Positions 1 through 64,000 of a stretch of DNA of 64,000 bases are shown one piece after another. The notes below the pieces were generated by a model. It saw only the letters and a list, made by a program, of their open reading frames with translations, made no database searches and was not told where the DNA came from. This stretch comes from Sebaldella termitidis ATCC 33386. GTDB lineage: Bacteria; Fusobacteriota; Fusobacteriia; Fusobacteriales; Leptotrichiaceae. Every line of letters begins with the position of its first letter. The first letter of the stretch is position 1. Position numbers and translations under genes: made by a program. The stretch is taken from contig NC_013517.1 of the NCBI RefSeq assembly GCF_000024405.1, positions 2,356,001 through 2,420,000 on the forward strand, written 5' to 3'.

Positions 1-14
1 AAATAGATTACTAA

Positions 15-55
15 TAAAAAATGACCACGAAATTTCGATTTTAAGGTTATTTTTT
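15..55 (+). terminator. Palindromic terminator (TGACC family)
   Basis: AAAAAATGACC at 15-25 pairs imperfectly with AAGGTTATTTTTT at 43-55, around a loop containing CGAAATTTCG. It is one of several related terminators in the first 8.5 kb with the core TGACCTCGAAATTT. It probably ends a gene that lies left of the window. Confidence 0.55.
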
Positions 56-185
56 ATTTTTCTATATACTATTCTTCTGATGTTTAGTAATCTGTTCCTC
101 TGGTTTAAGCATCTTACCTGTACTTTTTCTGATAGTTTTGCTATAATTTCCTTACTATATGTGTGAATTGAAAGGAATGATTAAT

Positions 186-650
186 ATGAAATTTATACTT
201 CCTATTATTGTTGTAAAAGATATTCAAAAATCAAAGAAATTTTATGAAGAGGTTCTTAGACAAAACATCACTTTAGATTTAGGTTCTAACATAACTTTTA
301 GTGATAAATTTGCTATTCAAGCTGATTATGCTGATTTAGTCGATGCAGATAATTTCCATATTTCTTTTAATTCTAATGATCATGAGCTTTATTTTGAAGA
401 AAATGACTTTGACGAGCTTCTAAAACATTTGGAAAAATTTTCTGATATTCATTTTATTCATAAAACGAAAACATATCCTTGGCTTCAAAGAGTTATACGT
501 TTTTATGATCCGGATTTTCATATTATTGAAATTGGAGAAAGTATGGATACTATTTTTAAAAATCTCTATAATCTTGGAATGACTATTGATGAAATATCTG
601 AAAAAACTTGTCATCCTATTGAATATATAAAAAAATCTTTAGATTTATAA
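186..650 (+). CDS. VOC (glyoxalase/bleomycin-resistance-like) family protein
   Basis: A 154-residue protein with the pattern of a single vicinal-oxygen-chelate domain. The N-terminal strand ILPIIVVKDIQKSKKFYEEV is followed by a helix and the closing strand RFYDPDFHIIEIGES at about residues 108-122. The C-terminal tail (about 123-154) resembles a short helix-turn-helix extension seen on some VOC proteins. VOC proteins are metal-dependent lyases, dioxygenases or drug-binding proteins, and the substrate here cannot be told. An upstream in-frame ATG at 159 exists, but the ATG at 186 has AAAGGA nine bases before it and starts at the conserved first strand, so it is preferred. The gene is monocistronic with its own terminator. 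Confidence 0.75.
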   Translation: MKFILPIIVVKDIQKSKKFYEEVLRQNITLDLGSNITFSDKFAIQADYADLVDADNFHISFNSNDHELYFEENDFDELLKHLEKFSDIHFIHKTKTYPWLQRVIRFYDPDFHIIEIGESMDTIFKNLYNLGMTIDEISEKTCHPIEYIKKSLDL

Positions 651-656
651 AGCTAT

Positions 657-693
657 AAAAATGACCCAAAATTTTCATTTAAGGTCATTTTTT
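657..693 (+). terminator. Intrinsic terminator after the VOC gene
   Basis: AAAAATGACC (657-666) pairs perfectly with GGTCATTTTT (683-692) and is followed by a T run. It belongs to the same family as the hairpins at 15, 1694, 2322 and 5798. Confidence 0.8.
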
Positions 694-765
694 ATAATTT
701 TCTGCTAATTCTATATTGTATAAAATTTCCTCCCTGCAGCTTCTGTTATAACTGCATATTAACTT

Positions 766-1026
766 TTATATTTCTGTTTCCAGCTCTAAACATCCATGAT
801 ACACCTCTGAATAGGAGATTTTTAACCTGACCATTTCCTTTTGAAATTCCCTGATATTAATACCTGTATTTATCAATGAATTCCGTAAAATTATTTTTTC
901 ATCTTCAGAATTTATATTAGAAGCTATTAAATTGCTGTACTCTTTTAAATAGAATAATCCTTCTTTTGCTCTATCCGCCGGAAGATGCTTTTTTATTAAT
1001 TCCTTCACTTCTGCTTCTTTTTCCAT
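766..1026 (-). CDS. Hypothetical protein, 86 aa
   Basis: I do not recognise a family. It is a charged, predicted mostly helical small protein that starts MEKEAEVKELIKKHLPADRA and ends with a Glu-rich tail, with no signal peptide or membrane segment. AAAGGTG stands about seven bases before the ATG. A TATAAT hexamer at about 1057-1062 (minus strand) is a plausible -10. The helical make-up fits a small cytoplasmic binding protein, but no function can be inferred. Confidence 0.6.
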   Translation of the reverse strand: MEKEAEVKELIKKHLPADRAKEGLFYLKEYSNLIASNINSEDEKIILRNSLINTGINIREFQKEMVRLKISYSEVYHGCLELETEI

Positions 1027-1199
1027 AAAATATCACCTTTCTTCTATTTACCTTTTGTGCCATTATAACATCTCTGATTTATTTCTTCAATAAATCCTAT
1101 TATATTTAACTAATTTTTTCTGCTCCTGCAAAATAAATTTTTATATTATTTTACATAAAAAGAACCTGATTATTAGACAGGTTCTATAAAATTATCATA

Positions 1200-1562
1200 T
1201 TATATCATATATTTTTTTCTAATTTTGTCTTTATTATCGATAAAATCAGTTATTTTTATTTCTGTGATTTCTAGTTTTTCATTTATAGTTTTATAAATGA
1301 CTTTTTCAAGTTTTATCCCTTTTTTCTTATACCAATTTTCTCCGAAAATAATACGTAATTTTAAAATTTTAAAATATTCCTCTACATTAAATTTATCTGC
1401 TTTCTTTTTCTTTTTTTGAAATTTTGAAAGTTTTCCATTAATATCTGAATATATTTTTCTAATTTCCTCAAAATTTCCATCATAAAAAATTGGTTCCAGA
1501 TCATCAAATTTCGAATTTTCAAATATTTTCAATAAATTCAATAATATTTTTTTAGATACCAT
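1200..1562 (-). CDS. Hypothetical protein, 120 aa
   Basis: A lysine-rich protein with no recognisable domain. Residues about 45-56 form a strongly basic stretch (KFQKKKKKADKF). The ATG follows AGGAGG at a short spacing of 4 bases. It has no signal peptide or membrane span. It stands alone on the minus strand, and the codon use is like that of its neighbours. Function unknown. Confidence 0.55.
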   Translation of the reverse strand: MVSKKILLNLLKIFENSKFDDLEPIFYDGNFEEIRKIYSDINGKLSKFQKKKKKADKFNVEEYFKILKLRIIFGENWYKKKGIKLEKVIYKTINEKLEITEIKITDFIDNKDKIRKKYMI

Positions 1563-1693
1563 CGCACCTCCTAAAATACAAACTTTTAATTTGGATTATT
1601 TACTGGACAGGTCTGAAATGAATATAGAATTGCTATGTCATGATATGTTATAAATGAACTCTAATATAACATATATTTTTTTATTAGTCAAAT

Positions 1694-1733
1694 AAAAATG
1701 ACCTCGAAATTTCTATTCTAAGGCTATTTTTTT
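1694..1733. terminator. Degenerate palindromic terminator (TGACC family)
   Basis: AAAAATGACCTCGAAATTTC starts at 1694, and its partner arm AAGGCTATTTTTTT carries mismatches to TGACC. It lies just downstream of the minus-strand gene 1766-2176 and probably terminates it. It is a family member with decaying arms. Confidence 0.5.
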
Positions 1734-1765
1734 ATATTTAGATTCCCATAACCAGCTTTTACAGA

Positions 1766-2176
1766 TTATTTCTTATTTACTATATTTCCGCGGTAATAAT
1801 AGTAATTTTTATCTTCTGCATCATAAATTATTCTATTAATTTCTTTATTGCTTTCATGAGTTATAAAAGTCTGAACATCTATATTATTTAGTCTGGATAA
1901 ATAATAAATTACGGTTTTTCTTTCCTTTATTTGTCCCCGGGGAATATAAATACCATTTTTATCTTTAGAATACAAACCGTTCAATAGCTCAAAACTATTT
2001 AGATCAATTAAATATTGTATGTCCCCGTTATAATAAATATAATTACTGTCTTTATAATAACTGCCGCTTATTTTCTCATAACTTTTAAAATCCGGCTCTA
2101 TTCTTTTTGTTTCCCCTAATTTAGTACTGCCACTGAAAATAATTGTACTTAACAAAATAAATATTACTTTTTTCAT
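1766..2176 (-). CDS. Secreted DKNYY-type repeat protein
   Basis: A 136-residue protein with a signal peptide (MKKVIFILLSTIIFSG). Repeated short motifs of the DKxxYY kind follow: YKDSNYIYYNGD, SKDKNGIYIPRG and EDKNYYYYRGN. These match the DKNYY repeat family, which is found in secreted bacterial proteins of unknown function. It is shorter than most family members, with about three repeat units. The promoter carries a direct repeat of TTCACAT upstream of a TATTAT -10, shared with two other envelope genes in this window, which suggests common control. The protein is likely periplasmic or surface-exposed. Confidence 0.65.
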   Translation of the reverse strand: MKKVIFILLSTIIFSGSTKLGETKRIEPDFKSYEKISGSYYKDSNYIYYNGDIQYLIDLNSFELLNGLYSKDKNGIYIPRGQIKERKTVIYYLSRLNNIDVQTFITHESNKEINRIIYDAEDKNYYYYRGNIVNKK

Positions 2177-2262
2177 TAAAAAAACTCCTTTTCATTTTAA
2201 TTTATTTTAACTATATTCTATTCCCTAGAAAAATTTGAATTTTTTCATAATATTCCTTTTAT

Positions 2263-2294
2263 ATAATATAATATTTATGTGAAATATATGTGAA
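2263..2294 (-). promoter_or_regulatory. TTCACAT direct-repeat promoter of the DKNYY gene
   Basis: Read on the minus strand: TTCACAT (2294-2288), 4 bp, TTCACAT (2283-2277), 8 bp, then TATTAT (2268-2263). The 11-bp repeat period and the 8-bp gap to the -10 are identical to the sites at 7556-7587 and 57327-57358. The architecture resembles an OmpR/PhoB-type activator box replacing the -35. Confidence 0.55.
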
Positions 2295-2321
2295 CACTTG
2301 AATATTTTTTCTTAAACAAAT

Positions 2322-2361
2322 AAAAAACGACCTTAAAATTTAAATTTCGAGGTCGTTTTTT
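2322..2361 (-). terminator. Intrinsic terminator of the large lipoprotein gene
   Basis: ACGACC (2327-2332) pairs with GGTCGT (2351-2356), with T/A runs on both sides. Read on the minus strand it gives ACGACCTCGAAATTT, matching the window's TGACCTCGAAATTT terminator family. Confidence 0.8.
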
Positions 2362-2372
2362 TTTATTTAAAT

Positions 2373-4022
2373 TTATTTATAAACTACTCTGAACGGTCCG
2401 GCTATACTATTAAATAACAGATCACCGTCAGGGAAGAATTCAATGGTTGCATATGCTCCATTTCCAAAGTTATCTTTCCCAAATATAGTTCTATGAACTG
2501 TTTTTCCTGTATTCCAATCCATTCCTGTTATTTCCCATCCGTCCTTATCTGTATACCCATTTACAAATACTATGTTAGAAACTCTGCTCATTGACGGAAC
2601 CATACTTATAGATGATACATCTGCTCTGGTCCATACTGATTTCCAAGCATTTGCCTTAGGATCCCATTCCACTCTTTCTACACCTGTAGGAGGCTTTATT
2701 ACAGGTCCTAAAGCTATTACCCCTACCATTCTGTCTTTAGGAGCTTCATTAACAATATTATTAACTACAAATGCCCCGTAACCATTTACTACCACAGACT
2801 GTTCACTTTGAATCCATTTAGTATCTGCAGGAAGTCCGGCAGTAATAGGCATCTGCCCGGCTATACGATTTGATTTAGTTCCTTCCTGTTGTTTAAAATC
2901 AGCTGGTATTTCATCTCTCCAAAATGCTACTATATTCATTCTGTCAGCTCCGTCAGTTATAACAACAAGCTTATCTTCATCATTTCCAAATCCCATAAGT
3001 GTCGGTGTAGAACCAGTTCCTGTTCCGAATTTTACTGAAGGAGGCTGCTGTCCTGTATCATATTCTGTTTTCCATGCACCGTCTTTTTCATCTTCTGATA
3101 ATTTCTCTCCTGTCCACACTACTTTTCTCATAAATTTATTTGAAGCTACGTAAATTCCGCTTTTCTCATCTACAGCTATTGAATTTGAAATACTTTCATC
3201 TGTTCCGAATTTTATAATAGAAGGGGTATTCTTAAATTCACGGTCTACGACTGCTATTGCATTATTAGCCAGAATTATAAGATTTCCGTCATATGTCAGG
3301 CTTAATCCTGTTAAAATTGACTTTTCCCCAAAAATTTTCTTTGTATCAAATTTTCTTATTTCCTGTATTCCTTTAGTCGGATCATTTTTATCTATAAGAG
3401 CAAATGCCTGTATAAAAGTTCCATAGTTAGTATATAATGTATTATCCGAATCCACTAAGCTGTATGTAGCACTTGGTGCAAGTGCTACTGCATCAGTACT
3501 TTCCAAACTGATATATTTACCCTTTGCAGCTTTTTCTATATCTTCTACACTTTTGAAATCATTTCTCAATACTTCTTCATGTATTTCTTTAGTTATAATT
3601 TTTTCGTACGGCAGATCAATTCTTGCTACCTCTTTAAATTCTTTATTTGCTACATTTATGTATGAAGGTCCGCGTCCTGATACACCCCACATGTAATCCG
3701 GTGATGTAGATGCAAGAGTCATTATATTTATCGGATTACCCGTTACCTCTTTTTCCTGTTTTAGATCAATATGAAAATCTCCGGTTTTTACAGCATAAGG
3801 AAATGCATCTGACTGACTTGAGTCAAAATGCGTTATCGCATAAGTAGGCGCTGCTAAATATGGATTTTCCGCTGGTTTAGATATTTCGGCAGTTTGTTCA
3901 GTTTTAACTTCCTGTGTTACTTCTGTTTTCTCTGCTGCTGTTTCTTTTTGTTCAGTTTTTCCGCATGAAACAAGGAATAAAGCTCCTAAGATAAACAAAA
4001 AAGCTTTCTGTTTTTTTCTCAT
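2373..4022 (-). CDS. Large lipoprotein, probable beta-propeller fold
   Basis: A 549-residue protein with a lipoprotein signal ending LFLVSC (Cys20), followed by a Glu/Thr-rich linker to about residue 50. The rest is beta-strand-rich with recurring blade-like patterns (LSLTYDGNLIILANN, SNSIAVDEKSGIYVASN, PTLMGFGNDEDKLVVITDG, YATIEFFPDGDLLFNS). This suggests a beta-propeller of the SMP-30 or PQQ-repeat kind. I do not recognise a named family. It is expected to be anchored in the outer or inner membrane facing the periplasm. It is monocistronic and followed by a strong terminator. The beta-propeller assignment is an inference from strand periodicity. Confidence 0.6.
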   Translation of the reverse strand: MRKKQKAFLFILGALFLVSCGKTEQKETAAEKTEVTQEVKTEQTAEISKPAENPYLAAPTYAITHFDSSQSDAFPYAVKTGDFHIDLKQEKEVTGNPINIMTLASTSPDYMWGVSGRGPSYINVANKEFKEVARIDLPYEKIITKEIHEEVLRNDFKSVEDIEKAAKGKYISLESTDAVALAPSATYSLVDSDNTLYTNYGTFIQAFALIDKNDPTKGIQEIRKFDTKKIFGEKSILTGLSLTYDGNLIILANNAIAVVDREFKNTPSIIKFGTDESISNSIAVDEKSGIYVASNKFMRKVVWTGEKLSEDEKDGAWKTEYDTGQQPPSVKFGTGTGSTPTLMGFGNDEDKLVVITDGADRMNIVAFWRDEIPADFKQQEGTKSNRIAGQMPITAGLPADTKWIQSEQSVVVNGYGAFVVNNIVNEAPKDRMVGVIALGPVIKPPTGVERVEWDPKANAWKSVWTRADVSSISMVPSMSRVSNIVFVNGYTDKDGWEITGMDWNTGKTVHRTIFGKDNFGNGAYATIEFFPDGDLLFNSIAGPFRVVYK

Positions 4023-4230
4023 GAATCCACCTCTCTCTAAAATTTATATTTTACCATATACTTCATACCTAATGTATATCATAACTATCTTTGTTGTAAC
4101 TTATTTTATTATTATTTTATTATTATCATCAAACCATCCTATTTTCAGCATAAAAAGATAAAATTAAGTGAAAAATTAAACATAAAGTTTTTTTCTTTCG
4201 CAATTTCCTTTTATTATTCAGACAATAATT

Positions 4231-4313
4231 TGGTTTTCAAAAATCATATAAAAAAGACACTAAAAATAAAGTGTCTTAATTTAATAATATATTTGAATCT
4301 GGTTTTCAAAAAT
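4231..4313. repeat. 14-bp direct repeat flanking a terminator
   Basis: TGGTTTTCAAAAAT occurs at 4231-4244 and again at 4300-4313, on either side of the hairpin at 4255-4276. The remainder of the 4023-4329 gap is AT-rich with no gene visible. Confidence 0.5.
4249..4278 (-). terminator. Intrinsic terminator
   Basis: AGACACT (4255-4261) pairs with AGTGTCT (4270-4276). On the minus strand it is followed by a run of Ts, so it likely ends the 4330-5027 transcription unit. Confidence 0.7.
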
Positions 4314-4329
4314 TCTGTCTTTAATATAA

Positions 4330-4563
4330 TTAATCCATAAAAAAATCTTTATTTTTTAGTGATACATAATCTTTATACCAATTTATCTTTATATTTTTAA
4401 AATCTTTTTTCAGTTCTTCTATATCATCATATTTTAGTTTTACTTCATAACCGTTAAGAAGCAGTAAAATTATGTTTTTATTCTCTATGTTTTCTGTCAC
4501 CAGCATTATATTCTCGGTTGGAACTATTCTCAAACCTTTTTTATCATTTATTTCCAATAACAT
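4330..4563 (-). CDS. Hypothetical protein, 77 aa
   Basis: A small soluble protein without a recognised domain. It has a beta-rich N-terminal half (GLRIVPTENIMLVTE, NIILLLLNGYEVKLKY) and a charged C-terminus. The strand-turn-strand pattern hints at a small PH-like or LytTR-like fold, but this is weak. GGAGG precedes the ATG. It lies 41 bp downstream of a VOC gene on the same strand and is probably cotranscribed with it. Confidence 0.6.
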   Translation of the reverse strand: MLLEINDKKGLRIVPTENIMLVTENIENKNIILLLLNGYEVKLKYDDIEELKKDFKNIKINWYKDYVSLKNKDFFMD

Positions 4564-4604
4564 ATATTAACCTCCGTTTCCATTCGATACTCTCTACTCT
4601 CTTA

Positions 4605-5027
4605 CTATATACTGTTATATACTATTTCATACTTTATACCTTCCGGATCTTTAAAGAAAAGAGCATAGTAATTCTCTCCATGTTCAGGAAAAATTCTGGG
4701 AGCATGGACTATTTCCGCTCCGATATCCTTGATCTTTAGATACAGTTCATCTACTTCTGTGCGGGATTTTGCCCTAAAAGCAAGGTGATGCAATGCTCCC
4801 GGCTTTCTTCGGTGTATCGTATTATCTGTAAAAGCTGTTCTGGGTGAGCATATTCCAAAATCATACTGCGGAGAAAGATACTCTACGACATAAAGATCAT
4901 GCTCTTCTATTACAGCGCTGACCTTCTTTTCAAGATCAAACCCCAAAATAGGCATCAGTTTATCGTAAAATGGTTCCGCTATACTCATATCCTTTACCGT
5001 TACCTGAATATGATCAATTGATAACAT
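4605..5027 (-). CDS. VOC family protein (glyoxalase-like)
   Basis: A 140-residue vicinal-oxygen-chelate protein. Candidate metal ligands at the usual places are His6 in IDHIQVTVKD, His80/81 in ALHHLAFRAK and the Glu in GIKYEIVY near the C-terminus. The pattern resembles glyoxalase-I and lactoylglutathione-lyase-like proteins, but no substrate can be assigned. The ATG has GGAGG upstream at good spacing. A TTGTAT-N17-TATGAT promoter is visible upstream on the minus strand. It is unrelated in detail to the VOC protein at 186-650. Confidence 0.8.
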   Translation of the reverse strand: MLSIDHIQVTVKDMSIAEPFYDKLMPILGFDLEKKVSAVIEEHDLYVVEYLSPQYDFGICSPRTAFTDNTIHRRKPGALHHLAFRAKSRTEVDELYLKIKDIGAEIVHAPRIFPEHGENYYALFFKDPEGIKYEIVYNSI

Positions 5028-5223
5028 AAAATTCCCTCCTGTCTTTGAATCTTTTCATCTGTGAAAGCATTATTATAAAAATCATAGCATATTAATCTTT
5101 CTTATACAAGAATGATTATTCAGTACTGTCATTATTTATTATTATTTTATGTTTTATATTTACCAGTATTTCACCGCCATATGATATAATAACAATATAA
5201 ATACATGCGAAAGGAAGTTAATA

Positions 5224-5790
5224 ATGAAAATTTTTGAATTATTGAACTGTAAAAATAAATTTAAAATGTTAATTTTTACTGCACTTCCATTTTGGTTTTT
5301 CTCATTTTTATACTATTTTTCTAATATCAGAACTATTTTTTTTAAGACTGCTATTTTTATTTTTATTATTTCTGTTATTTTATTAAGTAAATTTCTGCTT
5401 TTCTTAATTAATAAATATCTGAATTATAAAATTATAAAATTCATACTTTACTTATTTTCTTTTTCTATTTCCGGTTTACTTATTCTGATATTATTATTTT
5501 TATTTATAAATCCGGTCAAAAATACCATTTATACTTCTCCTGACGGAAAGAATAAAATTATTGTCCTTACCAGTTATATTTTTGATCAGATTTATGATAT
5601 AGAAGCCAAACCTGCTATAAATAATTTTCTATACAGAGATAATAACACATCTTTGATGAGTATTCGTCATGAGGATACTGGAACCCCGCCTGTCTGTGTA
5701 AAATGGGCTGATAACGGCAAAACAGCTTATGTCAATACGTGCAAGCCTTCTAATCCGGAATATGATACAGAAATCATCATAAATTTTTAA
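5224..5790 (+). CDS. Membrane protein with C-terminal soluble domain
   Basis: A 188-residue protein with three to four hydrophobic segments in the first 115 residues. A soluble domain begins KNTIYTSPDGKNKIIVL and contains DTGTPPVCVKWADNGKTAYV. The tail resembles DUF5412-like proteins that place an SPDG-type beta domain after transmembrane helices, but the match is from memory and weak. The topology suggests an extracytoplasmic C-terminus. AAGGAAG precedes the start. It is monocistronic with its own terminator. Confidence 0.6.
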   Translation: MKIFELLNCKNKFKMLIFTALPFWFFSFLYYFSNIRTIFFKTAIFIFIISVILLSKFLLFLINKYLNYKIIKFILYLFSFSISGLLILILLFLFINPVKNTIYTSPDGKNKIIVLTSYIFDQIYDIEAKPAINNFLYRDNNTSLMSIRHEDTGTPPVCVKWADNGKTAYVNTCKPSNPEYDTEIIINF

Positions 5791-5797
5791 TTTTTAT

Positions 5798-5837
5798 AAA
5801 AATGATCTTGAAATAAAAAATTAAGATCATTTTTTTA
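5798..5837 (+). terminator. Intrinsic terminator (TGACC family variant)
   Basis: AAAAATGATCTT (5798-5809) pairs with AAGATCATTTTT (5823 onward), followed by a T run, directly after the membrane-protein gene. It is a sequence-diverged but arm-compensated family member (GATC/GATC instead of GACC/GGTC). Confidence 0.75.
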
Positions 5838-5996
5838 TTATTCAGTATTTTCTCTCTGGTACAAAATATTTCTATATGCTATAATAACACATCATTGTCA
5901 GGATGAAAAATGTTCAAAAAATGATTTCATCCACTTTATATTAAGAACACAAATAAGTTTATTCATATATAAAAAAATTAAGAAAGGAGGATTTAT

Positions 5997-6206
5997 ATGG
6001 ATTTTATAACTAAATTTATTATTCCTAATATTGCTTATATATTAGTTTTTGTAAGTATTTGTTATATAGTGACATTCATATACATGATTGTCACTAAAAA
6101 ATCTTTTACGTATAAGTTAAAAAATCTTGTAGCTTTTGTAATTATTCTTGGTATTGGTATTTATTGTCTGGTTACAGGCAATGACATTACGGCTTTTATA
6201 CACTAA
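5997..6206 (+). CDS. Small membrane protein, 69 aa
   Basis: Two predicted transmembrane helices (about residues 10-30 and 43-62) joined by a short basic loop (TKKSFTYKLKN). There is no recognised family. A strong AGGAGG RBS lies before the ATG. A bidirectional terminator follows immediately and is shared with the convergent gene 6251-6670. Confidence 0.65.
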   Translation: MDFITKFIIPNIAYILVFVSICYIVTFIYMIVTKKSFTYKLKNLVAFVIILGIGIYCLVTGNDITAFIH

Positions 6207-6249
6207 TATAAAAAGACTCTGCGAAATCGATCCGGAGTCTTTTTATATT
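6205..6249. terminator. Bidirectional terminator between convergent genes
   Basis: AATATAAAAAGACTC (6205-6219) is the exact reverse complement of GAGTCTTTTTATATT (6235-6249). The long perfect stem has T/A runs on both sides and serves the genes on either side. Confidence 0.85.
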
Positions 6250-6250
6250 A

Positions 6251-6670
6251 TTATTTCTTTTTTATTTTTACTGCTGCTTTTTTTATTAATTTCTGAAACT
6301 CAAAATCTTCCTGAAATTCCTTAAAAGAAAGTTTGAAAAGCTTGAGAATCTCTGATAATTTTAATGTTGTAATAAATAGTTCAGTTAAGAACACAGATAA
6401 AGAGAATTCCACTATAACTTTTATAAAAAAAGCAGAATCCCTCAGTAAATATACAAATGTCCCTAATATTATCACAAAAAAACTCTGGGCAAGAATTTTT
6501 TCCCTGTTTTTATGATTTATATTTAGAATTATTACAATAAATGAAATATACAATACTGCTAGTTTATAAACATGTTCATTATTTTCTTTATTTAAAATAA
6601 ATATCATATTTGCCATTATTATGAATCTCAGTATTATTTTAAACAAGATATCTGATAGCTTATAAATCAT
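6251..6670 (-). CDS. Small multi-pass membrane protein
   Basis: A protein of about 140 residues with four hydrophobic segments and a lysine-rich C-terminus (LIKKAAVKIKKK), so the tail is likely cytoplasmic. The open frame extends up to 6778. However, AGGAGG stands just upstream of the tandem ATGs at 6673 and 6670, and no RBS precedes the upstream codon, so the internal start is preferred. No family is recognised. The size and topology resemble phage-type small membrane proteins, but no phage genes surround it. Confidence 0.55.
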   Translation of the reverse strand: MIYKLSDILFKIILRFIIMANMIFILNKENNEHVYKLAVLYISFIVIILNINHKNREKILAQSFFVIILGTFVYLLRDSAFFIKVIVEFSLSVFLTELFITTLKLSEILKLFKLSFKEFQEDFEFQKLIKKAAVKIKKK

Positions 6671-6798
6671 CATTTCTACCTCCTGCATTATATAATCCAT
6701 TTTATCAAATATAAATTCATTTGTATATGGAAAAGAAAACAGTTTTTGTGTTTTATCTAAAAAAAGAAACCTGAACATCTCAGATTTCTTTATTTTTA

Positions 6799-7524
6799 TT
6801 AAAAATTGAAAGCATAACCCAGACCTAATGTTAATCTGTGTACGTTTAGATTGTGTTCCTGTCTTGTACCGTCACCGTTATCAATTTTAGCTTTTGCGTA
6901 ATTTGCCTGATACATAAGGTCTACCGTAAATCCGCTTATCTGTACTCCTCCGCCAATTCCGTAATATAATCCGTTTGTTATATCTGTATCATAAGATTTT
7001 GAAGCGTAGGTATGAGTGTATTCATCATAATCATCATCATACCAGTCATAAACATACTGTGTTACTGTATCACTTAGAGTAAGATCATTTTCATGAATAT
7101 TGAACGAATAACCAATATTTGCTTTTACATATGGTTTTATATCCTTATTCGGGGTATCAAACTCATATTTTGCAGTCAGATAAATCGGTACACTGTTATA
7201 GTAAACCTGATCTTCATATCCGTAGGTATGTTCATAATAATCTCCGTAAGAATCATACCAGCTGCCTACTGTTACTCTTTTTCCTTCCGCCTTGGAATGT
7301 CCCTGATACCCTACTCCGGCACCTATTAAAAAATTTGGGCTTACATTTTTTAGATATTCAACACCTAGCTCATATCCAAGACTGTCATCTCCAGAATCAC
7401 CCGTTATAAAATCTGACATTCCGCTATAATCACTTACGAAATCGAAACCTCCTCTGATTACCAATTCATCAGAAAATGACACTAAAGATGCCGCTAAAAA
7501 AATACCTGCTAATACTTTTTTCAT
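6799..7524 (-). CDS. Outer-membrane beta-barrel protein
   Basis: A 241-residue protein with a signal peptide (MKKVLAGIFLAASLVSFSDE) and alternating amphipathic strands. It ends with an outer-membrane signature, LTLGLGYAFNF, with terminal Phe. The pattern fits an 8-stranded OmpA/OmpW-like or outer-membrane protein beta-barrel domain. Tyr- and Asp-rich loops (YDWYDDDYDEYTHTY) are probably extracellular. It likely acts as a small porin or surface structural protein. The promoter has the TTCACAT/TTCATAT direct repeat shared with two other envelope genes. The RBS is AGGAGG. Confidence 0.8.
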   Translation of the reverse strand: MKKVLAGIFLAASLVSFSDELVIRGGFDFVSDYSGMSDFITGDSGDDSLGYELGVEYLKNVSPNFLIGAGVGYQGHSKAEGKRVTVGSWYDSYGDYYEHTYGYEDQVYYNSVPIYLTAKYEFDTPNKDIKPYVKANIGYSFNIHENDLTLSDTVTQYVYDWYDDDYDEYTHTYASKSYDTDITNGLYYGIGGGVQISGFTVDLMYQANYAKAKIDNGDGTRQEHNLNVHRLTLGLGYAFNF

Positions 7525-7555
7525 AATTACCTCCTAAATATTTATTTTATATCTT

Positions 7556-7587
7556 ATTATAATATGTTTATATGAACTATATGTGAA
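7556..7587 (-). promoter_or_regulatory. TTCAYAT direct-repeat promoter of the beta-barrel gene
   Basis: Minus strand: TTCACAT (7587-7581), 4 bp, TTCATAT (7576-7570), 8 bp, TATAAT (7561-7556). The following leader is nearly identical to that of the gene starting at 57294, including AAATAAATATTT just before the AGGAGG. Confidence 0.65.
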
Positions 7588-7588
7588 C

Positions 7589-7640
7589 AAAGCAGTTAAA
7601 AATTTCAAAATTAGAATATTTATTCTTCAACTGCTTTTTT
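7589..7640 (+). terminator. Terminator-like hairpin of unclear client
   Basis: AAAGCAGTT (7589-7597) pairs with AACTGCTTT (7629-7637), followed by Ts on the plus strand. No plus-strand gene lies upstream, so it may end an unannotated RNA. It could also insulate the small-RNA promoter that follows at 7683. Confidence 0.5.
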
Positions 7641-7682
7641 GTTTATTTAATGAAATAAATTTTATTTTTTTTATTTTTTTTG

Positions 7683-7711
7683 TTCACAATTTTTGTTTTT
7701 TGTGCTATAAT
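7683..7711 (+). promoter_or_regulatory. Promoter of small-RNA candidate 1
   Basis: TTCACA (7683-7688), 17 bp, TATAAT (7706-7711): a near-consensus housekeeping promoter with no coding gene behind it. Confidence 0.65.
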
Positions 7712-7716
7712 TCTCA

Positions 7717-7793
7717 ATGTAGTAAAAATAGAAGTTACACTTATACATATTGCAATACTCCTTTGGCAAACGGTCTTACATGACCGTTTTTTT
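7717..7793 (+). ncRNA. Small-RNA candidate 1 (about 77 nt)
   Basis: The segment runs from just after a TTCACA-N17-TATAAT promoter to a strong terminator, AAACGGTC/GACCGTTT (7768-7789) plus T run. It contains no plausible ORF. It is similar along most of its length to the segment at 8821-8905: TAGTAAAAAT versus TAGTGAAAAT, GTTACACTTA versus ATTACACTGA, and TTTGGCAAACG versus TTTGGCAGACG before the terminator. ACTCCTTT at 7757-7764 is complementary to a Shine-Dalgarno sequence and could be a seed. Hfq-independent sRNAs of this size are known in fusobacteria; identity with any of them is not claimed. Confidence 0.6.
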
Positions 7794-7800
7794 CTATAAA

Positions 7801-7823
7801 AAAAAGAGCTTTTACGCTCTTTT
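7801..7823. terminator. Second hairpin after small-RNA candidate 1
   Basis: AAAAAGAGC pairs with GCTCTTTT around TTTTACG. It follows the sRNA terminator by less than 10 bases, as a back-up terminator. The rest of 7824-8180 is AT-rich with no gene visible. Confidence 0.55.
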
Positions 7824-8180
7824 ATAAGACTCATTCCTATTAATATTACATCTATGAACATTAAAATTTTTCCACTAACCCCGTAGTCATACCATAAAAT
7901 GAGTTCTTTTATAGATTAATGATATCAATGTTTTCTTAGTTTATTATTATTTTTTTCTTTTATTATCATAATATTTTTATATTTCCTATAATTTTATATT
8001 TGATCCATATTTTAATATTAAAATAAAAAATTTGTCCCCATACAATGTTTAAATACTATATATTTCTGTTAAACAGTGAAAATATTAATCAAATATATAA
8101 TTATATTTTAAAATTTAAGTTTACTAATATATATTTACATGTTATAATTTTTAGAATATTTAAGAAAAAAGGAGAGTAAA

Positions 8181-8498
8181 ATGATAATTATATTCGGAAC
8201 AAAAAATATTACGAAGAATTACGGAGTAACTAATAAAATAGAATGTCCGCATTGTCATAATACTGAATTCTGGCATTATTTGAAAACAGGATTATGGTTC
8301 ACACTATTCTGGATTCCTATTTTCCCTTTAGGCAGCTCTAAGCATTTTCTTGTCTGCCCTATTTGTAATGTTAATATTGCTTTGAACGGTTCTGACAGAG
8401 AAAAATACAGAAAACTTGCAGAATTAAACCAAAAATTTACCAGCGGAAAGATTTCCGAGGAAGAATATAGAGAGCTTTCTAATGATATTCAGGAATAA
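8181..8498 (+). CDS. Zinc-ribbon protein with SHOCT-like tail
   Basis: A 105-residue protein with two CxxC knuckles (CPHC at about residues 23-26 and CPIC at about 61-64) flanking a hydrophobic segment (WFTLFWIPIFPLG). This is the layout of the zinc-ribbon_15 family. The C-terminal stretch, LNQKFTSGKISEEEYRELSN, resembles a SHOCT oligomerisation motif. The hydrophobic core between the knuckles could be membrane-associated. Molecular function is unknown. The RBS is GGAGAG, and the gene is monocistronic. Confidence 0.75.
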   Translation: MIIIFGTKNITKNYGVTNKIECPHCHNTEFWHYLKTGLWFTLFWIPIFPLGSSKHFLVCPICNVNIALNGSDREKYRKLAELNQKFTSGKISEEEYRELSNDIQE

Positions 8499-8506
8499 AT
8501 TTTTAA

Positions 8507-8545
8507 AATAATGACTTTGAAATATTACTTTCGAAGTCATTATTT
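8507..8545 (+). terminator. Terminator after the zinc-ribbon gene
   Basis: AATAATGACTTTGA (8507-8520) pairs with TCGAAGTCATTATT (8531-8544). The arms are long, but the T run is interrupted. It resembles the TGACC-family hairpins. Confidence 0.65.
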
Positions 8546-8806
8546 CATTTAGTATTTTTTATACTAATTTTTTGAATAAAATATTGACTTTTTTCTGTCA
8601 TGTGGTAAAATAATATTGCTATATACATAATCTATTGATATTTTATTATGTTGTGTAATGCAAATCTCTTTCATCTTTTCTTCGATTAGCAAAAATAATT
8701 GATTTATCCGCTCTGTTTCATATCTAAAGGTCATCTAAATACATTCCATTTTTTTAAATTTATTTTATTTTTATTGATTTTTTCATTACTGCACTATAAA
8801 ATTTTA

Positions 8807-8905
8807 TATAGTTTATGTTTTAGTGAAAATTTTGGAAATTACACTGAACACATTTTATATTCTCATTTGGCAGACGACCTTACCTCCCATTAGGGTCGTC
8901 TTTTT
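8807..8905 (+). ncRNA. Small-RNA candidate 2 (about 100 nt)
   Basis: A non-coding segment that follows a CTATAAA -10-like element (8795-8800). It ends in a perfect terminator, GACGACC (8873-8879) with GGTCGTC (8894-8900), plus T run. From 8821 onward it aligns with candidate 1 (7720 onward) except in the terminator arms, which have changed in a compensated way. The -35 is weak (TTGATT at a 15-bp spacing). The short ORFs crossing the segment lack an RBS and are not believed. Confidence 0.55.
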
Positions 8906-8918
8906 ATTTTACAATCAA

Positions 8919-8949
8919 AAAAGATGGATTATATTCTCCATCTTTTTTT
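8919..8949 (-). terminator. Intrinsic terminator
   Basis: AAAAAGATGGA pairs with TCCATCTTTTTTT around a short loop. It lies directly downstream of the minus-strand gene 8958-9347 and is usable from either side. Confidence 0.75.
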
Positions 8950-8957
8950 ATGAAAAT

Positions 8958-9347
8958 TTATTTTCTGTGATCAGAAGTTTCATTATATACATATGCTTTT
9001 TTTCTGTTAAATATCAGTAATATCAGTCCCAGTGCTGCAGGTATTGAAAATATTTGAAAAATCCCGGCACTTGGCTCCATATATATCATAGTTGTAATAA
9101 AAGAAAGCATTAATACAAAATACATTTCCACACTAAACTTTATCTTAAAAAATAAGAGTATTCCTGTAATCAGCATTACTGCTGAAAAAAACAAGCATAT
9201 TTTAAAGATCAGTACGGAACCGGGATAAAAACTTCTGCCCGGAGTATCTCCATTTACCATTAAGCTTGATGAAATAACAGTGTAATTTACAGCTCCCAGA
9301 AAAATGGCATATGCTGAAATTAAGATTCCTATTACTCTTTTTAACAT
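8958..9347 (-). CDS. Four-helix membrane protein
   Basis: A 129-residue protein with four hydrophobic segments (about residues 5-25, 45-65, 70-90 and 93-112) and a polar C-terminus. No named family is recognised; the size and layout resemble small DoxX-like or DUF membrane proteins. It lies 22 bp downstream of the PH-domain gene, in the same direction and probably in one transcript. Confidence 0.6.
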   Translation of the reverse strand: MLKRVIGILISAYAIFLGAVNYTVISSSLMVNGDTPGRSFYPGSVLIFKICLFFSAVMLITGILLFFKIKFSVEMYFVLMLSFITTMIYMEPSAGIFQIFSIPAALGLILLIFNRKKAYVYNETSDHRK

Positions 9348-9369
9348 CTTTCCTCCTATCTATTAACCA

Positions 9370-9744
9370 TTATAGAGAATTTCTCCCTATTATTCTTAAT
9401 AACGGCTTTATATCCGTATTTTTAGCAAATTCCAGTTCATAAACACCGGAATCAAAAATCCATAATCTGACCTTACTTTCAAAATCAAATGTTCCGGCTG
9501 TTTCCACAGAAAACGAATTAATCCTAGAATAGCTTATAGATCTGTATTCCTGTGTCTTCCCAGTCATACCCAGGATTTCTACAAAAATTATTCTCTTTGT
9601 AGTCAAAATAATAATTTCTTTTGACGTCTGATAAGTTCGAAGAAGTTCCTCATCTTCTACCATCAGAAATTCTACTTTATCTTTAAAAAGCTCAGGATTG
9701 CTTTCCTTTAAACCTCTGATTCTTGCAACTATAGTTTCTTTCAT
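9370..9744 (-). CDS. Bacterial PH-domain protein (YvbH-like)
   Basis: A 124-residue protein matching the bacterial pleckstrin-homology family bPH_1. It has the characteristic run IIILTTKRIIFVEILGMTG, the EYRSISYSRINSFSVETAG strand pair, and a C-terminal helix (ELEFAKNTDIKPLLRIIG). Members are small cytoplasmic proteins thought to bind ligands or membranes; no enzymatic residues are expected. It is the first gene of a two-gene unit with the membrane protein 8958-9347. Confidence 0.8.
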   Translation of the reverse strand: MKETIVARIRGLKESNPELFKDKVEFLMVEDEELLRTYQTSKEIIILTTKRIIFVEILGMTGKTQEYRSISYSRINSFSVETAGTFDFESKVRLWIFDSGVYELEFAKNTDIKPLLRIIGRNSL

Positions 9745-9825
9745 GTTATTCTCCCCAAATTTTTTTTATAAAAAAACTATTTTAAATACACTATTTCATT
9801 TTTAAAACAGCCTATTAATAACTAT

Positions 9826-10203
9826 TTATTCTGCTAAAGTGGCATCTCCAAAGCTTGATTTATATTTCTTAGTATAAACAGAAATTGTTGTATAGCCTTG
9901 ATCTACTAATTTAGCAAGATTATTTACTTTTAATTTTAATTCTTCATTTACATAAGCTTTTTTCAGTTCTTTGGATATTACTTTCATATCTTTAAAATCT
10001 CCGCCTTTGCTCAGAACCACATAAACATCTTTCCCTTTTCCGTCATATGTAAAATTATTTATAATTATTTCTTTTTCATTTGTATCAGCTGTTATACTGC
10101 CATTTATCTGATGAATTTTAGGTACGAAATTTCCTGTTAAAGTTTCTGAAAAGCCTGTTACAGAAACAAATAAAATTCCCAGCAGCAATAAGATCTTTTT
10201 CAT
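9826..10203 (-). CDS. Secreted DM13-domain-like protein
   Basis: A 125-residue protein: a signal peptide (about residues 1-19) followed by one DM13-like domain. The family hallmarks are GNFVPKIHQINGSI, IIINNFTYDGKGKDVYVVLS and the closing SSFGDATL. DM13 is a predicted redox or electron-transfer beta domain that usually carries a conserved Cys before the F-G-x-A motif. That position is Thr here (VYTKKYKSSFG), and the protein contains no Cys at all. It is probably periplasmic and monocistronic. Confidence 0.75.
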   Translation of the reverse strand: MKKILLLLGILFVSVTGFSETLTGNFVPKIHQINGSITADTNEKEIIINNFTYDGKGKDVYVVLSKGGDFKDMKVISKELKKAYVNEELKLKVNNLAKLVDQGYTTISVYTKKYKSSFGDATLAE

Positions 10204-10426
10204 GTTCTATTCCTCCTCTTGTTTTACTTAATTATATTTCCGCTGTCTTTATTGAAGGTTTTTTTTATCTTTGTTTTATCTTATACAGGTATTTATTTGG
10301 TATTATTTATTTTAAGTTACATGCTGCTGATGCTGACTCTATCGTCTGCTGCTAACATGCCAGACGTAAAATAAGGAGCAAAGCCCAGATAAAAATAAAC
10401 ATATCAAAACAATAGAAACTTGTCAC

Positions 10427-10455
10427 TTTACATTAATGATGATTTACGTTATAAT
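10427..10455 (+). promoter_or_regulatory. Promoter of the 57-aa lipoprotein gene
   Basis: TTTACA (10427-10432), 17 bp, TATAAT (10450-10455), about 40 bp before a gene with a GGGAGG RBS. The remaining upstream gap (10204-10426) shows no gene. Confidence 0.75.
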
Positions 10456-10494
10456 AAATTAGACAAAATATAAATATTTGCGGGAGGAATAAAT

Positions 10495-10668
10495 ATGAAA
10501 AAGATAATCTTGATTACATCTTTATTAGCAGTTTTAGCATCTTGCAGTTCTGTTGCTACTGATAAGACTGACCAGGCTGACTATAACAGAGGATATAACA
10601 AAAACTGTAACTATCAATACGGAGAAGGTAATATTAATAATGCCAATTGCAGCGCTGATACATTCTAA
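10495..10668 (+). CDS. Small lipoprotein, 57 aa
   Basis: A short gene: the signal MKKIILITSLLAVLASC has a lipobox at Cys17, leaving a mature peptide of about 41 residues. The mature part is rich in Asn, Tyr and Asp and has two further Cys (NKNCNYQY and NANCSADTF), which could form a disulphide. It has a good RBS (GGGAGG, 8 bases before the ATG), a consensus promoter and its own terminator, so it is likely real despite its size. No homologous family is known to me. It is expected to be membrane-anchored on the periplasmic side. Confidence 0.7.
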   Translation: MKKIILITSLLAVLASCSSVATDKTDQADYNRGYNKNCNYQYGEGNINNANCSADTF

Positions 10669-10696
10669 TATTCCGGTTTATTTATATCCGGAATTT
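10669..10696 (+). terminator. Terminator of the small lipoprotein gene
   Basis: ATTCCGG pairs with CCGGAAT around an AT-rich loop, followed by TTTT. Confidence 0.65.
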
Positions 10697-10788
10697 TAAA
10701 GTAAGTGTGAGTGTTTTGACATTATTCCATAATTATTTCATATGTAAAACAAACAAAACACTAGTAGTTTAATTAATATAAAAAATAG

Positions 10789-10809
10789 AGTAGCTGAATA
10801 ACAGCTACT
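10789..10809 (-). terminator. Terminator of the aminotransferase gene
   Basis: AGTAGCTG (10789-10796) pairs with CAGCTACT (10802-10809). On the minus strand it is followed by CTATTTTTTA. Confidence 0.75.
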
Positions 10810-10814
10810 TTATT

Positions 10815-12005
10815 TTATTTTTTATATACCTTCAATGCTTCTTTCAGTACTTTCATTCCATTTTCTATTTCTGTCAGATTATGTGTACAGAATGAAAATC
10901 TTCCTTCCCTGAGTCCTTTATTTGGTGTTGAATAAAATCCCGGTCCCGGAGCAAACATTAAAGTCTGGTTTTCATATCTAAATTCTGTGAGAAGCCATAT
11001 TACAAAATCTTCTATATTATCCACAGGAAGCTCCGCAAATATGTAAAAAGCACTGTCAGGCTTATAACATGTCACTCCCTCTATTTCATTCAGGTGATTA
11101 TATAAAAGATCCCTTCTTACTTTATATTCCAGTTTTACTTCACTTAGATATGTATCAATGGTATTAATCAAATTCGCACTTGCAAACTGTTCTATAGTAG
11201 AAACAGAAAGCCTTGCCTGACACAATTTCAGTGCCAGATTTATAAAATCTTTATTTTTGGATGCTATAACACCGATTCTTGCACCGCAGGCACTGTAATG
11301 CTTTGAAATACTGTCTATCAATATTACCCTGTCCTCTACGCCTTCCATATTTAGAAATGATTTATATTCTATATCATCATAAATAAACTGTCTGTAAACT
11401 TCGTCAGATATTATAAATAAATCATGCTTCTGCGCAATTTCCACTATCATTTCCATTTCCTTCAGGGTAAGTACTGTTCCTGTGGGGTTACTCGGGTTAG
11501 AAAACATTATTGCCTTTGTTCTGGGTGTTATGAGCTTTTCTATCTCTTCTTTTGCAGGAAGGTGATAGTTATTTTCCAGCTTAGTTTCTATAGGAACCAG
11601 CTTTGCATCTGCTGATCTCAGAAAACTCTCATAATTCGAATAATAAGGTTCCGGAACCAAAACTTCTTCCCCGGGATTACAAATACTGGCCAGCGTAAAC
11701 ATAAGCGCTTCACTTCCGCCGTGAGTAATAAGCATATCCTCAGGATCCAGATTTATCCCCATTTTATGATATGATTTTGAAAAAGTTTCCAATAATTCGT
11801 TTATTCCTCTGGAATTGGCATATTTTATTATTTTTTCTTTATAATTATGTAGTCCTTCGAAAAAGGAATCCGGAGTCTGGACATCCGGCTGTCCTATATG
11901 CAGTTGATATACCTTTACACCGCTTTTCATAGCTTCGTCTGCATAAGGAACCAGTTTTCTTATCGGAGAGTACTGCATACTTAATATTCTTTGCGAAAAC
12001 TTCAT
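10815..12005 (-). CDS. PLP-dependent class I/II aminotransferase
   Basis: A 396-residue fold-type I aminotransferase of normal full length. Visible landmarks are THGGSEALMF (PLP phosphate region), SNPSNPTGTVL (substrate-binding Asn), ISDEVYRQFIY (the Asp that pairs with the pyridine nitrogen, and Tyr) and SISKHYSACGARIG, with the Schiff-base Lys at about residue 234. C-terminal Arg in GLREGRFSFC fits the substrate carboxylate ligand. It resembles aspartate or aromatic aminotransferases of subgroup I; the exact amino donor cannot be told. It is cytoplasmic and monocistronic, with its own terminator. Confidence 0.9.
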   Translation of the reverse strand: MKFSQRILSMQYSPIRKLVPYADEAMKSGVKVYQLHIGQPDVQTPDSFFEGLHNYKEKIIKYANSRGINELLETFSKSYHKMGINLDPEDMLITHGGSEALMFTLASICNPGEEVLVPEPYYSNYESFLRSADAKLVPIETKLENNYHLPAKEEIEKLITPRTKAIMFSNPSNPTGTVLTLKEMEMIVEIAQKHDLFIISDEVYRQFIYDDIEYKSFLNMEGVEDRVILIDSISKHYSACGARIGVIASKNKDFINLALKLCQARLSVSTIEQFASANLINTIDTYLSEVKLEYKVRRDLLYNHLNEIEGVTCYKPDSAFYIFAELPVDNIEDFVIWLLTEFRYENQTLMFAPGPGFYSTPNKGLREGRFSFCTHNLTEIENGMKVLKEALKVYKK

Positions 12006-12060
12006 TTTATCCTCCTAAACATTTAAATATTATATTACATTTTATCTCTTAAACAGAAAA

Positions 12061-12084
12061 ATAGCAAGAAGTATTTCCTGCTAT
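12061..12084 (-). terminator. Terminator of the amidase gene
   Basis: ATAGCA (12061-12066) pairs with TGCTAT (12079-12084). On the minus strand TTTTTC follows. Confidence 0.7.
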
Positions 12085-12095
12085 TGATAAAAATT

Positions 12096-12941
12096 TTACT
12101 TTTTGTATTTTTCATTAAGTGCTTTCAAAACAGCAAATGTCTCGGCATCCATAATTCCATCATATTTATTCTGTCTGAAATGAAACTGAAACGCTGTTAT
12201 TACATTCTTTGTCTGTTCGTCATATACTTTGCTTACCGCTATCCCATATCCGAATTTTCTTAATTCTTTCTGGACTTCTTCAGGAGTTATCCTGTTATCA
12301 AAAGCATCTTTATATTTTTCTTTATCTGTTTCATCATACCACATTCCTATTCCATAATCTCTGTACAGCTCCTCCCAAGGAAAAAGCGGTCCCGGATCCT
12401 GCTTTCTCTGCGGTGCAATATCAGAATGCCCCAGTATATTCTGTGGTTCCACTTCATACCGTTTTATTAAATCCTGTACTAAAACAGCAGTTTTATGTAT
12501 CTGCCATGAAGGATACCGGTAAAATTCCATTTTTCCGTCTTTCAGAATAAAACCTTTATTCACTATTTCTATTCCTATGGAATTGTCATTCAGATTAGTA
12601 AAATTTCCCCAGCTGCTGACTCCTGCATGCCATGCTCTTTTATTTTCATCCACAAGATAATATATGGGTTCATTCTCTCTGTCAGTAATCAGATAATGCG
12701 AGCTTACGTCTTTATTTGTAAGAAGATCTATTGATCTTTCCCTGTCGGAAACTGTATAATGAAGTATTATGAATCTTTGTCTGAAATTCTGACCTTTGGA
12801 ATTATAAGTCAGCCCGTCTACACGTTCACTTCCTGATCTTGTATTTATTACCCTGCTGCCCTTTTCTGTTATAGATGTACATCCGGCCAGTATCAGAAAA
12901 ATGTTAAATAGTAAGATTATTCTTTTCAGTATTATTCTCAT
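12096..12941 (-). CDS. amiD: N-acetylmuramoyl-L-alanine amidase, AmiD-like lipoprotein
   Basis: A 281-residue lipoprotein (lipobox LILAGC, Cys21). An Amidase_2 domain spans about residues 50-195, with zinc ligands in ILHYTV, LGHSDIAPQRK and the Asp of QDPGPLFPW. A C-terminal peptidoglycan-binding helical domain (about 215-278, EVQKELRKFGYGI, AFQFHFRQNKYDG) follows. This is the architecture of E. coli AmiD, which cleaves the bond between MurNAc and L-Ala on wall fragments in the periplasm. Cell-wall recycling or turnover is the expected role. Its start overlaps the end of the membrane-protein gene 12904-13485 by 38 bp, so the two are likely translationally coupled. Confidence 0.88.
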   Translation of the reverse strand: MRIILKRIILLFNIFLILAGCTSITEKGSRVINTRSGSERVDGLTYNSKGQNFRQRFIILHYTVSDRERSIDLLTNKDVSSHYLITDRENEPIYYLVDENKRAWHAGVSSWGNFTNLNDNSIGIEIVNKGFILKDGKMEFYRYPSWQIHKTAVLVQDLIKRYEVEPQNILGHSDIAPQRKQDPGPLFPWEELYRDYGIGMWYDETDKEKYKDAFDNRITPEEVQKELRKFGYGIAVSKVYDEQTKNVITAFQFHFRQNKYDGIMDAETFAVLKALNEKYKK

Positions 12942-13485
12942 TTTTCTCCTCCTTTTTTTCCGTTTTTTCTTCCTTTATTTTCCCTAAAAAGAAAAATATA
13001 TAAAGAATATATACTGCCGCTGTAATAATTTTCAGATAAGGAGCAAACGAATTATCAAATTCTATAAAAACTAGAACTGCTACTATTATATTTAATATAC
13101 CTGCTATTCTTAGCAGAAAGTTTTTAAAGTCTGATAAAAAAAAGAAAAAATATACACTTACAAATAAATATGCTAATCTGACTGCTCCTATAACAGTAGG
13201 GAAAATAATCCCTCCTGTAACCATGTCGTTATACTCAAGAAATACCTGTACATTCATTCTGTCCAGATCTACCAGAACTAAAAAAATTAAAAAAAGAAAT
13301 ATTACGAAATTTCTTTTTTTCAAATTCAGATATAAAAAAATCCAAAAAGCCAGATCTGATATAAGTATTCCCATGTTCAAAAAAATAAGTCTTTTTACTG
13401 TAAAATCATGTGTGTTAATCTTTAAATAAGCTAAATTCGCTATAATTAAAAATATTGCTATAAGAATTCCTGTTAGTTTTTTCAT
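12904..13485 (-). CDS. Multi-pass membrane protein, 193 aa
   Basis: Six hydrophobic segments spread over residues 1-165 are followed by a highly charged Lys/Glu/Asn tail (IKEEKTEKKEEKNENN). No family is recognised. The 3' end overlaps the 5' end of the amidase gene by 38 bp in another frame, which suggests coupled expression and perhaps a shared role in the cell wall. The charged tail should be cytoplasmic. Confidence 0.6.
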   Translation of the reverse strand: MKKLTGILIAIFLIIANLAYLKINTHDFTVKRLIFLNMGILISDLAFWIFLYLNLKKRNFVIFLFLIFLVLVDLDRMNVQVFLEYNDMVTGGIIFPTVIGAVRLAYLFVSVYFFFFLSDFKNFLLRIAGILNIIVAVLVFIEFDNSFAPYLKIITAAVYILYIFFFLGKIKEEKTEKKEEKNENNTEKNNLTI

Positions 13486-13749
13486 ATCACACTCTCTTTT
13501 GTTTTTATTAATATTATAACTAAATGAAATGTAAAATGCAATTCTTAAGTTTTTTTACTGATAAATCAGAATTCTATACTTCGATAAAAAATGTAGAAAA
13601 ACTATGAAAAATGAAAAATATTGTTTTAAATGCCGAAAATACGATATATATAACTTTTCAAATCTCTTGTATTCATGTCAGAGCAAAATCGAAATTATTC
13701 ACATTTACTGATAAAATTAATACATAATAAAACCAGCGGAGGTAAAAAT

Positions 13750-13896
13750 ATGTTTATTGGAGAATTATTGAAACTGATACTTCAGGGTTCATTTCTTATT
13801 ATATTAGCATGGATCGGACATGTATATTTCAGCGATGATGTAAAAAGCCGCAAGTATCCCAAAATAATAACTATATTATTGAATATATTAAAATAA
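13750..13896 (+). CDS. Small membrane protein, 48 aa
   Basis: One transmembrane helix (LLKLILQGSFLIILAWIG) is followed by a short basic tail. The open frame reaches back to 13675. The ATG at 13750 has GGAGG at the right distance, and the upstream codons look non-coding, so the shorter form is chosen. It ends 17 bp before the flavin-binding-type gene and is likely cotranscribed with it. No family is recognised. Confidence 0.55.
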   Translation: MFIGELLKLILQGSFLIILAWIGHVYFSDDVKSRKYPKIITILLNILK

Positions 13897-13913
13897 ATTT
13901 ACAGGAGGAAAAT

Positions 13914-14375
13914 ATGATTATTGATTATCAGAAACTAGAACAGGAAACTGTGGAAATGCTGGAAAATAATAAAATCTGGGTTCTTTCCACTTCATTTATC
14001 GACAAAATAACTTCCAGAAGCATGAGTATTGTACATATGGGAATGGATATTTATTTCCAGACCAATAAAAAATATACAAAATACATACAAATGACTAAAA
14101 ATCCTAATGTTACTCTTTGCACAGGCAATATTTCCATTGAGGGAACTGCACAGGAGATCGGCAGCTGGAAAGATGAAAAAAATAAAGACATAATGGAGTT
14201 ATATAAATCTAAGCATCTGTCTTCATATAACAGATACGGTGACTTAGACGGCCAGGTTGTTTTCAAAATTACACCAAAAAAAGTTTCTTACTGGAAATAT
14301 TCATCTGCTGATGGTGAACCATACAGGGAAATATTCTATGTTGACAGAAAAATGGCAGAAAGAATAGAATTTTAA
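13914..14375 (+). CDS. Pyridoxamine 5'-phosphate oxidase-like FMN-binding protein
   Basis: A 153-residue split-barrel protein of the PNPOx-like superfamily. Landmarks are an N-terminal helix, the strand IWVLSTSFIDKITSRSMSIV, the DIYFQTNKKYTKYIQ strand-helix unit that usually contacts FMN phosphate, NPNVTLCTGNISIEGTAQEI, and a tail PKKVSYWKYSS. Proteins like this bind FMN and often act as small flavin reductases or general stress proteins. Substrate unknown. The RBS is AGGAGG, directly after the 48-aa membrane protein. Confidence 0.8.
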   Translation: MIIDYQKLEQETVEMLENNKIWVLSTSFIDKITSRSMSIVHMGMDIYFQTNKKYTKYIQMTKNPNVTLCTGNISIEGTAQEIGSWKDEKNKDIMELYKSKHLSSYNRYGDLDGQVVFKITPKKVSYWKYSSADGEPYREIFYVDRKMAERIEF

Positions 14376-14406
14376 ATTTCTTTCATTATTTCCCTGTATA
14401 TAAAAA

Positions 14407-14429
14407 GGAGTTGCTCTTATGGCAACTCC
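14407..14429 (-). terminator. Terminator between convergent genes
   Basis: GGAGTTGC (14407-14414) pairs with GCAACTCC (14422-14429). On the minus strand TTTTTA follows. It ends the three-gene unit 17564-14439. Confidence 0.8.
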
Positions 14430-14438
14430 CGTTATAAA

Positions 14439-16364
14439 TTAAAATGTTCCGGTATAATCAATAAAACTGTTTAACCAGTCTATATATTCCGCAGGCTCTT
14501 CTGTCAGTGCATCCATGATCTGTCTGTAGTTTTCATCATCTCTGTAAATATTTAATATTACAGGAAGTATTTTAAACGCTGCCGGATCAGAAAATACTTT
14601 TCTGTTAATCAGAAGGTACACCAGCTCCTCTACTTTTTTCAAAAGCTGAGGCTGGAATTTTGCAATGTTATATAATATCGATACTAAGTCAAATTTATAA
14701 CTTATATTTGTCGGATTATTCATTATGAGATTAAACTGATTATAGAATAATCTTTCAAATGTCCATGGAATAAAATGATTTGTATCATTAAGATTTAGAG
14801 ATATTCTAAATTTTTCTCCCTGAGACAGCAGATATTCCATGTCATCTTTTTTAATGTCCGGAATTCTGATAAATCTGTTAAAGTATGCATTTAAATTTAC
14901 AAAAGTTCTGCTTATTACTTCATTCAAGTTTTCTCTGTTTACTTCTCCCGAAAATAATTCATATTTTTCAAAAGTCTGGCAGTCGGCAAGATACATTTTT
15001 ATATTATATGATTTTCCATTATTATTGCCGCTCTTGGAAATTATCTCACCATACATTATGTAATCAAGCATATTATTCAGTTCTTTAATTTTTTTGATAT
15101 ATTCCATACTTATGTGATCATTAAATATTATCAGATCCTGATCTGTATAGTTAATTACCATATGATTATCAATGCCTGTATTCATCATTAATACCTCATT
15201 TATATAAAGAGGTATCCCGAGCAGAAGCTTTTCTTCCGGGCTGTCATCTTTCTGATCACCCATTAGATTGGCCAGAGGAAGAATCAAAATACTCGGCGGC
15301 TGCTTCTTTTTATTTTTGAAATACCAGTTCGGCATTTTTAGGTTATAATACCATATCGGTGACTTTATCAGGAATGACCTGTTTTTTAATTTCAGATCCT
15401 TTCTGTTTTCTATCTCAAGTCTTACTCCATTTAAAAGATTTTCATATTTTATGAAGCTGTCTCCAAAATTTTCCCATTTAAAAGCGCTTATAAATTTCAA
15501 CAAATTCAGACCATTTATATAATCATGTGTTTTATAAAACATCTGAAGTATATTCATTGTCGCATACGGACCGTGTGTTTCCGGGTTAAACACCGGAAGA
15601 ACTATTTTTTTTACTTCATCATAATATTCTTCTTTTACATAAGCACCGGAAACGAATGATACAGCTTCATCATTTTGTCCTGACTCCTCCAAAGCTCTTG
15701 TAAATAAAGCATTTGCCTTTGGTACATTACGTTCCTTCAGCTTTATGCTTCCCAAATACAGCTTTGCTCTCCAGCTGTTCGGTAATTCTGATATTTCTTC
15801 AAATATTTCTACATACTTTTTATTTTCTTTTTCTACCTGTGCTTTTTCCAGTAAAATTGACAATACATTCGATATATTCGGATCCAGCTTCAATGATTCC
15901 TTATAATAATTATTTGCTCTGTCTTTTTCACCCATTTCATCAAGCATAAGGGCATAGTTAGAATATATTAACGGTGATTCTTTTTCAGTTTCTATATATT
16001 TCTCATATACCTTCACTGCACTATCGTACATCTTATTCTGACCGTAGAAAACTCCCAGTATATTAGTTCCTCTTTCTCTGATCGGATCATTGTTATATAA
16101 TCTGAAACATGCTTCCTTTACCTCATTTATTACATTATTATGAAATGCATCCAAAATTATTTTATATAAATTTTCAAAATTGTTCCAGTTTTTTTCCAAT
16201 GAAGGCTTCAAAAATTTCTCCACCCATTCATCTTTTGTAATTTCGTTTTTTAGACCATTTGGTGAAATTAATGTAACTGTTTCCACCGGTGCAGGAACAT
16301 CATACTGCTCTCTCTGGACGGGCTTTTCCTCCTTAGCGAAAAGATTTTTGATTTTCTTAAACAT
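14439..16364 (-). CDS. TPR-repeat protein, 641 aa
   Basis: A large cytoplasmic protein without a signal peptide. A helical TPR region runs from about residue 85 to 250 (for example IYSNYALMLDEMGEKDRANNY, then LDPN and FTRALEESGQNDEAVSF). The C-terminal 350 residues have no recognised domain. The N-terminal segment (SPNGLKNEITKDEWVEKFLK) may be a docking region. It is the last gene of an apparent operon with a MazG-like enzyme and a six-helix membrane protein, so an adaptor role is possible but unproven. Confidence 0.65.
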   Translation of the reverse strand: MFKKIKNLFAKEEKPVQREQYDVPAPVETVTLISPNGLKNEITKDEWVEKFLKPSLEKNWNNFENLYKIILDAFHNNVINEVKEACFRLYNNDPIRERGTNILGVFYGQNKMYDSAVKVYEKYIETEKESPLIYSNYALMLDEMGEKDRANNYYKESLKLDPNISNVLSILLEKAQVEKENKKYVEIFEEISELPNSWRAKLYLGSIKLKERNVPKANALFTRALEESGQNDEAVSFVSGAYVKEEYYDEVKKIVLPVFNPETHGPYATMNILQMFYKTHDYINGLNLLKFISAFKWENFGDSFIKYENLLNGVRLEIENRKDLKLKNRSFLIKSPIWYYNLKMPNWYFKNKKKQPPSILILPLANLMGDQKDDSPEEKLLLGIPLYINEVLMMNTGIDNHMVINYTDQDLIIFNDHISMEYIKKIKELNNMLDYIMYGEIISKSGNNNGKSYNIKMYLADCQTFEKYELFSGEVNRENLNEVISRTFVNLNAYFNRFIRIPDIKKDDMEYLLSQGEKFRISLNLNDTNHFIPWTFERLFYNQFNLIMNNPTNISYKFDLVSILYNIAKFQPQLLKKVEELVYLLINRKVFSDPAAFKILPVILNIYRDDENYRQIMDALTEEPAEYIDWLNSFIDYTGTF

Positions 16365-16386
16365 ATTGTTATCCTCCTTTTGATTC

Positions 16387-16704
16387 CTACCTATCTATTT
16401 CAGGGTATCTTTCTTCCAAATCTTTTAATTTTTTACTTACAATTCCATATATATCTAAATCTAACATATTTGTCATTGAAATCAGACCTATGAATACATC
16501 AGCTATTTCATCAGAAACTTCCTGTTTTTTGGAAATCTCCCATGAGTCAGATATATCTGACCAGACAAAATGCTCCATGAGCTCTCCTGCCTCTACTGAA
16601 ATCCCCATAGCTACATTTTTGGGGTTGTCATTTTCCAGCCATCCCCGTGACTTTCTAAAGTCTTCTATTATTTTTACCAAATCGGATATTTTGAAATCTG
16701 TCAT
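16387..16704 (-). CDS. MazG-like nucleotide pyrophosphohydrolase (RS21-C6/DCTPP type)
   Basis: A 105-residue all-alpha NTP-PPase. The magnesium-binding pattern is visible as ISVEAGELMEHF (the EExxE-like helix) and EVSDEIADVFIGL (ExxD helix), with the C-terminal KKLKDLEERYP. The family hydrolyses non-canonical or excess dNTPs, typically dCTP derivatives, to the monophosphate, acting as a tetramer of house-cleaning enzymes. The length is right for the short RS21-C6 branch. It sits 17 bp after the membrane-protein gene and 22 bp before the TPR gene. Confidence 0.85.
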   Translation of the reverse strand: MTDFKISDLVKIIEDFRKSRGWLENDNPKNVAMGISVEAGELMEHFVWSDISDSWEISKKQEVSDEIADVFIGLISMTNMLDLDIYGIVSKKLKDLEERYPEIDR

Positions 16705-16721
16705 AATATCATCAGTCCTGT

Positions 16722-17564
16722 CTAAGTAGTTTTATTATTTTCTTCTTCCGGCTGCAGGTCTTTGTATTCTGCATTCAGATAAAACAAAGAAATTACACCG
16801 GTTTTTACACAAAAGAGAAATGAAATCATAAAACTGATAATACTTTGTGTAATTACTATAATAATTACCAGTAATAAATTCTTTGAAAAAAAATTAATAA
16901 AATTACTAAATGTCAGTATTATTTCCAGTATAAATATCAAAAACCAAAATATGATGTCTGTTAAAAAAATTTTGGTAAAATAATTTTTCGTTATATGCAA
17001 AGAATATAAAAGCGATTTTACAACACCTAATTTTCTTACATAATATATATTCTGAAAAAAAGCCAGTCTCACTTTTAGGAAAATGCATGCCGCAGCTCCG
17101 GCAACACATGCTGCCAAGCCTGTATACACAGCCAGTAATATACTTATATGACCTATCATTGTGAGAAACAATATAAAAATACCCATTGATACTCCTGCTA
17201 CAAATAAAAATGTGAAATACAGGAGAGCTATGAATATTATTCTCTGCCATAATTTTTTTCCTGAAGCAAACGGTGATTCTATCTTTTTTCCGTTTTCAAT
17301 ATAATCCGATATTTCCACTCTGAGACCGCTGTATATAATCAGGGAAATAAAAGAGCTAAGTCCGCTGTAAGATAATATCAGCATATTCCAGAAGAATGTA
17401 TCTTCCTTATTAAAAAACATTCTGGATCCCAGTTTCAAAATCATCAGTATAACCAAAGAAGGAAATAATGTTTTAATATTCAGCTTCAGTATTTCAAAAG
17501 ACCAGTTAAAAGCATCTTCTATTGTCAAGGATTTTCTTCCCGGCCCTGATATGAATTTCTCCAT
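16722..17564 (-). CDS. Six-helix membrane protein
   Basis: About 280 residues with six strongly hydrophobic segments. The frame opens at 17582, but AGGAGG sits only a few bases before the ATG at 17564 and no RBS precedes the upstream codon. The layout (cytoplasmic N-terminus, loop with ENGKKIESPFASGKKLW, then paired helices) resembles membrane domains of the DUF975/glycerophosphodiesterase-associated type, which is a loose comparison only. It heads a three-gene unit with the MazG-like and TPR genes. Confidence 0.6.
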   Translation of the reverse strand: MEKFISGPGRKSLTIEDAFNWSFEILKLNIKTLFPSLVILMILKLGSRMFFNKEDTFFWNMLILSYSGLSSFISLIIYSGLRVEISDYIENGKKIESPFASGKKLWQRIIFIALLYFTFLFVAGVSMGIFILFLTMIGHISILLAVYTGLAACVAGAAACIFLKVRLAFFQNIYYVRKLGVVKSLLYSLHITKNYFTKIFLTDIIFWFLIFILEIILTFSNFINFFSKNLLLVIIIVITQSIISFMISFLFCVKTGVISLFYLNAEYKDLQPEEENNKTT

Positions 17565-17646
17565 TAAACCTCCTGAGTACATTTTTGCTCTTAATTATAA
17601 CTTAAATTAACAAATTTTTCAAAGAAAAAGTGAAGAAAATAATAAC

Positions 17647-18732
17647 TTAATTATATACCACTTCTTCAAGAACCCGTCCGCTCAGGTCTAAGAGCCTGAA
17701 TGCAAGCCTTTCCCCGTCTCTGAATTCAGCTTCTATTACTTTATTGCCTTTTTCGTCAAAAAATTCCCATACTCCTGTCGGAATACCTTTTGAAAAATAT
17801 TTCTTTGCCTCCAGTATTTCGTTTAGGGAGTATTCGATTCTTTCTATATCTTCCTGATTATTGGAATAATTTTCTATAAAACTTATTTTGGAATTCTCGT
17901 TATATGTTTTCCAGCTGCCTATTCTTATACCATTCGAAAATAGACCCTCTGCAAGAAGCTTCCCGTCTTCATAGTAATATCTGCCAAGTCCGTCTACCAC
18001 TCCGTCATTATAATTTATTTCACTTCTCAAAGTTCCGGACTCATAATATTCTTTTTTTATATTTTCTATCTTCCCCCTTTTATATACAGCACTTTCTTTG
18101 AGCATTCCCGTTTCAAAATATTCATTATAGCTTCCGTCTTTTACGCCTTTTTTATATGTAATTTCCAAAATGGGAAAATTTTCGTTATAAACAATATATT
18201 TCCCATCATATTTATTATATTTATACTCTATTTTTGTGATTATGTCACCATTAAATTTATAAAAAGTTTCAGTACCGTGTAAAAGATCATTTTTATAGTT
18301 TGCTTCATATGATATTGTTTCATTTTCAAAATACTTTATTTCTTTTCCGTGCTTCATCCCGTTTTTATAGCCGGTAATACTTCTTATAGCTCCGTTTCTG
18401 TAATATTTTATTTCCTTCCCGTGCTTCTTTCCGGAAAGATAAGAGCTTTTTTCTGCTGTTTTCCCGTCAAAATCATATATTATAACAGGACCGTTTATAG
18501 TATTTTTATTATTAAACTTTTTCATATATCCTGAACTCTTGGGTCTGCCGTTCATAAAAAAATCAGTATATGCATAACCTCTGAAATTTCTTGTATCACT
18601 TATTTCCCTGTAATAAACAGCATTTTCAGGGTTTGCCCTGCTCCATTCCCTGTTGTAATAATAAGTATGTGTTTTTGCGAACAATGTACCCGTCATAAAA
18701 ATAAAAAATATAAGTGTGTGTATTTTTTTCAT
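17647..18732 (-). CDS. Secreted MORN-2 repeat protein
   Basis: A 361-residue protein with a signal peptide (about 1-19) followed by ten or so MORN-2 (YwqK-like) repeats of the form G-x-x-x-x-Y-x-x-x-G. Examples are HGKEIKYYRNGAIRSITGY, DGSYNEYFETGMLKESAVY and TGVWEFFDEKGNKVIEAEF. Such proteins are often labelled YwqK-family antitoxins, but the signal peptide argues against an intracellular antitoxin. Surface or periplasmic protein binding is more likely. It is divergent from the paralogue at 18899-19801. Confidence 0.8.
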   Translation of the reverse strand: MKKIHTLIFFIFMTGTLFAKTHTYYYNREWSRANPENAVYYREISDTRNFRGYAYTDFFMNGRPKSSGYMKKFNNKNTINGPVIIYDFDGKTAEKSSYLSGKKHGKEIKYYRNGAIRSITGYKNGMKHGKEIKYFENETISYEANYKNDLLHGTETFYKFNGDIITKIEYKYNKYDGKYIVYNENFPILEITYKKGVKDGSYNEYFETGMLKESAVYKRGKIENIKKEYYESGTLRSEINYNDGVVDGLGRYYYEDGKLLAEGLFSNGIRIGSWKTYNENSKISFIENYSNNQEDIERIEYSLNEILEAKKYFSKGIPTGVWEFFDEKGNKVIEAEFRDGERLAFRLLDLSGRVLEEVVYN

Positions 18733-18847
18733 ACTTCACCTCTTTTGAAATATTATATCACATTTTCAAAACAAATTCTCTAGTTTTAATTAAAAAAAAT
18801 CACTATTTCATAATTTTTTTCTTTATTTTGAAAACAGGATTTTGAAT

Positions 18848-18876
18848 TTGAAATTTTTATTAATAAATGATATAAT
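18848..18876 (+). promoter_or_regulatory. Promoter of the second MORN-2 gene
   Basis: TTGAAA (18848-18853), 17 bp, TATAAT (18871-18876), 23 bp before the ATG, with AAAGGAG as RBS. A minus-strand TATAAT near 18749-18754 may serve the divergent paralogue. Confidence 0.75.
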
Positions 18877-18898
18877 GTCTGGATGAAAGGAGAAATAA

Positions 18899-19801
18899 AT
18901 GAAAAAACTTAACTTATTATTTGTTTTTGGTTTGATTTTTTTCACAAGTTTTTCTGAAGTTAATAAAAACTTTAAACCCAAAAATGTATACGAAACTTAC
19001 GATATGATCGCAGAGGTTTATAATACTGATTTTAGCACAAGTGCGAATGTCAGTGTTGATTATAATAACCAGGCTGTGAATTTAGGTGACAATTCATCTT
19101 ATTCAGGTTACTATGTAGACTATTATTCAAGCGGTTCTGTTAAAGCAATCAAGAATTTTAAAAATGGAAAGCTTGAAGGAGACTCGTTTTTCTACTCTTC
19201 CGCTGGAACTCTTGAGAAAATTGCTTCTTATAAAAACGGAAGCAAAACAGGCAGTGAAACAGAATATTACGATAACGGATCTCCGAAAGCATACCGTGAA
19301 TATGTGAATGGTGTACAAAACGGGCTGGAATATAATTATGACGACACAGGACTTCTAAAGACAGTTTTCACTTATAAATATGGTGCTAAAAATGGTGAAG
19401 CTTATAAATTTTCTGATGGTATCGTCATTGAGAAAGAATTTTATGCTAACAATAAGCTTGAAGGTGAAGCGCAGTCATTTTATGCGAATGGTAAAAAGAA
19501 ATCATCTGGTACTTTTAAAAATGATTACAGAGACGGAAAATGGCTCTGGTACCACCCGGACGGTGAACTAAAACTGGAAGAAACTTATGTAAGCGGTAAG
19601 GTTCTTGGAGATATAAAAGGTTTTTTCCCTGACGGCAGTGTCGAAAGAAACATTTCTTTAGTAAACGGAAATGGTGATTTTGTTCAGTATTATGACAACG
19701 GAATCGTAAAAGCCAAAGGACAATTCTATGATTACAGTGCAACTGGTGAATGGTTTTTTTATGACAAAAACGGAAACCTTGTAACTGTAAATTATTTTTA
19801 A
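18899..19801 (+). CDS. Secreted MORN-2 repeat protein (paralogue)
   Basis: A 300-residue protein with signal peptide MKKLNLLFVFGLIFFTSFS. After a non-repetitive 50-residue segment, about ten MORN-2 repeats follow (SGYYVDYYSSGSVKAIKNF, TGSETEYYDNGSPKAYREY, DGKWLWYHPDGELKLEETY, TGEWFFYDKNGN). It is a paralogue of the divergently transcribed gene 17647-18732, and the pair probably arose by duplication. Predicted location is the periplasm or surface. It has a strong promoter and an intrinsic terminator. Confidence 0.8.
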   Translation: MKKLNLLFVFGLIFFTSFSEVNKNFKPKNVYETYDMIAEVYNTDFSTSANVSVDYNNQAVNLGDNSSYSGYYVDYYSSGSVKAIKNFKNGKLEGDSFFYSSAGTLEKIASYKNGSKTGSETEYYDNGSPKAYREYVNGVQNGLEYNYDDTGLLKTVFTYKYGAKNGEAYKFSDGIVIEKEFYANNKLEGEAQSFYANGKKKSSGTFKNDYRDGKWLWYHPDGELKLEETYVSGKVLGDIKGFFPDGSVERNISLVNGNGDFVQYYDNGIVKAKGQFYDYSATGEWFFYDKNGNLVTVNYF

Positions 19802-19805
19802 AATG

Positions 19806-19843
19806 AAAAATCGGTTTTTCCTGTTCGGGAGAACCGATTTTTT
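19806..19843 (+). terminator. Terminator of the MORN-2 gene
   Basis: AAAAATCGGTT (19806-19816) pairs with AACCGATTTTT (19832-19842), followed by T. Confidence 0.85.
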
Positions 19844-19879
19844 AATTATATAACTAATCATAAAAAATAGTACTAAAAA

Positions 19880-19900
19880 ACCGCCGCAAAAAACGGCGGT
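19880..19900 (-). terminator. GC-rich terminator of the FMN-binding-like gene
   Basis: ACCGCCG (19880-19886) pairs with CGGCGGT (19894-19900). On the minus strand TTTTTTAG follows. It stands 10 bp after the stop codon at 19910. Confidence 0.85.
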
Positions 19901-19909
19901 CATAACACG

Positions 19910-20287
19910 CTAATTAAGCGTAAAATCCCCTGTTTGTCCTGAATTAGCCTTGTTTATCAAAAAATTTGCCATTGTTTTAAATTCATTGGTTAATTCCGAA
20001 TTACTTATATTTTCAATTGTACTCACATTTTGTGTACTCTTCAAACTTCTTGACAAGGCAAAAGATCCGTCTCTGAAATCTTTATCGCTCATTGAAAGAA
20101 GCTGTCCCTGTGAATTTTTCCTATCATACTGCACATTTATTATTTTTTCATTTTTTACAGTCATCTTCATAAATGCCTGCCATCCTCCGGAAGTTCTCCC
20201 ATCAACCGAATAAGAACCGTCTTTCATTGCAGCCAAAGAAAAAAAACCTATTACTAGAAATAATAAAATACTAACTACTTTTCTCAT
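19910..20287 (-). CDS. Secreted FMN-binding-like protein (COG4939 type)
   Basis: A 125-residue protein with a signal peptide ending near LAAM. The mature part starts KDGSYSVDGRTSGGWQAFMK and continues MTVKNEKIINVQYDRKNSQG. This is the pattern of the small extracellular FMN_bind-like proteins once named major membrane immunogens. The lipobox Cys usual in that family is absent, so it is probably a soluble periplasmic protein. Whether it binds flavin is not shown by the sequence. It has a TTGAAA-N16-TATAAT promoter upstream. Confidence 0.65.
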   Translation of the reverse strand: MRKVVSILLFLVIGFFSLAAMKDGSYSVDGRTSGGWQAFMKMTVKNEKIINVQYDRKNSQGQLLSMSDKDFRDGSFALSRSLKSTQNVSTIENISNSELTNEFKTMANFLINKANSGQTGDFTLN

Positions 20288-20450
20288 AACTTCTCACCTC
20301 CAAGTAGTAATTATATTATACCATAATTATCGTATTTTTCAAAATTAACAATTATTATACATATAAAATCAGATTCCCAATCATTCTCACAGTGCGAAAC
20401 TCAGATTTTACAATAACAGTATTCTTTTCCCCCATATTTTAAACAGACTG

Positions 20451-21323
20451 TTACTTTGAAAACTTTGACATAACCAGACTTTTTGCGAGCTTATATAAAA
20501 ATATTGTCAGCAATAACGGCAGAATTATATATCCGAATATTGTTACCCCTATGATAAGCGGAACATCTTCTGAAATACTCTCAGTGACATTTCCGGCTTC
20601 AGTCTTGAAGCTGTCTATTTTATCCTTATAAGTGTCAACCTGTCCTTTAATATTAAAAATACTGGTATTTTCTGCCGGTCTAAAAAGTGCTTCTGCTGAA
20701 GAATTAAGATTTCCTACATTTTGTTCTATTCTTTTTATAGCCGGTTCTTTATATTCTGTTTCCATTACATTTACTACTTTTGAAGTCATAAACAATACAG
20801 ACGGTATCAGTAAATATATAAACAAAAATGAATAAAAGAAATATTTGGAAATTTTTGATAATATTTCCGTGAATTTATTTTTTATAAACACCCACGGGGC
20901 AATAAAAATCATTGATACTGACAGTAAAAATGTACTGAGCTTCATTGTAAAAAAACCAAAATATAAAGTTTCTATTTTTAATATTACTACACTTAACAAG
21001 GAAGTTTTCCATAAAATATTTATCATTTCATAGACTGGTTCTATTATATCCCCTAATTCCAGATTTATCCCTATTACTGCATTGGCATTCAGAGTACTGC
21101 CTTCTATCACTCCCATTGTTCCCTTTATCACTGAAAGAGTCAGAAACAAAGTTTTTGACTGATTATACGAATTTCTCATATACTCTTCAGATTCATTTTT
21201 TAAAAAATCAAAAATTGTTATTTCAAATATTTTTGATAATACACCGAATACTGAAAGTATAATCCCCAGAATAACTATTATTTTTAATAATTTTTCCTTA
21301 TTTCCTTCTGATAACTTCATCAT
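20451..21323 (-). CDS. Membrane protein cotranscribed with tcdA
   Basis: A 290-residue protein with four or five hydrophobic segments (about 13-33, 100-145, 163-185 and 258-282). An extracytoplasmic polar loop (about 190-255) carries repeated EYKEPAIKRIEQNVG-type helical heptads, possibly coiled coil. No family is recognised. Its ATG overlaps the tcdA stop region (21320-21323), so translation is coupled. The adjacent enzyme gives no clear hint of function. Confidence 0.6.
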   Translation of the reverse strand: MMKLSEGNKEKLLKIIVILGIILSVFGVLSKIFEITIFDFLKNESEEYMRNSYNQSKTLFLTLSVIKGTMGVIEGSTLNANAVIGINLELGDIIEPVYEMINILWKTSLLSVVILKIETLYFGFFTMKLSTFLLSVSMIFIAPWVFIKNKFTEILSKISKYFFYSFLFIYLLIPSVLFMTSKVVNVMETEYKEPAIKRIEQNVGNLNSSAEALFRPAENTSIFNIKGQVDTYKDKIDSFKTEAGNVTESISEDVPLIIGVTIFGYIILPLLLTIFLYKLAKSLVMSKFSK

Positions 21324-22084
21324 TTTACACTCCTGTCTATATTCAGAATTTTTCTTATTACATATGAGGCTGCTGTTATTCCTGCTGCCGACGGCACGAA
21401 ACTGTTACTTCCCGGAGTTATTTTCCAGGGAACTTCTTCACCCATAAAATATTCTGTTTTTCCTTCGTCTTTATATCTTGAACTTTTATCAGGTACCATA
21501 GGTATTTCTCTGGAAAAAACAACCGGAAGCTTTTTTATTCCTTTTTTTTTCAAAAGCTTTCTCAGCGTTCTGGCAAGCGGACACACCAGAGTATCATAGA
21601 TATCACATATTTCAATCATTTCCGGAAACATTTTATTTCCGAATCCCATTGAAGAAATAATATTAATATTATTTTGACTGCAGTATTCTATGAGCATTGC
21701 TTTTGTCTTGACCATATCTATGGCATCAATAACAAAATCCGGATTGTATTTTTCAAAAAATTCCTTAATATTATTTTCTTTAAGAAGATTTATTTCTTTT
21801 ATTACTTCACATTCAGGATTTATATCCTTTATTCTTTCTCCCATTACCTCAGCTTTATTAAGACCTACAGTACTTTTGAGAGAATGTATCTGTCTGTTTA
21901 TATTCGATTCAGAAATTTTATCAAAATCAACAAGTATAATTTTTCCGACAGCTGATCTCGCCAGTGTCTCTGCGGAATATGATCCTACACCTCCAATTCC
22001 AAAAATTGCCACTGATGATCCTTTTAATTTTTGTATACCATTTTCTCCTATAAGCATTTCCAGCCTTGCAAATTCATATGACAT
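21320..22084 (-). CDS. tcdA: tRNA threonylcarbamoyladenosine dehydratase
   Basis: A 254-residue E1-like (ThiF/MoeB superfamily) enzyme of the TcdA/CsdL type. The nucleotide-binding loop is GIGGVGSYSAETLARS (about 29-44), followed by LVDFDKISESNINRQIHSL with the catalytic Asp and Arg. C-terminal landmarks are PLARTLRKLLKK and VPSAAGITAASYVIRKIL. The enzyme uses ATP to cyclise t6A37 of tRNAs into ct6A, improving decoding of ANN codons. The length matches the family. It is cytoplasmic, and the downstream membrane-protein gene overlaps it by 4 bp. Confidence 0.92.
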   Translation of the reverse strand: MSYEFARLEMLIGENGIQKLKGSSVAIFGIGGVGSYSAETLARSAVGKIILVDFDKISESNINRQIHSLKSTVGLNKAEVMGERIKDINPECEVIKEINLLKENNIKEFFEKYNPDFVIDAIDMVKTKAMLIEYCSQNNINIISSMGFGNKMFPEMIEICDIYDTLVCPLARTLRKLLKKKGIKKLPVVFSREIPMVPDKSSRYKDEGKTEYFMGEEVPWKITPGSNSFVPSAAGITAASYVIRKILNIDRSVK

Positions 22085-22246
22085 TTATTTACTCCTAAAT
22101 TTATCGTTGCTTTTACTTCTCATAAAAATGTTTTTTATAAAAAGCTGTACATATTTTACCATAATTTTTCTAAAAATAAAATAAAGGTATTATATGACTG
22201 CAGATATTCTGCGATATCATGTAATACCCAGTTAAAATTATATTTT

Positions 22247-22981
22247 TTACGCTTCGTTTTCTACATATTTTGAATTTTCCTGATAACTTTTATCTTTTGC
22301 ATAAATGAATACTACACTCCCGCCTTTCAGCTCGTCAATTATCTGTGCATATTCCTCTAAAGGCAGTGCAGGACACCCGAGACTTCTTCCCAAATGACCG
22401 TTTGATCTCAAAAATTCCGGACTTGCATAGTCAGCTCCGTGAATTACAATTGATCTTGCTTCAGCATTGTCATTTATATCACTTTCGAGTCCGTATAATT
22501 TTAACGAATAACCGTTTGAACCCTCATAAGTATATCCTGTTAAATAAAATCCGAGACTGCTCATATTAGAATCTATGCTGTTAGAAAATTCTGTGGCGTA
22601 ATTGTTTCCGGAATTTTTCCCATGTGCCACATAAGTATCATATAACACTGTATTTTTATCAAAATCTATTACGTAAAATCTCTTTTCTGATGAAGAACTG
22701 CTGAAATCTATTATTGTAAGGACATTTCTCTTCTTTTTTTTCACTTTTTTGAATCCGTCCACAGCCTGCTTAAAAACTTCAAAATCTAGTTTTTTATCAA
22801 GGCCGAGTGTCATATATTCCTCTCTTATTCCCTCATTACTTGGGTCAAAAATATTCATGCTCGATCTTAAGCTGCTGCTGTTATTGTCAATTATTTTAAA
22901 CATATCTTCAAAATATTCTGAAGAAAATGATACCATCGAAAGTGTAAATGTCACTAATGATAATAAAATAAGTTTTCTCAT
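22247..22981 (-). CDS. Murein L,D-transpeptidase-like protein (YkuD_2 family)
   Basis: A 244-residue protein with a signal peptide (about 1-20). The catalytic domain spans about residues 90-235. Hallmarks are FYVIDFDKNTVLYDTYVAHG, the SLGFYLTGYTYEG loop and the active-site block IVIHGADY ... GRSLGCPALP, where His and Cys (about residues 188 and 206) are the expected catalytic pair. YkuD_2 proteins are periplasmic enzymes related to L,D-transpeptidases that cross-link or attach proteins to peptidoglycan. It is monocistronic and of full family length. Confidence 0.85.
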   Translation of the reverse strand: MRKLILLSLVTFTLSMVSFSSEYFEDMFKIIDNNSSSLRSSMNIFDPSNEGIREEYMTLGLDKKLDFEVFKQAVDGFKKVKKKKRNVLTIIDFSSSSSEKRFYVIDFDKNTVLYDTYVAHGKNSGNNYATEFSNSIDSNMSSLGFYLTGYTYEGSNGYSLKLYGLESDINDNAEARSIVIHGADYASPEFLRSNGHLGRSLGCPALPLEEYAQIIDELKGGSVVFIYAKDKSYQENSKYVENEA

Positions 22982-23132
22982 TGTACTATATCATCCTATC
23001 CTAGTTTTACCGTTTCAAAATAATAATAAATCTCCTTTAATGTTTATATCATATTTTTAATTCAAAATCAAGAGCTGGTATAACAGATTGTTTTAAATAG
23101 GCGGTAAAAGCTGCTTGACACGCACTAAAAAA

Positions 23133-24065
23133 TTAAAACCATTTTCTTTTTATCAGATACCATGTGCTGAGCATGGTCAGTACAATTGAAATTGCTATTA
23201 CTATTATAAAAGCATATTTTTGATTTTGAAAAGGCAGCGGAACATTCATTCCGTATACACTGGATACCAGCATCGGAAAATTGAGTATAATCGTAAGTGC
23301 TGCCAGTGCTTTCATTACAATATTCAAATTATTGGATATAATTGAAGAAAAAGCACTTGTCAGACTGTCCACTATGTTATTGTACAGCTGGCTCATCTCC
23401 AGCGCCTGATTATTTTCTATTATTACATCCCTGATGAATTCTTTCTCCTCGTCATTTTCCGAAAGCTTTCCGCTCAAAAGTCTTTCCATTACCATCTGGT
23501 TTCCTTTTAGCGAAGTAGTAAAATAGACCAGACTTTTTTCTATTTCCATAAGATTTATCAGTTCCTGATTTGACTGTGTTTTTCTCAGTCTTGCTTCTGC
23601 TCTGATTATATTTATATTTAATGTCTTCAGATATTTCAGATATCTTTTTGTAGTGGCAAGAAGTACCATCATTACAAAGCTTCTTATACTTTCAAATTTT
23701 TTCCCGTAATTATTTATTACCACATCTATAATATTCATATCTTCGGAAGCAATAAGAATAAGTTTTTCCGGAGTCAGTATTATTCCCATCGGTGTTGTCT
23801 TGAAAGTAAGATTCCCCGGCTTATTATCATCTTCTGTCGGAACTCTTATCAGTAAAAACAGCTGATTTTTATAATTTTCCAAACGCGGTATTTCATTCTT
23901 ATCAAGTGAATCCTTTAGATATTCATGGATTATCCTTTCTTTTTTGGAAATTTTATAAATATCTTCATACTGAGGATCTACCATTTTTATTAAATTAGCA
24001 TCTTTATACTCGGCAGAATTTTTTATTTCCTTTACATGACCGTTCAGCCTGTAATATCTTAACAT
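23133..24065 (-). CDS. corA: CorA-family magnesium/divalent-cation transporter
   Basis: A 310-residue protein. It has an N-terminal cytoplasmic funnel domain, a long helix (about 130-235), and two C-terminal membrane helices. The selectivity motif YGMNVPLPFQ lies at the first-helix end (about 271-280) and the tail is KRKWF. CorA forms homopentamers in the inner membrane that import Mg2+ along the potential. The length and motif are typical. It is the last gene of a three-gene unit with a phosphatase (30 bp gap) and a DUF4846 lipoprotein. Confidence 0.9.
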   Translation of the reverse strand: MLRYYRLNGHVKEIKNSAEYKDANLIKMVDPQYEDIYKISKKERIIHEYLKDSLDKNEIPRLENYKNQLFLLIRVPTEDDNKPGNLTFKTTPMGIILTPEKLILIASEDMNIIDVVINNYGKKFESIRSFVMMVLLATTKRYLKYLKTLNINIIRAEARLRKTQSNQELINLMEIEKSLVYFTTSLKGNQMVMERLLSGKLSENDEEKEFIRDVIIENNQALEMSQLYNNIVDSLTSAFSSIISNNLNIVMKALAALTIILNFPMLVSSVYGMNVPLPFQNQKYAFIIVIAISIVLTMLSTWYLIKRKWF

Positions 24066-24095
24066 TCTTCACCTCCTGCATTTTTATAATACTTA

Positions 24096-24716
24096 TTATT
24101 CATAATGTGAAGTATCATAAAACAGTTCTTCACCGAATAAACCATTATTATAATTATACATTGTCAAAGAAACATTGGGCTTTAAACCTCTGCTCCAAAA
24201 ATCCTTTACTTCCAGATTATTTATTGCGGAGATTATCGCCATAAGTGACATTCCGTGAGCTACTACAAGTATTTTCCCATCTTCCTTAGTGATAATATCA
24301 TCTAAAAAATTAGAGGTTCTGCTGATCAGCTCTTTATATGTCTCGCCGTTATATTCTGAAGGATTATATATTTCCGGATCTTCATGCATAATAGTTATTT
24401 CCCCTTTAAATCTTTCGTTCAGTGTTTCTATCTTTTTTCCTTCAAGAACGCCAAAATTCATTTCCTTTAATCTTTCGTCCGTAACTATAGGGCTTACTCT
24501 GTTTCCCAGTACTAATTCTGCAGTTTTCATTGTTCTTCCGCTTGGAGAAGCATAAACTTTTGAAAACTCAATATCTGCCAATCTTTCACTCAGCTTTTTT
24601 GCCTGAAAAATCCCAGTTTCCGTCAAATCTGAATCTAATGTCCCCTGTAATCTCATTTCTACATTCCATTTTGTCTGCCCGTGTCGAACTAATAGTATAT
24701 CCAGCAATTTGTTCAT
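24096..24716 (-). CDS. Histidine phosphatase family protein
   Basis: A 206-residue phosphoglycerate-mutase-like enzyme. The phosphohistidine motif LLVRHGQTKWN is at about residues 8-18 with the partner GTLDSDLTETG. A second Arg/Glu pair (ASPSGRTMKTAE and MNFGVLEGKK) and the distal VVAHGMSLMA His complete the active site. The size fits the GpmB/CobC/broad-specificity phosphatase group, which cannot be resolved by sequence alone. It is cytoplasmic, located between corA and the DUF4846 lipoprotein gene with short gaps (30 and 21 bp). Confidence 0.85.
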   Translation of the reverse strand: MNKLLDILLVRHGQTKWNVEMRLQGTLDSDLTETGIFQAKKLSERLADIEFSKVYASPSGRTMKTAELVLGNRVSPIVTDERLKEMNFGVLEGKKIETLNERFKGEITIMHEDPEIYNPSEYNGETYKELISRTSNFLDDIITKEDGKILVVAHGMSLMAIISAINNLEVKDFWSRGLKPNVSLTMYNYNNGLFGEELFYDTSHYE

Positions 24717-24737
24717 CTCCTTATTATTTTTATATTA

Positions 24738-25607
24738 TTAAAAAGTTTTAAACTGATCAGAAGTAAAAGTCCACTCCGGAGTATTCAGCGTCTGTTTTAT
24801 TTCGTCCAGTGAATACCACGGTGAAATTTTACTGTTAAAATTCTTTAGTATATGCATATCCTGAGCTGGCATATAACTCTGTGCCAGAAGAAATACTTTA
24901 TTTCCTTCCTTGTTCTGTCCTACATCCATAACTATTATAGCATGTCCAGGAAAACCGGGTTTTATAAATACATCTCCGGGAATCATATCTTTTATATCTT
25001 TACTTTTCATCTGTTTATCCAATGAATAAGTATTTGCATAAGAAAAAACCATTATCAGATATTTTCTGAAATTTTCATAACCATAATCTTCTTTTCCGCT
25101 TTTCACCCATGTGCTTTTATTTGAGCTGTTGGAAATTTTATATCCGCTTGCCCATTTATCAAAGTTGGCATCAAATCCGTTTACAAAGTTAAAGCTTATC
25201 TCTTTGTAACGTTTGTTTTTGTACAGATACTCTGCCCGAAGCCGCATTATAGCATCTGCACACTGCTGTAAATCCTGTGTTCCCACATCTATATCCAGTA
25301 TACTGTCATGCACTTTATTCGGTTTTTCTCTCCCGTCAAAATAATACACATTTTCTCCGTATTTTTTCACCGGAAATGTCTGAAGATAATGGGCAAAACT
25401 ATCTTCCGGAAATGTCATTCTTGCATATCCTTCCGGAAGATTATATCTTTTATCCACCGTCATTCCGTCCGGTATGACTATAGACTTTATTTCAACTGCT
25501 GTACCTGTATTTCTGCTTTCCTGTATATTGTCAGCTTTTCCCGACTTGCCGCAGGAAATCAAAAATATGACTATTATTAATAGTAATGTAAATTTCTTTT
25601 TTCTCAT
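24738..25607 (-). CDS. DUF4846 lipoprotein
   Basis: A 289-residue lipoprotein (lipobox LISC, Cys19). The mature part matches DUF4846: LPEGYARMTFPEDSFAHYLQ, VYYFDGREK, ILDIDVGTQDLQQCADAIMR and the C-terminal block with PGDVFIKPGFPGHAIIVMD. This last motif resembles a papain-like or NlpC-type His loop, so a hydrolase fold has some support, but no activity is established. It is predicted to be anchored facing the periplasm and heads the unit with the phosphatase and corA. Confidence 0.8.
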   Translation of the reverse strand: MRKKKFTLLLIIVIFLISCGKSGKADNIQESRNTGTAVEIKSIVIPDGMTVDKRYNLPEGYARMTFPEDSFAHYLQTFPVKKYGENVYYFDGREKPNKVHDSILDIDVGTQDLQQCADAIMRLRAEYLYKNKRYKEISFNFVNGFDANFDKWASGYKISNSSNKSTWVKSGKEDYGYENFRKYLIMVFSYANTYSLDKQMKSKDIKDMIPGDVFIKPGFPGHAIIVMDVGQNKEGNKVFLLAQSYMPAQDMHILKNFNSKISPWYSLDEIKQTLNTPEWTFTSDQFKTF

Positions 25608-25626
25608 TATTCCTCCCGTAATATAT

Positions 25627-25669
25627 AAAAAGACTTGTACACTTTACCGGTTAAGCAAAATTCCAAGTC
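25627..25669 (-). terminator. Terminator of the SIMPL gene
   Basis: GACTTG (25632-25637) pairs with CAAGTC (25664-25669) around a 26-base loop. On the minus strand TTTTTAT follows. Confidence 0.6.
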
Positions 25670-25679
25670 CGTTTTTCTT

Positions 25680-26396
25680 TTATTCTATTCTGTATTCAAT
25701 AGATATTACTGCTCTTACAGTTTTTTCAATAGAATATGTGTCATAATAACCAGTATCCGAAGTTTCAGATGTATTGTCCCCTGTTATCTGAAAAACACCC
25801 TGATTTACAGTTTTTACTCCGCCTATACTTCTTCCGTTATTTTTCAATAGTTCATTTGCTCTGAGTCTGGCATTTTTAGTTGCTTCTCCGAGTAAGTCTA
25901 TTTTCAGCTTTTCAATATTAGTGACAAAATACTGTGGTTCAGAAACTGCAAGTTCAATATTTTCTGATAATTTTAATGCCAAAGGATCAAGCTTATCCAC
26001 TTTATCAGTAGTTATCACTATCATCTGAGTAGCATTATATGATAATATCCTTGTTGTCTGATTACCTCTGTCATTAAAATAATATACCGGCTCTGAAACT
26101 ATATTTTCAAGTTTAATTTCAGAATCCTCGAAACCCTCTGCTTTTATCTGATCCGCTATATTTTGTGTATTTGTTTTCAAATGCTCCACAGCTGTATTTA
26201 TATCCTTATCGCTTGATTTAACAACTATAGCCAAAATTCCTTTATCGGACTTTACTTTTTTATCTGCTACCCCTTTTACGGTAACAACATCGTCTTTCTT
26301 TTTCAAAGACTCTATGGTATTTGATACTATTGCACTAGATATTATCAAACCTAATGAAAGTATCACAGCTACCAGTACAAACTGTACCCTTTTCAT
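25680..26396 (-). CDS. SIMPL-domain (DUF541) envelope protein
   Basis: A 238-residue protein with an N-terminal signal or anchor (FVLVAVILSLGLIISSAIV) and a SIMPL/DUF541 domain. Landmarks are VVTVKGVADKKVKSDKGILA, the LKTNTQNIADQIKAEGFED helix, YNATQMIVITT and the KNARLRANELLKNNGRSIGG segment. SIMPL proteins form periplasmic ring-shaped oligomers and have been linked to oxidative-stress tolerance in some bacteria; the role here is open. The promoter is perfect consensus, TTGACA-N17-TATAAT. Confidence 0.85.
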   Translation of the reverse strand: MKRVQFVLVAVILSLGLIISSAIVSNTIESLKKKDDVVTVKGVADKKVKSDKGILAIVVKSSDKDINTAVEHLKTNTQNIADQIKAEGFEDSEIKLENIVSEPVYYFNDRGNQTTRILSYNATQMIVITTDKVDKLDPLALKLSENIELAVSEPQYFVTNIEKLKIDLLGEATKNARLRANELLKNNGRSIGGVKTVNQGVFQITGDNTSETSDTGYYDTYSIEKTVRAVISIEYRIE

Positions 26397-26436
26397 AAAA
26401 CACCTCTTTGGTTAAAATTATTTCGACTTAAATATA

Positions 26437-26465
26437 ATTATAAAGAATTTAAAGTATTATGTCAA
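26437..26465 (-). promoter_or_regulatory. Consensus promoter of the SIMPL gene
   Basis: Minus strand: TTGACA (26465-26460), 17 bp, TATAAT (26442-26437), about 40 bp before the start codon at 26396. Confidence 0.85.
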
Positions 26466-26540
26466 GATGAGTTTCACACACAGACAACCGGCTGTAATGT
26501 TATAAAACCCTTGTCTTTACAGAATCAATACTATCATTTT

Positions 26541-26861
26541 TTATTTGCATACACTTGATTTGTCCTGATATATTTTTTCCAGTTTATCGTCTGCTATATT
26601 CATTTTATAGGCAGTACCTGTCTTCATATCCAGTTCGATATACGCTCTGTTTACAGTATGTGTATCATGATCCTCAAATATCTGATATTTATAATATCCG
26701 GGTCCGTCCTTTTCAGGGCTGTAATATTTCAAATTATCGTTTTTTGAGACAATAAGCTTATCTTTTATTACTGTATTTAGTAATTTTTCAGCCTTTGCAT
26801 CACAATTGGAAAAAGCTGCTGCTCCTGTAATCAATGCTAATAAAAATATTCCTTTTTTCAT
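26541..26861 (-). CDS. Secreted hypothetical protein, 106 aa
   Basis: A protein with signal peptide MKKGIFLLALITGAAAFS, followed by a small domain with two Cys (NCDAKAE and SSVCK), probably a disulphide. The body contains KYYSPEKDGPGYYKYQIFED and ELDMKTGTAYKMNI. No family is recognised. The frame extends upstream to 26915, but the ATG at 26861 has GAGGAG before it and begins the signal peptide. A TTGATT-N17-TACACT promoter lies upstream on the minus strand. It is likely periplasmic. Confidence 0.65.
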   Translation of the reverse strand: MKKGIFLLALITGAAAFSNCDAKAEKLLNTVIKDKLIVSKNDNLKYYSPEKDGPGYYKYQIFEDHDTHTVNRAYIELDMKTGTAYKMNIADDKLEKIYQDKSSVCK

Positions 26862-27026
26862 TTTTCTCCTCGCTTTCTTTACTCTTAGTGTACTAATTTT
26901 CCCAGTAAAAATCAATTAATTTTTATATTTTTTTCATTTATATAAAAATTTCTATATGAAAATGAATATTTTAAATTCTATTGTTAAATATGGTATAATT
27001 ATAGTGTGTGGTAGAAAGGTACGATT

Positions 27027-27209
27027 ATGAATAATATTAAAAATTTAGACTGTAATGAAATAAAAATGATTGAGTTTAAAGGGAGTGGAAGAAAGTGTAT
27101 TTTCAGAAATTCAATTTTTAGGAGTATGCTTTATGAAACACTGGATTCAAAAATCATTGATGCTATAAAGAATACCAAATCAGGGATTGCATCACAGATT
27201 AAAGAATAA
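27027..27209 (+). CDS. Possible small protein, 60 aa
   Basis: A short frame with AAAGG ten bases before the ATG. A TATAAT-type -10 lies about 30 bases upstream (near 26995), and a strong terminator is 33 bp after the stop. The translated product has no known domain, and the RBS is moderate. It may be a real small protein, or the transcript may be non-coding. Confidence 0.4.
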   Translation: MNNIKNLDCNEIKMIEFKGSGRKCIFRNSIFRSMLYETLDSKIIDAIKNTKSGIASQIKE

Positions 27210-27242
27210 GAATTCATTGTATTTATTATAAATCCACACACA

Positions 27243-27269
27243 AACCGGGAAAGTATTTCCCGGTTTTTT
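27243..27269 (+). terminator. Strong intrinsic terminator
   Basis: AACCGGGAAA pairs with TTTCCCGGTT around GTA, followed by TTTT. Confidence 0.85.
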
Positions 27270-27286
27270 ATCCGCAAAATATAAAA

Positions 27287-27487
27287 GGAACTGCTGATAA
27301 CATAAAATTATATATCGTCGCAGAGGCTGTCAGGGATCTACACATATATAATTTTTTTGTTAATACACAGTTCCAAATCTATTTTATATATACTTAAGGT
27401 AGTTTTAGAAATATAAGGGAGGTAAAAACCTCCACGAACACACAAAACATTAAGAAAAATACTCTCTCTTCTAAGTCAAGTATATAT
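27287..27487. other. Gap of 370 bp with nested inverted repeats
   Basis: No gene is visible between 27210 and 27579. The gap contains GGAACTG/CAGTTCC (27287-27293 with 27368-27374) enclosing AAATTATATAT/ATATATAATTT (27305-27315 with 27344-27354). A second hairpin follows, ATATATACTT/AAGTATATAT (27386-27395 with 27478-27487), enclosing GGAGGT/ACCTCC (27418-27433). This could be a structured RNA; see findings. Confidence 0.4.
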
Positions 27488-27579
27488 TAACAAAAATTCC
27501 ATGATAATAATACACAATTTGTGAAGAAAATTATTATCATTTCCTTACAAAATTGATAGTTCATTCTAAAATATAGTAC

Positions 27580-28950
27580 TCAGACATTTTTTTCCAGCAG
27601 CGACACTACTTCTACATGAGGCGTATTCGGGAACATATCCACACACACACTCTTTACCAGCTCAAACCCAGATTTTTTTAGTATCTCTACATCCTGAATA
27701 AATGTTTTTGGATTACATGATACATAAATTATCTCATTCATATCAAATTCCAGTATTTTTTCAAGAGCCTTCTGTCCCACCCCGGCTCTCGGAGGATCAA
27801 ATATAACTATATCAGGTCTGATATCCGCTTCTCTCAGCTCCTCTGCTTTTTTGAATACATCTCCGGCAATAAATTTACAGTTTTTTATATTATTAAGCTC
27901 TGCATTTTCATTTGCTTTTTCTACTGCTTCCTCTACCAGCTCTATTCCATAAACATATCTGGCATTTTTAGATACTATCTGTCCTATTGTCCCGGTTCCG
28001 CTGAAAAGGTCAAAGATTATTTTATCCTCGGTATCCGGCAAAAATTCCAGAACCTTCGAATACAGTAATTCAGCACCTGACGAATTAGTCTGAAAAAATG
28101 AATACGGACTTATTTTAAAGTCATGTCCGAGAAGCTTTTCATGAAAATCCTTCTCTCCATACAGTATTTTTTCACTTTCAGAGTTGACAGCATCTGAGAT
28201 ATTGTCATTAATCGTCCATAAAAGTCCGATAATCTTTTTGCTAAGTTCCAAACTTAAAATTCCGTTCCTCCATTCATTCATGTCATAGTCTGACTGTGAT
28301 GTTGTTATCAGATTTATAAGCAGTTCTCCTGTAAATTCTCCTTTTCTTATCACAAGATTTCTAAGAAAACCTGTATGTTTCATTTTATGATAAAAGCTTA
28401 AATTTTCCTTTTTAAAAAAATCAATAGTAAAATTAGTTATTTTATTAAAATCCTCATCCATTAATTTACAATCTCTAATGGTTATTATATCATAAAAACT
28501 TCCTCTCTTATGAAGCCCGAGAGTAAGCGGTCCGTCTTTTTCCGCATTGCCGAATGTAAGCTCCATTTTATTTCTGTAGCCAAACTGCTGCTTTGCCGGA
28601 ACTATTCCCAAAAAGTTTTCGAAATCAATCTGCTTCCCGCCAAAAAGCTCTCTTATTTGCCCGGTTTTCAGCTCAAGCTGATCATTATATGATAAATGCT
28701 GATAAGTACAGCCTCCGCACAGATCAAAATGAATACAGGCCGGTTCTATCTGATTTTCCGCTTTTTTTATTACCTCTACATTTCCAAGCTCTATTTTATC
28801 TTTCTTCATTTTCTTTATTCTGCCTGTTACGGTTTGACCCGGTATGCAGTTTAGTTTCGGGTAAACTTTCCTTTGTTCAAAAAAACCATATGGTTTATTT
28901 GGGAACTTTACATCAACTACTTCTATTGTAAGGTGTTCTCCTTTTTTCAT
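27580..28950 (-). CDS. rlmD: 23S rRNA (uracil-C5)-methyltransferase RlmD/RumA type
   Basis: A 456-residue protein: TRAM domain (about 1-60), iron-sulfur cysteines including HFDLCGGCTYQHLSY, a central domain, and a C-terminal SAM methyltransferase domain. Landmarks are SPYSFFQTNSSGAELL, IFDLFSGTGTIGQIV (SAM-binding), VIFDPPRAGV and IIYVSCNPKTFIQDV with the catalytic Cys. The family makes m5U in 23S rRNA (U1939 for RlmD) or tRNA. Assignment to RlmD rather than TrmA/RlmCD is by overall likeness. It lies 14 bp after msrA in the same direction. Confidence 0.88.
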   Translation of the reverse strand: MKKGEHLTIEVVDVKFPNKPYGFFEQRKVYPKLNCIPGQTVTGRIKKMKKDKIELGNVEVIKKAENQIEPACIHFDLCGGCTYQHLSYNDQLELKTGQIRELFGGKQIDFENFLGIVPAKQQFGYRNKMELTFGNAEKDGPLTLGLHKRGSFYDIITIRDCKLMDEDFNKITNFTIDFFKKENLSFYHKMKHTGFLRNLVIRKGEFTGELLINLITTSQSDYDMNEWRNGILSLELSKKIIGLLWTINDNISDAVNSESEKILYGEKDFHEKLLGHDFKISPYSFFQTNSSGAELLYSKVLEFLPDTEDKIIFDLFSGTGTIGQIVSKNARYVYGIELVEEAVEKANENAELNNIKNCKFIAGDVFKKAEELREADIRPDIVIFDPPRAGVGQKALEKILEFDMNEIIYVSCNPKTFIQDVEILKKSGFELVKSVCVDMFPNTPHVEVVSLLEKNV

Positions 28951-28964
28951 TTTCTCTCCTAATT

Positions 28965-29498
28965 CTAATTACTTGCCAGTATTTTTTCCAAATCCAGATG
29001 CGGTTTTATCTCCTCGTCTTTTATTAGATTCAAATCCACATGACAATAGCCTTTGGGATTTTTTATAAGATAATTTTGATGGTACTCTTCGGCATTCCAG
29101 AATCTGCTCTCTTTTTTTATATCAACCACTATTGGTTTATTATATTTTCCAGCCTCATCCTTAATAAAATTTTCTGCAATTTCTTTATCTTCAGCTGTTT
29201 TATAGTATATCCCCGTTCTGTACTGTGTCCCTATGTCATAGCCCTGTCTGTTCAGAGATGTAGGATCTATTATTCTGAAAAGATGTTCCAGAATTTTTTT
29301 CAGTGTAATTATATTTTCATCATAAATTATTTTACAAGCTTCAGCATGATTTGTAGTTCCGCTGCATACTTCCTTATACGTAGGATTCTCACTGACACCG
29401 TCTGTATACCCTACTTCTGTTTTTATAACTCCGTTAAGTCTTTGGAAATATGCTTCAACACCCCAAAAACATCCGCCTGCAAGTATAATTTCTTTCAT
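28965..29498 (-). CDS. msrA: Peptide methionine-(S)-S-oxide reductase
   Basis: A 177-residue MsrA with the catalytic Cys in AGGCFWGVEAYFQ (about residue 10) and the conserved TEVGYTDG, GTTNHAEACKIIYDE and YDIGTQYRTGIYYKT blocks. It reduces the S-epimer of methionine sulfoxide in proteins, using thioredoxin. The length is typical for a single-domain enzyme without a fused MsrB. The protein is cytoplasmic by lack of a signal. It forms a probable two-gene unit with rlmD. Confidence 0.95.
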   Translation of the reverse strand: MKEIILAGGCFWGVEAYFQRLNGVIKTEVGYTDGVSENPTYKEVCSGTTNHAEACKIIYDENIITLKKILEHLFRIIDPTSLNRQGYDIGTQYRTGIYYKTAEDKEIAENFIKDEAGKYNKPIVVDIKKESRFWNAEEYHQNYLIKNPKGYCHVDLNLIKDEEIKPHLDLEKILASN

Positions 29499-29615
29499 AT
29501 TTTATCACCTCGTGTAAATAAGATACCATACTTTAAGATATTTTTCCATGTTTTATATTTTTTTCTTCTCTTTTGAAAAAAATGTATTATAATATATTAT
29601 AAGAGGTGATATTAA

Positions 29616-30008
29616 ATGATCTTAAAAATTAATTCTTCAGCAAAAAATGAATTTATCGAAGTAACAGCTATGGTGAAAAATACCATACAGGAAAATAAAT
29701 GGAGAAACGGTATACTTTTTTTGAATGTGCTTCATACGACTGCCGCACTTACAATAAATGAAAATGCAGACGATGATGTAAAAACCGATCTTATTAATGC
29801 CCTGAATGATTTAGTTCCGGACATCAGATATTATCATACGGAAGGAAACAGCGATTCACATCTGAAAGCCTCCCTTATAGGCTCTGATCTCACGGTACAG
29901 GTCGTAAACGGAACTCCAGTTCTGGGACGATGGCAGGGAATTTATTTTTGTGAATTTGATGGTCCGCGGTCAAACAGAGAGATAAAAATACAGTTTATTG
30001 AAAAATAA
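29616..30008 (+). CDS. YjbQ family (UPF0047) protein
   Basis: A 130-residue protein of the YjbQ/UPF0047 family. Signatures are LNVLHTTAALTINENADDDV (metal-site His and Asn), YYHTEGNSDSHLKASLIG (second His cluster) and GRWQGIYFCEFDGPRSNR. The family has been described as secondary thiamine-phosphate synthase enzymes because the E. coli member can complement a thiE defect at low level; the physiological function is not settled. Full length. GAGGTG precedes the ATG. Confidence 0.85.
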   Translation: MILKINSSAKNEFIEVTAMVKNTIQENKWRNGILFLNVLHTTAALTINENADDDVKTDLINALNDLVPDIRYYHTEGNSDSHLKASLIGSDLTVQVVNGTPVLGRWQGIYFCEFDGPRSNREIKIQFIEK

Positions 30009-30057
30009 TATTAGTGTAATATCTAAGTTATAAATAAGACATTACACTACTATATAT

Positions 30058-30082
30058 GGAAGCAGAAATGCTTCCTTTTCTT
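30058..30082 (+). terminator. Terminator after yjbQ-like gene
   Basis: GGAAGCA (30058-30064) pairs with TGCTTCC (30069-30075), then a TTTTCTTTTTTT run. An additional inverted repeat, AGTGTAAT/ATTACACT (30013-30048), precedes it. Confidence 0.75.
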
Positions 30083-30085
30083 TTT

Positions 30086-30865
30086 TTAAATGAGTCTGTA
30101 TTTTTTCAGAGCATTATAAATACCGTTATTGCTGACATTATCAGTTGTCATATAGGCGATATCTTTGATTTCTGCCACTGCATTTCCCATAGCCGTACTG
30201 TATTTTACCAGTTCCATCATTTCTCTGTCATTCTTTCCGTCTCCGAATGCATATGTATTCTCATACGGTATTTTTAAGTATTCATACAGATACTTTACAG
30301 CCGTTCCTTTGGAAAATCCTGAGAGATAAATATCCATATGCGTATTTGGACTTTCATAAATATGATAAATCCATTCTGAAGGAAGATTTTCTATAGCATT
30401 ATACATATCATTTTTATTATGAAATAATGCTGTTACCGCATTTATCTTTTCATCAACAGGAATACCCAGTCTGTAATCCGGTTTTCCGTATATTTTGTCA
30501 TGTTCGTTTATAAGAAAATTATCCGCTTCACTGATTAATATATCATGGTATCCTCCCATTATATATGCTCCGTTAAATTTTTTCAGTACTGTCATCATAT
30601 TAGTAAGCTGATCTGCAGAAAAAACTTTATTATGTATTTCATTTCCCTGAAATTCAATATAGTTTCCGTTTGACAGCACCATACCTGAAAAAGGCAGGCT
30701 TTTTAGTTCTTCTGTAAGATTTGTTCTTGCAGTAGCAACTATACAGTAATTCCCTGTTTTATCCAAAAGCTCTATCGCTTTTTTTGTCTGATCCGGAACA
30801 TTATCCATTCCTATGGAATGGTCTAAAAGTGTTCCGTCAACATCAAAAAAAATTATATTTTTCAT
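30086..30865 (-). CDS. HAD superfamily Cof-type hydrolase
   Basis: About 259 residues, Cof/IIB-type HAD phosphatase. Motif I is FFDVDGTLLDHS (nucleophile Asp at about residue 7), then ATARTN (motif II), KGTAVKYLYEYL (motif III Lys) and FGDGKNDREMME (motif IV). Substrates of this group are sugar phosphates or cofactor phosphates such as pyridoxal phosphate or FMN. The frame begins at 30913, but AGGAG precedes the ATG at 30865, which starts right before motif I. It follows the NCS2 permease gene at a 71-bp gap. Confidence 0.85.
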   Translation of the reverse strand: MKNIIFFDVDGTLLDHSIGMDNVPDQTKKAIELLDKTGNYCIVATARTNLTEELKSLPFSGMVLSNGNYIEFQGNEIHNKVFSADQLTNMMTVLKKFNGAYIMGGYHDILISEADNFLINEHDKIYGKPDYRLGIPVDEKINAVTALFHNKNDMYNAIENLPSEWIYHIYESPNTHMDIYLSGFSKGTAVKYLYEYLKIPYENTYAFGDGKNDREMMELVKYSTAMGNAVAEIKDIAYMTTDNVSNNGIYNALKKYRLI

Positions 30866-30936
30866 AACTGATCTCCTTTTCTTATATTTAAAATTTCTTC
30901 CTGAAATTTTCAAATTATATAATTCGTATAAGAATA

Positions 30937-32232
30937 TTATGCGGCTTTTTTTCCTGCTCTTCGTTTTTTTAATAAAAATATCTGTTCCAAGATCACTCCC
31001 AGAAGTGATCCGGTTATTAAACCATTTCCTGCGAATGCTGAAATTATTGACGGAAGCCCGTTTAATGCCGATTGCGGCAAAAATGATATTCCCACGCCTG
31101 CCAGTATGGAAATACCTATTATTGTATATGAATTTTCCTCATCAATGACCTTTTTCAATTCAAATAAAGCCATGCTTATCATTTTTGAAAAAAGTACAAA
31201 GGTCACAGAATACCCGATTGCAGCCGGCAGAGATGCCATTATGTTTATAAACTTTGGAAACAGTGAAACGATGCTTACCAATATACAGCCTGCCAGATAA
31301 GGAACCATAGATTTTTCACCAATCTGTGCTACAAAACCTGCCGAGCTGGAAACAGGTACTGTCCCTACTGTATTAAATGTACCGCCCAAAATCTGGTTTA
31401 TACCCGATACAAGGCCGGAATTCTTATACTTTTCTACTAATTTTTCTTCATTGTCTCCCGTTATGCTTCCCATTATACTTATCGAAGCCAGCATATTCAT
31501 TATTAACAAAAAAGTTATGAAAAAAGCTGTGGAAGCCATGCCCGGATCGAATTTCGGCATACCGAACGCCAAAGGTCTGGGGAAGTTTATTATTTTATCT
31601 GTAAATATTATTTTTCCGGTTTTATTAAACATCATAAAGATAAGCCACCCTGCTCCTATGCTTAATAAAATGGAAAACTGTCTTATTCTCTTATTCTTTG
31701 AACTTCCAAGGCAAAAAGTAAGTATAATCACTCCTATGCTTAAAACTGCAGTTACAGGCTCTATTACCTGATTCTGTGCATTTATTCCAATAATGCCTTT
31801 TATAAATGTTCCGCTTAACTGTAATGTAAGTAAAAGAAGGTAAATAATAGTTATTACAGGACTGAAAAAAACAGAGATTTTATCCATCAGGCCTGTAACG
31901 GAAAGAATTATAAATAATATTCCGCTTAATATCATTCCGCCGGAAAATATCTGCAAAACCTCTATATTAGTGGCATAACCCGCTGCTATCATCCCACTGT
32001 ATATGCTTAGAACACTCCACCACAGACCAGCCGGACTTTCAGATATCGGCATTTTATGCCCGAAAAACCCCTGTATACACCCTGCTATCCCCAGAATAAA
32101 AAGTGTATTTTGCATTAATATCAGTGTTTCCTGCGGATTCAGCATATATAAGTCAGATACTGAAATTGGAACTGCTATTGATGCTGCTATTATAAAAAGC
32201 ATCCATTGCAGTCCCAAAATAAAGTTTTTCAT
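30937..32232 (-). CDS. NCS2-type uracil/xanthine permease
   Basis: A 431-residue multi-pass inner-membrane protein with about 12-14 hydrophobic segments. It resembles the nucleobase:cation symporter-2 family in the uracil/xanthine transporter branch. Visible landmarks are GLQWMLFIIAASIAVPIS at the N-terminus, PISESPAGLWW, and the TGDNEE ... NQILGGTFNTVGTVPVSSS region, equivalent to the family's substrate/signature segment. It likely imports a nucleobase by proton symport. TTGACA lies upstream on the minus strand (about 32293-32298), 17 bp before TTAAAT. Confidence 0.8.
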   Translation of the reverse strand: MKNFILGLQWMLFIIAASIAVPISVSDLYMLNPQETLILMQNTLFILGIAGCIQGFFGHKMPISESPAGLWWSVLSIYSGMIAAGYATNIEVLQIFSGGMILSGILFIILSVTGLMDKISVFFSPVITIIYLLLLTLQLSGTFIKGIIGINAQNQVIEPVTAVLSIGVIILTFCLGSSKNKRIRQFSILLSIGAGWLIFMMFNKTGKIIFTDKIINFPRPLAFGMPKFDPGMASTAFFITFLLIMNMLASISIMGSITGDNEEKLVEKYKNSGLVSGINQILGGTFNTVGTVPVSSSAGFVAQIGEKSMVPYLAGCILVSIVSLFPKFINIMASLPAAIGYSVTFVLFSKMISMALFELKKVIDEENSYTIIGISILAGVGISFLPQSALNGLPSIISAFAGNGLITGSLLGVILEQIFLLKKRRAGKKAA

Positions 32233-32461
32233 ACTTTTCCCCTTTCAAGACAAATATTTCAAGATTCATATTCTTCTTATCATTTAAACCTAAAAAGGAT
32301 TAATTGTCAACACTTTTATAAAATACCGCCGAAACGATTTATAAAATTCAATCTCCAAATGGAGAGCCTGCCGCTTTTACAGCTTAAATATAAAATCGGA
32401 TATTTTTATTCTGAAAAATCTTCTGTTATTTTAATTTATAAAAAATTTTATGAAAAAATAA

Positions 32462-32507
32462 AGACTGTATCCCGAGGATTTAACTCTTGAAATACAGTCT
32501 GTTTTTT
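32462..32507. terminator. Terminator in the 340-bp gap
   Basis: AGACTGTAT (32462-32470) pairs with ATACAGTCT (32492-32500), with TTTTTT after it on the plus strand and A/T runs on the other side. It most likely ends the minus-strand M16 peptidase gene. Elsewhere in 32233-32572 nothing coding is visible. Confidence 0.75.
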
Positions 32508-32572
32508 ATATATTCACTTTTTTATTAATATATTGGTTATTTCAAATACTGATAAGAATAACTCATCTATAT

Positions 32573-35515
32573 TTAGTATCCAAATATTTCCTCAAGTTTT
32601 AATTCTTTTAATGTGCCGTATTTTTCGAGATCCGCTTTCAGAATATTTTCTTTTTTTCCTATGATTATCATATTATACTTTTGATTCGATATATTCTCTT
32701 CAAAAAAAGCTTTGAATTCCCCATAAGTCATACTTTTTACTTTATTATACACATACTTTCTCGGATCATCTTTAAGCCCCAGCCTTCTGTTTCCAAGATA
32801 AGCCTGATATATGTCATCCTTTATTATTCTCTGATTTTCTATATTTTTAAGAATAAGCTCCTTAGCCTTGATAAACTGGTCTTCTGTTACTATAAACTCA
32901 TCAAGAAGCCCTTTAAAAGAACTTATGGCATCATCTGTTTTATCAGACTGCGTGCCGATATAAGATATCAGATAAAAAGAATTACCTCTTTTGTCAGGTG
33001 ACTTTATATACGAATAAGCACTGTAAGCAAGTGCTTTTCCCTCTCTCAGCTTCTGAAACGGTATAGATGAAAGCCCCTCTGAATATAATGTACTGTATAA
33101 CATAGAATACGGCAGCATTTCCAGTGTAAATTTTCCTTCTTTACTCAAAATCATAATATCATTTTGAATACTGTCGTAATTGGCATAATAAATTTTATTT
33201 TCTGTTATTTTCTGTTCCTTATATTTATCAGGTGCTTTCTCCGTTTTTGGATTTTTCACCTCGAGATTATTGTTTAATGGTAATTTCAGCGTACTTATAT
33301 CTCTCGGACCAAAATAAAAAACCTCATGTTTATAATTAAACAGATCTTTTATTTTTTTTACAAGTTCATCAGGATCCATGTTTTTTATTTCTTCATTTGA
33401 CGGAACATCATTAAACGGATTCTTGGAACCGTACATTATATAATTGCTGATACCGTTTATTGCTACGTTTTTATTTTTCTTTACTTCATTTTTTCCTGTG
33501 ATCAGATCATCTGTATAATTTTTATAAATTTCACTGTCTGCTTTGATATTAAGTACATAATCCTGAAGAATTTCAAGCCCTTTTTCAAATGACTTATCAA
33601 GACCGCTAAGTACTATTATTACATTTTCCGAGTTCATATCTATAGATATGTTTAAAGCATTTTTATATAACATTTCTCCAAATTCTTCTGGTGTATAATT
33701 TTCAGTTCCAAGATAATCTGAATAATTCAGTGCTATTTTCAATTCCCTGTCATTATATGACCCTCTGTCAATAACATATGCCAGCTTAAATATGTCCGAG
33801 GTCGTATTTTTTATATAATAAACATCATTTTTATTCGGAAGCTTGAAACTCTGCATATCTTTTTTAAAATCAAGAAATTTCGGCGAAATATTTTTGGTTT
33901 TTTCATTCATAAGCTCTTTTGCAAACTCAGATCTGTTAGTATTATTTAGATCCAGCGGAGTTATTTTTGGTTTTTCCACAGAAACTTTCAGCTTATTTTC
34001 TCCAGTCTTTTTATAGACCACCACATAGTTATCTTTAAATCTGTCGTTTGAAAATTTTACCATGTCATCTTTAGTAAGTGAGTCAAATTCTGTTTCGGCA
34101 GCAAGCATTGAATCCATATTTTTATTATTTATAAACAGATTTTTGAATCTGTCTACAAGATAGCCGTTATTATCCTTTGCCTGTTCACGTCCCAGTTCCA
34201 CGTTATTTTTTACTGACTGTATCAAATCATCATTATAATTTCCCGTTTTTAGATTATTAATCTCTTCCAGAATAATATTTTTGACGTCTTCCAGACTTTG
34301 TCCGGCTTTAGGAATACCCACAAGCATGAATGTAGTATAGTCTCTGCTTGACAGGATCACTTTTTCCAAAGACAGTACTTTCTGCTTTTGAAGTACATTA
34401 AGATCTATAAGTCCGGCCTTATCATTCTGAATCATTTCTGCCAGAAGACCTAGTTTTACACTTTCAGACTGATTGATTTCTCCGTCAAATCTGTAAGCTA
34501 CAGCCACAAAATCAGTCTGTCTTCCCTCCACTGTATCTACAGCTATTTTAGTAAAATCTTTTGCAGTGTATTCCTTGAACTCCAGCTTATCATTTTTTCT
34601 AAAATCTCCCCAGTATTTTGTCAGCAGTTTTATAGTATTATCATAATCAATATCCCCGGACAAAATAATTGCCATATTATTAGCTACGTAATATTTATTA
34701 TAAAAATCCATGATTGCAGTCATAGAAGGATTTTTCAGGTCCTCTGCACGGCCTATGGTTGTCTTTTCACCATATGGGTGTCCACTGTAAAGTCTTTTAT
34801 TTATATCATTTATTACCCAGAAAAAGTCATTATCCTGATTTTGGTTAAATTCTTCATATACAGTTTCCAGCTCTGTATGAAACAGCCTCAAAACCAATCC
34901 TCCAAATCTTGTTCTTTCCAGCTCTAACCATCTTTCCAGCTCATTTGAAGGAATTTCCAGCACATAGACCGTTTCGTCATTATTGGTAAATGCGTTATAT
35001 TTTTTCCCGCCTATACTTTTTACAATTATATCCAGCTCATTAGGAGCCGCGTACTTTGCTGCTTCATATGAAAGCTTGTCTATTCTGGCATATACAGCAT
35101 TCTTCTCTTTCTGTGTTTTTGCTTTTTTATGTTCTTCGTACAGATTAGTTATTTCCTCAATATAAGGCTTTTCAGCTTCCCAGTTTACAGTCCCTATTAT
35201 CTCATTTCCTTTGAACATCATATGCTCCAGATAGTGTGCTAAACCTGTGTTATCACTGGGATCATATTTTGATCCGGTACCTACGACTATTCTTGTCTCT
35301 ATAACCGGTTTTAGTTTATTTTGTGCCATATAAACCTTTAGCCCGTTAGGTAGTGTATATAAACGTCCCAAATTTTCATTTTCTTTAACTGTTTCATATG
35401 TATACCCGTTTTTATCAGTTTTCAGCTCTACATCAGCCCTTAACAGCGAAAATAAAAAAATATTCAGTATCAGTCCAAATAACACCCATGAAAATCTTTT
35501 ACTTTTTATCAACAT
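32573..35515 (-). CDS. M16 family zinc metallopeptidase (insulinase/pitrilysin type)
   Basis: About 980 residues with an N-terminal signal peptide. It has the inverted zinc motif HYLEH (His94, Glu97, His98) within GLAHYLEHMMFKGNE and a downstream Glu in ETVYEEFNQN. Four homologous domains are expected, the second half being degenerate. Single-chain M16 enzymes of this size degrade peptides inside a closed chamber in the periplasm. The ATG at 35515 has AGGAGG before it and is preferred over the upstream ATG at 35533. It is monocistronic and of full length. Confidence 0.88.
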   Translation of the reverse strand: MLIKSKRFSWVLFGLILNIFLFSLLRADVELKTDKNGYTYETVKENENLGRLYTLPNGLKVYMAQNKLKPVIETRIVVGTGSKYDPSDNTGLAHYLEHMMFKGNEIIGTVNWEAEKPYIEEITNLYEEHKKAKTQKEKNAVYARIDKLSYEAAKYAAPNELDIIVKSIGGKKYNAFTNNDETVYVLEIPSNELERWLELERTRFGGLVLRLFHTELETVYEEFNQNQDNDFFWVINDINKRLYSGHPYGEKTTIGRAEDLKNPSMTAIMDFYNKYYVANNMAIILSGDIDYDNTIKLLTKYWGDFRKNDKLEFKEYTAKDFTKIAVDTVEGRQTDFVAVAYRFDGEINQSESVKLGLLAEMIQNDKAGLIDLNVLQKQKVLSLEKVILSSRDYTTFMLVGIPKAGQSLEDVKNIILEEINNLKTGNYNDDLIQSVKNNVELGREQAKDNNGYLVDRFKNLFINNKNMDSMLAAETEFDSLTKDDMVKFSNDRFKDNYVVVYKKTGENKLKVSVEKPKITPLDLNNTNRSEFAKELMNEKTKNISPKFLDFKKDMQSFKLPNKNDVYYIKNTTSDIFKLAYVIDRGSYNDRELKIALNYSDYLGTENYTPEEFGEMLYKNALNISIDMNSENVIIVLSGLDKSFEKGLEILQDYVLNIKADSEIYKNYTDDLITGKNEVKKNKNVAINGISNYIMYGSKNPFNDVPSNEEIKNMDPDELVKKIKDLFNYKHEVFYFGPRDISTLKLPLNNNLEVKNPKTEKAPDKYKEQKITENKIYYANYDSIQNDIMILSKEGKFTLEMLPYSMLYSTLYSEGLSSIPFQKLREGKALAYSAYSYIKSPDKRGNSFYLISYIGTQSDKTDDAISSFKGLLDEFIVTEDQFIKAKELILKNIENQRIIKDDIYQAYLGNRRLGLKDDPRKYVYNKVKSMTYGEFKAFFEENISNQKYNMIIIGKKENILKADLEKYGTLKELKLEEIFGY

Positions 35516-35606
35516 TATTACCTCCTTTTCCACTAAGTATTTTACGATATTTTATTTAATAGTTCAAGAATTATAAAAATTACTTTCTTTATTTTTATTT
35601 TCAAAT

Positions 35607-35665
35607 AAAAAAATTCATAATAAGCCGGCAGAATAAAACTGCTTAACTTAATTATGAATTTTTTT
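35607..35665. terminator. Bidirectional terminator
   Basis: AAAAAAATTCATAAT (35607-35621) is complementary to ATTATGAATTTTTTT (35651-35665). It lies just after the rubrerythrin stop. Confidence 0.75.
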
Positions 35666-35682
35666 AAGTTTCAAATATAATA

Positions 35683-36273
35683 TTAATAATTAGTATTATT
35701 TAACTCAAAATATCCTTGGTCATGTAAACATGCTGGACACTTAACAGGTGCTTTATCTCCTGTATGAACATATCCGCATTTAGTACATTTCCACTCTACT
35801 ACTTCAGATTTTTGGAATACAGTATTAGTTTCTATATTCTCAATCAATTTTCTGTAACGTTTTTCATGTCTTGCTTCTACCTCGGCAATTTTGTCATAAG
35901 CTGCTGCAATAGCACCGAATCCTTCTTCACGTGCCACTTTTGCAAATTCAGGATATAAATCTGTCCATTCTTCATTTTCTCCTGCTGCTGCTGCTTTAAG
36001 ATTATCAAGTGTTTCTTCATATAATGCTACAGGATATTCAGCTGTTATTCCAAGCATTTCTCCCTGCAGTTCTTTATCTTCATTCAAAAATGAGAAAAAA
36101 CGCTTAGCATGCATGCTTTCCTGATCAGCTGTTTCTTCAAAAATATCTGCTATCTGGATATATCCTTGTTTTCTTGCTACTTTTGCATAGTATGTGTATC
36201 TTCTGTTTGCCTGTGATTCTCCGGCAAATGATTTTAATAAATTTTCTGCTGTTTTAGTTCCTTTTAGTTTCAT
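35683..36273 (-). CDS. rbr: Rubrerythrin
   Basis: A 196-residue protein. It has an N-terminal four-helix diiron domain with repeated E-x-x-x motifs (SFAGESQANRRYTYYAKVA, FEETADQESMHAKRF, IAEVEARHEKRY) and a C-terminal rubredoxin-like domain with WKCTKCGYVHTG and VKCPACLHDQGYFE. It reduces hydrogen peroxide in anaerobes using electrons from reduced rubredoxin. The domain order is the classical one. It has a TTGACT-N17-TATTGT promoter, and a single-gene unit is likely. Confidence 0.95.
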   Translation of the reverse strand: MKLKGTKTAENLLKSFAGESQANRRYTYYAKVARKQGYIQIADIFEETADQESMHAKRFFSFLNEDKELQGEMLGITAEYPVALYEETLDNLKAAAAGENEEWTDLYPEFAKVAREEGFGAIAAAYDKIAEVEARHEKRYRKLIENIETNTVFQKSEVVEWKCTKCGYVHTGDKAPVKCPACLHDQGYFELNNTNY

Positions 36274-36309
36274 GTCCCTACCTCCATTTTATATACAATT
36301 ATATATAAA

Positions 36310-36338
36310 ACAATATACCTTTTCGCCAGTAAAGTCAA
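36310..36338 (-). promoter_or_regulatory. Promoter of rubrerythrin gene
   Basis: Minus strand: TTGACT (36338-36333), 17 bp, TATTGT (36315-36310), about 37 bp upstream of the ATG. Confidence 0.75.
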
Positions 36339-36487
36339 GGAAAAATTAACCTTCTACTCACTAAAAAATTTACGGTCATATTATTTGAAACGCTAACTAA
36401 AATAATAAACTTCCCAAAAATGTAATGCTTTTATAAAAATTTTCTTTTCATTTACATTTGGCAGCATTATAAAATCATATATTTTCT

Positions 36488-36676
36488 TTATTCGTCTTCT
36501 ATTTTTTTGATAATTGCTTTTTTAAAATTTTCAGTAATTAATAAGGTTCTAAATAAATAATTAGCCTGTTCGTGAGAAATTGAGTCCAATTCTTCTAATA
36601 ATTCAAAATCTTCAACAGCTGCAGCATATGTGATATATTTATCTCTTATTATTCTATAAAATCTATTAAACTCCAT
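36488..36676 (-). CDS. Hypothetical protein, 62 aa
   Basis: A small soluble, helical, acidic protein (EDFELLEELDSISHEQANYL, then a C-terminal KKIEDE). The RBS is GGAGG. No domain is recognised. It stands alone between rubrerythrin and the HAD pair, with a possible leftward promoter (TTGACA near 36868-36873) but no clear -10. Confidence 0.55.
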   Translation of the reverse strand: MEFNRFYRIIRDKYITYAAAVEDFELLEELDSISHEQANYLFRTLLITENFKKAIIKKIEDE

Positions 36677-36736
36677 TTTTCCCTCCTAATCTGATATCCT
36701 GACCTGCATATCCGCATTTCTGACACATACAATATG

Positions 36737-36766
36737 AAAAAAAGAAGGTGCGGCACATAAGGCACC
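36737..36766 (-). terminator. Probable terminator of the HAD gene pair
   Basis: GGTGC (36747-36751) pairs with GCACC (36762-36766). On the minus strand TTCTTTTTTT follows. It lies 155 bp downstream of the HAD stop codon. Confidence 0.55.
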
Positions 36767-36921
36767 AACTGGTAATGACACAAGCAGTGATTAAATATAC
36801 AAAACTATTTAACTGTATATAAATAGTTCAAAATACTGATGTGATATCTTTTCAAAATATGTCAACAAATTCAGGAAAGACAGTACTTCATTAACATAAA
36901 AAGTTATGAAGACTGTGTGTG

Positions 36922-37584
36922 CTAATTTTCATAAGATTTCAGAATTTTTACTACCCCGTTCAAATCCTTTGTTTCCCTATATATTATTTTTGTTATTTCT
37001 TCATTTGCTTTGAGCAGATCCGGTATCATAACCGGTATCATCCCTGCACTTTTGGCTGCTCTAAGACCGTTATACGAATCTTCAAGAACCATAGTATTCT
37101 TAACATCGGCTTTTAGTTTTTCCGCTGCTTTCAGAAATATTTCCGGATCGGGTTTCCCGTTAAGAACTTCATCCCCACAGACTAAAAAGTCAAATCTGTC
37201 AAATATTCCTGCATTTTTCAGCATGTATTCAGCTTTTTCCCTTTTTGAAGATGTTGCTACTACTTTTTTTATATTATTTTTTTCAAGATAATCTGCCAGC
37301 TCAAAAAAACCGTTTTTTATTCCTATTTCCTTATTTATTGATGCAGACAGCAGTTTCTTGTCTATTTCCTGAAATACTTCTTCAAAATTGACAGGTTTTC
37401 CAAGATATTCAGTATAATAAGCTTTTGTAGATTCATCATTCAGTCCCACAGTTCCCAGAATTGCTTCTTCTGTTATGTTATGTCCAAAATCCCTGAATAC
37501 CTCCAGACCAAACTCCAGATATAATTTTTCAGTATCCAGAATCAAACCGTCCATATCAAATATTACCAATTCTATTTTTTGCAT
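36922..37584 (-). CDS. HAD family hydrolase, beta-phosphoglucomutase-like
   Basis: A 220-residue subfamily IA HAD enzyme. Motif I is FDMDGLILDTE with the nucleophile Asp at about residue 9. VVATSSKREKAEYML (motif II), GKPDPEIFLKAAEKL (motif III Lys) and VLEDSYNGLRAAKSAGM (motif IV) follow. The group includes beta-phosphoglucomutases and sugar-phosphate phosphatases. It is a close paralogue of the gene 8 bp upstream, 37593-38252; both share the motif spacing and the PVMIPD segment. Confidence 0.87.
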   Translation of the reverse strand: MQKIELVIFDMDGLILDTEKLYLEFGLEVFRDFGHNITEEAILGTVGLNDESTKAYYTEYLGKPVNFEEVFQEIDKKLLSASINKEIGIKNGFFELADYLEKNNIKKVVATSSKREKAEYMLKNAGIFDRFDFLVCGDEVLNGKPDPEIFLKAAEKLKADVKNTMVLEDSYNGLRAAKSAGMIPVMIPDLLKANEEITKIIYRETKDLNGVVKILKSYEN

Positions 37585-37592
37585 TTTTTCAC

Positions 37593-38252
37593 CTATTCCT
37601 TATTAAAAATTTGAATTGCATCTTCAAGGCTGCTGTATGTTTTGTATATAATTTTATTAACTTCTTCTGTAGGCTCTATTGTATCCGGAATCATTACTGG
37701 AATCATCCCGGCGCTGTGTGCGGCTTTTATCCCGTTTATTGAATCTTCAAATACAAGGCATTTTCCGTATTCTGTTTTAAGATTATCGGCTGTTTTCAAA
37801 AATATTTCCGGATCAGGTTTTCCATTAAGAACTTCATCTCCGTACATTGTCAGGTCAAAATATTTCATTGCACCTGATTCGTTTAAAAGTCTCTCGGCTT
37901 TTACACGACGGCTTGATGTTGCTACTGCCATTTTCATGTTAATGCTTTTTAGAAAATCAAGCATTTTGAACAATCCTTTTTTTACTGGAACTCCTGTTTC
38001 ATCAAAATAATCCGAGTATTTTTTGTCCAATATTTTCCAAAATTCGGCAAACGGAAAATTTTCATAACCCTCTGCCTTAAAAATTTCTAAAGCCCATTTG
38101 TGATTAGTTCCCACAGTTTTTCTCAAAATATCTTCTTTTACATTGTACCCCAGATCTTTTGCAGCACCCGGAGCAAATTTCAGGTACATCATTTCTGTAT
38201 CAAACATCAGTCCGTCCATATCAAATATTACCAATTCCACACTTTCCATCAT
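37593..38252 (-). CDS. HAD family hydrolase, tandem paralogue
   Basis: A 219-residue subfamily IA HAD phosphatase with FDMDGLMFDTE (motif I), MAVATSSRRVKAERLL, GKPDPEIFLKTADNL and VFEDSINGIKAAHSAGM. It is the first of a tandem pair; the second starts after a gap of 8 bp. The cap domain differs between the two, so they may act on different sugar phosphates. The RBS is a GGGCG-type weak site, and two Met codons precede the conserved start. Confidence 0.87.
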   Translation of the reverse strand: MMESVELVIFDMDGLMFDTEMMYLKFAPGAAKDLGYNVKEDILRKTVGTNHKWALEIFKAEGYENFPFAEFWKILDKKYSDYFDETGVPVKKGLFKMLDFLKSINMKMAVATSSRRVKAERLLNESGAMKYFDLTMYGDEVLNGKPDPEIFLKTADNLKTEYGKCLVFEDSINGIKAAHSAGMIPVMIPDTIEPTEEVNKIIYKTYSSLEDAIQIFNKE

Positions 38253-38371
38253 TTTTTCGCCCTCTCCTGCTATATTTTTTTGTAATAATAGTTATATTAT
38301 ACACCATTTATTATGAAAATTATTATTATTATTACTTTTTAATTTATATATTATATATATTTTGTGACTAC

Positions 38372-38400
38372 TTGTACTTAATAATTGTATATGTTATTAT
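38372..38400 (+). promoter_or_regulatory. Promoter of thrC
   Basis: TTGTAC (38372-38377), 17 bp, TATTAT (38395-38400), 27 bp before the ATG at 38428. Confidence 0.65.
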
Positions 38401-38427
38401 AAAATAAAAAGAAATTGTGAGGTGCCT

Positions 38428-39921
38428 ATGAATTACAAAAGTACAAGAAATAATGAAAAAACTGTGAATTCCAGCTATGCAGTCCTTCACGGACTTGCCG
38501 GAGACGGCGGGCTTTATATTCCCGAAAATCTTCCTTCAGTTGATCTGAATTATGACATTCTAAAAGATATGTCTTATCAGGAGACCGCTTTTTATGTTTT
38601 AAAGGAATTTTTTCCGGATTTGGGTGATGAGGAGCTGAAGAAATCAATAAATAACGCTTATAACACTGATACCTTCAATACGCCGGAAATAGCTCCGGTA
38701 GCTAAACTTGATCAAAATATAAGCCTTACGGAGCTTTTTCATGGAAGAACACTGGCATTTAAGGATCTTGCTCTTTCACTGTTTCCTTATCTGCTTACAG
38801 CTTCTAAAAAAGCAGAGAATGAAAAAAATGATATACTTATACTTACTGCCACTTCCGGTGATACTGGAAAAGCTGCTCTCGAAGGATTCCGTGATGTTCC
38901 CGGCATCAAAATCATTGTATTTTATCCTAAAAACGGTGTAAGTCCTATGCAGGAAGATCAAATGAGAAAACAACTCGGCGGTAATGTAGATATTGTTGCT
39001 ATTGAAGGAAATTTTGATGATGCACAGTCTGCCGTAAAAGATATTTTTTCCAGTCAGGAATTTAAAAATTTATGTCAGGAAAATAATACGACTTTCTCAA
39101 GTGCAAATTCTATTAACATCGGGCGTCTTTTTCCACAAATAGTTTATTATGTTACGACTTATGTAAATCTCAGAAATAAAGGAATTATTACAGAAAACGA
39201 AAAATTCAACGTAGTAGTTCCCACAGGAAACTTCGGTAATATATTAGCTGCATTTATAGCAAAAAAGATGGGTATACCTATAGATAAGCTTATTTCAGCT
39301 TCAAATGAAAATAATGTTCTTGCTGATTTTTTCAAAACCGGTACTTATAATAAAGAACGTCCGTTTTACACTACAAATTCTCCTTCAATGGATATCCTGC
39401 TTTCATCTAATTTTGAAAGATACCTGTATTATGTTACCGGGGAAAATTCTTCACGTATATCTGAATTAATGGAAAATCTTATGAAAAATAACACTCTTTC
39501 AGTAACTGAAGATGAGCTGACAGAAATACAGAAAGAATTCTACGGAGATTTTGCCACTGAAAATGAAACTGTGGATTCTATAAAAAAAGTTTATTCAAAA
39601 TTTTCTTATTTAATGGATCCTCATACTGCTGTAGGTTATGCAGTTCTGGAAAAATATCTGAAAGAAAGCGGAGATAAGACTCATTCTGTTATTATTTCCA
39701 CTGCACACCCGTATAAATTTCCGTATGCTGCAGCATCAGCACTTAATTTATCCGAAAAAGAAAATCCGTATGAGATGCTGGATGATTTATCAGCTGTATG
39801 CGGAATTAACCTTCCAAAGCAGCTGGAAGAACTAAAAACTCTTCCATTAAGATTTTCTGTTATTATAAACAAAAATAAAATTTCTGATTATGTCAGAAAT
39901 AAAATAACTGAAAAAAAATAG
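38428..39921 (+). CDS. thrC: Threonine synthase
   Basis: A 497-residue PLP enzyme of the larger, E. coli/yeast-type class. The N-terminal STRNNEKTVNSSYAVLHGLAGDGGLYIP is followed by ELFHGRTLAFKDLALS with the PLP Lys (about 109), the TATSGDTGKAALEGF loop and the NSINIGRLFPQIVYYV helix. It converts O-phosphohomoserine to threonine. The frame has a GTG at 38422, but the ATG at 38428 with GAGG upstream is preferred. It is monocistronic, and no other thr genes are adjacent. Confidence 0.92.
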   Translation: MNYKSTRNNEKTVNSSYAVLHGLAGDGGLYIPENLPSVDLNYDILKDMSYQETAFYVLKEFFPDLGDEELKKSINNAYNTDTFNTPEIAPVAKLDQNISLTELFHGRTLAFKDLALSLFPYLLTASKKAENEKNDILILTATSGDTGKAALEGFRDVPGIKIIVFYPKNGVSPMQEDQMRKQLGGNVDIVAIEGNFDDAQSAVKDIFSSQEFKNLCQENNTTFSSANSINIGRLFPQIVYYVTTYVNLRNKGIITENEKFNVVVPTGNFGNILAAFIAKKMGIPIDKLISASNENNVLADFFKTGTYNKERPFYTTNSPSMDILLSSNFERYLYYVTGENSSRISELMENLMKNNTLSVTEDELTEIQKEFYGDFATENETVDSIKKVYSKFSYLMDPHTAVGYAVLEKYLKESGDKTHSVIISTAHPYKFPYAAASALNLSEKENPYEMLDDLSAVCGINLPKQLEELKTLPLRFSVIINKNKISDYVRNKITEKK

Positions 39922-39985
39922 TGAACATGGATAAAATTATTAAACTGATTCCGTTTATACTGACTGAAAATAGCTGGCAGACGGT

Positions 39986-40055
39986 AAAACAGACAGTGTC
40001 ATTTGACTGATTATAAAACAATATATGACACTATAATGATTTTATCCTGTTTTTT
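39986..40055 (+). terminator. Composite hairpin downstream of thrC
   Basis: The outer arms AAAACAG (39986-39992) and CTGTTTT (40047-40053) enclose AGTGTCAT (39995-40002) and ATGACACT (40025-40032). A T run follows. It is probably the thrC terminator. Confidence 0.6.
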
Positions 40056-40125
40056 ATAATAATACCACGTTTATATAATTTATTTTTTTATTCTAATTTC
40101 GCCCCTTTATTAGTTACAAATATAT

Positions 40126-40155
40126 AAAAAAACTAGACTCACATCATGAGCCTAG
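40126..40155 (-). terminator. Leftward terminator with no leftward gene
   Basis: The hairpin CTAG-x-CTCA ... TGAG-x-CTAG (40133-40155) is followed by TTTTTTT when read on the minus strand (40132-40126). The internal mismatch is A/C on plus-strand RNA but a G-U wobble on minus-strand RNA, so it is fully paired only in the leftward transcript. No minus-strand CDS lies upstream. Confidence 0.5.
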
Positions 40156-40173
40156 CACTTAAGGGGGTTTTTA

Positions 40174-40263
40174 ATGAAGAAAACAAAGTTTCTTATAAAA
40201 ACACTTACAAATTATCACTGTCTACTTATTTTTTTATTTGAATATCCTTTGTTTTTGCTTTGA
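40174..40263 (+). CDS. Possible 29-aa hydrophobic peptide upstream of argH
   Basis: ATG at 40174 with AAGGGGG seven bases upstream; stop at 40261-40263. The peptide starts MKKTKFLIKTL, and its C-terminal half is hydrophobic (CLLIFLFEYPLFLL), the profile of a type I toxin or small membrane peptide. It is preceded by a hairpin that reads as a terminator for an antisense RNA. It could alternatively be part of an argH leader, although it has no Arg codon. No other gene is seen in the 430-bp gap 39922-40353. Confidence 0.4.
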   Translation: MKKTKFLIKTLTNYHCLLIFLFEYPLFLL

Positions 40264-40353
40264 GAAATTATGTAACAGAAAAATCTTTTATATTTGTTCC
40301 AATTTACCCGATTATATACTATAATAAATTAAATAATAAATTTAGGAGGAAAG

Positions 40354-41739
40354 ATGAAGAAACTCTGGGAAGGTCGTTTCAAAAAAGAAACCAACAAACT
40401 GCTTGAAAAATTTAATGCGTCTATTTTATTTGACTGCAGAATGTATGCTGAAGATATAAACGGAAGTATCATACATTCCAGAATGCTTGCAAAGCAGAAT
40501 ATAATTTCTGTTGAAGAACAAAAAGAAATAGAAACCGGTCTGCTTAAAATAAAAGAAGAAATTCAAAATGAAAATTTTGAATTCAAGATTGAAGATGAAG
40601 ATATACATATGGCTGTCGAAAAACGGCTTACTGAATTAATCGGTCCTGTTGCCGGAAAACTTCATACCGCAAGAAGCAGAAATGATCAGGTTGCTTTAGA
40701 CATAAGAATGTATACGCGTAACAAAGCTCACTATATTACAGAGCTTCTTATTTCTCTTGAAAAAACACTTATTAATCTTGCTGAAAAAAATATAGATATA
40801 ATAATACCGGGTTATACTCATCTCCAAAGAGCCCAGCCCATATTATTTTCCCATCATCTGATGGCTTATTTTCAAATGTTCAGACGGGACATCACCAGAC
40901 TTTCCGATTATCTTGAAAGAAGTGATGAAATGCCGCTTGGTGCCGGTGCTTTGGCAGGTACTACTTTTAATATAGACAGACATTATGTAGCACAGGAACT
41001 TGGTTTTTCTGCTGTTACGCAAAATAGTCTTGATTCTGTTAGTGACAGAGATTTTATCATAGAGCTTTCTTCTGCTATTTCTATTATTTCCATGCACTTA
41101 TCAAGATTTTCCGAGGAAATAATAATCTGGTGCACTTCAGAGTTCAATTTTTTGAAGCTGGATGATGCATTTTCTACAGGTTCGTCTATTATGCCGCAGA
41201 AAAAAAACCCTGATATCCCAGAGCTTATTCGTGGAAAAACTGGGAGAATATATGGAAATCTTATGGGAATACTGACTACTATGAAGGCTCTCCCTCTTGC
41301 ATATAACAAAGATATGCAGGAAGACAAAGAAGGAATTTTTGATTCTATAGATAATATAGAGATTTCCCTTGAAATTTTTAATGAAATGCTTGCTACGATC
41401 ACTATTAACGACGGCGAAATACTGAAATCCATGAAATACGGCTTTCTAAATGCTACTGATGTGGCTGATTATCTTGCCAAAAAAGGAATCCCTTTTAGAA
41501 ATGCCCATAAAATTGTCGGTGAGATCGTAAGCAGCTGTGAAGATAAAAAAATAGCAATTGATGATATGACTCTTGAAGATTTTAAGAATTTTTCACCTGT
41601 ATTTGAGTCAGATATAACAGAGATCATAAAAACTGAAAATTGTGTAAATGAAAGAAAATCTTTCGGAGGTACTTCAAAGGATAATGTTCTTATGCAGATT
41701 AAAAACGGTAATGATTTTCTAAATTCATTAATATCTTAA
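40354..41739 (+). CDS. argH: Argininosuccinate lyase
   Basis: A 461-residue member of the fumarase/aspartase superfamily. It starts LWEGRFKKETNKLLEKFN. Further landmarks are EDIHMAVEKRL, LHTARSRNDQVALD, PGYTHLQRAQPI and the superfamily signature GSSIMPQKKNPD (about 279-290), in which Ser is the catalytic base. It cleaves argininosuccinate to arginine and fumarate and acts as a homotetramer. The gene is 302 bp upstream of argG in the same direction, yet with a separate leader. The RBS is AGGAGG. Confidence 0.97.
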   Translation: MKKLWEGRFKKETNKLLEKFNASILFDCRMYAEDINGSIIHSRMLAKQNIISVEEQKEIETGLLKIKEEIQNENFEFKIEDEDIHMAVEKRLTELIGPVAGKLHTARSRNDQVALDIRMYTRNKAHYITELLISLEKTLINLAEKNIDIIIPGYTHLQRAQPILFSHHLMAYFQMFRRDITRLSDYLERSDEMPLGAGALAGTTFNIDRHYVAQELGFSAVTQNSLDSVSDRDFIIELSSAISIISMHLSRFSEEIIIWCTSEFNFLKLDDAFSTGSSIMPQKKNPDIPELIRGKTGRIYGNLMGILTTMKALPLAYNKDMQEDKEGIFDSIDNIEISLEIFNEMLATITINDGEILKSMKYGFLNATDVADYLAKKGIPFRNAHKIVGEIVSSCEDKKIAIDDMTLEDFKNFSPVFESDITEIIKTENCVNERKSFGGTSKDNVLMQIKNGNDFLNSLIS

Positions 41740-41820
41740 TTTATTTACTACAGTATGTCACAAACAACTTAAGTATATATTTTATATATTTTTTTTGAAT
41801 TTAATTATATACTTAGGTTA

Positions 41821-41849
41821 TTGACATTATTATAAAATTATGGTAAATT
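41821..41849 (+). promoter_or_regulatory. Promoter of argG leader
   Basis: TTGACA (41821-41826), 17 bp, TAAATT (41844-41849). It is preceded by an inverted repeat with arms AACTTAAGTATATA (41766 onward) and TATATACTTAGGTT, which may end argH or act as an operator. Confidence 0.7.
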
Positions 41850-41882
41850 CTATTTATAAATATGTTATTAGGAGGAGAGATA

Positions 41883-41930
41883 ATGAGAAATAATTTTAGG
41901 ATAATGTTTTCACACAATTTTATTCAATAA
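41883..41930 (+). CDS. Candidate 15-aa leader peptide of argG
   Basis: ATG at 41883 follows a very strong RBS (AGGAGGAGAG). The 15-codon frame begins MRNNFRIMF and ends at TAA 41930. It contains two rare-type Arg codons (AGA at codon 2, AGG at codon 6). It lies between the argG promoter and a terminator-like palindrome, the arrangement of an attenuation leader peptide, although the Arg codons are not clustered. Confidence 0.5.
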   Translation: MRNNFRIMFSHNFIQ

Positions 41931-41991
41931 ATTCCTATTACTGTTTTTTCATTATATTTCTGTTAGTTTTAATTTAATAGTATTAATTCAG

Positions 41992-42020
41992 TCAATGGGT
42001 ACCCATTGATTTTTATTTTT
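41992..42020 (+). promoter_or_regulatory. Attenuator-like palindrome upstream of argG
   Basis: TCAATGGGT (41992-42000) is immediately followed by its reverse complement ACCCATTGA (42001-42009) and then TTTTTATTTTT. As RNA it forms a 7-bp stem with a GUAC loop. It ends 11 bp before the AGGAGG of argG. It may be a terminator-type attenuator, or, as an 18-bp perfect dyad, a repressor operator. Confidence 0.55.
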
Positions 42021-42041
42021 AAAAAATTTTAGGAGGTTAAA

Positions 42042-43241
42042 ATGTCAAAAGATAAGGTAGTACTGGCTTATTCAGGAGGACTCGACACATCTATTATTAT
42101 CCCGTGGTTAAAAGAAAACTATGATTTGGAAGTAATAGCCTGCTGTGTAAATGTCGGTCAGGAAGATGATATGGAAGAAGTAAGAAAAAAGGCTGTAGAA
42201 TCGGGAGCTACCAAAGTTTACGTAGAAGACAAAAGGGAAGAATTCGTAAGGGACTATGCTTTTAGAGGACTGAAAGCCGGTGCTGTTTATGAACATAAAT
42301 ATCTTTTAGGGACTGCTTTTGCCCGTCCGCTTATTGCTAAAACACTTGTAGATGTTGCTCATAAAGAAGATGCAAAATATATATGCCATGGTGCCACAGG
42401 AAAAGGAAATGACCAGGTAAGATTTGAAACTGGGATTGCTTCTTTTGATCCTGAATTAAAAATAATCGCCCCATGGAGAATGTGGGATATAAGTTCACGT
42501 GAAGATGCTATTGATTACGCTAACAAGCATGGTATAAGCGTACCTGTTACCAAGGAAAAAATATACTCGAGAGATCAGAATTTATGGCATATTTCACATG
42601 AAGGCGGAGATATAGAAGACCTTACTACAGAACATCAGGAAGATATTTTATATCTGATGACTACTTCTCCGGAAAAAGCAAAAAATGATCCTACTTATGT
42701 AGAAATTTCATTTGAAAAGGGCTGGCCGGTTAAAGTAGACGGAAAAGCTCTTGCTCCTGTAGAATTATTGGAAACACTTAATAAAATTGCAGGAGAAAAC
42801 GGTGTAGGAATTACAGACATCGTAGAAAACAGAATTGTTGGTATGAAATCGCGTGGAATATATGAAACTCCGGGCGGAACTCTTCTGATGGAAGCTCTGA
42901 ATGAGCTTGAATGCATAATTTTTGATAAAGACACACTTAATTTTAAAAAGCTGGTTTCTCAAAAATATGCTGATCTTACTTATTCAGGTCAGTGGTTCAC
43001 ACCATTAAGAGAAGCTCTTGATGCTTTTGTAGATAAAGTACATGAAAATGCGACAGGAACTATAAAATTAAAATTATATAAAGGAAATATAAAAGTAGCA
43101 GGAAGATATTCAGATTATGCACTTTACAGTGAAAAAATCTCATCTTTCGGGGACAGCGGCGAGCTTTACAGCCATAAAGATGCTGAAGGATTTATAAAGC
43201 TTTTTTCACTGCCAAATAAAATAAGAGCATCTAAGAAATAA
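42042..43241 (+). CDS. argG: Argininosuccinate synthase
   Basis: A 399-residue enzyme with the N-type ATP-pyrophosphatase P-loop [15 protein letters not shown] (about 9-23) and [18 protein letters not shown] (citrulline/aspartate-binding). C-terminal landmarks are [16 protein letters not shown] and [14 protein letters not shown]. It makes argininosuccinate from citrulline and aspartate with ATP, the step before ArgH. The length is standard. The RBS is AGGAGG. Expression is probably controlled through the leader described at 41821-42020. No other arg genes are in the window. Confidence 0.97.
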
Positions 43242-43254
43242 TTATATTGTAAAT

Positions 43255-43298
43255 AAAAAATGAACTGCCCCAATCTTATATGAAGCAGTTCATTTTTT
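43255..43298. terminator. Bidirectional terminator between argG and the convergent gene
   Basis: AAAAAATGAACTGC (43255-43268) is complementary to GCAGTTCATTTTTT (43285-43298). It overlaps the stop codon of the minus-strand gene at 43297 by two bases. Confidence 0.85.
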
Positions 43299-43809
43299 AT
43301 TTTTTTGTATTACGTAATCTTAATAATCTTACTATTTCATTTTTTATATTTATTGATTCATTTTGCAGCTTGTCTCCGCTCACTATTATTTTACCTTTTT
43401 CATCTATGTATCTTATAAGATTTTTATTTGAATCAAAATAGTATCTTTCCTTATGAATCTTTGTTCTTTTCTCGTTGAATTTCTTATCTGTTATCGGAGC
43501 ATTATAAGTATGTCTTTCCTTATATACAAATATTGGATAATTATCTCCAAAATAGATTTCTTCATGCATTTTTCCCGTTTCACCAAAATAGCCTGCCACA
43601 ATTACCTTTAGTCTTTTATTTTCATAATAATAAACTGCTTCTCCGCCTTCTGTACTGTTTCCATTATCAGGAACGGCTACCTTCTCATATTTAGGCATAT
43701 CTTTTTGTATAAGTTCGTATTCTGCCCTCACATCTTCCACAGTTAAAAATTGCTTAGAATAAGTCATAGTAAATAAAAAACACATAGCTATCAAAAAATA
43801 TTTTTTCAT
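43297..43809 (-). CDS. Secreted hypothetical protein, 170 aa
   Basis: A protein with signal peptide MKKYFLIAMCFLFTMTYS. The mature domain has alternating strands (AVYYYENKRLKVIVAGYFGE, KIHKERYYFDSNKNLIRYID). The pattern resembles small YD-type or MORN-like beta proteins, but no family is recognised. The frame extends to 43824, but AGGAGG precedes the ATG at 43809. It is the last gene of a three-gene unit with the Sel1-repeat lipoprotein and the PLD-like lipoprotein (gaps of about 25 bp). Confidence 0.65.
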   Translation of the reverse strand: MKKYFLIAMCFLFTMTYSKQFLTVEDVRAEYELIQKDMPKYEKVAVPDNGNSTEGGEAVYYYENKRLKVIVAGYFGETGKMHEEIYFGDNYPIFVYKERHTYNAPITDKKFNEKRTKIHKERYYFDSNKNLIRYIDEKGKIIVSGDKLQNESINIKNEIVRLLRLRNTKK

Positions 43810-43834
43810 TTGTCCCTCCTTCATTTTCTGTTAA

Positions 43835-44935
43835 TTAATTTGTATCTACGTTAAACATATCATTAGGATCTGAATTTCCGCTTTTTTTATCCTGCGGTGT
43901 GTAGTCCACAGTAACCCCCTGATTTTGATTATTTCCATTCTTGACAATATTTGTACTGTTAGTATCATCTGTTGGTGTTTTAGTCTTATTTGGTGTTCCT
44001 CCTGTCAAAGACGGAGCCTTGTCAATAGGTGAATTAAATAACGGATCATTGCTTGCATTTGTTTTCGCAGAACCGGCTGAATTTAATATTGCCAGATTCT
44101 TCTTAGCATCTTTATCCCCGTTTGCAGCAGCTATGGCATACCACTTCTTAGCCTCTTCCATATTATTCTGTTTATGATATGTTATTGCTATAGGCATAGA
44201 AAGCTCTTTCATACCGGAATTGTAAGCTTTTTTCAGATATTCTCTCGCTTCGGTATTTCTGTTCTGATTAAAATAGATAAGTCCTATTCCTCTGTTTGCA
44301 TCTTTTTCACCACGTGCCGCCGCTCTTTTGTACCATTTAAGTGCTTCTGACATATTATTCTGATTTGCATTTATCTGGGCTATATTTATATCTACCCTTT
44401 TTTCACCGGCATTATAAGCTCTTTCAAACCATCTTTTAGCCTCTGATAAATTCTTATTGTTCATATATGTTCCGCCTATTGCTGCCAGCATGTTTTTATC
44501 ATTTGTATTCAGTGCATATTTTTCCGACCACTTCAGGTATTCTTTTTCATTACCCATTTCCCTGTTAATTATAGCAAGGTTTCTTATTGCATCATTATTT
44601 CCTTTTTCTGCAGCCATTTCCAGCCATTTTTTAGACTCTTCTTTTTCATTACTCTGATAGTAAAATGCCGAAAGAGCCAACATTGCCTGAACATCACCGT
44701 TTTTCGCAGCTTCCTTGGCTTGTTCTATCTTAGCCTGATCTACATTCTGTTCGGAATCCATTTTCCCGTCATCAATCATACTTTGTCCAAGTGCTGTTAT
44801 TTCATTTCCATTATTAATATTTTCCGTTGCTGCTGCATCTTTTTTCTGTTCTGTATTATCTTTATTTTTCTTTTCGCCGCAAGAAAGTACTAATAATAAA
44901 GAAAACAATATTAAAATTCTTTTCATACTTACCAT
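43835..44935 (-). CDS. Sel1/TPR-repeat lipoprotein
   Basis: About 363-366 residues, lipobox LVLSC (Cys19 or 22 by start choice). Residues about 70-285 carry six to seven Sel1-like repeats of about 36 residues (ARRGE/ANGD-type turns, for example KWLEMAAEKGNNDAIRNLA and KWYKRAAARGEKDANRGIG). A disordered Asn/Thr/Pro-rich tail follows. Sel1 repeats form helical scaffolds for protein contacts, here facing the periplasm. Two starts are possible: ATG at 44935 or at 44926. The latter gives a more typical lipoprotein signal (MKRILILFSLLLVLSC), the former has the nearer RBS. Confidence 0.75.
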   Translation of the reverse strand: MVSMKRILILFSLLLVLSCGEKKNKDNTEQKKDAAATENINNGNEITALGQSMIDDGKMDSEQNVDQAKIEQAKEAAKNGDVQAMLALSAFYYQSNEKEESKKWLEMAAEKGNNDAIRNLAIINREMGNEKEYLKWSEKYALNTNDKNMLAAIGGTYMNNKNLSEAKRWFERAYNAGEKRVDINIAQINANQNNMSEALKWYKRAAARGEKDANRGIGLIYFNQNRNTEAREYLKKAYNSGMKELSMPIAITYHKQNNMEEAKKWYAIAAANGDKDAKKNLAILNSAGSAKTNASNDPLFNSPIDKAPSLTGGTPNKTKTPTDDTNSTNIVKNGNNQNQGVTVDYTPQDKKSGNSDPNDMFNVDTN

Positions 44936-44958
44936 CTACCTCTTTTTAATCAAAATAT

Positions 44959-46380
44959 TTAAAATGACCCAATTTCTGTAAATCTTTCTATATGAAATAA
45001 AGTATCCCTAAAAATTCCTGTTGTCGGTTCGTCTTCATAGTTTAATGTAAATATCCCGTCTTCATTATTCCATAATCTTTCAAAGTAATCGTTCATTTCT
45101 AAGTTAATAGGAGCCTCTGCATCAGTTATTATTCTCAGGTTGGCATCCATTATAAACCCTCTGATGTTCTTTCTTATAAAATTCGAAGAACCGCCGTTTA
45201 TAATTACTGTTCCGTTTTTCTTCTCTATTTTCATATATTTAGTGTGAAATTGTTCTCCATTTGTAAAATACCATTTTATTTGTACTTTATTTTTTGTTTT
45301 CTTCATTATTTCCTTGGCTACAGGTTTATTTGGAAGTCCGTTTGTGTCCATTCCAAAAGCATCTTTATTCCTGTCAAGGATCATTCTTATTTCTACTCCC
45401 CTGTTTGCAGCATCTATCAGATGCTTTATTACTTCTTTATCAGATAAAAAATACATTCCTATCTGAATTTTATCCCCCGCCCTTGTAGCTTTTATATCTC
45501 TGTCCAGTGCCTCTCCTACTTTCAGCTCTGTTATCATCTTTACCTTATATCTGGAATCCTCATAATCAGAGTATTCATAATCAGGCTCTACATCTATATC
45601 TTTATTTGAAAATTCCCCCACTAATTTCGCATTTTTTATAGACTCGTTGATAATATTCCCGTTTACTTCAAAAGAAGTGTTGCTGTTATAGTAACTCGCA
45701 TCATGAATATTAGCCGAAGTTAATATTAATGATTTTTCAGTAGTAAAAATTTTTCTGTGGTCTGCTTTTACGTTCACTGCCCGTAATATATTTCTTATTG
45801 CCATATCCGGATACTGCTTACCGTAAAAATTCGGTATCCAGCCCTTCTCTATAGGATTGCCCTGCGGTTCTATAAAAGTTCTCCAGATAGGAGAATACCA
45901 TGGATATATATCCTTAAGCTTGTATATTTCTACCATTGTCACATCAATTCCGTTTTGTTCCAGCTTCTTAAATACAGGATTATCATAAGAGCCGTACAAG
46001 CGGTTATTTTCATCAGTAAGCAGATATATTTTGAAATCCTCGTTTTCTCTTTTTTTGTCTATCAGCTTTTGTGAAAACTGTTCGGTAAATTCAGGAAATT
46101 TTCCAAAATTCCTGTCATATATCTGATTATACAAAAATATATCTATTATCAGAAACTCCTCGGCTTCATCTATATTTTTATATACTTTATTAAAGATGTG
46201 TGTCTCATGTGCAGCATCTCCGTCCTTGGTAAGATATGACAAATCATATTTAAACTCTGCTATCTCACTGTGATATTCCTTGCTTTCGAAATCCACTCCC
46301 GGAGGCGGTGTTTTAATGGTACTGCATGATAGAAATAATAAACATAATACTGTTATTAGTATGCTACTGCTTTTCTTCAT
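44959..46380 (-). CDS. Phospholipase D-like lipoprotein with variant HKD motifs
   Basis: A 473-residue lipoprotein (lipobox LFLSC, Cys19) with two PLD-like modules. Module 1 holds ADHRKIFTTEKSLILTSANI (about residues 207-226). Module 2 holds FHTKYMKIEKKNG ... INGGSSNF (about 384-409). In both motifs the usual HxKx4D Asp is Glu, while the His, Lys and the S/G-x-N part are kept. The family cleaves or transfers phosphodiesters, such as in phospholipids (cardiolipin synthase type) or nucleic acid. It is anchored toward the periplasm. It is a paralogue of 52296-53702 and heads a three-gene unit. Confidence 0.82.
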   Translation of the reverse strand: MKKSSSILITVLCLLFLSCSTIKTPPPGVDFESKEYHSEIAEFKYDLSYLTKDGDAAHETHIFNKVYKNIDEAEEFLIIDIFLYNQIYDRNFGKFPEFTEQFSQKLIDKKRENEDFKIYLLTDENNRLYGSYDNPVFKKLEQNGIDVTMVEIYKLKDIYPWYSPIWRTFIEPQGNPIEKGWIPNFYGKQYPDMAIRNILRAVNVKADHRKIFTTEKSLILTSANIHDASYYNSNTSFEVNGNIINESIKNAKLVGEFSNKDIDVEPDYEYSDYEDSRYKVKMITELKVGEALDRDIKATRAGDKIQIGMYFLSDKEVIKHLIDAANRGVEIRMILDRNKDAFGMDTNGLPNKPVAKEIMKKTKNKVQIKWYFTNGEQFHTKYMKIEKKNGTVIINGGSSNFIRKNIRGFIMDANLRIITDAEAPINLEMNDYFERLWNNEDGIFTLNYEDEPTTGIFRDTLFHIERFTEIGSF

Positions 46381-46502
46381 TTATTACCTCTCGTTTATAT
46401 TCTGTATCATATTGTATCATAAACTTGTTATTAAAAAAAGAATATTAATACTTTCCTTTTGCTAAAATAATTTTATATATAAATATTTCATAAAATAAAA
46501 AC

Positions 46503-46542
46503 TACTTCATTACAAAATCTTTTTTATTTTATGAGTGAAGTA
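46503..46542 (-). terminator. Terminator after the nuclease-like gene
   Basis: TACTTCA arms (46503-46509 with 46536-46542). On the minus strand GTTTTTATTTT follows. It overlaps the ancestral out-of-frame stop of the frameshifted gene (46529-46531), consistent with that being the original gene end. Confidence 0.65.
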
Positions 46543-47361
46543 TTCCCTTTTTAGAAGTGTTGATCTCTATATAAATTGGAAGATGATCCGATATATATGT
46601 TTTTATCTCTTCATAATTATTTTTATATAATTATATACTCCGTATCTTCCTGTAAACTCCTTAGTATGTTTTCTGCTTATAAAAAAGTTGTCGTATGAAT
46701 TAACCAGTGATTTTTTACCCAGAGTTGTCAGATCCTCGTCCGGATTTAGAACATATTCTATCTGTTCCGGATGTACTGTTAATTTCCTAAACCCTCTGTT
46801 ATTTGCCGGGAGATTAAAGTCTCCGGCTATTATCACATCTTTTTCCAAAGGAACCATTTTTCGAAAAAAATTATAAACCAGAATATATCTTGAAGCTTCA
46901 AGAATACGTTCCCTTTCTTTTTTTCCATAGACCGAATGGGCAAGCACATATACAAAGTCAAACTCCCCGGCTTTGAACCATACACCGTAAGGCTCTCTTT
47001 CAAAGTCAGACGGCTTCTCTTCCTGATAATAGCCTGCTGGCTCTTTCAAGCTTACCTTTTCTTTCTGCCATATGTATGCAAAATATTCTTTGTACTCTCC
47101 GCTGCCTGCGGGTTTTTCAGATATATGATATTCCCATTTTTTCCCTGTTATTTTCTCAAGATTCCCCTTTAATATTTTCAGACCGTTTTCATTCATTACT
47201 TCCTGTAAACCGACTAAGTCAAATTTTGATAATACTTTTGAAACCTGATAATAATCTTTTTTATTTTTTCCCAGTCTCAAGGTATTAAAACTCGCAATCA
47301 GCACTGTATTTTCCGGAAACAATGAGGAAAACAGAATAAAAAATAAAATAATATACCTCAT
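46529..47361 (-). pseudogene. Endonuclease/exonuclease/phosphatase family protein with 3' frameshift
   Basis: The intact frame runs 47361-46603 (252 residues) with signal peptide and the EEP landmarks ASFNTLR, VGLQEVMN (catalytic Glu), and IIAGDFNLPANN. It stops at KIIMKR without the final SDH motif. The next frame from about 46617 encodes NYEEIKTYISDHLPIYIEI and ends at 46529, giving the missing catalytic His in SDHLP. Adding one A to the AAAAA run near 46621-46625 would join the frames. So either a recent frameshift, a homopolymer sequencing error, or ribosomal slippage. It lies 24 bp after efp. Confidence 0.8.
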
Positions 47362-47385
47362 AACACACCCCCTGTGTTTTATTTA

Positions 47386-47961
47386 TTAATCATTTGCTCT
47401 TTCCATGTAATCCCCGGTTCTTGTATCTATTTTTATTTTATCCCCGATTTTTATAAACAGAGGAACCTGTAAAATATACCCTGTCGATACTGTTGCCGGT
47501 TTAGTGGCCTTTCCGATTGTATCTCCTTTTAATCCGGGCTCAGTATATGTAACTTCTCTTACTACTGTATTTGGCAGCTCTACTCCTACCGGAGTTCCTT
47601 CATACATAAGCACCTGTATTACCATTTCTTCTATAAGAAAATCTACTGCATCTCCCAAATCATCTTTTGAAAGTGTTATCTGATCAAATGTTTCCTGATC
47701 CATAAAAAAATATTCTTCATCCATAGCATATAAAAACTGCATCTGGTTTCTGTCCAGTATAATATCATCTATCATTTCAGTTGATAATACTGTTATTTCC
47801 TGTACTTTACCGGAAATAAGATCTTTTATTTTGAATTTCATCTCAGCTGCTCTTGCTTTTTTTCCGGATGTCGACTGGTGTCTGTCTGCTTTCAGGATTA
47901 AATAAGGTACATTATCCTTTCTGTATGTACTTCCCTGTCTTAATTCCATTGCCTGTTTCAT
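47386..47961 (-). CDS. efp: Elongation factor P
   Basis: A 191-residue EF-P with the three-domain layout. The N-terminal KOW-like domain has MELRQGSTYRKDNVPYLI and the loop at HQSTSGKKARAAEM. The OB domain follows, and the C-terminal domain has ELPNTVVREVTYTEPG, KPATVSTGYILQVPLFI and KIDTRTGDYMERA. It relieves ribosome stalling at polyproline. The loop that normally reads KPGKG and carries the modified Lys is here TSGKKAR, with Lys retained at the aligned position. The ATG at 47961 (GGGAG upstream) is preferred over 47976. A TTGAGT-N17-TGTAAT promoter lies at 48043-48015. Confidence 0.88.
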   Translation of the reverse strand: MKQAMELRQGSTYRKDNVPYLILKADRHQSTSGKKARAAEMKFKIKDLISGKVQEITVLSTEMIDDIILDRNQMQFLYAMDEEYFFMDQETFDQITLSKDDLGDAVDFLIEEMVIQVLMYEGTPVGVELPNTVVREVTYTEPGLKGDTIGKATKPATVSTGYILQVPLFIKIGDKIKIDTRTGDYMERAND

Positions 47962-47982
47962 TTTTTCTCCCTTCATAATTAC

Positions 47983-48033
47983 AGTACTCTGGTAATAATA
48001 TCAAAAATCTGAATATTACAGTAACAGAGTACT
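47983..48033. promoter_or_regulatory. Inverted repeat across the efp promoter
   Basis: AGTACTCTG (47983-47991) and its exact complement CAGAGTACT (48025-48033), with inner TAATA/TATTA arms. The right arm lies between the -35 TTGAGT and -10 TGTAAT of efp and the left arm after the expected start site, so it would act as a DNA operator. The rest of the gap to 48442 contains only an ACCGGT-containing dyad (near 48260-48280) and no gene. Confidence 0.5.
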
Positions 48034-48442
48034 TATGACTCAATTTATTAAGTTTATTAAAAACTGTTCTAATCTAAGATGCCGGTAATTTGGTGAAATA
48101 TTACATTTCAAAACCAAAATACCCGTACCTTAGATATAACTTTACATTCCCCAGGTCTGATATTCTGACTGATATGTTTCGTAATTTCAGTTTTTCAAAA
48201 TCTATTGACCGCACTATGTTTAATTAATTTCTAATAAAAACGACTGTTATAATGTACCGGTAATGCGAACCGGTCACTATACTAGACGAGTATACAACAA
48301 AATCAAGATAAATTCAAGATTTTTTATTAGTTTTATCCGGTAAATCCGTTATATTTTCTAACTTATAATTTTTTACTTTTTAATTTTTCAAGCTTGAATT
48401 ATATGTTGTCTGTCAATAAAACTGCCTGTTCAGTCTTTCAAA

Positions 48443-48817
48443 TTATTTGCTTATTTTGCATCCTCTGTACAGTTCATTTATATACACATTATTATTTCCC
48501 CAGTTATTTCTGTCATATGTATTAAAATCGCTGTTCCATGAAGGAAAATAACCAAAAATATTGAGATATGCGGCATCCTCCAATAAACCCAGTTCATAAT
48601 TCCTGTTGCTGTATATCTCGCTGCTCGCATTTTCATCTTTTTTTAGTCTTGCTATATCATACTTTGTTCTTATTTCCATTACATTATCATTTATTTTTCT
48701 TATCTGAAAACCTCTTCCGTCATCACAGTTATAATTAACCAATGGTGACTTTTCTGTTTTAGCCTGTAAAAATAAGCCGGCTGTCAAAAATAAGATAAAT
48801 ATAAATACTTTTTTCAT
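48443..48817 (-). CDS. Secreted hypothetical protein, 124 aa
   Basis: A protein with a signal peptide (MKKVFIFILFLTAGLFLQAK). The mature part is polar and Asn/Tyr-rich with two Cys (YNCDDGRG and YRGCKIS), probably bridged in the periplasm. No family is recognised. It follows the next secreted gene by 15 bp, so the two are cotranscribed. Confidence 0.65.
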   Translation of the reverse strand: MKKVFIFILFLTAGLFLQAKTEKSPLVNYNCDDGRGFQIRKINDNVMEIRTKYDIARLKKDENASSEIYSNRNYELGLLEDAAYLNIFGYFPSWNSDFNTYDRNNWGNNNVYINELYRGCKISK

Positions 48818-48832
48818 GATTAACCTCCAAAA

Positions 48833-49354
48833 TTATTCAGGAGTTACTATAACTGATATATAACCGCTAAAATCTGTTACTGTAAAATTTAATCCGTTAT
48901 TGCAAAATTCAGCTTCTTTAACAGAAGGCATGTTTTTTTCCATTGTTTTTACTGATACTGGTATCCCCAGCTGCTTTGTCATATTTGATATAATTATATC
49001 ATAGCTTCCTTGAGGATAATACAATTCTATACTGCTTAACGTCCTATTTTCACCGTCAAGATGATAAATAGTTTCTACAGTCTGACCAAACCAGTCTTCA
49101 TTTTTTTTCAGACCGGAAAGTGTTTTTCCGGATGCATTTACTGCATACACGTCCTTCGTTCCTTTTAACTGATGCCGCAGCTGGTCAGCATTCATTCCAA
49201 ATAATTTTTTTACGGTTATTTTTCCTAATGCCTGTGTATTAGTTACAAAATCAATATCTACAGTATCTACAGCCGAAGATTTTATATTTTCATATGATAC
49301 TGCCAAAGCGGATAAGCTGGCTAATATTATTATTTTTTTAAACTTTTTCATCAT
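48833..49354 (-). CDS. Secreted hypothetical protein, 173 aa
   Basis: A protein with a signal peptide (MKKFKKIIILASLSALAVS). The mature region contains KLFGMNADQLRHQLKGTKDV and ELYYPQGSYDIIISNMTKQL, a mixed alpha/beta pattern. No recognised domain. It is between a DUF1294 gene (12 bp gap) and the 124-aa secreted protein (15 bp gap), forming a three-gene unit. Confidence 0.65.
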   Translation of the reverse strand: MMKKFKKIIILASLSALAVSYENIKSSAVDTVDIDFVTNTQALGKITVKKLFGMNADQLRHQLKGTKDVYAVNASGKTLSGLKKNEDWFGQTVETIYHLDGENRTLSSIELYYPQGSYDIIISNMTKQLGIPVSVKTMEKNMPSVKEAEFCNNGLNFTVTDFSGYISVIVTPE

Positions 49355-49366
49355 CTTTATCTCCTT

Positions 49367-49651
49367 TTATAAATCACGAAATCTGACTGTCACATATGCT
49401 GTTAAGATTATCTGAACTATCAGTATAAAAGGAATACCGTATTTAAAATACCAGTGTTTTGTTTTATGCTTGAATAATTTCATGCCTAACAGGGCTCCAA
49501 GGCTTCCGCCAGCGATTGATAAAAGAAAAAGTGTACTTTCTTTTATTCTCCATTTTTTATTTTTGGCTTTACTTTTATCCAGAAAAAAAGTATACATTGT
49601 AAATATATTTATCATTAATAAATATGATAATATTATTTCATATAATTTCAT
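49367..49651 (-). CDS. DUF1294 family membrane protein
   Basis: A protein of about 94 residues with the DUF1294 pattern. A first hydrophobic helix precedes TFFLDKSKAKNKKWRIKEST, then LLSIAGGSLGALLGMKLFKHKT and a second pair of helices. The family, often fused to cold-shock domains in other bacteria, is of unknown function. The frame opens with a TTG at 49663, but the ATG at 49651 has GGAGAG before it and is chosen. It heads the unit with the two secreted proteins. Confidence 0.8.
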   Translation of the reverse strand: MKLYEIILSYLLMINIFTMYTFFLDKSKAKNKKWRIKESTLFLLSIAGGSLGALLGMKLFKHKTKHWYFKYGIPFILIVQIILTAYVTVRFRDL

Positions 49652-49729
49652 TATTCTCTCCAAAATTCATTCTAACATGCCAAAAATCAAAATTTTTCTG
49701 ATAATTGCACTTTCATTATTGATATCTTA

Positions 49730-50377
49730 TCAGATATATTTTATCAGCATTTCCTTAGAAATATATTTATTTACAGAAAATTTTTTTATTTTTTTTCCTT
49801 CTGTACCGGATATGCATATTATATTGTCAGAGAAGTCAATAGCTTCGTCCAGATCATGTGAAACCATAACAGCTGTCTGATTGCGGCTTTTTATTTCCTG
49901 TTTCAGTTTTCCTATTATTTCTTCTTTATTAATAATATCTATTGATTTAAACGGTTCATCCATAAAGAGCAGGTCTGCAGGATATGATGCTGCTCTGGCT
50001 ATATTTACCCTTTGCTTCATTCCGCCGCTTAAGCTGGACGGATAATATTTTTCATATCCGTTTAGATTGACCAGTCTCAGATTCTTTATAATTATTTCAT
50101 TTTTTTCTGTTTTTGACAGACCTTTATTTTTCAATACAAGCTCAATGTTCTCATAAACAGTAAGCCATTTTACCAGAATTTCTTCCTGAAAAACACAGCT
50201 TAAATTTTTATATCTCAGAATATCTTTCATTATGTAGTTTAAAAGCGTGGTTTTCCCGCATCCTGAACGGCCGAGTATTGTTGTTATCCTGTTTTTTTCA
50301 AATTCTATTGAGAAATTCTTGTATATTACATCAGTACCAAAGCTCACATTTATATTCTCAAATCTATAATCAGCCAT
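49730..50377 (-). CDS. ABC transporter ATP-binding protein (SsuB/TauB type)
   Basis: A 215-residue ATPase. Walker A GRSGCGKTTLLN (about 37-48), Q-loop FQEE, signature LSGGMKQRVNIARA (about 118-131), Walker B LLFMDEPF and H-loop VSHDLDEA. It resembles ATPases of the nitrate/sulfonate/taurine family. The three genes (ATPase, permease, binding protein) are overlapping by 8 and 11 bp in the order binding protein, permease, ATPase. It energises import of an unidentified small molecule. Confidence 0.9.
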   Translation of the reverse strand: MADYRFENINVSFGTDVIYKNFSIEFEKNRITTILGRSGCGKTTLLNYIMKDILRYKNLSCVFQEEILVKWLTVYENIELVLKNKGLSKTEKNEIIIKNLRLVNLNGYEKYYPSSLSGGMKQRVNIARAASYPADLLFMDEPFKSIDIINKEEIIGKLKQEIKSRNQTAVMVSHDLDEAIDFSDNIICISGTEGKKIKKFSVNKYISKEMLIKYI

Positions 50378-51119
50378 TTTCCCTCCAAAACATCACTTTA
50401 TTGCGGAAAATACGAAAGATAAAATCCAGTATAAATGAAAAAAATACTATTATTATTATCCATGCTATTATTCCCTGAGTATTAAGCGTTAATTTTTCAT
50501 TTAGAATGCCGCTTCCTACACCGTATTTCGGCTGACTGTATATTTCCCCTGCTATTACAGTTTTCAAAATCAAACCAAAAACAGAGCTTGCTATATTTGT
50601 CAGATTATACAGGAGAGCTGGAAAATACAGCTTTATTATTGAATCTTTTCTATTTATGTGAAATACTTTTATTAGTTTTTTGATTTCAGGATCAATATTA
50701 TTTATACTTCCTACAATATTATCATAAAATATTGGAAACGAAATCACAGTTCCTATTACCAGAGGCGATATCTCCTTCGGAAACCAGATAAGCACAAGTA
50801 CAATCATAGCAATAATCGGTGCATATTTTATAAAGCTTATCTGCGGTTTCAAAAATATACGCACAGCTTTGAAATTTGCCGATATAATACCTAAAATCAG
50901 CGAACTGATTATGGAAATCAGAAATGCACAGAGAATTCTTATAAATGTGCTGTATATTTCCCTGAAAAATGTATCCTGAAATATAATCAGTTTTATTTCC
51001 CGTAAAATGGAAGACAGACCGGGAAATATTACATCATTTCCTACATATTTTGATATTAACTCCCATATTATACCCGTTCCCAGTATTGAGAGAAAAAAGA
51101 TCAGATACTTATTTTTCAT
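50370..51119 (-). CDS. ABC transporter permease (SsuC/TauC type)
   Basis: A 249-residue inner-membrane permease with about six helices. The cytoplasmic EAA-type loop is KLIKVFHINRKDSIIKLYFPALL (about 155-177), where the family usually has the EAA---G signature; here it is weakly conserved. N-terminal helix LIFFLSILGTGIIWELIS. It overlaps the binding-protein gene by 11 bp and the ATPase by 8 bp. No riboswitch is seen upstream of the operon, so the substrate is not hinted at. Confidence 0.87.
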   Translation of the reverse strand: MKNKYLIFFLSILGTGIIWELISKYVGNDVIFPGLSSILREIKLIIFQDTFFREIYSTFIRILCAFLISIISSLILGIISANFKAVRIFLKPQISFIKYAPIIAMIVLVLIWFPKEISPLVIGTVISFPIFYDNIVGSINNIDPEIKKLIKVFHINRKDSIIKLYFPALLYNLTNIASSVFGLILKTVIAGEIYSQPKYGVGSGILNEKLTLNTQGIIAWIIIIVFFSFILDFIFRIFRNKVMFWRENG

Positions 51120-52092
51120 AAAAAATCCCGCTGTCAGGAATTTTTCCCCCGATAGTTTTCACATCAAAGTCCGATAATATTTTGTAATATTCCAAATAAT
51201 AATTTTCTGTTTCTTTTATTGATAAAAAATTAATATTGGAATTTTTAATTATCTCTGGCAAAAATGCTGCCGGTATGCTTAATTCAGCTTTTTTCAAAAA
51301 ATCTTCCTTATTTCCCTCTCCTGTAAGCCATTTATTCTGCTCTTCAAGCTCTAACGCAAGCTTTTTTGCAATATCCGGATATTTTTTCAGCACTCCCTCT
51401 TTAGCTATCAATGTAGCCTGCGGAAAGCCGTATTTATTTGAATATAATTTTTTCCACTCTTCATTTAAAGAAAGTATCATTTTTACATCAGTATTTTTCT
51501 TCAAAAGAACCGAAGCCGCAGGCTCAGACAATACAGCTGTTTTTATCTTTCCAGCAGCAAGTGCACTTGCCAGCTCTGTTCCTGAACTGAAATATTCCAG
51601 ATCCAGACTTTCGGCATCTATATTATTCTTGTTTAATATATTCCTGAAAACAATATCCGGAGTCTGCCCTCTTCCTATTATTCCAGTTTTCTTATTTTTC
51701 AAATCCTCAAGTCCGCTTATATTTTCACTGCTGACCAGATATAACGAACCCCATGAGACAGTACCCAGTATTTTATATCCCATATTTTTATTATAAAGCT
51801 GGGCCGCAAGGCTGGACGGCACTATTGCAATTATATTATCATCTTCTGTCAGAAGACTGCCTGTGAGTGTTTCTGCCGTTGCTGCTTTTTCATATTCTAT
51901 ATTAACATTATCCTCAAACTGTTTATTTTCAGAATACATTCCTAATACCGAAAGTGCAGGAAGCCCTTCTGGAAAAATAAATTTTACTGTTATTTTTTCT
52001 TCACCTGCGTTTTTATCATCTTTAGGCACTCCTCCATTTCCGCAGCCGAAAATTAATAACATACTCAAAATAATTATCCCTATTTTTTTCAC
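51109..52092 (-). CDS. ABC transporter substrate-binding lipoprotein (NMT1/SsuA-like)
   Basis: A 327-residue lipoprotein (lipobox LLIFGC, Cys17). The fold is type II periplasmic-binding-protein of the NMT1/SsuA group: FIFPEGLPALSVLGMYSEN, IVPSSLAAQLYNKNMGYKIL, LKNKKTGIIGRGQTPDIV and AGKIKTAVLSEPAASVLL. Family members bind sulfonates, nitrate, thiamine precursors or bicarbonate; nothing in the sequence chooses between them. It is the first gene of the three-gene importer operon, with a TTGACT-N18-TATAAT promoter upstream. Confidence 0.87.
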   Translation of the reverse strand: MKKIGIIILSMLLIFGCGNGGVPKDDKNAGEEKITVKFIFPEGLPALSVLGMYSENKQFEDNVNIEYEKAATAETLTGSLLTEDDNIIAIVPSSLAAQLYNKNMGYKILGTVSWGSLYLVSSENISGLEDLKNKKTGIIGRGQTPDIVFRNILNKNNIDAESLDLEYFSSGTELASALAAGKIKTAVLSEPAASVLLKKNTDVKMILSLNEEWKKLYSNKYGFPQATLIAKEGVLKKYPDIAKKLALELEEQNKWLTGEGNKEDFLKKAELSIPAAFLPEIIKNSNINFLSIKETENYYLEYYKILSDFDVKTIGGKIPDSGIFYEK

Positions 52093-52149
52093 GTAATCAC
52101 CTCTAAAAATCTTATTTTATGTAAAGCATTTTTATTTAACAGATATCAT

Positions 52150-52179
52150 ATTATAAACCATATATATTTTGTTAGTCAA
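52150..52179 (-). promoter_or_regulatory. Promoter of the ABC importer operon
   Basis: Minus strand: TTGACT (52179-52174), 18 bp, TATAAT (52155-52150), about 58 bp before the start codon. Confidence 0.7.
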
Positions 52180-52295
52180 ACGATAATATTTTTTATTATG
52201 ATTTTTTGTTTCAATATTTCATCATCCCAAATTAAGAAAATTTGAAATATTTTCTCCAATAGAGTAAAATGTAATAAAAAAATAAGGAGCTGCAT

Positions 52296-53702
52296 ATGAA
52301 AAAAATACTTTATCTGGTTTTCACTCTAATATTGATTTCATGTTCCTCTGTTCCCACTGGCACTTCCATAGAATCACCAGTGAGAAAATCAGATGACGTG
52401 AAATTTTACTATGACCTTACTTATAAAAAAGACGATGAAATTGTTTACGAAAGTAATATATGGCCCAGAGTTTACGAGATTCTTGATGAATCAGAAGATT
52501 TTTTTATTTTAGATGTTTTCCTTTTCAATGACTGGGTTCAGAAAAAAGAATCTTCAGATAAATTATACTCTCTCGCTGAAAAGCTCAGGGATAAAATTGT
52601 AGAAAAAAAACAAAAGAACCCGGATCTTGATGTTTATATTATTCTTGACCCTAATAATAATTTTTACGGTTCCTTTGATAATGAATTATATAAGCCTCTT
52701 ACCGATCTCGGAGTCAAAATAATTTATATTGACCTTGATCATCTTAATGACCCTGTATGGATTTATTCTCCCATATGGCGTACATTTATCAGACCCTTCG
52801 GCAATAAAAAAAACGGAGGAAAAATCAAAAATGTGATTGATCCCGAAAGTGCGCCGAAAGTCACTGTTCGGAGTCTTTTAAAGGCCTTAAACCTGAAAGC
52901 CAACCATAGAAAAGTCATTATGAATGAAAAGACCGTTTTTCTTCCTTCGGCAAATCCTCACAAAGAAGGCTCAAGACACTCTAATATCGCCTTTGAGACA
53001 AGCGGAGAAATAATGCAGGACATTTTCAAAGGAGAGCAGGATATTGCGAAATTCTCCAAAGAAACTATCCCTGATCATGAGCTGAAGATAGTTCCTGCTG
53101 AAAACGGAATTTACTCTGTACAATATCTCACTGAAGGAAAAATAGGAAAAGGTGTAACTGATGAAATTAAAAATGCTGTTTTTGGTGATAAAATACTTAT
53201 TGCACAGTTTTATCTGGCAGACCGAATAGTAGTCCGTGAGATTTTAAATGCTACCAAAAGAGGTGTGAATTTTGATATTATCTTAAACAACAGCATCACT
53301 TCCAATCAGTCTGGCGGTATTCCAAATAAAACTGCTGCTGATGAAATCATGAAAAAAAGCAGCAAAAATCCCGGAATTATTACTCTCCGATGGTATAATA
53401 ACGGAGAGGAACAGTTTCATACCAAGCTTATGCTTGTAAAAAAATCTGATTATCTTGTAGCATTCGGCGGTTCAGGAAACTTTACAAGACGTAATCTCCG
53501 TGATTTTAATCTGGAGTCTGAACTAAAAGTTATCGCACCTTATGACTCTGAATTTTCAAATGAAGTACTCACTTATTTTGACAGATTATGGACTAATAAA
53601 GACGGGGATTTTACCCTTGATTACGATATGGCAAATAAAGAATCAGGGCTAAATAATTTCCTGTACAAAATAATTGAAAAAACTGGTTTTTCTGCTTTTT
53701 AG
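52296..53702 (+). CDS. Phospholipase D-like lipoprotein (paralogue)
   Basis: A 468-residue lipoprotein (lipobox ILISC, Cys16) aligned along its length with 44959-46380. Both have WSPIWRTFI/YSPIWRTFI, ADHRK/ANHRK and the QFHTK module. Module 1 is ANHRKVIMNEKTVFLPSAN (Glu in place of Asp). Module 2 is FHTKLMLVKKSDYL ... FGGSGNF, where the Asp position is Lys, so the motif is more degenerate than in the paralogue. Activity is therefore less certain. It is monocistronic, with a TTGAAA-N17-TAAAAT promoter and its own terminator. Confidence 0.82.
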   Translation: MKKILYLVFTLILISCSSVPTGTSIESPVRKSDDVKFYYDLTYKKDDEIVYESNIWPRVYEILDESEDFFILDVFLFNDWVQKKESSDKLYSLAEKLRDKIVEKKQKNPDLDVYIILDPNNNFYGSFDNELYKPLTDLGVKIIYIDLDHLNDPVWIYSPIWRTFIRPFGNKKNGGKIKNVIDPESAPKVTVRSLLKALNLKANHRKVIMNEKTVFLPSANPHKEGSRHSNIAFETSGEIMQDIFKGEQDIAKFSKETIPDHELKIVPAENGIYSVQYLTEGKIGKGVTDEIKNAVFGDKILIAQFYLADRIVVREILNATKRGVNFDIILNNSITSNQSGGIPNKTAADEIMKKSSKNPGIITLRWYNNGEEQFHTKLMLVKKSDYLVAFGGSGNFTRRNLRDFNLESELKVIAPYDSEFSNEVLTYFDRLWTNKDGDFTLDYDMANKESGLNNFLYKIIEKTGFSAF

Positions 53703-53722
53703 AATATTTGGCTTCATATAAT

Positions 53723-53746
53723 AAAAACGGGTATATACCCGTTTTT
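53723..53746 (+). terminator. Perfect palindromic terminator
   Basis: AAAAACGGGTAT (53723-53734) followed by ATACCCGTTTTT (53735-53746), a 24-bp palindrome that works in both directions and lies between convergent genes. Confidence 0.9.
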
Positions 53747-53766
53747 ATATTACAAAATTTATATTA

Positions 53767-54975
53767 TTAAATATTATTCTTATTCTTTCTGCCGATACTC
53801 AAAAAAACTATTACAAATCCTAAAAATGAGAAAACAGTACTTACGATCAGCATTGCCGGCACTCCTTTTGAATCCAGAATTACTCCGCCTAGCAGGTTGC
53901 CTATTGTTATTCCGATTCCCATCGATGCTACTGTTACCAATGACTGTCCTCTTATTTTTTCATTTTTATCTACTATTTCATTCACATAATATACAGAAGC
54001 CGGCACAAAAAGACCGTAGCCTAATATCTGCAACATTTGAAATGCGAAAATAAAATATATATTATTTGAAAATATAAATAAAACACTCTTAACAAAGAAA
54101 AATAAGAAGGAAAGCATTACCAGTTTTCCGCTTGTAGTTTTTTTCATAAAAAAGCTGAAACATACCATTGTAGGAATTTCACTTAGTGCTGCGAGTGACA
54201 TTGCCGTGCCGTAATCTCCGCTGTTTCCGCCTACGTGCTCTACTATCTGGGGAAGAAAATTAGCAAGCATTCCATGGCTTATAAAGGTTAATATCATAGC
54301 TGCAAGAAAGTATAGAAGCTTCTTGTTAGCTGCAAGCATATGCCATACACTGTCATTATTTTCAGGCTGTTCTATATTCACACTTTCCTGAACTGCTGTT
54401 TCAGAATCCGGCTTATCAAAAATAAATACAGATATTATCATTATTATCAAAAAAACAGCATGAATCACAAGTATACTTTCAGGCCCTGACTGTGTAACTA
54501 CTTTTCCTATGATAAAACCGCCTGCTGCATACGCCAGAGAGCCAAGCCCTCTTGCCAGACCGAAGTTTACAGGAATTCCAATATTTACAAACTGTATTGC
54601 CAGTGAATTTATCAGTCCCGTTGCTGAATATTCCGTCATTCCTATCATAATAAAAATAAACATGGTAATGAAGAATTCGGAAGGTATAACCATAAGAATC
54701 ATGTTTATAATAAAGCTTAGGATCATAATCACAAGAAGAATCCTTTTCAGGGGTATTTTTTTATGCTTATCTGCAAAACTTCCCAGAAAAGTCTGTGAAA
54801 TAACAGAGGCCACACACTCTACGGCAAGTATTATACCTATTTCGGAACTCTTAAAATTCCTTGACTGGAGCAATACTACAGAAAACCCTACTATTGCGCT
54901 AAACGACATCATAAATGAACACTGAATCATGGAAAACTTTGCATTTATCTTTTTTAAACTTTTTCCAGCCTGCAT
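53767..54975 (-). CDS. MFS transporter
   Basis: A 402-residue protein with 12 predicted membrane helices. The inter-helix 2-3 loop GSFADKHKKIPLKR is the major-facilitator signature (G-x3-D-x2-x-R/K). The pattern resembles the MFS_1-like branch that includes nucleoside and oligosaccharide symporters such as LacY and NupG. The substrate is unknown. It lies 33 bp after the DUF429 gene on the same strand and is perhaps cotranscribed with it. Confidence 0.85.
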   Translation of the reverse strand: MQAGKSLKKINAKFSMIQCSFMMSFSAIVGFSVVLLQSRNFKSSEIGIILAVECVASVISQTFLGSFADKHKKIPLKRILLVIMILSFIINMILMVIPSEFFITMFIFIMIGMTEYSATGLINSLAIQFVNIGIPVNFGLARGLGSLAYAAGGFIIGKVVTQSGPESILVIHAVFLIIMIISVFIFDKPDSETAVQESVNIEQPENNDSVWHMLAANKKLLYFLAAMILTFISHGMLANFLPQIVEHVGGNSGDYGTAMSLAALSEIPTMVCFSFFMKKTTSGKLVMLSFLFFFVKSVLFIFSNNIYFIFAFQMLQILGYGLFVPASVYYVNEIVDKNEKIRGQSLVTVASMGIGITIGNLLGGVILDSKGVPAMLIVSTVFSFLGFVIVFLSIGRKNKNNI

Positions 54976-55008
54976 GAACGCACACCTCTTTCTATAAAAT
55001 AATATTTT

Positions 55009-55761
55009 TTACTGTTTTAACGGTAAAAAAATCAAGCCTTTTTTTGTATCTCCAAAATAAAGCTCCGAAGCCAGATTTTTATAAACCAGAAAAAGTCCGA
55101 AAGCACAAAGAAAAGCATCAATTTTATCTTCAAATTTCTTATATTCCTTTCTTTTCAAATTATTTTCCGGCAGCTCAAAATTCTTTGCAAACCCGCTTAT
55201 TATTTTTTTTTCTTCAAAAATCTTTATTTTTTCATATAATACAGCATAGCCCTTCAGACTGTCTGATATTTTCCCTTTTAATTTATACCCTGCAGGAAAT
55301 ATTTCCGGAAAAATACCGGCAGTTATCCCAGTGGGAAATGTTTCCACTACTTCATGACTGTGTGTAAATATTCTATCTGTATAACTGAATTTTTTATGTT
55401 TTTTTACAAGATATCCGGCGATATCTTCTCCGCGGCTTCCTTTATACGCTCTTTTCATATATTCCTTAGAAACCTGAAAGCTCGATATATGAAACCCGTT
55501 TATTTTTGTCCTCTTTAAATCTCTTTCAGCATTTCTGTATTCTTGAGAATCTTCAGGAAAAATCAGCGGTGCGTCTATTCCTATACATACTTCTTTTTTG
55601 TCTGTTATTTCAGAATTAAGAAACAGTCTGACTATATCATTATTACTGTATACACCTGACTGAGAAAATATAATTTCCCCGTTTCCGTTTATTAAACATA
55701 TTCCTGTTTCATTGTTTTCTGTCCAGGCGAGATCTATCCCGGCAAATATTTTTTCTTTCAT
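55009..55761 (-). CDS. DUF429 family protein
   Basis: A 250-residue protein with the DUF429 pattern: FAGIDLAWTENNETGICLI (nucleotidyl-like Asp), CIGIDAPLIFPEDSQEYRNAE, the FHISSFQVSKEYMKRAYKG segment and the Arg/Glu-rich VVETFPTGITAGIFP. The DxxW and IDAPL motifs suggest a ribonuclease-H-like fold and a metal-dependent nuclease or hydrolase role, but no activity is known for the family. It is upstream of the MFS gene at a 33-bp gap. Confidence 0.8.
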   Translation of the reverse strand: MKEKIFAGIDLAWTENNETGICLINGNGEIIFSQSGVYSNNDIVRLFLNSEITDKKEVCIGIDAPLIFPEDSQEYRNAERDLKRTKINGFHISSFQVSKEYMKRAYKGSRGEDIAGYLVKKHKKFSYTDRIFTHSHEVVETFPTGITAGIFPEIFPAGYKLKGKISDSLKGYAVLYEKIKIFEEKKIISGFAKNFELPENNLKRKEYKKFEDKIDAFLCAFGLFLVYKNLASELYFGDTKKGLIFLPLKQ

Positions 55762-55898
55762 AATTTTGTCCTTTTAATAAAACTGCTTTCATTATACTAT
55801 ATTTCAAAGAATATTATAATTTATTTTAGGCTTAAATTTTATGATTTATATATATTTTTCTGACATCGGATTTTTTCTTGAAATAACTGTATTAAAAA

Positions 55899-55925
55899 AG
55901 CTGTTCAGCGTAGAACAGCTCTTAA
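55899..55925 (-). terminator. Terminator of the repeat lipoprotein gene
   Basis: AGCTGTTC (55899-55906) pairs with GAACAGCT (55913-55920). On the minus strand a TTTTTTA run follows. Confidence 0.8.
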
Positions 55926-55935
55926 AATATATAAT

Positions 55936-57294
55936 TTACATTCTTGAAAGTGAATCAATCAGCTTTCCTGTTTCCCATCTTACATCCTCTTTCATTCTGT
56001 CTCTTACTTTCCTGTACAGATTATCTTTACTGTCATTATGCTCAGTGTAACTGTATTTTTTTTCATCATTCATATAACCGCTGACTTCATAGCTCATTCT
56101 GCTTCTCAGCTGTGGTTCTGGATGCTGTTTATATCCGTTATCATCAACAACAATTCTGATTCTCACATCTGCTGATGAATATGAATTAGTTAATACTATA
56201 AAATCACTTTTCAGAGAATCTTTCACTATATTATCCATATCACCTGCAATATAAACCTTTACTTTCCCCTTTTCTTCCAGATCCTGATATTTTCTGTACG
56301 AATCTTTATATTCTCCGTATCTTTGGTAAGCAGTGTATGCACTGTTATATATCTGAGCTATGTCTCGGTATTCACGCTTTGTCCTTGCACTGTATTCCTT
56401 GCTTCTGGCCTCCTGATAATATTTATCCGCAGCTTCCTGTCTGCATAATTTATCATTTTTTTCGCCTAATTCACTGCTGTCTTTATAATTCCCGTGTTTC
56501 TCATACGCATCATCTGCTTCTGCGAAAGTTTCGGCTGCATCACAGTAATTTTTTGCTGCTTCCTGTGATTTTGCTTTCTTATACAGCTTTTCGGCTTCTG
56601 CCCTGTCTGCTTTCTCGTTGTTAAGCTGGTAACGCTTTTGCGAGTCCTTGTAGCTTCCATAATTTTTATAGATATTATATGCAGCAAGAAAATTCTCTTC
56701 GGCACTTCTGTAACGTCCGTTTTTTTCGTCAGAAACACCGCTGTTATAGTATTCACCAGCTTTTAACTCAGAATATTTGAATCTGTAGTCTTCTGCTTTC
56801 TGTTTTATATCCTTATAGCTGTAATAAGTAAGGCCCGCTTCATACGCCTCTGCCTTGCTCAAATAATCGTCAGTTCTTACTGCTTTTATATTGTCTCCCT
56901 TTATATAGTACTGCTCTGCTACATTTTTCCCCAGCTCGTCAACTGTATATTTTCCTGTAAAAAATGATATCTGCTTGTCATAAGACTTTTTATCCAGCAG
57001 AGTTCTTATCTCCCAGAATTCAGACATATACTTAATTTTACTGTCAATAGTAGGTGCTTCTGCAATATTTTTTTCATAATATTTTATTATTGTATCAAAC
57101 TTTTCCAATATTTGTTTGCTTTCTTTATTATTAGGAAATGTTTTTTTCCCATCAAGATATTTTGCACTATACTTGACAGCTGTTACATAATCACCCTTCT
57201 CATAAGCTTCCTCGGCTTTTTTCAGATCACATCCCACAAATACAAATAACAAAACAGCAAATAATAATATTTTTCTAAAATTTATCTTAATCAT
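55936..57294 (-). CDS. Repeat lipoprotein with YKDS motifs
   Basis: A 452-residue lipoprotein (lipobox LFVFVGC, Cys22). The N-terminal part has TPR-like helices (AEEAYEKGDYVTAVKYSAKY). Residues about 190-350 carry three copies of a roughly 45-residue unit built around Y-x-x-Y-G-x-YKDS (IYKNYGSYKDSQKRY, YEKHGNYKDSSELG, YQRYGEYKDSYRKY), each followed by a charged helix. The last 110 residues form an alpha/beta domain (KVKVYIAGDMDNIVKDSL ... RMSYEVSGYMNDEKKYSY). No named family. It is controlled by the same direct-repeat promoter as the beta-barrel gene at 6799-7524. Confidence 0.75.
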   Translation of the reverse strand: MIKINFRKILLFAVLLFVFVGCDLKKAEEAYEKGDYVTAVKYSAKYLDGKKTFPNNKESKQILEKFDTIIKYYEKNIAEAPTIDSKIKYMSEFWEIRTLLDKKSYDKQISFFTGKYTVDELGKNVAEQYYIKGDNIKAVRTDDYLSKAEAYEAGLTYYSYKDIKQKAEDYRFKYSELKAGEYYNSGVSDEKNGRYRSAEENFLAAYNIYKNYGSYKDSQKRYQLNNEKADRAEAEKLYKKAKSQEAAKNYCDAAETFAEADDAYEKHGNYKDSSELGEKNDKLCRQEAADKYYQEARSKEYSARTKREYRDIAQIYNSAYTAYQRYGEYKDSYRKYQDLEEKGKVKVYIAGDMDNIVKDSLKSDFIVLTNSYSSADVRIRIVVDDNGYKQHPEPQLRSRMSYEVSGYMNDEKKYSYTEHNDSKDNLYRKVRDRMKEDVRWETGKLIDSLSRM

Positions 57295-57326
57295 AACTCC
57301 TCCTGAAATATTTATTTTATATACTT

Positions 57327-57358
57327 ATTATTCCATACCAATATGAAATCAATGTGAA
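57327..57358 (-). promoter_or_regulatory. TTCAYAT direct-repeat promoter of the repeat lipoprotein gene
   Basis: Minus strand: TTCACAT (57358-57352), 4 bp, TTCATAT (57347-57341), 8 bp, AATAAT (57332-57327). The leader to the RBS is nearly identical to that of the beta-barrel gene: TATAAAATAAATATTT then AGGAGG. Confidence 0.65.
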
Positions 57359-57372
57359 GTTATAATATGTTT

Positions 57373-59523
57373 TTAAAAAATTCCTCTTTCAAAACAATAA
57401 GGATTGTATTTTCCCTTTCCGGTATTCAGACTTTTAATTATTTCAATTACTTCATCAGAATTTTCAAAAGTGAAATCCAGTCTTAATTCATCAAGTCCCA
57501 GACTCTTTATTTCTTCTAGTTTGGGTATAAGATTCATGGGACTATCCATATAGAGCTCTATATTATCCAGATCATTTCTGACTACCCTGTACATATCATT
57601 ATGATCTCCGTGTAATTCCTTATATTCCTTTTCAAATATCGGATACTCTATATACATCCCTTTCAGATAACCGTAAATAACCATTCCCTTCTTTACCTTC
57701 TTACTTTTGATCCCCTTCAATTGCTCAAAATTCATTTCAGGTGACAGAAAGACAGTTTCCACCCCTTCAAAATCACTAAATAAATCTACAGTATAATTAT
57801 TAAATATATTCAAATTCCAGTCCACACTTTTTTTATCGACATTTGATTTCAAAATTTGATAAAGATTTGAAACCAGCTTTGAATTCAGATCTATTTTATC
57901 CAGCTTGCTCTCTTTCGCCACATCAAACTGTCTATAGTATATTTTTTCTATCCCGTTTGCTCTGCACACGTCTTCCTGCACCTTATTTGACACCATTGCA
58001 GAAATAACAGGGCTGTCATTATGATTATTTTCAAAATTTCTTACATTTACTGCCTTTCCTTCTCTTCTATACGAAGCTGTCAGATTTTCTTTCAGCCTTT
58101 CTGCACATTCTCTTTTCATCTGCTTTAACTCGCTGAATGAAATAAAAGCCGTATTATCATAGCTTACTTTAACATTATCAATCTCAAAAGAAGTATCTCC
58201 AAGCTCTGATAGCTTTTCACTTATTGTTTTTACATCTATTGATTTTTTAGCTGTTTCATTCAGTACTTCCATTTTGCATTCCGCTGTTATCCTGCTTTTT
58301 TTTAGATTTTCCGCAGTAAATACCAGTACAGGTTCTTTACCCAGAGCTGCCGAAAATTCCCCGTCTATTTTAAGTTTTCTTTCCTTTATCTTCATTTCAT
58401 GGTTTATATTGTCATGTAATTCTTTTGAATAATTTTTGTAGATATATTTTGTTTTTTCAGGAATTCTTCCCAGATATACAGTATCTCCCTTATAGGCTTT
58501 TTCTTTTTTTACATCGTTTATAAGAATCTTATTTACATAAACTCCTCCAAGCTTCTCATAATCATCACCCACAAACTGTATTCCGTCGCCAAGGCTGATA
58601 TCATCATCCAGCAAAACTTTTCCTGCCCTGCTTACTGTCCCGGCTTTATACCCAAAATTGGCAGAATAATCAAAATTCATAAGCTTATCATCACCGTGAA
58701 AGTACCCTTTGGAATATCCTCTGTTAAAAAGCTTATAAGACTGGCTTTTTCTCTCTTTATTATCAAGAATATCCTTATAATAGTTCACAGTCTCATAAAC
58801 GTACTGTTCTGTTTTCTTTCTTCCTTCTACTTTTATCGCGTCTATTCCTATTTCTTTAAGTTTTTTTACCTCTTCCTCCAGAAACTGATCATTAGGACTA
58901 AGAAAATATCCGCTTTCCTTATTTTCATCCTGAAATTTCTTCCTGCATGTATATGCACAAAGACCTCTGTTGCCGCTTCTACCTCCTATAAAACTGCTTA
59001 TATAGCAGTTTCCGGAATAAGCAATACATAAAGCACCAGATACAAAAACTTCCAGCTCTATAGTAGTATTCTCCCTTATTTTCTTTATCTCCTGAAATGT
59101 GAGCTCTCTTGCAAGCACTACTCTTGAAAGCCCCAGTTTCTGTAAAAAATTAGCTTCTTCATGATTAGCCACTGTCATTTGTGTACTTCCATGTAAAGTA
59201 AGATCCGGAAAATTTTCAGCCAGAAATTTCAGAAATCCCAAATCCTGAACAATTACAGCATCTATCCCATGTTCATATATTCTTGAAAAATTATATATTG
59301 TGTTTTCTATCTCTATATTTTTCATTATTGTATTTAATGTAAGAAGTGTTTTTACTCCCCTTGCGTGTGCATAATCTATCCCGTCCAGTATTTCCTGTAT
59401 ACCGAAATTCTTATTATTTCTTCTCGCTCCGAAACCTCTCAGTCCGAAATAAACCTCATCTGCTCCTGCCTTTACCGCTGCCTGCATTTTTTCATAACTT
59501 CCTGCCGGTGCTACTATATTCAT
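57373..59523 (-). CDS. U32 family peptidase-like protein (RlhA/YegQ group)
   Basis: About 716 residues. An N-terminal TIM-barrel U32 domain starts NIVAPAGSYEKMQAAVKAGADEVYFGLRG. The signature cysteine cluster is YSGNCYISSFIGGRSGNRGLCAYTCRKKFQ in pieces: YSGNCYISSFIGGR (about 168-181) and GLCAYTCRKK. The long C-terminal part resembles the DUF3656-type extension of E. coli RlhA (YdcP), which takes part in 23S rRNA C2501 hydroxylation. The nearest full annotation is therefore RNA-modifying U32 protein rather than protease. The ATG at 59523 with AAGGAG upstream is preferred over 59583. Confidence 0.85.
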   Translation of the reverse strand: MNIVAPAGSYEKMQAAVKAGADEVYFGLRGFGARRNNKNFGIQEILDGIDYAHARGVKTLLTLNTIMKNIEIENTIYNFSRIYEHGIDAVIVQDLGFLKFLAENFPDLTLHGSTQMTVANHEEANFLQKLGLSRVVLARELTFQEIKKIRENTTIELEVFVSGALCIAYSGNCYISSFIGGRSGNRGLCAYTCRKKFQDENKESGYFLSPNDQFLEEEVKKLKEIGIDAIKVEGRKKTEQYVYETVNYYKDILDNKERKSQSYKLFNRGYSKGYFHGDDKLMNFDYSANFGYKAGTVSRAGKVLLDDDISLGDGIQFVGDDYEKLGGVYVNKILINDVKKEKAYKGDTVYLGRIPEKTKYIYKNYSKELHDNINHEMKIKERKLKIDGEFSAALGKEPVLVFTAENLKKSRITAECKMEVLNETAKKSIDVKTISEKLSELGDTSFEIDNVKVSYDNTAFISFSELKQMKRECAERLKENLTASYRREGKAVNVRNFENNHNDSPVISAMVSNKVQEDVCRANGIEKIYYRQFDVAKESKLDKIDLNSKLVSNLYQILKSNVDKKSVDWNLNIFNNYTVDLFSDFEGVETVFLSPEMNFEQLKGIKSKKVKKGMVIYGYLKGMYIEYPIFEKEYKELHGDHNDMYRVVRNDLDNIELYMDSPMNLIPKLEEIKSLGLDELRLDFTFENSDEVIEIIKSLNTGKGKYNPYCFERGIF

Positions 59524-59753
59524 CCCTATTACTCTCCTTAATATAAACATCATAAATTTTTCCATAAGAAAAACTATTAACATTATAACACAAGAATAAA
59601 ATATTTTATATTGCTCAGATTTTTTTTATTTATCTGATATACTGTTCATCTTTGATCTGATATTGCTGAATATTTTACACTGCTGCAAAAATATATAATT
59701 TTTTAACTATTTACATATCACAAAAATTTTATTATAATTTATATGGTGATTAT

Positions 59754-60299
59754 ATGAAAAAAATAATTATGTTATTAATGGTACTGTTGTTAGTTTCCTG
59801 TGAAAGTATAGATCCTAATTATCAATGGTATACTCCCAGAGAAGTTATCAGTAAAATAGATCAGCTTAGGCCCGGGGATATACTTATTTTGTCAAAAGGC
59901 AGCCGTTTCAGGGAAATGTGGGGTCATTCCGTTATTCTTAATGACGAAAAAAAAGTCGTGGAATTTCCCGGATATTTTTCCGGCTATCAGGAAGTCCCTC
60001 TTTATACATGGGCTGATCTTGAAAGAAAAATTGCTGTTTTCAGACTAAAAGAAATGAATAATGAGCTCAAAACCGAGCTTATGAAAGAGATCGATCTTAC
60101 CATTAATAAAAAATATGGTATTACTTTTGATAAAAATTTTGATAAAAGACTTTATTGTTCACAGTTTGTATATGATGTATTTAAAAAAGCCGGAAATACT
60201 GTTGGAAGAGAGATTGATCTGGATTCTGACGGCGGCAGCTGGGTAATGCCGTTTGATATTATGAGATCTGATATGCTGGAAAATGTCATACTTGAATGA
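59754..60299 (+). CDS. YiiX/YebB-like NlpC/P60 lipoprotein
   Basis: A 181-residue lipoprotein (lipobox LLVSC, Cys16). A permuted papain-like fold of the YiiX family: WGHSVILNDEKKVVEFPG (catalytic His in GHS), and the nucleophile Cys in KRLYCSQFVYDVFKKAG. LRPGDILILSKGSRF is the usual N-terminal part. Members cleave peptide or amide bonds in the envelope, likely in cell-wall peptides or lipids. It has a TTTACA-N17-TATAAT promoter and stands alone on the plus strand. Confidence 0.82.
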   Translation: MKKIIMLLMVLLLVSCESIDPNYQWYTPREVISKIDQLRPGDILILSKGSRFREMWGHSVILNDEKKVVEFPGYFSGYQEVPLYTWADLERKIAVFRLKEMNNELKTELMKEIDLTINKKYGITFDKNFDKRLYCSQFVYDVFKKAGNTVGREIDLDSDGGSWVMPFDIMRSDMLENVILE

Positions 60300-60367
60300 T
60301 CATAAAAAACGGAAATTAATGTCAAAGCCTTTTTATCCATGGTAAATAGCAAAAATAACTAATCAAT

Positions 60368-60406
60368 AAAAAAAATTAAGCAGTCATAATAATGCTTAAT
60401 TTTTTT
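60368..60406 (-). terminator. Terminator of the kinase gene
   Basis: AAAAAAAATTAAGCA (60368-60382) is complementary to TGCTTAATTTTTTT (60393-60406), bidirectional and just after the kinase stop at 60414. Confidence 0.8.
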
Positions 60407-60413
60407 ATTTTCT

Positions 60414-61223
60414 TTATTTTTCTGCAAGAGCCTTGTGATAAAGCGGTCCTACGAATTTATTCAGCGGAAAAGACTCTTTTAGTGCTTCTGTAATATATCC
60501 TTTTGTTGTATTAACAGCATTTTCCATACTTTCTCCCTTTGCCAGTTCCGCAGTCAGACATGCTGCAAAGCTGCATCCCGCACCATGAGTATATGTAGTA
60601 TCTATTTTTTCAGATTCAAATACTTTGAATTCTTTACCATCATAAAGAACATCTATTGCTTTATCAGGGCTAAATGATTTCCCACCTTTTATAAGCACAT
60701 ATTTAGGTTCGTATTCATATATTTTTTTTGCTGCTTCTTTTAATTCATCCAGTGTAGTTATCGGAGCTGTTCCTGCAAGCTGTGCTGCCTCGAACAAATT
60801 AGGCGTTACTACAGTGGCATTAGGAAGCAGATACTTCTGCATAGCTACTGTATTTTCCGGAAATAATGCCTGATCTGTCCCTTTACATACCATAACAGGA
60901 TCTATTACAACTATCGGTGAATTTACTTTTTTCAAAGTTTTTCCTACATATTCTATTATTTCCACTGTAGGAAGCATTCCGGTTTTCAGTGCATCTACCC
61001 CTATACCCTCCAATGCTGTCTTTGCCTGTGCTTTTATTGTTTCCATATCTATTGGAAATACCTGATGAGCCCAGTTATTATCAGGATCCATAGCTACTAT
61101 AACAGTAAGTACGCTCATCCCGTATACTGATCTTTCCTGAAATGTTTTCAGATCTGCCTGTATTCCCGCTCCTCCGCTTGTATCAGATCCTGCTATTGTA
61201 AGTACCTTTTTTGGATTTGCCAT
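60414..61223 (-). CDS. pdxK: Pyridoxal/hydroxymethylpyrimidine kinase
   Basis: A 269-residue ribokinase-fold enzyme of the ThiD/PdxK subfamily. Landmarks are LTIAGSDTSGGAGIQADLKT, TGMLPTVEIIEYV, VIDPVMVCKGTDQ, ATVVTPNLFEAAQLAG, LIKGGKSF and the anion hole THGAGCSFAACLTAE with catalytic Asp replaced in this branch by the Cys position typical of B. subtilis-type pyridoxal kinase. Length 269 is near the 271 of B. subtilis PdxK. It phosphorylates pyridoxal and possibly HMP. The ATG at 61223 with AGGAGG upstream is preferred over 61256. Confidence 0.85.
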   Translation of the reverse strand: MANPKKVLTIAGSDTSGGAGIQADLKTFQERSVYGMSVLTVIVAMDPDNNWAHQVFPIDMETIKAQAKTALEGIGVDALKTGMLPTVEIIEYVGKTLKKVNSPIVVIDPVMVCKGTDQALFPENTVAMQKYLLPNATVVTPNLFEAAQLAGTAPITTLDELKEAAKKIYEYEPKYVLIKGGKSFSPDKAIDVLYDGKEFKVFESEKIDTTYTHGAGCSFAACLTAELAKGESMENAVNTTKGYITEALKESFPLNKFVGPLYHKALAEK

Positions 61224-61325
61224 TTTATCATTCCTCCTATATGTTAAATATTCCACATTAATTATATACAGAAACTAAACATAAAATCAATTGATTTATT
61301 TTAAATTTTATTACTTCTCTGTAAT

Positions 61326-61802
61326 TTATTTTCTCTCCACATTTAGAAACAAGCTTGTTTTTTCGCTTACCTTCATATTTTCCGGAAGAAACTGGGAATT
61401 AGCTTCTTTTATATTAAAGACAGCCTCATAATTTTTATTTATCAGTCTTTCCTCTTTATTTTCATAATATTTTTTTACAGTTTCCACATCATCATCCGAA
61501 AAACCTTCTACCTGTAATTCTACTATCTCATTATTCTTATCTTTTATAATATATACATCTCTGAGTCTAATATTAGGATATACTTCCATTATATCTTTAG
61601 GAAACTCATCCGGCATCGGAAAACCGCCTTTTTCCTTGCTTACCCTCAGTGTCATGCCGCCATATTCATTTTCGTATTTGATATACTCCCCGTTTCTGTT
61701 ATTAAAAGCACCAAATGCTGTTATCCCGATAATAATCAAAACCAGTACCGCTGCAGCGATCCCAAACACCTTCCAGTATTCTTTCGTAAAATATATTCTC
61801 AT
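61326..61802 (-). CDS. Membrane-anchored hypothetical protein, 158 aa
   Basis: One N-terminal transmembrane helix (VFGIAAAVLVLIIIGITAFG) followed by a periplasmic domain of about 120 residues with DEFPKDIMEVYPNIRLRDVY and EGFSDDDVETVKKYYEN. No family is recognised. A TTGCCT-N17-TATAAT promoter lies upstream on the minus strand. It is monocistronic and separated from the kinase by about 100 bp. Confidence 0.65.
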   Translation of the reverse strand: MRIYFTKEYWKVFGIAAAVLVLIIIGITAFGAFNNRNGEYIKYENEYGGMTLRVSKEKGGFPMPDEFPKDIMEVYPNIRLRDVYIIKDKNNEIVELQVEGFSDDDVETVKKYYENKEERLINKNYEAVFNIKEANSQFLPENMKVSEKTSLFLNVERK

Positions 61803-61870
61803 ATTCTACTCCTCCTTTGTATTTTTACCTGATATTATTATAACAGATTCAATGCAGGCAGGCAATATAA

Positions 61871-61893
61871 AACGGATATGAAATTCATATCCG
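61871..61893 (-). terminator. Palindrome downstream of the autotransporter gene
   Basis: ACGGATATGAA pairs with its complement TTCATATCCGT (61871-61893). On the minus strand TTTTATATT follows. It is the likely end of the autotransporter transcript, about 120 bp after its stop. Confidence 0.6.
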
Positions 61894-62014
61894 TCTGTAA
61901 TTTTTTATATTATCCCAGCAATTCTGATTACCTTTCAGGAAGAAAGAAGGAGTTTTTCAGGTTTGAACATACCACAGCTTTCCCGGAAAAATTCCTGATT
62001 TCTATTTTAGTTAA

Positions 62015-64000
62015 TCAAAATACTGCCTTTAATATTACTCCTGCTCTGTAATCATTTTCCTTATCATTTCCTGTTGAGTATTCTCCTGTCAGGAATATTC
62101 CGTATCTGTCTTCCGCCTCTACTCCTATTGCCGCTTTTGTTCTGAATGTTCCCTTTTCGTCCTGCGGTTTTGCAAGCTTATGATATCCGTCCTCTATAGC
62201 TGTCAGTCTTGCTTTTTCCCTTTCATTCAGATCTGAAAGCTCATATTCATAAGCAAAATCAAGGGTTCCTTTTAGCTGCCACGCTGTTCTGTTTCCTAAA
62301 GGCATCATTCCTTTCAATTCTACTCCAGCTCTTGGTTTCGCACTCCATGCATCATTGCCTTCTACCTCAAGAGCTTCCAGTCCGTTTTCATTAAATGCAG
62401 GTCTTGTCACATACATTGCCCTGAATGCTCCATACGGCATTATACTCGCATTCTTGCCTAGACCAAATGCCTTTCCAAGTATATTATCACTTGTGATACT
62501 GTATGTTTCATATGTTCCGTTCATTTCCGATCTGCCTAGCGGCGACGGCCAGTCTATATTTCTGTCTATATTATGAATACTTGCCCTTCCCGTAAGGTCA
62601 TTTCTCAGCTGCCATCCATTTGCTGCATATTTATTATGTACCCCGAGCTGGATTGTATCGACCCATTCTTCACTCTCATTTCCGTCCTTGAATTCAAAGC
62701 CTGTGTGTAAATATCCAAGTGAATATCCGAATGTATGTCTATAGGTTCTTTCTACTTCACGTAAAGCCAGTACTCCCGTAGTTGTATAATCATAACCTGT
62801 TACTCCGTCTGTTTCCTCTTTATTTTTACCTTTTCCTGCTATTACACTTATTTTTACATTTTCTTTTGTATTATTTGAGGAATCCTGAAGTAAATGCAGC
62901 GAGTCTTCAAATGCCTTTGCTATATCATATTCTCTCTGATTTATATTAGCGTATACCTCTCCTGCCAGACTCGACATTATCTGTCGGAATTCTTCCTCAG
63001 TCTTTATGTATGCTGTTTTATTATAAATCTGCATTGCATCTCCGGAAGCTCCCAGAAAATTTTCTTCAAGGGCAGTTCCAAAATCTTCAAACCATAATCC
63101 GTCTGTAAAATCCGTAAATGCTTTTCTTGCCATATATACATTTGCTCCGGTTCCTGTTGCTTCTGGTGTTGCTTCCCATAATAACGAGCCGCTTATAAAT
63201 TCATAATTTCCTCCGGATGCTATAACTGCATTTTCTATCTTATATACATTTGCATTTGTCCCGTCTGCAAATCCCGGAAGTATTATTATCGGCTTATCTG
63301 TTATCAGCGTGTCTGCTACTATTGAAGCTCCGTTTGCCACAAACTGAGGGCCTGAAGATACAGAAGTCTGATAAACCACACTTTCAGGATTTACTTTTAT
63401 TGATAAAGATATCCCGTCTGCTGCCAATACACCGTCTGACTGAATAATTCCGCCGTTTATTAAACTGGGTATTTCGTGGCTTATCCCTATAACACTCGAT
63501 ATTGTTGCATTTGATCCTAGAATCAATGTCCCGTTATTCTCATAAGTCGAACCTGCCCCTAATAAAAATGCAGTGCTTTTATTGCCAGTTGTCCCGCTCA
63601 TATCAATCAGCCCGTTATTTACCGCTTTCGAGCTTATATTGGCAAACATACCGGTTACATTATTTCCAGACATTATTATATTTCCGTTATTTATTATTGT
63701 TCCATTTTTATTGGCAGCCATTCCTATTGAATCATCACCTGATATAGTTATTGTAATTCCTAATGCATTCTCTATTACCCCGTTATCTACAAACAATCCG
63801 GTTGCACCCTTGCCAGTTCCGTTTATATTTCCCTGATTCACTACAGGTATAGTATTATCTCTTGTATATATTCCTATCCCGTTTTCTTTTATGTTTATAG
63901 TTCCTGTATTATTTATCTGAGAACCGTCTCCGTATATTCCCACTGCATATCCGCTGTTATCATAATCTATTGTACCGTCTGAATTATATCTAAGTACTGA
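62015..64000 (-). CDS. Autotransporter, 3' part (5' end outside the window)
   Basis: The open frame continues past base 64000, so this is a partial gene; an apparent start at 63943 is an internal GTG. The visible N-terminal half (about 250 residues) is a beta-helical passenger with NNGTI/NNGLI-type repeats (for example IIMSGNNVTGMFAN and GLIDMSGTTGNKST). The C-terminal 280 residues form an autotransporter beta-domain with alternating amphipathic strands and the terminal GVILKAVF. The barrel inserts in the outer membrane and exports the passenger. Large adhesin-like autotransporters are typical of Fusobacteriota. Confidence 0.88.
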   Translation of the reverse strand, partial: SVLRYNSDGTIDYDNSGYAVGIYGDGSQINNTGTINIKENGIGIYTRDNTIPVVNQGNINGTGKGATGLFVDNGVIENALGITITISGDDSIGMAANKNGTIINNGNIIMSGNNVTGMFANISSKAVNNGLIDMSGTTGNKSTAFLLGAGSTYENNGTLILGSNATISSVIGISHEIPSLINGGIIQSDGVLAADGISLSIKVNPESVVYQTSVSSGPQFVANGASIVADTLITDKPIIILPGFADGTNANVYKIENAVIASGGNYEFISGSLLWEATPEATGTGANVYMARKAFTDFTDGLWFEDFGTALEENFLGASGDAMQIYNKTAYIKTEEEFRQIMSSLAGEVYANINQREYDIAKAFEDSLHLLQDSSNNTKENVKISVIAGKGKNKEETDGVTGYDYTTTGVLALREVERTYRHTFGYSLGYLHTGFEFKDGNESEEWVDTIQLGVHNKYAANGWQLRNDLTGRASIHNIDRNIDWPSPLGRSEMNGTYETYSITSDNILGKAFGLGKNASIMPYGAFRAMYVTRPAFNENGLEALEVEGNDAWSAKPRAGVELKGMMPLGNRTAWQLKGTLDFAYEYELSDLNEREKARLTAIEDGYHKLAKPQDEKGTFRTKAAIGVEAEDRYGIFLTGEYSTGNDKENDYRAGVILKAVF

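What the first reader, a model, noticed from the sequence alone, without database searches (positions are those of the whole stretch)
7556..7587. A shared direct-repeat promoter controls three envelope genes
Seen directly: TTCAYAT-N4-TTCAYAT-N8-(-10) occurs on the minus strand upstream of the DKNYY protein (2263-2294), the beta-barrel protein (7556-7587) and the repeat lipoprotein (57327-57358). The 11-bp period and the 8-bp gap to TATTAT/TATAAT/AATAAT are identical in all three. Two of the three leaders are also nearly identical up to the RBS. No good -35 is present. Known biology: OmpR/PhoB-type response regulators bind direct repeats with 11-bp period and replace the -35 in just this geometry. 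Inference: an uncharacterised envelope regulon in this lineage.
Basis: partly seen in the sequence, partly recalled or inferred. Interest (0 to 1): 0.65.

Follow-up and report, generated by a model that had tools for sequence, protein, structure and literature searches.

The report
Envelope-stress regulon of Sebaldella termitidis
Three genes in this stretch of a termite-gut bacterium share a real switch sequence that occurs about 30 times in its genome, nearly always in front of genes for exported or outer-membrane proteins, and it is most likely thrown by a self-regulating sensor system that resembles known envelope-stress systems but has not been described in this phylum.

Summary
Confirmed and extended. 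The three TTCAYAT-N4-TTCAYAT-N8-(-10) sites are exactly where stated. A weight matrix built only from three other genomes of the genus scores them 35.6, 32.3 and 31.1; the next best place in the window scores 8.9. The genome is Sebaldella termitidis NCTC 11300. It holds about 29 sites (E<=0.1), and 19 of 20 with a gene start within 100 bp precede a signal-peptide gene (published genome background 18.8%). All four genomes held for the genus carry the regulon; most other fusobacterial genomes show only background. Best regulator candidate: an OmpR/PhoB-type response regulator at C1:1237907-1238560. Among the eight OmpR-family regulators it is the only one with a site before its own operon (ZraP/CpxP-like periplasmic protein, regulator, kinase), conserved in all four genomes, and three related periplasmic genes beside it have their own sites. 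The pst genes carry a Pho box of identical geometry but TTTACAT instead of TTCACAT, so this is not the Pho regulon. Some sites drive conserved, apparently non-coding transcripts, including a small RNA family with TCTCC stretches. Binding, signal and RNA function are inferred. It is a new member of a known kind: an envelope-stress two-component regulon, apparently undescribed in Fusobacteriota.

The parts
2263..2294 (-). Operator-promoter of the DKNYY gene: repeats TTCACAT (2288-2294) and TTCACAT (2277-2283), -10 TATTAT (2263-2268)
1766..2176 (-). DKNYY-family protein with signal peptide; one of three DKNYY genes with a site in this genome (four in sister genome G035)
   Evidence: Pfam PF13644 2.6e-12; paralogues with sites
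7556..7587 (-). Operator-promoter of the beta-barrel gene: repeats TTCACAT (7581-7587) and TTCATAT (7570-7576), -10 TATAAT (7556-7561)
   Evidence: orthologous sites in G035 and G060
6799..7524 (-). Outer-membrane beta-barrel protein, 241 aa, signal peptide
   Evidence: 88% and 73% identical orthologues, both with the site; 39% identical paralogue hits PF13505 1e-13
57327..57358 (-). Operator-promoter of the repeat lipoprotein gene: repeats TTCACAT (57352-57358) and TTCATAT (57341-57347), -10 AATAAT (57327-57332)
   Evidence: orthologous sites in G035, G058, G060
55936..57294 (-). Repeat lipoprotein, 452 aa, lipobox VFVGC
   Evidence: ORF and leader; orthologues with the site in all four genus genomes
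2225..2248 (-). Seven-codon mini-ORF (MKKFKFF stop) in the leader of the DKNYY gene; significance unknown
   Evidence: sequence

Best explanation
The sites are operators at sigma-70 promoters. A dimer of an OmpR/PhoB-type response regulator binds head to tail on two 7-bp half sites (consensus TTCACAT, 4-bp spacer) in the place of the -35 element and recruits RNA polymerase to an extended -10 (TRTGnTATAAT), 8 bp downstream of the second half site. The regulator is most likely the protein encoded at C1:1237907-1238560 of Sebaldella termitidis. Its operon (site, ZraP/CpxP-like periplasmic helical-hairpin protein, response regulator, sensor kinase) is autoregulated. The kinase senses a disturbance of the envelope, the periplasmic protein and its paralogues probably act as chaperones or feedback sensors, and the output is a set of secreted, lipo- and outer-membrane proteins plus a few non-coding RNAs. 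Shown by computation: the sites, the geometry, the envelope bias, conservation through the genus, and the site in front of the operon. Inferred: binding by this regulator, activation rather than repression, the inducing stress, and the role of the RNAs.
For: Genome-wide excess (40 vs 6; 17 vs 0 at <=1 mismatch). Signal-peptide genes downstream: 19/20, 19/19, 4/4 and 12/13 in four genomes, against 18.8% of genes published for this genome (PMC3035275). Eight OmpR-family regulators in the genome; only one has the site before its operon. That site is conserved in G035, G058 and the divergent G060, where the kinase is only 70% identical. Three paralogous periplasmic genes beside the operon have their own sites. 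The kinase is 94-95% identical in two sister genomes, and no other Leptotrichiaceae genome sampled has a full-length homologue; those genomes show 0-1 profile hits, with one exception, G056. A genome of another family with a 34% kinase homologue (G055) has five hits at E<=0.0101, the best at its own two-component operon and others before exported proteins, one a true Metal_resist protein (PF13801 2.9e-13). The pst promoters carry TTTACAT repeats with the same spacing. Periplasmic protein: top Foldseek hits ZraP 3lay, then CpxP.
Against: No binding or expression data. Location beside its own targets is circumstantial; another of the eight regulators could bind. The ZraP/CpxP relation is weak (Foldseek E 0.011, none below 0.001; Pfam Metal_resist 0.0044, below cut-off). 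Genus G056 (same family) has three sites before exported-protein genes, one with an LTDAQ motif, but only a partial 31% kinase match, so its regulator is not identified. Some sites (C1:458053, C1:666024, C1:1308122, C1:4053482) have no signal-peptide gene next to them. Model R1 was trained on own sites and includes the -10, so the 8-bp gap is partly built in.
Confidence: 0.77

Rival explanations
1. The sites are Pho boxes bound by the genome's PhoB and the genes belong to the phosphate regulon.
For: Same repeat period and distance to the -10 as the Pho boxes before pstS and pstB; the Streptomyces PHO box GTTCACC resembles TTCACAT (GTTCACC and PHO box occur together in the papers; the match to this motif is my own comparison).
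Against: In this genome pst promoters carry three TTTACAT/TTTAYAT repeats with T, not C, at position 3; that triple pattern occurs only before pstS and pstB, and none of 79 sites checked has a third upstream repeat. Sited genes are not phosphate genes.
Confidence: 0.05
2. A real OmpR-family regulon, but bound by another of the seven other OmpR-family regulators; the operon at C1:1239227 is only one more target.
For: Site-to-regulator assignment rests on autoregulation, neighbourhood and co-occurrence. G056 has sites before exported-protein genes but no full-length kinase homologue. In genus g4 a different PepSY-regulator-kinase operon carries TTCATTT-N4-TTCATAT, so the half-site family is shared.
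Against: None of the other seven regulators has a site before its gene at up to 3 mismatches (the two in L040 and L041 were scanned at up to 2). The operon, its three neighbours and the sites travel together through the genus and are found again in G055. The recognition helix (RTVDTHIKNLRKKI) resembles that of the G055 homologue and differs from PhoB's.
Confidence: 0.15
3. An alternative sigma factor (for example sigma-E) recognises the element and the repeats are its -35 region.
For: F. nucleatum has a sigma-E envelope response with small RNAs FoxI and FoxJ (PMC11005410), similar in output.
Against: The -10 is a standard (extended) TATAAT, and the repeats lie at 8 and 19 bp from it, which no usual -35/-10 spacing fits. 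The same geometry with another half site precedes pst genes.
Confidence: 0.03
4. Chance pattern in an AT-rich genome.
For: The motif is AT-rich and the window is 31.7% GC.
Against: Shuffle, reversed-pattern and cross-genome controls all exclude it.
Confidence: 0.005

Closest known systems
CpxP-CpxR-CpxA (and BaeSR) envelope-stress systems of Enterobacteria
   Same: Periplasmic helical protein of the ZraP/CpxP type plus OmpR-family regulator plus membrane kinase; autoregulated; envelope targets (Cpx properties from general knowledge; here)
   Different: Regulator scores far below the CpxR and BaeR equivalog cut-offs (125.9 of 341; 158.2 of 380); half site TTCACAT rather than the GTAAA of the Cpx box (my memory); periplasmic gene is in the same operon as regulator and kinase (my memory: cpxP is divergent in E. 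coli)
M. tuberculosis PhoP operator
   Same: Two 7-bp half sites, strict 4-bp spacer, half site TCACAGC shares TCACA (PMC4832192)
   Different: Different regulator, targets and organism
Pho boxes (this genome's PhoB; Streptomyces PHO box GTTCACC)
   Same: 11-bp period, in place of the -35, same gap to the -10 as in this genome's pst promoters
   Different: T instead of C at position 3 and three repeats in this genome; phosphate genes
F. nucleatum sigma-E response with FoxI/FoxJ small RNAs
   Same: Global envelope response in the phylum with a non-coding arm (PMC11005410)
   Different: Sigma factor rather than two-component system; different promoter
F. nucleatum CarRS
   Same: Two-component regulator with genome-wide binding map in the phylum (PMC12186487)
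   Different: 17-bp motif, site between -10 and start at radA, metabolic and adhesin targets

Membership tests
OmpR/PhoB-type direct-repeat operator, class II position | Two half sites in direct orientation with 11-bp period | tested here: met
OmpR/PhoB-type direct-repeat operator, class II position | Operator takes the place of the -35 at fixed distance from a sigma-70 -10 | tested here: met
   8-bp gap in 58 of 79 sites, no -35 in the window sites; identical gap in pst promoters
OmpR/PhoB-type direct-repeat operator, class II position | Binding by an OmpR-family response regulator | not testable with these tools
   Candidate named from the locus only
Autoregulated two-component system | Operator before the operon that encodes regulator and kinase, conserved | tested here: met
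Pho regulon | Same box as pst promoters, phosphate genes | tested here: not met
CpxR (NCBIfam equivalog PRK10955) | Score above curated cut-off 341 | tested here: not met
   125.9 bits
ZraP/CpxP/Spy-type periplasmic proteins | Family profile above cut-off | tested here: not met
   Metal_resist 17.6 of 29.2 bits, ZraP 18.4 of 200 for the Sebaldella protein
ZraP/CpxP/Spy-type periplasmic proteins | Periplasmic helical hairpin fold | tested here: inconclusive
   AlphaFold2 hairpin 41-77/83-113 with pLDDT mostly above 90; Foldseek ZraP E 0.011, TM 0.8-0.87 on target
sigma-E (ECF) regulon | ECF -35/-10 elements | tested here: not met
   -10 is TATAAT-like and spacing does not fit

The most novel reading that the evidence does not exclude
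The regulon has its own non-coding arm: a genus-specific family of roughly 200-nt or longer small RNAs (RNA-B at about C1:3817800-3818033 minus, RNA-C at about C1:3824150-3824375 minus, relatives in the three sister genomes) that carry TCTCC stretches near a 3' terminator and would block ribosome-binding sites of other envelope genes, so that a two-component system in Fusobacteriota does what sigma-E with MicA/RybB or FoxI/FoxJ does elsewhere.
Probability: 0.4. Interest if true: 0.65.

Novelty: new member of a known kind. Interest (0 to 1): 0.55.

Why it matters
Regulation of the double-membrane envelope in Fusobacteriota is mostly uncharted: the literature searched names sigma-E, CarRS and ModRS, all in F. 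nucleatum. This gives a defined operator, a candidate regulator with its signal-sensing partners and about 30 targets, in a genus studied so far mainly by genome, with traces in other fusobacterial genera. It makes a testable envelope-stress circuit, and it assigns a regulatory context to several families of unknown function (DKNYY proteins, small beta-barrels, repeat lipoproteins). The same-geometry, one-letter-different Pho boxes in the same genome offer a clean case of how paralogous regulators keep apart.

Tried and rejected
Chance origin. Pho regulon. Sigma-E or another ECF promoter. CRP/FNR-like reading: TTCACA contains TCACA, but the repeats are direct, not the inverted TGTGA-N6-TCACA (my knowledge of that site); the TRTG after the second repeat is better read as an extended -10. 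Known RNA families: no Rfam hit for the non-coding transcripts. A spacing scan without the -10 was cut short in its listing (297 hits vs 196 control in own) and was not used as evidence. A first version of the cross-genome matrix failed by a script error (zero training sites) and was redone. Profile hits in G002 match only model positions 9-41 (-10 side) and eight of its ten have one identical score; read as a repeated element, not as sites. R1 hits cut to the -10 half in other genera were treated as background.

Full report
WHAT WAS CLAIMED AND WHETHER IT IS THERE. The three sites are at the stated coordinates with no mismatch to TTCAYAT-N4-TTCAYAT-N8-WATWAT; sequences and leaders were read directly. 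The window is bases 2356001-2420000 of contig 1 of a 4,486,650-base genome whose chromosome is 4,418,842 bases. These are the published sizes of Sebaldella termitidis NCTC 11300 (PMC3035275), a termite-gut member of the Leptotrichiaceae. No -35 better than 2 of 6 matches stands 15-19 bp before the -10 of any of the three.

MORE THAN CHANCE. In the genome the pattern has 40 hits at up to 2 mismatches against 6 for the reversed control. At up to 1 mismatch it has 17 against 0, with 21 and 7 in two sister genomes of the genus against 0, and 0 to 3 in 57 genomes of other genera. A sequence profile of 20 own sites (R1) finds 29, 33, 11 and 14 sites at E<=0.1 in the four genomes held for the genus. 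A matrix trained on 53 sites from the other three genomes alone ranks the three window sites 35.6, 32.3 and 31.1 bits; the next place scores 8.9 and the best of 40 simulated windows 17.7. The sister sites were found with a model that had seen own sites, so this is a strong but not fully independent check. The consensus from those genomes is TTCACATTAAGTTCACATTGGTGTGGTATAAT, in which TGTGGTATAAT reads as an extended -10.

WHAT LIES DOWNSTREAM. With a simple signal-peptide rule, 19 of 20 first genes within 100 bp are exported in S. termitidis, 19/19 in G035, 4/4 in G058 and 12/13 in G060. The published genome-wide rate is 18.8%; by my rule the window is itself rich (24 of 60) and other fetched own loci give 18 of 81, targets included. 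Only three of the 24 exported genes of the window have the site, so it is not a general mark of exported genes. Target groups: ZraP/CpxP-like hairpin proteins, three DKNYY genes, two small beta-barrels, the repeat lipoprotein (sited in all four genomes), an Asn/Gly/Arg-rich small protein, a two-partner secretion protein and (in G035) a ShlB-type transporter and a YfbK-like VWA lipoprotein. The beta-barrel gene of the window keeps its site in G035 and G060, and the lipoprotein gene in G035, G058 and G060. I found no sited orthologue of the window's DKNYY gene, only sited paralogues.

THE LIKELY REGULATOR. The genome has eight OmpR-family regulators. Only one has the site before its operon: C1:1239227-1239266 minus, followed by a 136-aa exported protein, a 217-aa regulator and a 458-aa kinase. 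Three further exported proteins, paralogous to the first (26-29% identity), lie next to it, each with its own site. The operon site is conserved in G058, in G035 and in a more distant Sebaldella (L181, the genome handled as G060/G061; kinase 70% identical) as TTCACACACACTTCACATATATGGAATACTAT. The kinase has no full-length homologue in the other Leptotrichiaceae sampled but full-length homologues of about 24-36% identity in other families. One of these genomes, G055, has five profile hits at E<=0.0101: one at its own two-component operon, the others before exported proteins, including a genuine Metal_resist (PF13801) protein. G056, another genus of the family, has three sites before exported proteins, one with an LTDAQ motif; its regulator is not identified. 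The regulator resembles RegX3, BaeR and MtrA among solved structures and passes none of the equivalog cut-offs shown. Its recognition helix (RTVDTHIKNLRKKI) is close to that of the G055 homologue (RTVDTHIKTLRKKI).

WHY OmpR/PhoB GEOMETRY. M. tuberculosis PhoP binds 7-bp TCACAGC repeats as a tandem dimer and needs exactly 4 bp between them (PMC4832192). In this very genome the Pho box TTTACAT-N4-TTTAYAT-N4-TTTACAT-N8-TATAAT occurs only before pstB and pstS (gene identity from the translated starts). It has the same period and the same distance to the -10, but T at position 3 and a third repeat, which none of 79 sites checked here has. So the geometry is that of an OmpR-type activator, and the specificity is not PhoB's.

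THE PERIPLASMIC PROTEIN. AlphaFold2 (three sequences) gives a helical hairpin, residues 41-77 and 83-113, mostly above pLDDT 90. The best Foldseek matches are ZraP (3lay, six chains on top, E 0.011) and then CpxP (3itf); the sequence profile also finds ZraP at 0.0028, but a vimentin coiled coil scores better. I take this as a likely, unproven relation.

NON-CODING TARGETS. At least three sites are followed by conserved, apparently untranslated sequence. RNA-B and RNA-C share a 5' stem ACAGTATAA...TTATACTGT, with an A-U to G-C change on both sides in RNA-C, a GGAGTTTTT loop, TCTCC stretches and a 3' terminator. A model of the 5' part finds two copies in S. termitidis and G035 and one each in G058 and G060, all directly after a site, and nothing else above noise. 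RNA-A ends in a block of about 70 nt identical in three genomes. None matches Rfam. Pairing with ribosome-binding sites is inference.

KNOWN OR NEW. The papers found describe sigma-E with FoxI/FoxJ and CarRS in F. nucleatum and nothing on a Sebaldella regulon; the library lacks most subscription papers. I rate it a new member of a known kind, well supported as a regulon (above 0.95), and about 0.77 for the regulator and mechanism as stated.

Noticed in passing
S. termitidis C1:1204719-1204870 plus (L001); L142, L168: RNA-A: transcript with a site, ending in a block of about 70 nt identical in three genomes (hairpin AAAACCAAGCTGAAAGCTTGGTTTT, then AAGGAG and a ten-codon TTG mini-ORF MKKKVIFLLA stop). 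Looks like the start of an exported protein gene that stops at once; meaning unknown.
   Followed up: partly
window 2225-2248 minus: Mini-ORF MKKFKFF stop with an SD-like AAGGA in the leader of the DKNYY gene, reminiscent of the mini-ORF in RNA-A.
   Followed up: no
L071, L072, L073 (other genus of the family): PepSY-like exported protein, OmpR-type regulator and downstream kinase with two TTCATTT-N4-TTCATAT/TTCATTT sites: a second autoregulated system of the same geometry with another half site.
   Followed up: partly
C1:322872 and C1:4348458 minus (L238, L240): Clear Pho boxes, three TTTACAT/TTTAYAT repeats, before pstB and pstS; identical in G035.
   Followed up: yes
L039:15394-15593 plus: Probable 6S RNA, 45.4 bits, one bit under the Rfam gathering score (E 3.8e-6).
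   Followed up: no
C1:3060415 plus (L015, L156, L170): Site followed after about 140 nt by a conserved 50-aa ORF with four cysteines in CxxC pairs (MIKIEIRCKTCGKLHMEIEV...).
   Followed up: no
G034:C2:902129 and G049:C1:826873: Single site-like match before a penicillin-binding-protein-1A-like gene in two genomes that have a 35-36% kinase homologue.
   Followed up: partly
window 1-64000: By a simple rule 24 of 60 genes encode exported proteins, about twice the published genome rate of 18.8%.
   Followed up: no
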